Of a stretch of 11,873 bases of DNA, positions 1 to 11,873 are shown one piece after another. Position numbers and translations under genes: made by a program. The notes under the pieces are model-generated. The model saw nothing but the letters and a program-made list of their open reading frames with translations, was not told the DNA's origin and ran no database searches. Where the stretch lies: contig PLBZ01000035.1 of assembly GCA_003134675.1 (NCBI GenBank), positions 1,031 to 12,903 on the forward strand, given 5' to 3'. Within the stretch, counting starts at the first letter, position 1. Every line of letters begins with the position of its first letter. Origin of the DNA: Solirubrobacterales bacterium. Its GTDB lineage: Bacteria; Actinomycetota; Thermoleophilia; Solirubrobacterales; Solirubrobacteraceae.

Positions 1-560
1 CCGACGATCCCGCACAGGGCCGCGGGCTGGCGGATCGAGCCGCCCGTGTCGGTGCCGAGCGCCCACGGCGCGAGCCCCGCCGCAACCGCCGCCGCGCTCC
101 CCCCCGAGGAGCCGCCCGGCACCCGCTGGCGATCCCAGGGGTTGCGCACCGGACCAAAGGCAGAGTTCTCGTTCGAGGAGCCCATCGCGAACTCGTCCTG
201 GTTGGTCTTTGCCAGCAGTGGCGCTCCCGCCTTCGCTAGTTGTGCAACCACGGTGGCCGTGTATGGCGGCAGATAACCCTCGAGAATGCGAGATCCTGAC
301 TGGCTCGGCACTCCCTCGGTGCAGAACAGGTCCTTGACCGCCAGCGGCACGCCGGCGAGTGGCGCTGCAGCGTGGTCGTTTGCCGGGTGGGTGGGATCCG
401 ATACCCAGGTGAAGCAGTTGAGCCCGTCCTCCCCCGCGGCGCGGTCGGCCGCGGCGCGCTCGCGATAGGCCTCGAACAGCTCTCCCGCCGAGAGCGATCC
501 GTCACTGATCGCCGCCGCCGCCGCGACGGCCGACAGCTCGAGGATGTCCGTCGCACTCAT
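1..560 (-). CDS. gatA: Glu-tRNA(Gln) amidotransferase subunit A, 3' end cut by window edge
   Basis: GatA is the amidase subunit of GatCAB. It releases ammonia from glutamine, which GatB uses to convert Glu-tRNA(Gln) to Gln-tRNA(Gln) in the cytoplasm. About 186 N-terminal residues are present; the rest lies beyond base 1. The amidase-signature triad is intact: Lys76 in VPLAVKDLF, cis-Ser151 in [10 protein letters not shown] and nucleophile Ser175 in [11 protein letters not shown]. The 75- and 24-residue spacings equal those of characterised GatA (K79/S154/S178 in S. aureus numbering). The ATG at 560-558 overlaps the gatC stop in an ATGA arrangement, so translation is probably coupled. The start gives MSATDILEL, a normal GatA N-terminus. 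gatB is not in the window and may lie further left. Confidence 0.96.
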
Positions 561-859
561 GCCTGCGGGCTGGGAACTAGGAATCCCTCGCCGTTCTCGC
601 TGACGGCGGGCGCCTGGGCGAGCACGACCTCGCGCGGCAGCGACTGCCTCGGCTCGTCCGCGCGCAGTCCGGGGTGGGTGGGCATCGCATCAGCGACCAC
701 GTGCGTCGTCGGCGCGACGTCTTTCAGATCGAGCTCTTCGATCTTGGCGATGTGGTCCAGCACGGCGGAGAGCTCGCGCGCCATCGGCTCGACCTCCTCG
801 TCACTCAAGTGCAGACGCGCCAAGCGCGCAACGTGCAGAACCTCAGCGTGGTCGATCAC
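557..859 (-). CDS. gatC: Glu-tRNA(Gln) amidotransferase subunit C
   Basis: GatC is the small subunit that wraps around GatA and holds it to GatB. The protein begins [18 protein letters not shown] and continues with the [19 protein letters not shown] helix, both typical of GatC. It then has a loop, [11 protein letters not shown] and a C-terminal EGFLVPSP motif. I chose the GTG at 859-857 because family members start at this (M/V)I(D/T)xxxVxHVA segment; it gives 100 residues, a normal length. A GTG at 886 would add nine residues (VQVPIECLA) that do not look like GatC. Neither start has a clear Shine-Dalgarno. The stop overlaps the gatA start by 4 nt. The membrane-protein gene upstream ends 63 nt away. 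Confidence 0.93.
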
Positions 860-922
860 GGCGAGGCATTCTATGGGTACCTGCACGCCCGCCCGAGGCG
901 CCCCGTAGTGAGAACGCCCGGT

Positions 923-1597
923 TCACTCCTCCGAGGACGGAGGCGCAGCGGAAGGTGGAATCGGTGGTGCCGCCGGGGGCGGGATTGGCGGCGCGGCTGC
1001 GGGCGGAGCCGGAGCGCCACCCGCGGGAGGAGCGGTAGGCGCTTCGCTTGCCGGGGACGCCGCCGAGCCGGATCCCTCGCCTGACGAGCTCACAGATGCG
1101 GTAGCGCTGCTGACCGCGTGGCTTGCCTGGTCGCGCACATCGGCAATCGACGTGCCCTCGTCCTGCATCGCGAGGTACCCGCCGTATGCGATCGCGGCGC
1201 AGGCAACGATGCCCAAGTACGCACCGATCTTGGCGCTCTCACCACTATTGGGGTGGCTGATGATCACACGGTAAAACACGAGGATCGTCGCCAGCGCACC
1301 GAGCCCAGCGACGATCACGCTCAGCGAGACGGGCAACTCGAGCTTGCGTTCGCTGCCGACCAGTATCACCAATGCGACGCTGGCAATGACTGTGAGAAGC
1401 AGTATCCAGCGAATCCCGGACATAGTGTGCCAGGCATCGGCGCTCGCACTGATCCCTGCAAGGTGTAGGTAGGTATTGGCTATACCCGACACGTTCACGC
1501 CGAACCACTTAAAGAAGAACATCAGGATGAACAAGGCGATCGCACCGCCGCCTACGATCTGATCGGACCGGCGCAAACGGCTGAAGTCGAAGCTCAT
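923..1597 (-). CDS. Four-helix membrane protein with Pro/Ala-rich C-terminal tail
   Basis: Unrecognised function, 224 residues. Four hydrophobic segments lie at about 14-34, 62-81, 88-111 and 123-143, with a polar loop between the first two. A low-complexity tail follows: Ser/Ala/Gly at 150-185, then Pro/Ala at 186-222 with two AAPPIPP units and one Pro-Pro-Pro, ending SSEE. The tail is probably disordered; the Pro run may need EF-P for translation. The start ATG at 1597 has GGGGGAA upstream and gives MSFDFSRLRRSDQI. An in-frame ATG at 1678 also has a good Shine-Dalgarno (GAGGAA) and would add 27 residues; I prefer the shorter form because the extension resembles no membrane or signal segment. 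It resembles the protein at 5186-5626. It precedes gatC on the same strand. Confidence 0.8.
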   Translation of the reverse strand: MSFDFSRLRRSDQIVGGGAIALFILMFFFKWFGVNVSGIANTYLHLAGISASADAWHTMSGIRWILLLTVIASVALVILVGSERKLELPVSLSVIVAGLGALATILVFYRVIISHPNSGESAKIGAYLGIVACAAIAYGGYLAMQDEGTSIADVRDQASHAVSSATASVSSSGEGSGSAASPASEAPTAPPAGGAPAPPAAAPPIPPPAAPPIPPSAAPPSSEE

Positions 1598-1645
1598 TGC
1601 ACAATTCCCCCGTGAGTCGGTGATGAGTGTGATCTTCCCGTCACC

Positions 1646-1662
1646 CTGCCTGAAATAGGCAG
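1646..1662. repeat. Short inverted repeat in the divergent intergenic region
   Basis: CTGCCT-gaaat-AGGCAG, with 6-bp perfect arms and a 5-bp centre. It lies in the 203-bp region between the leftward membrane-protein gene and rightward pcrA, 49 bp upstream of the preferred start of the former. If that gene really starts at 1678, the repeat is inside its coding sequence. It has the size of an operator half-site pair, but one dyad this short can arise by chance. Confidence 0.25.
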
Positions 1663-1760
1663 AGATTGCAACTGCCATCACAAGTTCCTCGCAGATCCTC
1701 CGAATCCTGCCATCGCCATCGCCCGCCCAGACCCTCTTCGCCCATCCGCCCAAGCCCTCC

Positions 1761-1791
1761 TTGACCGATCGGCCGGAGACGCATCTATGCT
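1761..1791 (+). promoter_or_regulatory. Possible pcrA promoter (TTGACC / TATGCT)
   Basis: TTGACC at 1761-1766 and TATGCT at 1786-1791 resemble -35 and -10 boxes, with a rather long 19-bp spacer. The -10 box ends 9 bp before the pcrA ATG, so transcription would begin almost at the start codon and give a leaderless or nearly leaderless mRNA. A GGAG at 1792-1795, 5 nt before the ATG, looks like a ribosome site instead. Both cannot be used from this promoter. Weak call. Confidence 0.3.
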
Positions 1792-1800
1792 GGAGATTCA

Positions 1801-4173
<2,373 letters not shown>

Positions 4174-4189
4174 GACTTTGATGTGAGGA

Positions 4190-4285
4190 GATCGCGCCGC
4201 ATGCGGCGCGATCAGCAGGGCCGCATGCGGCCCTGCTCGGACCCGCACATGTGCGGGTCCGCCGGTAGGCACATGTGCCTACCGG
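4190..4285. repeat. Array of four abutting perfect 24-bp palindromes
   Basis: Units lie at 4190-4213, 4214-4237, 4238-4261 and 4262-4285, with no base between them. Left arms are GATCGCGCCGCA, AGCAGGGCCGCA, CGGACCCGCACA and CCGGTAGGCACA; each right arm is the exact reverse complement. Centres are 24 bp apart. All units share the core CRCATGYG; units 1 and 2 share GCCGCATGCGGC, and units 3 and 4 share GCACATGTGC. As RNA, each gives a 10-bp stem with a CAUG loop. Outer arm bases differ between units yet always pair, so structure rather than sequence appears conserved. The array begins 16 nt after the pcrA stop and ends 25 nt before the folD ATG. No T-run follows, so it is not a classical intrinsic terminator. 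A terminator or insulator, RNA-stability element, or protein-bound palindrome array are all possible. Confidence 0.97.
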
Positions 4286-4296
4286 AACATCATCAA

Positions 4297-4302
4297 TACG
4301 AT
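4297..4302 (+). promoter_or_regulatory. Possible -10 box for leaderless folD mRNA
   Basis: TACGAT lies 8 nt before the folD ATG, in the TANNNT-N(6-8)-ATG layout common for leaderless transcripts in actinobacteria. No Shine-Dalgarno is visible before folD, and a -35 box would fall inside palindrome 4, where none is evident. If real, folD has its own promoter just downstream of the palindrome array. Confidence 0.25.
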
Positions 4303-4310
4303 CCAGCACG

Positions 4311-5189
4311 ATGGCAGCGACGATCATCGACGGCAAGCAGATCGCAGCGCACGTGCGCGCGCAGGTGGCACGCGACGTCGCCGGCCTGGTTGCAGCAGGC
4401 GGACGCGCGCCCGGCCTCGCCACCGTGCTCGTCGGCGAGGACCCCGCGTCGGCCATCTACGTGGGCGGCAAGCAACGCGCCTGCCGCGAGGTGGGAATGG
4501 AGCCGTTTGACCGACGCCTTCCCGCCGAGGCATCCTTCGAGGAGGTCGCCGAGGAGCTCGAGCGCCTGAACGCCGATCGCGCCGTGAGCGGAGTGCTGCT
4601 GCAGCTGCCCGTGCCCGCGCACCTCGACGGCCCCACGCTCACGGCCATGATCAGCCCAGACAAGGATGTCGACGGCCTGACGCCGGTCAACGCCGGACTG
4701 CTCTCACTCGGTCGTCCAGGACTGCGGCCCTGCACACCCTCGGGGGTCATGGAGATGCTCGCCCAAACGGAGGTGGTGCTCGAGGGCGCGGAGGCGGTCG
4801 TCGTGGGACGCTCCAACCTGTTCGGAAAGCCGATGGCCCAGCTGCTGCTCGCGGAGAACGCGACGGTGACCGTCTGCCACTCGCGTACACGCGATTTGCG
4901 CGCGGTGTGCGCCCGCGCGGACGTGCTGATCGCGGCGGTCGGTCGCCCCCGGCTGCTCACACGCGACTTCGTCAAGCCCGGCGCGGTGGTGATCGACGTC
5001 GGCATGAACCGCCTCAGCCCCGAGGAGGCCGGCAACAAGAGCGGCCTCGTCGGCGACGTCGACTTCGCCGCCGCGTCAGAGCTGGCCTCCGCGATCACGC
5101 CCGTGCCCGGCGGCGTCGGTCCGATGACGATCGCATTCCTGCTGCGAAACACGCTGGACGCTGCCCGTTCTCAGGCGGGGGTACAGTGA
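4311..5189 (+). CDS. folD: Bifunctional methylenetetrahydrofolate dehydrogenase / methenyltetrahydrofolate cyclohydrolase
   Basis: FolD interconverts 5,10-methylene-, 5,10-methenyl- and 10-formyl-tetrahydrofolate with NADP+ in the cytoplasm, supplying one-carbon units for purines and formyl-Met-tRNA. At 292 residues it is full length. Active-site residues fall at the E. coli numbers: Tyr50 and Lys54 in AIYVGGKQ, Gln98 in LLQLPVP and Asp121 in SPDKDVDGL. The Rossmann domain carries VVVGRSNLFGKPMAQ (163-177), and the C-terminus has VIDVGMNR and ITPVPGGVGPMTIAFLLRNT. The ATG at 4311 gives MAATIIDGKQIA, the usual FolD start; a longer reading from GTG 4275 would begin inside palindrome 4 and adds nothing family-like. 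No Shine-Dalgarno is evident. The stop overlaps the next gene by 4 nt (GTGA). Confidence 0.96.
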   Translation: MAATIIDGKQIAAHVRAQVARDVAGLVAAGGRAPGLATVLVGEDPASAIYVGGKQRACREVGMEPFDRRLPAEASFEEVAEELERLNADRAVSGVLLQLPVPAHLDGPTLTAMISPDKDVDGLTPVNAGLLSLGRPGLRPCTPSGVMEMLAQTEVVLEGAEAVVVGRSNLFGKPMAQLLLAENATVTVCHSRTRDLRAVCARADVLIAAVGRPRLLTRDFVKPGAVVIDVGMNRLSPEEAGNKSGLVGDVDFAAASELASAITPVPGGVGPMTIAFLLRNTLDAARSQAGVQ

Positions 5190-5626
5190 GCCTCGGGCGC
5201 CTCCGCCTGGGAGAGCTGCTCGCCGCGGCAGGCGCCATCTGCCTGGTCGTCTCCTTCACGCTGCCGTGGTATGAAAACGCCGAAGGCAAGCTCGACGCGT
5301 GGAGCACCTTCGGACCGGCGGTCGTTCTGCTGATGGCAGCGGCGATCGCCGCGCTGGTGCTCCTCCTGGCCACCGTCGCCGAGCGCACTCCGGCGCTGCC
5401 GGTCGCCGCCGCGGTGTGGAGCGTGCTGTTCGGGCTGCTCGCGGTGGTGGCGGCGATCGTGAGAGTGCTCGAGCGACCCGACCATGCGACCTCGCTGTGC
5501 GTGGGCGCCTGGCTGGCGCTCGCCGGGGCCGTGGCGGTCCTGCTCGGCGCGTGGCAGTCGATTCGCGACGAACGAACCTCGCAGTACGAGCCGGCCACGC
5601 CGCAGCCGCGCCGGCCACCCGAGTGA
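5186..5626 (+). CDS. Small four-helix membrane protein, paralogue-like to the one at 923-1597
   Basis: 146 residues, function unknown. Hydrophobic segments lie at about 9-28, 44-64, 71-93 and 105-123, followed by a short polar tail rich in Pro and Arg. The first helix ends in LPWYE and the loop contains DAWSTFGP. The GTG start at 5186 overlaps the folD stop (GTGA) and is preceded by GGGGG, so it is very likely co-translated with folD. It has the same layout as the protein at 923-1597: DAW in loop 1, ER then LPV before helix 3, RV(I/L) at its end, GA(Y/W)L opening helix 4 and (Q/R)DE after it. It lacks the long Pro/Ala tail. It ends 40 bp from the convergent protease gene, with no clear terminator between. 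Confidence 0.85.
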   Translation: MSLGRLRLGELLAAAGAICLVVSFTLPWYENAEGKLDAWSTFGPAVVLLMAAAIAALVLLLATVAERTPALPVAAAVWSVLFGLLAVVAAIVRVLERPDHATSLCVGAWLALAGAVAVLLGAWQSIRDERTSQYEPATPQPRRPPE

Positions 5627-5666
5627 GAACGCCTATCAAAAAGATCGGCACGTCCGGAATGCGTCC

Positions 5667-7247
5667 CTACCTGCGCTTCTTCGATTTCCTCTTCTTGGGC
5701 TTCGGCTTGTGCAGCGTGGCGACGGCGACCGCCGGAGCGGCCTGCCGAACACCTGCCGCACTCATCGCCAGAACGGCGAACGTGATGTGCTCGCCGTAGG
5801 GAAGACGGGATACGGATGCCCGGTAGGCGCCGGCGGCCAGATTGACGACCGACATCGGCACGGTCTTCGTCTTGTGACAGACGGGCTTTTTGCCCCTCTT
5901 GCGCTTTTTCTTGACTGGGCACTTCACCGTAACCGTGTAGGCGGTCGACGGCTGGATGCTCAGCGCCACGGCGTTGGGGTCAGAGGCGGCGATCTGCAGG
6001 GTGCATGCCTGTAGGTGGCACCTCAGCGCGGTGATCGAAGCGAGGGGCGGCGCGGTGTCGACCGCGATCGGCGGCGTCGTCCCGGTGCGGGCCGTGCTCA
6101 CCCCGCCGGGATTGCTGGCCTGCACGATGCATACGATTGGTGCGCCAACGAGACTGCTCGGTGCGGCGAAGATGTTGCTTGGGCCGCTCTGCAGCACCTG
6201 CGCGGAGGCGTTTTCCACCTGGAAGGTATAGGTGAACGACGGCGATTCGCTCCAGGCGCCCGGTTCGCAGGTCAGCGGGCTGAAGTCCACAGGGGCAACC
6301 CCGACGGATTTGAGAACCGGCGGCGAGGTCGGCCGCGCGGCGACGGGCGGCGATTGGCTGCCTTCGATGAACGCGCGAATCTCGGGCGCGGCCAGGTTCG
6401 AGAAGCCGTCGATCCCGCCGACCGGGCATTCCTTTCCCCCGAAGTCGACGATGCCGACCTGGACCGACGGGCTGCCCTCGACCAGCGGGCCGCCGCTGTC
6501 TCCTTGACAAGTCGACGAGCTCGTCGACTCTGCACACAGCAGCACGGCTGAGTTTTCCCCCACCGCCCCCCGGCAGGCGTCGCTGCTGATCGCGGTGAGC
6601 ATCGTCGAGTAGAGCTTGCCGTTGGGTTCGTGTCCCGGGCCTTCCGCGCCTTCCTCCTTGCCGTATCCGCTGACGGTGAGCGCGGAGCCCGGCGCAGGTG
6701 TTGCGCCGGTAGGAACCAGCGGTATCGCCTCGGCATTGGCCGCCGCCGACAAGGTGAGCGGCGAGGAGAGCGTCATCACCGCCACGTCGTCCTTGATGTT
6801 CGGCAGGACGGTGTAGTAGGGGTGGGTGCGAATACTGGCGACGCCCACCAACTGAGAAGTGGTCGAGGGTCCACTCACATTCGAGTCTCCCGCCACGACC
6901 ACGAAATCGCCGGGTTCTCGCTGCGTTGTGGTGCCCTCGACATCGGCGCAGTGGGCAGCCGTGAGGACGTGCATGGAGTCGAGAATCGACCCGCCACAAG
7001 CCACGACGATGGTGTTGCCATTTTCTTTGAATTCGGCCTGGATGTAGACCTGCCAGGGGAATTGGGAGATCGAGGATTCCTGCCCATTGATGATGTAGGG
7101 AACGAGCGGCGATGAACCGACGTCGGGAGACGCGGCGAGCGCCAGCTGAGAGGAAGCGCTCAGGAGCAGCGCCAGCGCGCCGAGGCACGCAACGAGCATG
7201 CTCGCCATGCGTCGAGGGACCCGACTCGTGCGCAGAGCGGCGCTCAT
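5667..7247 (-). CDS. Secreted chymotrypsin-fold (S1) serine protease with Ig-like domain and basic tail
   Basis: 526 residues. The N-terminus has an Arg-rich start, a hydrophobic core and LALA-A (cleavage near 38/39), a typical Sec signal peptide. The catalytic domain starts near IINGQ (52) and has His99 in TAAHC, Asp154 in KDDVAV and Ser251 in CQGDSGGPL. Cys84/100, 225/238 and 247/274 match the three common chymotrypsin disulfides. The S1-pocket base residue (position 189) is Ser245, not the Asp of trypsin, which suggests chymotrypsin- or elastase-like specificity. Residues about 308-390 form an Ig-like domain (LTCEPGAWS ... ASNPGG), followed by a DTAPP-type module (397-443), a Lys/Arg patch (446-454) and a Lys/Arg-rich end (about 512-526). 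The ATG lies 2 nt after the cysE stop, with GGGGG as ribosome site, so it is co-transcribed with cysE. Substrate unknown. Confidence 0.93.
   Translation of the reverse strand: MSAALRTSRVPRRMASMLVACLGALALLLSASSQLALAASPDVGSSPLVPYIINGQESSISQFPWQVYIQAEFKENGNTIVVACGGSILDSMHVLTAAHCADVEGTTTQREPGDFVVVAGDSNVSGPSTTSQLVGVASIRTHPYYTVLPNIKDDVAVMTLSSPLTLSAAANAEAIPLVPTGATPAPGSALTVSGYGKEEGAEGPGHEPNGKLYSTMLTAISSDACRGAVGENSAVLLCAESTSSSTCQGDSGGPLVEGSPSVQVGIVDFGGKECPVGGIDGFSNLAAPEIRAFIEGSQSPPVAARPTSPPVLKSVGVAPVDFSPLTCEPGAWSESPSFTYTFQVENASAQVLQSGPSNIFAAPSSLVGAPIVCIVQASNPGGVSTARTGTTPPIAVDTAPPLASITALRCHLQACTLQIAASDPNAVALSIQPSTAYTVTVKCPVKKKRKRGKKPVCHKTKTVPMSVVNLAAGAYRASVSRLPYGEHITFAVLAMSAAGVRQAAPAVAVATLHKPKPKKRKSKKRR
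6510..6529. repeat. Perfect 20-bp palindrome inside the protease gene
   Basis: The half AGTCGACGAG is followed at once by its exact reverse complement. It covers the codons for Ser241-Thr246, a Ser/Thr run just before the catalytic CQGDSGG, including S1-pocket Ser245. It may reflect Ser/Thr codon composition alone, since TCG, ACG, AGC and TCG-ACT combine easily into a palindrome. Confidence 0.9.
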
Positions 7248-7249
7248 CG

Positions 7250-7993
7250 CTAGCCCCCGGCGGGGTTCGGCCCCTTGACGGTGCGCAGCGGTCGCACGTC
7301 GGCGACCGGGTCCTCCGGTTCCTCGCCGGAGAGCTCTGAGACAGTCCTCTCGAGCGTGCCGATACGGCTCGCGAGCCCCTGGATCGCCTCGGCGATCGGG
7401 TCGGGCAGGTGAATCCAGTCGGCGTCGGGACCCTCCGGCCGGCGCCCGTCGACGCGCACTGGGTGACCGGGGTTGCCGACGACCGTGGAGTTCGGCGGCA
7501 CGTCGGTGATCACCACGCTGTTGGCGCCGATCTTGGCCCCGTGACCGATCGTGATCGGCCCCAAGAGCTTGGCGCCGGAGCCGATCGTGACGTTGTCCTG
7601 CACCGTCGGGTGGCGCTTGCCGGTCGCGAAGCCGGTACCCCCGAGGGTGACGCCCTGGTAGAGGGTGACGTCGTCGCCGATGTCGGCCGTCTCGCCGATC
7701 ACGACACCGGCGCCGTGGTCGATGAACAGGCCCTCGCCGATGCGTGCCGCGGGGTGGATCTCGATCCCGGTGAGCGCCCGGGTGAGCATCGAGATCGTGC
7801 GCGGCAACAACCGCACCCCGGCGCCGTGCAACGCATGCGCGACGCGGTAGGCCAGCAGCGCGTGGATCCCGGGCCAGGTGGCAAGAATCTCGCCGGGCGG
7901 GACCCCTTTTGCTGCGGGGTCGCGATCGCGCGCGGCAGCCACGTCGCGACGAAGCTCTTTCGCGAGGAGCGCAAATGCGCCGAAACCGAGCAT
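7250..7993 (-). CDS. cysE: Serine O-acetyltransferase
   Basis: CysE acetylates serine with acetyl-CoA to give O-acetylserine, the substrate of CysK, in the cytoplasm. Of 247 residues, about 1-75 are the helical N-terminal part and 76-180 a left-handed parallel beta helix of hexapeptides. The family signature includes [10 protein letters not shown] (77-86), [11 protein letters not shown] (92-102; catalytic Asp92/His93), [11 protein letters not shown] (111-121) and KRHPTV with His128. A predicted helix or coiled coil (about 206-230) and an acidic tail follow, ending NPAGG. It lacks the C-terminal Ile that E. coli CysE inserts into CysK. It lies 21 nt downstream of cysK and 2 nt upstream of the protease. 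The ATG at 7993 has no clear Shine-Dalgarno. Length and helical tail resemble EpsC-type enzymes. Confidence 0.95.
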
Positions 7994-8014
7994 GGAAACA
8001 GCGTAGCGGGCCGG

Positions 8015-8953
8015 CTACGGCACGAAAAAAGCCTGGGAGACATAGCGCTCGCCTGAGTCGGGCATGATCACGACGATCCGCTTGCCACGCGACTCGGGGC
8101 GAGCGGCCACCTGGAGCGCTGCCCATAGGGCCGCTCCGCAGGAGATACCGGCCAGCAGGCCGACGCGCCGGGCGCAGGCCCAGGCGGTGTGGATCGCGTC
8201 GTCGTCGGATACGGGGATCACCTCGTCGAGCAGCTCGCGGTTGAGCACCGCCGGCACGAAGCCGGCGCCGATGCCCTGGATGCGATGCGGACCGGGCTGA
8301 GCGCCCGAGAGGATCGCCGAGCCCTGCGGCTCGACGGCGACGATTCGCAGCTGGGGGTTGTGCTCGCGCAGGCATTCGCCTACGCCTGTGATCGTGCCAC
8401 CGGTGCCCACGCCGGCCACGAGGATGTCGACCCGACCGTCGAGCGCGCGGTGGATCTCCGGCCCGGTGGTGCGCCGATGAACTGCCGGGTTGGCGGGGTT
8501 TGAGAACTGGTCGGGCAGGAACACGTCGTCGTTGCGCGCCATCGCCTGCGCCGCCTCCACGGCCTCGCCCATTCCCCCCATCGACTCGGTGATGTCGACC
8601 CGCGCGCCGTACAGGCGCAGCAGGCTCTCACGCTCGCGGCTCATCCCCTGCGGGAGGGTCAGCACCAGGTCATAGCCCTTGGCGGCACACACGAACGCGA
8701 GCGCGATCCCGGTGTTGCCGGAGGTGGCCTCCACGATCGTCGTGCGGCCGGGCTCGATCCGGCCTTCCGCCTCGGCCGCCTCGATCATCGCCACGCCGAT
8801 CCGGTCCTTGACGCTGCCTCCCGGGTTGAGCGCCTCGAGCTTGGCGAACAGCTCCACGCCGTCCACCGCCGCGACGTCCTCGAGCATCCGCTGGAGCCCA
8901 ACCAGCGGGGTGCTTCCGACGAGCTCCGCAATGTTGATCGGGATTTGGGCCAT
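8015..8953 (-). CDS. cysK: Cysteine synthase A (O-acetylserine sulfhydrylase)
   Basis: PLP enzyme making cysteine from O-acetylserine and sulfide. 312 residues from the ATG at 8953, giving MAQIPINIAELVGSTPL, a normal CysK N-terminus; a GTG at 8962 would add three residues. PLP lysine is Lys49 in NPGGSVKDR. TSGNTG (77-82) is the substrate-binding loop, GVGTGGT (181-187) holds the PLP phosphate, and Ser300 in MPDSGERY contacts the pyridine nitrogen. SNPANPAVH is also family-typical. It lies 49 nt downstream of the Rrf2 gene and 21 nt upstream of cysE. Cystathionine beta-synthase-like enzymes are related, but the cysE neighbour supports CysK. Confidence 0.95.
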   Translation of the reverse strand: MAQIPINIAELVGSTPLVGLQRMLEDVAAVDGVELFAKLEALNPGGSVKDRIGVAMIEAAEAEGRIEPGRTTIVEATSGNTGIALAFVCAAKGYDLVLTLPQGMSRERESLLRLYGARVDITESMGGMGEAVEAAQAMARNDDVFLPDQFSNPANPAVHRRTTGPEIHRALDGRVDILVAGVGTGGTITGVGECLREHNPQLRIVAVEPQGSAILSGAQPGPHRIQGIGAGFVPAVLNRELLDEVIPVSDDDAIHTAWACARRVGLLAGISCGAALWAALQVAARPESRGKRIVVIMPDSGERYVSQAFFVP

Positions 8954-9002
8954 AGGCCCCACGAGAATAGTGCCCAGACCGAGAAAAGGGGACTTAGGCC
9001 TG

Positions 9003-9395
9003 TCAGATGTGGTACATGCTCGCGCCCGCCTCGCGCGTCTCGCGCTCGATCACATCGGCGATCGTAGTCTCGCCGAGCACCTTGCGCGCCGCCTCCGACG
9101 CGTCCGCGAACACGCCGTGCGCATCGCGTCCGAGCGGTCCGTCGAGTAGCTCCACCACCTCCAGCACCGTGACCGTCGAGGGCTCCCTGGCGAAGCGGTA
9201 GCCGCCCTTCACGCCGCGCTGGGAGCTGATGACCCCCGCCCGCCTGAGGACCGCGAACAGCTGCTCGAGAAACTGCACCGGCACCTCGCGCTTGCGCGCC
9301 AGCTCGCCGATCGGCACAGGTCCCGCGCCGGCGCTGCGACCGAGCTCGGCGAGCGCGAGCACGGCGTAGGGAGACTTGCTGGTGATCGAGATCAT
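9003..9395 (-). CDS. Rrf2-family transcriptional regulator, CymR-like by context
   Basis: 130 residues with the Rrf2 layout: MISITSKSPYAVLALAEL, a winged helix-turn-helix with IGELARKREVPVQFLEQL (recognition region), the wing VISSQRGVKGGYRFAR, then TVLEVVELLDGPLG. The protein contains no cysteine at all, so it cannot hold an IscR- or NsrR-type Fe-S cluster on Cys ligands. Its last residues are MYHI; a C-terminal Ile is the feature by which CysE and, as I recall, CymR dock into the CysK active site. It directly precedes cysK and cysE, so it most likely controls cysteine synthesis as CymR does in Bacillus. The ATG at 9395 has a strong GAGGG 4 nt upstream. Its target site is not identified. Confidence 0.88.
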   Translation of the reverse strand: MISITSKSPYAVLALAELGRSAGAGPVPIGELARKREVPVQFLEQLFAVLRRAGVISSQRGVKGGYRFAREPSTVTVLEVVELLDGPLGRDAHGVFADASEAARKVLGETTIADVIERETREAGASMYHI

Positions 9396-9425
9396 CGCAC
9401 CCTCACAGGGGCGATGCTACGGCAC

Positions 9426-10550
9426 CTACAACCAACCCCGCTCCGTGGCGATCAATACCGCCTGGGCACGGTCGACCGCGCCCAGCTTGCCGTAGATGTT
9501 GTGCAGGTGGGTACGCACCGTGCTCGTCGAGAGCGTCAGCTCGTGGGCGATCTGCTTGTAGACCTTGCCCTCGGCGAGCCGCTGCAGGACGCCGAGCTCG
9601 CGTCCGGACAGAGGGCAGGGATCGACGTGGCGTTGGCGCTGGTTGGAAGAGCTGGGCAGCTCGTACATCACCCGTCTGAGCTCCTGGGGCCCGATGCCGA
9701 GCAGACGCGCGGTGCTCAGCATCTCCGTCGAGGACACCTGCGCGCCCTGCTCGTAGTGCGCGAGCATGTCCGCCAGGCGGATGAAGGCGGCCTCCCCCTC
9801 CACATCGGGGTTGTGATGGCGCTCGATCGCGGTGGCGATGCTCGCCGGCAGCCCCCAGCGCCGGGCGAGCACGCCGCCCACCAGCGCGTGATCGACGCCC
9901 AGCTCCCGGCGCTCCTGATGAATACGTTCCTCCGGTGTCTTTGCTCCGAGATGCACCTGAGCGGGATAGCCGGGGTAGGCGTGCAGCAGGACGAGCTTGC
10001 CGATGTCGTGCAGCAGGCTCGTCACGGTCAAGCGATCGCGGTGCTCGTAGCCAACCTCTGCCGCCACGCGGTCGGCCGCGCGCTGGGTCGCCAGCGCATG
10101 CAGCCGGAAGCGCTCCGGCGCCGCCTCCCACACGCTCGAGCGCTCGAAGAATTCAAATGTGCGCACCCGCCCCGCCAGCGCCTGAACGGTCTGGGGGCTG
10201 AGCAGCTCCACGGCCGCAACGACGGTGTCCACACGCACGCGAGAGCTCTGTGCCTGGTTGGCGACACGCAGCACGGCGATGATCAGGGCAACATCCGACT
10301 CCACGGCGGTCACGATGTCTGCCGTGGCCACGTGGTCTCCCGAGATCACCGCCAGCAGGCGGTTACGTGACTCGGCAAGCGCGGGAAAGGCCTCCAGCGC
10401 CTCGAAGGCCATCGTCAGGCGCCGGCCGTGTCCCTCGTTCTGATGCCGAGCGCCGGGGGTCCCGCCGGATCCACCCGAACGGCGCTCTACCTCCGCGGAG
10501 CGGCCCTTCGTGGTCGCTGCTCGCTTTGGCTTGGAAGCTGTGGCCTGCAT
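9426..10550 (-). CDS. HDOD/HD-domain protein with C-terminal LuxR-type DNA-binding domain
   Basis: 374 residues. Residues 1-46 are basic and low-complexity, probably disordered. About 48-150 resemble the HDOD helical region (FPALAESRNRLLAV, DIVTAVESDVALIIAVLRVAN, LLSPQTVQALA). About 150-265 form an HD domain with a full candidate metal-ligand set: His151, His181-Asp182 in LLHDIGKL, His221, His245-His246 and Asp261. Many HDOD proteins lack these. The spacing recalls HD-GYP phosphodiesterases, but no GYP motif follows the His pair. Residues 312-374 are a LuxR/GerE helix-turn-helix (LSGRELGVLQRLAEGK, KQIAHELTLSTSTVRTHL). It is probably a signalling protein linking an HD-domain activity to transcription; the ligand is unknown. 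The ATG at 10550 has AGGTAGGT about 10 nt upstream; ATG 10412 is an alternative that would drop the basic leader. It ends 30 nt before the Rrf2 gene. Confidence 0.85.
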   Translation of the reverse strand: MQATASKPKRAATTKGRSAEVERRSGGSGGTPGARHQNEGHGRRLTMAFEALEAFPALAESRNRLLAVISGDHVATADIVTAVESDVALIIAVLRVANQAQSSRVRVDTVVAAVELLSPQTVQALAGRVRTFEFFERSSVWEAAPERFRLHALATQRAADRVAAEVGYEHRDRLTVTSLLHDIGKLVLLHAYPGYPAQVHLGAKTPEERIHQERRELGVDHALVGGVLARRWGLPASIATAIERHHNPDVEGEAAFIRLADMLAHYEQGAQVSSTEMLSTARLLGIGPQELRRVMYELPSSSNQRQRHVDPCPLSGRELGVLQRLAEGKVYKQIAHELTLSTSTVRTHLHNIYGKLGAVDRAQAVLIATERGWL

Positions 10551-10676
10551 ACGTCCGAATACCTACCTCGCGATCGCCGGCTGCCCGTGCTGGTGGTGCC
10601 GTGTCGAGGTTCTATCGGCACATCTGAACGAACGGTTGAGCAATGGGGCGCCCTCCTCGCCGCGGATGACCGCCCC

Positions 10677-11873
10677 TCACAGCACGCGATCGATGCGCCG
10701 CAGCGTCTCATCGCGACCGAGCAGCGCCACGCTCTCGAAGATGCCCGGCGAGATCGTCGTGCCGGAGATCGCCACGCGCAGCGGCTGGTAGACCTCGCGT
10801 GGCTTGACCGCGCGGCGCTCTATCACCCCGGCGAGGGCCTTCTCGACCGAAGCCTCGTCGAAGCTCGCCGCATCGGCGAGCGCCGCGCGAACATCGGCGA
10901 GCGCCGCACGTCCCTCTTCGCCCAGCCAGCGTTCCCGCGCCTTCGGATCCTCGGTCGGACCATCCAGTAGCGCTCCCGCCAGCGGCCAGAAGTCGGCGAG
11001 GGTCTGGATCTTCTCGTGGCTGATCTTCACAGCGTCTTTGAGTCCCTCCCGCCCGGTAAACAGCTCGATGCGACGCGTCAGTTGCTCCTCAGAGAGCTCG
11101 CGCAGATAGATGCCGTTCAGCCAGCGCAGCTTGACCTCGTCAAACTGCGCCGGGTTGCGGCTCACTCGCTCCAAGGTGAAACGCTCGATGAGCTGCTCGG
11201 TGGACAGGATCGTCGCGTCGTCCCCGGCGCCCCAGCCCAGTAGTGCCAAATAGTTGCGGACCGCCTCAGGCAGGTAGCCGGCGTCGCGCAGCTCTCCCAC
11301 CGAAGCTGCACCGTGGCGCTTTGAGAGCTTCTTGCCGTCGGGCCCATGCAGCAGTGGCAGATGGGCGTATTGCGGCAACGGCGCGTCTTCGCCGAGGCCG
11401 ACCGTTTTGGCGGCCTCCAGCACCAGCAGCTGCTTGGGGGTGTTCGACAGATGGTCCTCGCCGCGGACCACGTGGGTGATGTGAGCGTCCAGGTCATCGA
11501 TCGCGACGGCGAAGTTGTAGAGCACCGAGTCATCCGCGCGCGCGATCACCGGGTCGTCCATGTGAACGTGCTCGAAGCGCGTCTCGCCGCGGATGATGTC
11601 CTGGACGACGGTGGCGCCCTCGGCGGGCACGCGCAGGCGCACCGCTCCGTTCTGCTCAGCCTCGCCGCGGAAGCCGCGCTCGGCGCCGTGCAGTTGCTTG
11701 TAGGCCTTTACGTCTTCGGCGGTTGCGTTCGAGCGGTATGCGAGGTGGGCGTCAAGCAGCGCCTGCAGCGCCTCGCGGTGGCGCTCGGCGCGCTCTGACT
11801 GCAGGATCGGGCCCTCGTCCCAGTCGAGCTCCAGCCAGCGCAGCGCGTCGAGGATCTGCTCCACGTTCTCCGG
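10677..11873 (-). CDS. gltX: Glutamyl-tRNA synthetase, 5' end cut by window edge
   Basis: Class I synthetase that charges tRNA with glutamate. 398 residues are present; the first 70-80, with the HIGH motif, lie beyond base 11873. Visible family segments: LRWLELDWDEGP, the YRSNATAEDV region, IRGETRFEHVHMDDPVI, AIDDLDAHITHVVRGEDHL, HLPLLHGPDGKKLSKRHG (KMSKS motif as KLSKR) and a helical C-terminal anticodon-binding part from about LRWLNGIYLRELS to the end. With gatC and gatA in the same window, the enzyme is likely non-discriminating, charging both tRNA(Glu) and tRNA(Gln). It ends 126 bp before the HDOD-LuxR gene. Confidence 0.96.
   Translation of the reverse strand, partial: PENVEQILDALRWLELDWDEGPILQSERAERHREALQALLDAHLAYRSNATAEDVKAYKQLHGAERGFRGEAEQNGAVRLRVPAEGATVVQDIIRGETRFEHVHMDDPVIARADDSVLYNFAVAIDDLDAHITHVVRGEDHLSNTPKQLLVLEAAKTVGLGEDAPLPQYAHLPLLHGPDGKKLSKRHGAASVGELRDAGYLPEAVRNYLALLGWGAGDDATILSTEQLIERFTLERVSRNPAQFDEVKLRWLNGIYLRELSEEQLTRRIELFTGREGLKDAVKISHEKIQTLADFWPLAGALLDGPTEDPKARERWLGEEGRAALADVRAALADAASFDEASVEKALAGVIERRAVKPREVYQPLRVAISGTTISPGIFESVALLGRDETLRRIDRVL

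Follow-up and report, generated by a model that had tools for sequence, protein, structure and literature searches.

The window analysed here, that is, the whole stretch of 11,873 nucleotides from a Solirubrobacterales genome (G000; 1.43 Mb, 67% complete), carries between the genes pcrA and folD a row of short palindromes that differ from one another in their arms and are each fully symmetric. The locus raises the question of what such a row is, whether it belongs to a wider family, and what keeps its arms complementary.

The array between pcrA and folD

From the pcrA stop (position 4173) to the folD ATG (4311) there are 137 bp, and the initial annotation had described 96 of them (4190-4285) as filled by four abutting perfect palindromes of 24 bp; this was borne out, every one of the four 24-mers being identical to its own reverse complement (Table 1). 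No other perfect palindrome in the window reaches 22 bp. The next longest measure 20 and 14 bp; the 20-bp one, AGTCGACGAGCTCGTCGACT, lies at 6510-6529 within a gene called at 5667-7208.

Table 1. Features of the pcrA-folD region, in window coordinates
Feature	Position	Strand	Sequence	Remarks
PcrA/UvrD-type DNA helicase gene	1801..4173	+		TIGR01073, under the curated cut-off; upstream of the array, outside the element
Left flank	4186..4189	+	AGGA	weak family feature, found repeatedly
Palindromic unit 1	4190..4213	.	GATCGCGCCGCA/TGCGGCGCGATC	perfect 24-bp palindrome
Palindromic unit 2	4214..4237	.	AGCAGGGCCGCA/TGCGGCCCTGCT	perfect palindrome; GCAGGGC arm type
Palindromic unit 3	4238..4261	.	CGGACCCGCACA/TGTGCGGGTCCG	perfect palindrome
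Palindromic unit 4	4262..4285	.	CCGGTAGGCACA/TGTGCCTACCGG	perfect palindrome; CCGG-type, adjoins AAC flank
Right flank	4286..4295	+	AACATCATCA	variant of the AACAGC-like flank of the family; AACATC in the window copy
TACGAT box before folD	4297..4302	+	TACGAT	probable -10 element, a short way 3' of the array
folD	4311..5189	+		NF010785, over the cut-off; downstream of the array, outside the element

Four such palindromes in register had also been judged to exceed chance, and chance is indeed ruled out: five Markov-resampled copies of a 257,589-base sample of G000 yielded a single palindrome with an arm of at least 12 (its arm being 13). In the sampled bases themselves, palindromes with an arm of exactly 12 number five, all CATG-centred and all within arrays of the family described below. 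Few long perfect palindromes occur outside the arrays in the sampled part of the genome, so there is no evident sign of a process that makes palindromes in general. A lone perfect palindrome of another kind (CAACCGCGCCGAGCGTACGCTCGGCGCGGTTG; 32 bp, arm of 16, centre CGTACG) lies near position 8879 of G000 contig 11 (L156).

Units 1-2 and 3-4 had been proposed to form sub-pairs that arose by duplication. The shared cores are present (12 bp in units 1 and 2; 10 bp, GCACATGTGC, in units 3 and 4), whereas a duplication of pairs is not needed, since similar unit types occur, by eye, in similar order at other loci of the genome, namely GCAGGGC-armed, CGG..CCG and CCGG-ended units, the last next to AAC. 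Indeed, the GCAGGGC arm type of unit 2 is seen again in five further arrays of the same genome (C9, C23, C27, C28 and C35), and CCGG-type units similar to unit 4 adjoin AAC at further loci; copying of whole arrays fits this recurring order better than a 1-2/3-4 duplication. As for the flanks, the AGGA motif helped to decide the orientation of the arrays, so that its frequency in the family is inflated. A TACGAT or TAGCAT box was seen by eye shortly 5' of the folD start in many genomes of the genus (folD loci L121-L142); it is a probable -10 element near the start codon, with a presumed promoter role.

A dispersed family of palindromic arrays

When the genome and its relatives were scanned for abutting palindromes with CRCATGYG centres, the window copy proved not to stand alone. 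In G000, two such centres at a 24-bp period occur in 18 places, against none for a reversed-pattern control search, and at least 10 loci among these places were found to hold arrays, with up to six units each, whose palindromes are perfect or nearly so. Among 151 genomes of the order, 11 have matches. They represent three genera of a single family, and one of them, G081, is without a palindromic array; the reversed pattern matched in three other genomes of the 151. A relaxed pattern matched in all 24 genomes of the genus and its reversed form in 13 of them, so low relaxed-pattern counts mean little.

Scanning public genomes for three centres in register returned 83 stretches. Fifty-six of them form the Solirubrobacterales group considered below: 50 are titled Solirubrobacterales or Solirubrobacteraceae, and to these were joined, after their arrays had been seen, three stretches titled Actinobacteria or Actinomycetes (L043, L067 and L107) together with L113-L115. 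L067 is identical to one locus in genus genome G155 and has its coordinates. A spread to other taxa was rejected, the remaining 27 of the 83 stretches being not palindromic. In IMG/VR the triple pattern is matched by five stretches, none of which holds a palindromic array; plasmids and phages searched with 137 bp around the window array gave no match.

Copies with informative titles among the matches listed all come from metagenome-assembled genomes (MAGs), which could point to an assembly artefact; however, at least 19 differently named MAGs among these matches carry arrays, so the array is not peculiar to this assembly. Together with the single codon phase of the copies inside genes, the orthologous sites in several species and the near absence of such palindromes from resampled sequence, this leaves artefact or chance a negligible probability.

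Repeats of other kinds also occur in this material. Next to one array lies a dispersed repeat of another sort, about 100 bp long (L073:6550-6670); it has many matches in G060, G154, G000, G157 and further genomes, most of them with an identity of 75-91%. A 24-bp palindrome that is not CATG-centred, GATTCGTTCCGCGCGGAACGAATC or a one-base variant of it, is found in one MAG, as three single copies in L069 and one in L095.

Arrays between genes and inside genes

The position of 82 arrays was analysed with genes called by a simple home-made codon-usage scorer, trained on eight window genes; the 82 include orthologous copies (six in ABC-F, four in LeuRS). Seventy arrays lie outside open reading frames. 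Where both neighbours were called, convergent gaps are over-represented (17/63 arrays versus 24/191 control gaps) and divergent gaps under-represented (10/63 versus 54/191), while in tandem gaps the upstream stop is nearer than the next start in 30 of 36 cases, at a median of 19.5 nt versus 59.5 nt. In the flanks the exact motif AACAGC recurs: 13 of 164 array ends have it at a distance of at most 8 nt, where 0.12 would be expected. Orthologous ABC-F copies account for four of the 13.

The other 12 arrays lie within open reading frames, all 12 in one codon phase. Their hosts are leucyl-tRNA synthetase (LeuRS, leuS), an ABC-F ATPase, an OadA/PycB-like protein and the C-terminus of TrpF; the encoded eight-residue units mostly have a centre made of a small residue, His and Ala or Val, and in LeuRS and ABC-F the arrays sit in variable linkers with conserved protein blocks on either side. 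Perfection is somewhat lower among the units of coding arrays than among those elsewhere (27/37 versus 191/235 perfect; 4/370 versus 6/2,350 inner mismatches).

The preference for convergent gaps and for the vicinity of stop codons, as well as the strong RNA fold of the window copy (-86.2 kcal/mol, z -7.9), would suit an RNA element, that is, rows of hairpins that end transcription, in both directions in convergent gaps, or shield mRNA 3' ends, with pairing selected on the RNA. We consider this unlikely as an account of the family. Termination is not the general function of the arrays, since 12 of the 82 lie inside open reading frames, flanked in LeuRS and ABC-F by conserved protein, and for those copies it is excluded as the cause; moreover, G.T and T.G make up just 7 of 38 mismatches, no Rfam family matched the window, 19 of 21 genomes are without an array in the pcrA-folD gap, and purifying selection on any insertion would leave the same position after stop codons. 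The conserved outer stem seen in the fold of the window copy was also rejected as a general feature: with flanks permuted over 81 arrays, the observed value of -11.23 kcal/mol compares with a mean of -11.13, and 119 of 300 permutations were as good. Thus the row of functional RNA hairpins put forward in the initial annotation did not hold as a general story, given the in-frame copies in leuS and other genes, the mismatch types and the lack of a general outer stem. Nor do the arrays look like intrinsic terminators, a T run being absent after the window array on either strand and 12 arrays being inside genes; transcription termination may still be a local role of intergenic copies.

Patchy distribution and probable mobility

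Comparison of the pcrA-folD gap across relatives gave a patchy picture. Among the 21 genomes of the genus with a folD match, an array is present in G000 (four units) and in G147 (two other units). These two genomes are far apart on a tree built from LeuRS, FolD and ABC-F, so that their pcrA-folD arrays likely represent separate gains. Similarly, the array on G060 contig 9 is missing at all eight orthologous loci examined. At both sites the gaps of the empty relatives are too diverged to show an insertion border or a target duplication, and for the L073 array none of seven loci gave a two-sided orthologous match; no transposition event, clean empty site or target duplication was found at the sites compared. 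As to terminal inverted repeats of the MITE type, 81 arrays showed no general flank-to-flank pairing.

Other copies seem to have a longer history. The LeuRS arrays of G161, G155 and G147 fall in one clade with a support of 98, and G150 has an additional LeuRS array; the ABC-F arrays, present in six genomes, are grouped together with a support of only 48. G154, inside this group, has no array, and the ABC-F search gave no match in G158. Absence at LeuRS and ABC-F loci lacking anchors was judged by eye. From these distributions some copies seem to be old and to have mostly kept their symmetry.

Arrays within one genome are more alike than arrays of different genomes (2.81 versus 3.39, 0/5000 permutations; 50 arrays in seven genomes, labelled by hand), an effect that is driven by two genomes, is opposite in one and may partly reflect base composition. 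Taken as a whole, the distribution indicates a small dispersed element, probably mobile and non-autonomous, and the arrays look like a new form of small DNA element that spreads in soil Solirubrobacterales.

Concerted change of the palindrome arms

Of each unit the search pattern constrains just the 8 bp at the centre, so that eight outer pairs are free. In the 171 units of the 56 stretches of Solirubrobacterales or unspecified Actinobacteria a mean of 7.78 of these eight pairs is formed, with all eight in 140 units, against 2.1 of eight for the 94 units in the 27 stretches of other taxa. The 171 units comprise 132 distinct sequences; mutual information between paired columns amounts to 0.84-1.70 bits, compared with 0-0.24 for partners shifted by one. 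Mismatches number 38 in 1,368 pairs, of which 27 are in the two outermost pairs, and pairs 3-8 have 11 in 1,026. These outer-pair counts, mismatch counts and mutual information values are ungated, while for the 82-array analysis, including the flank and coding-versus-other comparisons, units were accepted only with at least 10 of 12 pairs; in that gated set 218 of 272 units are perfect and 212 sequences are distinct, the centre alone being constant.

Orthologous sites allow the changes themselves to be followed. At three of them, with flanks 68-89% identical where alignable, hand-aligned units display 12 compensated versus 3 one-sided differences in 108 pairs; the sites are LeuRS in G155 and G161, the region upstream of a gene recognised by eye, which we take to be lepA, in two Chersky MAGs, and G060 contig 1 versus G143 contig 45. 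For the ABC-F orthologues 83 pairwise cells are compensated and 18 one-sided, the cells being not independent; orthologous units were typed and aligned by hand, and the ABC-F sets omit the first G153 unit and two extra G000 units. Arm changes among relatives therefore mostly keep the pairing, as the initial annotation had anticipated, although decayed units exist, and its view that either selection or a generating mechanism is required is supported. Decayed palindrome remnants adjoin intact units in L241, L242 and L257 (ABC-F) and in L212 (LeuRS), which suggests that they are older units after loss of symmetry.

Wobble pairs are not enriched among the mismatches, as expected of pairing at the DNA level, and we infer that arm pairing acts on DNA rather than on RNA, with something handling both arms as one unit. 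This could be a protein, such as a transposase, a recombinase or a nucleoid protein, whose recognition target is a single-stranded hairpin or a cruciform tipped with CATG; selection would then keep the pairing of a mobile or structural element and leave the arms free as long as they are paired. The fixed centre next to variable arms, the register fixed at 24 bp and the recurring AACAGC-like flank agree with such a protein, which is the main rival to self-correction of the arms, even if we hold it to be rather doubtful: two-step compensation predicts more mismatched intermediates than were counted at pairs 3-8, the symmetry of old coding copies is left unexplained, and a candidate was not found. 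Y1 transposases are the best-known mobilisers of bacterial palindromes. Their profile PF01797 (Y1_Tnp) matched in 5/14 control genomes and, within the genus, in G151, and was not found in the other 23 of 24 genomes, including G000 (67% complete) and G060; mobilisation by a RAYT is accordingly unsupported.

A proposed self-correcting small element

Starting from what was observed here, namely the family, the covariation, the in-frame copies and the patchy presence, we favour, at roughly even odds, an explanation in which the array is a copy of a small, non-autonomous mobile element, whose arms would be kept complementary by hairpin-templated copying; this supposes mobility, a mobilising enzyme and templated correction. 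The element is about 50-150 bp long and dispersed in Solirubrobacterales. It consists of two to six CATG-centred palindromes of 24 bp that abut, and in many cases an AACAGC-like flank adjoins it on one side. Every unit can fold into a hairpin of 10 bp whose loop is CATG, and the arms, largely free in sequence, stay symmetric. Copies lie between genes, usually near a stop codon, or in frame in tolerant protein linkers, 24 nt being eight codons. A mutation in one arm would be transferred to the other, or reverted, as replication or repair proceeds through the extruded hairpin, so that the two arms would evolve in concert. Template switching that turns imperfect palindromes into perfect ones is reported for E. 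coli (PMC7202029), and repeat conversion by template switching has been proposed for the perfect coding palindromes of hairworm mitochondria (PMC6649704).

Decayed units and the somewhat lower perfection of coding units count against self-correction, and proximity to stop codons would equally suit a terminator role. DNA-level self-correction is nevertheless the likeliest cause of the arm symmetry. More tentatively, and with a probability that we place below even, the arrays may represent a class of selfish DNA defined by symmetry and not by sequence, consisting of tandem perfect palindromes in which nearly any arm is allowed; since mutations would be copied through the hairpin, such an element would not degenerate one arm after the other and, if this is true, would be able to persist in frame inside essential genes and across species.

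With its dozens of copies and its comparisons between orthologous sites, the family offers a natural record of how palindrome arms evolve in concert in bacterial chromosomes, and makes the choice between selection and template-switch correction of palindromes directly testable. It also adds Solirubrobacterales to the bacteria whose proteins have been entered by palindromic elements.

Comparison with known palindromic elements

In the open-access literature searched, no description of such arrays was recognised. A CRISPR array was rejected, because the units are not identical and follow one another directly, with no spacer between them. Mitochondrial hairpin elements (sponge RHE, fungal double-hairpin elements and palindromic repeats) are, as presented in PMC2800124 and PMC7218506, likewise dispersed, optional and sometimes tandem; in sponge RHE, however, stems are reported to be conserved and loops to vary (PMC2800124), and the arrays reverse this, with a fixed loop and varying stems. 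The coding palindromes of Nematomorpha mitochondria share with the arrays perfect inverted repeats in protein genes and concerted arms, but they are described as up to 284 bp long, as located in animal mitochondria and as formed by host coding sequence (PMC6649704), whereas the arrays consist of short tandem units, dispersed and mostly intergenic.

Closer parallels are found in bacteria. Rickettsia palindromic elements (RPE) are small palindromes located between genes and in frame in unrelated genes (PMC10969869), and in-frame copies in protein genes occur here too, in 12 of 82 arrays and in one codon phase. Conversely, RPE are described as about 150 bp long, as forming sequence families with a conserved encoded peptide (PMC10969869) and as losing repeat identity over time (PMC6649704); the arrays have 24-bp tandem units with variable complementary arms, 212 distinct sequences among 272 units instead of a single family, and a peptide of which only the small residue-His-Ala/Val centre recurs. 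REPs and REPINs are also short dispersed bacterial palindromes, proposed to be non-autonomous mobile DNA, and are characterised in PMC3116915 as imperfect, conserved in sequence, mostly extragenic and accompanied by RAYT transposases. In contrast, 218 of the 272 array units are perfect, the arms vary, some copies are genic, and the Y1 transposase profile PF01797 occurs in one of the 24 genus genomes. The arrays thus work most like RPE and REPINs, but lack the sequence conservation and the transposase by which those elements are recognised.
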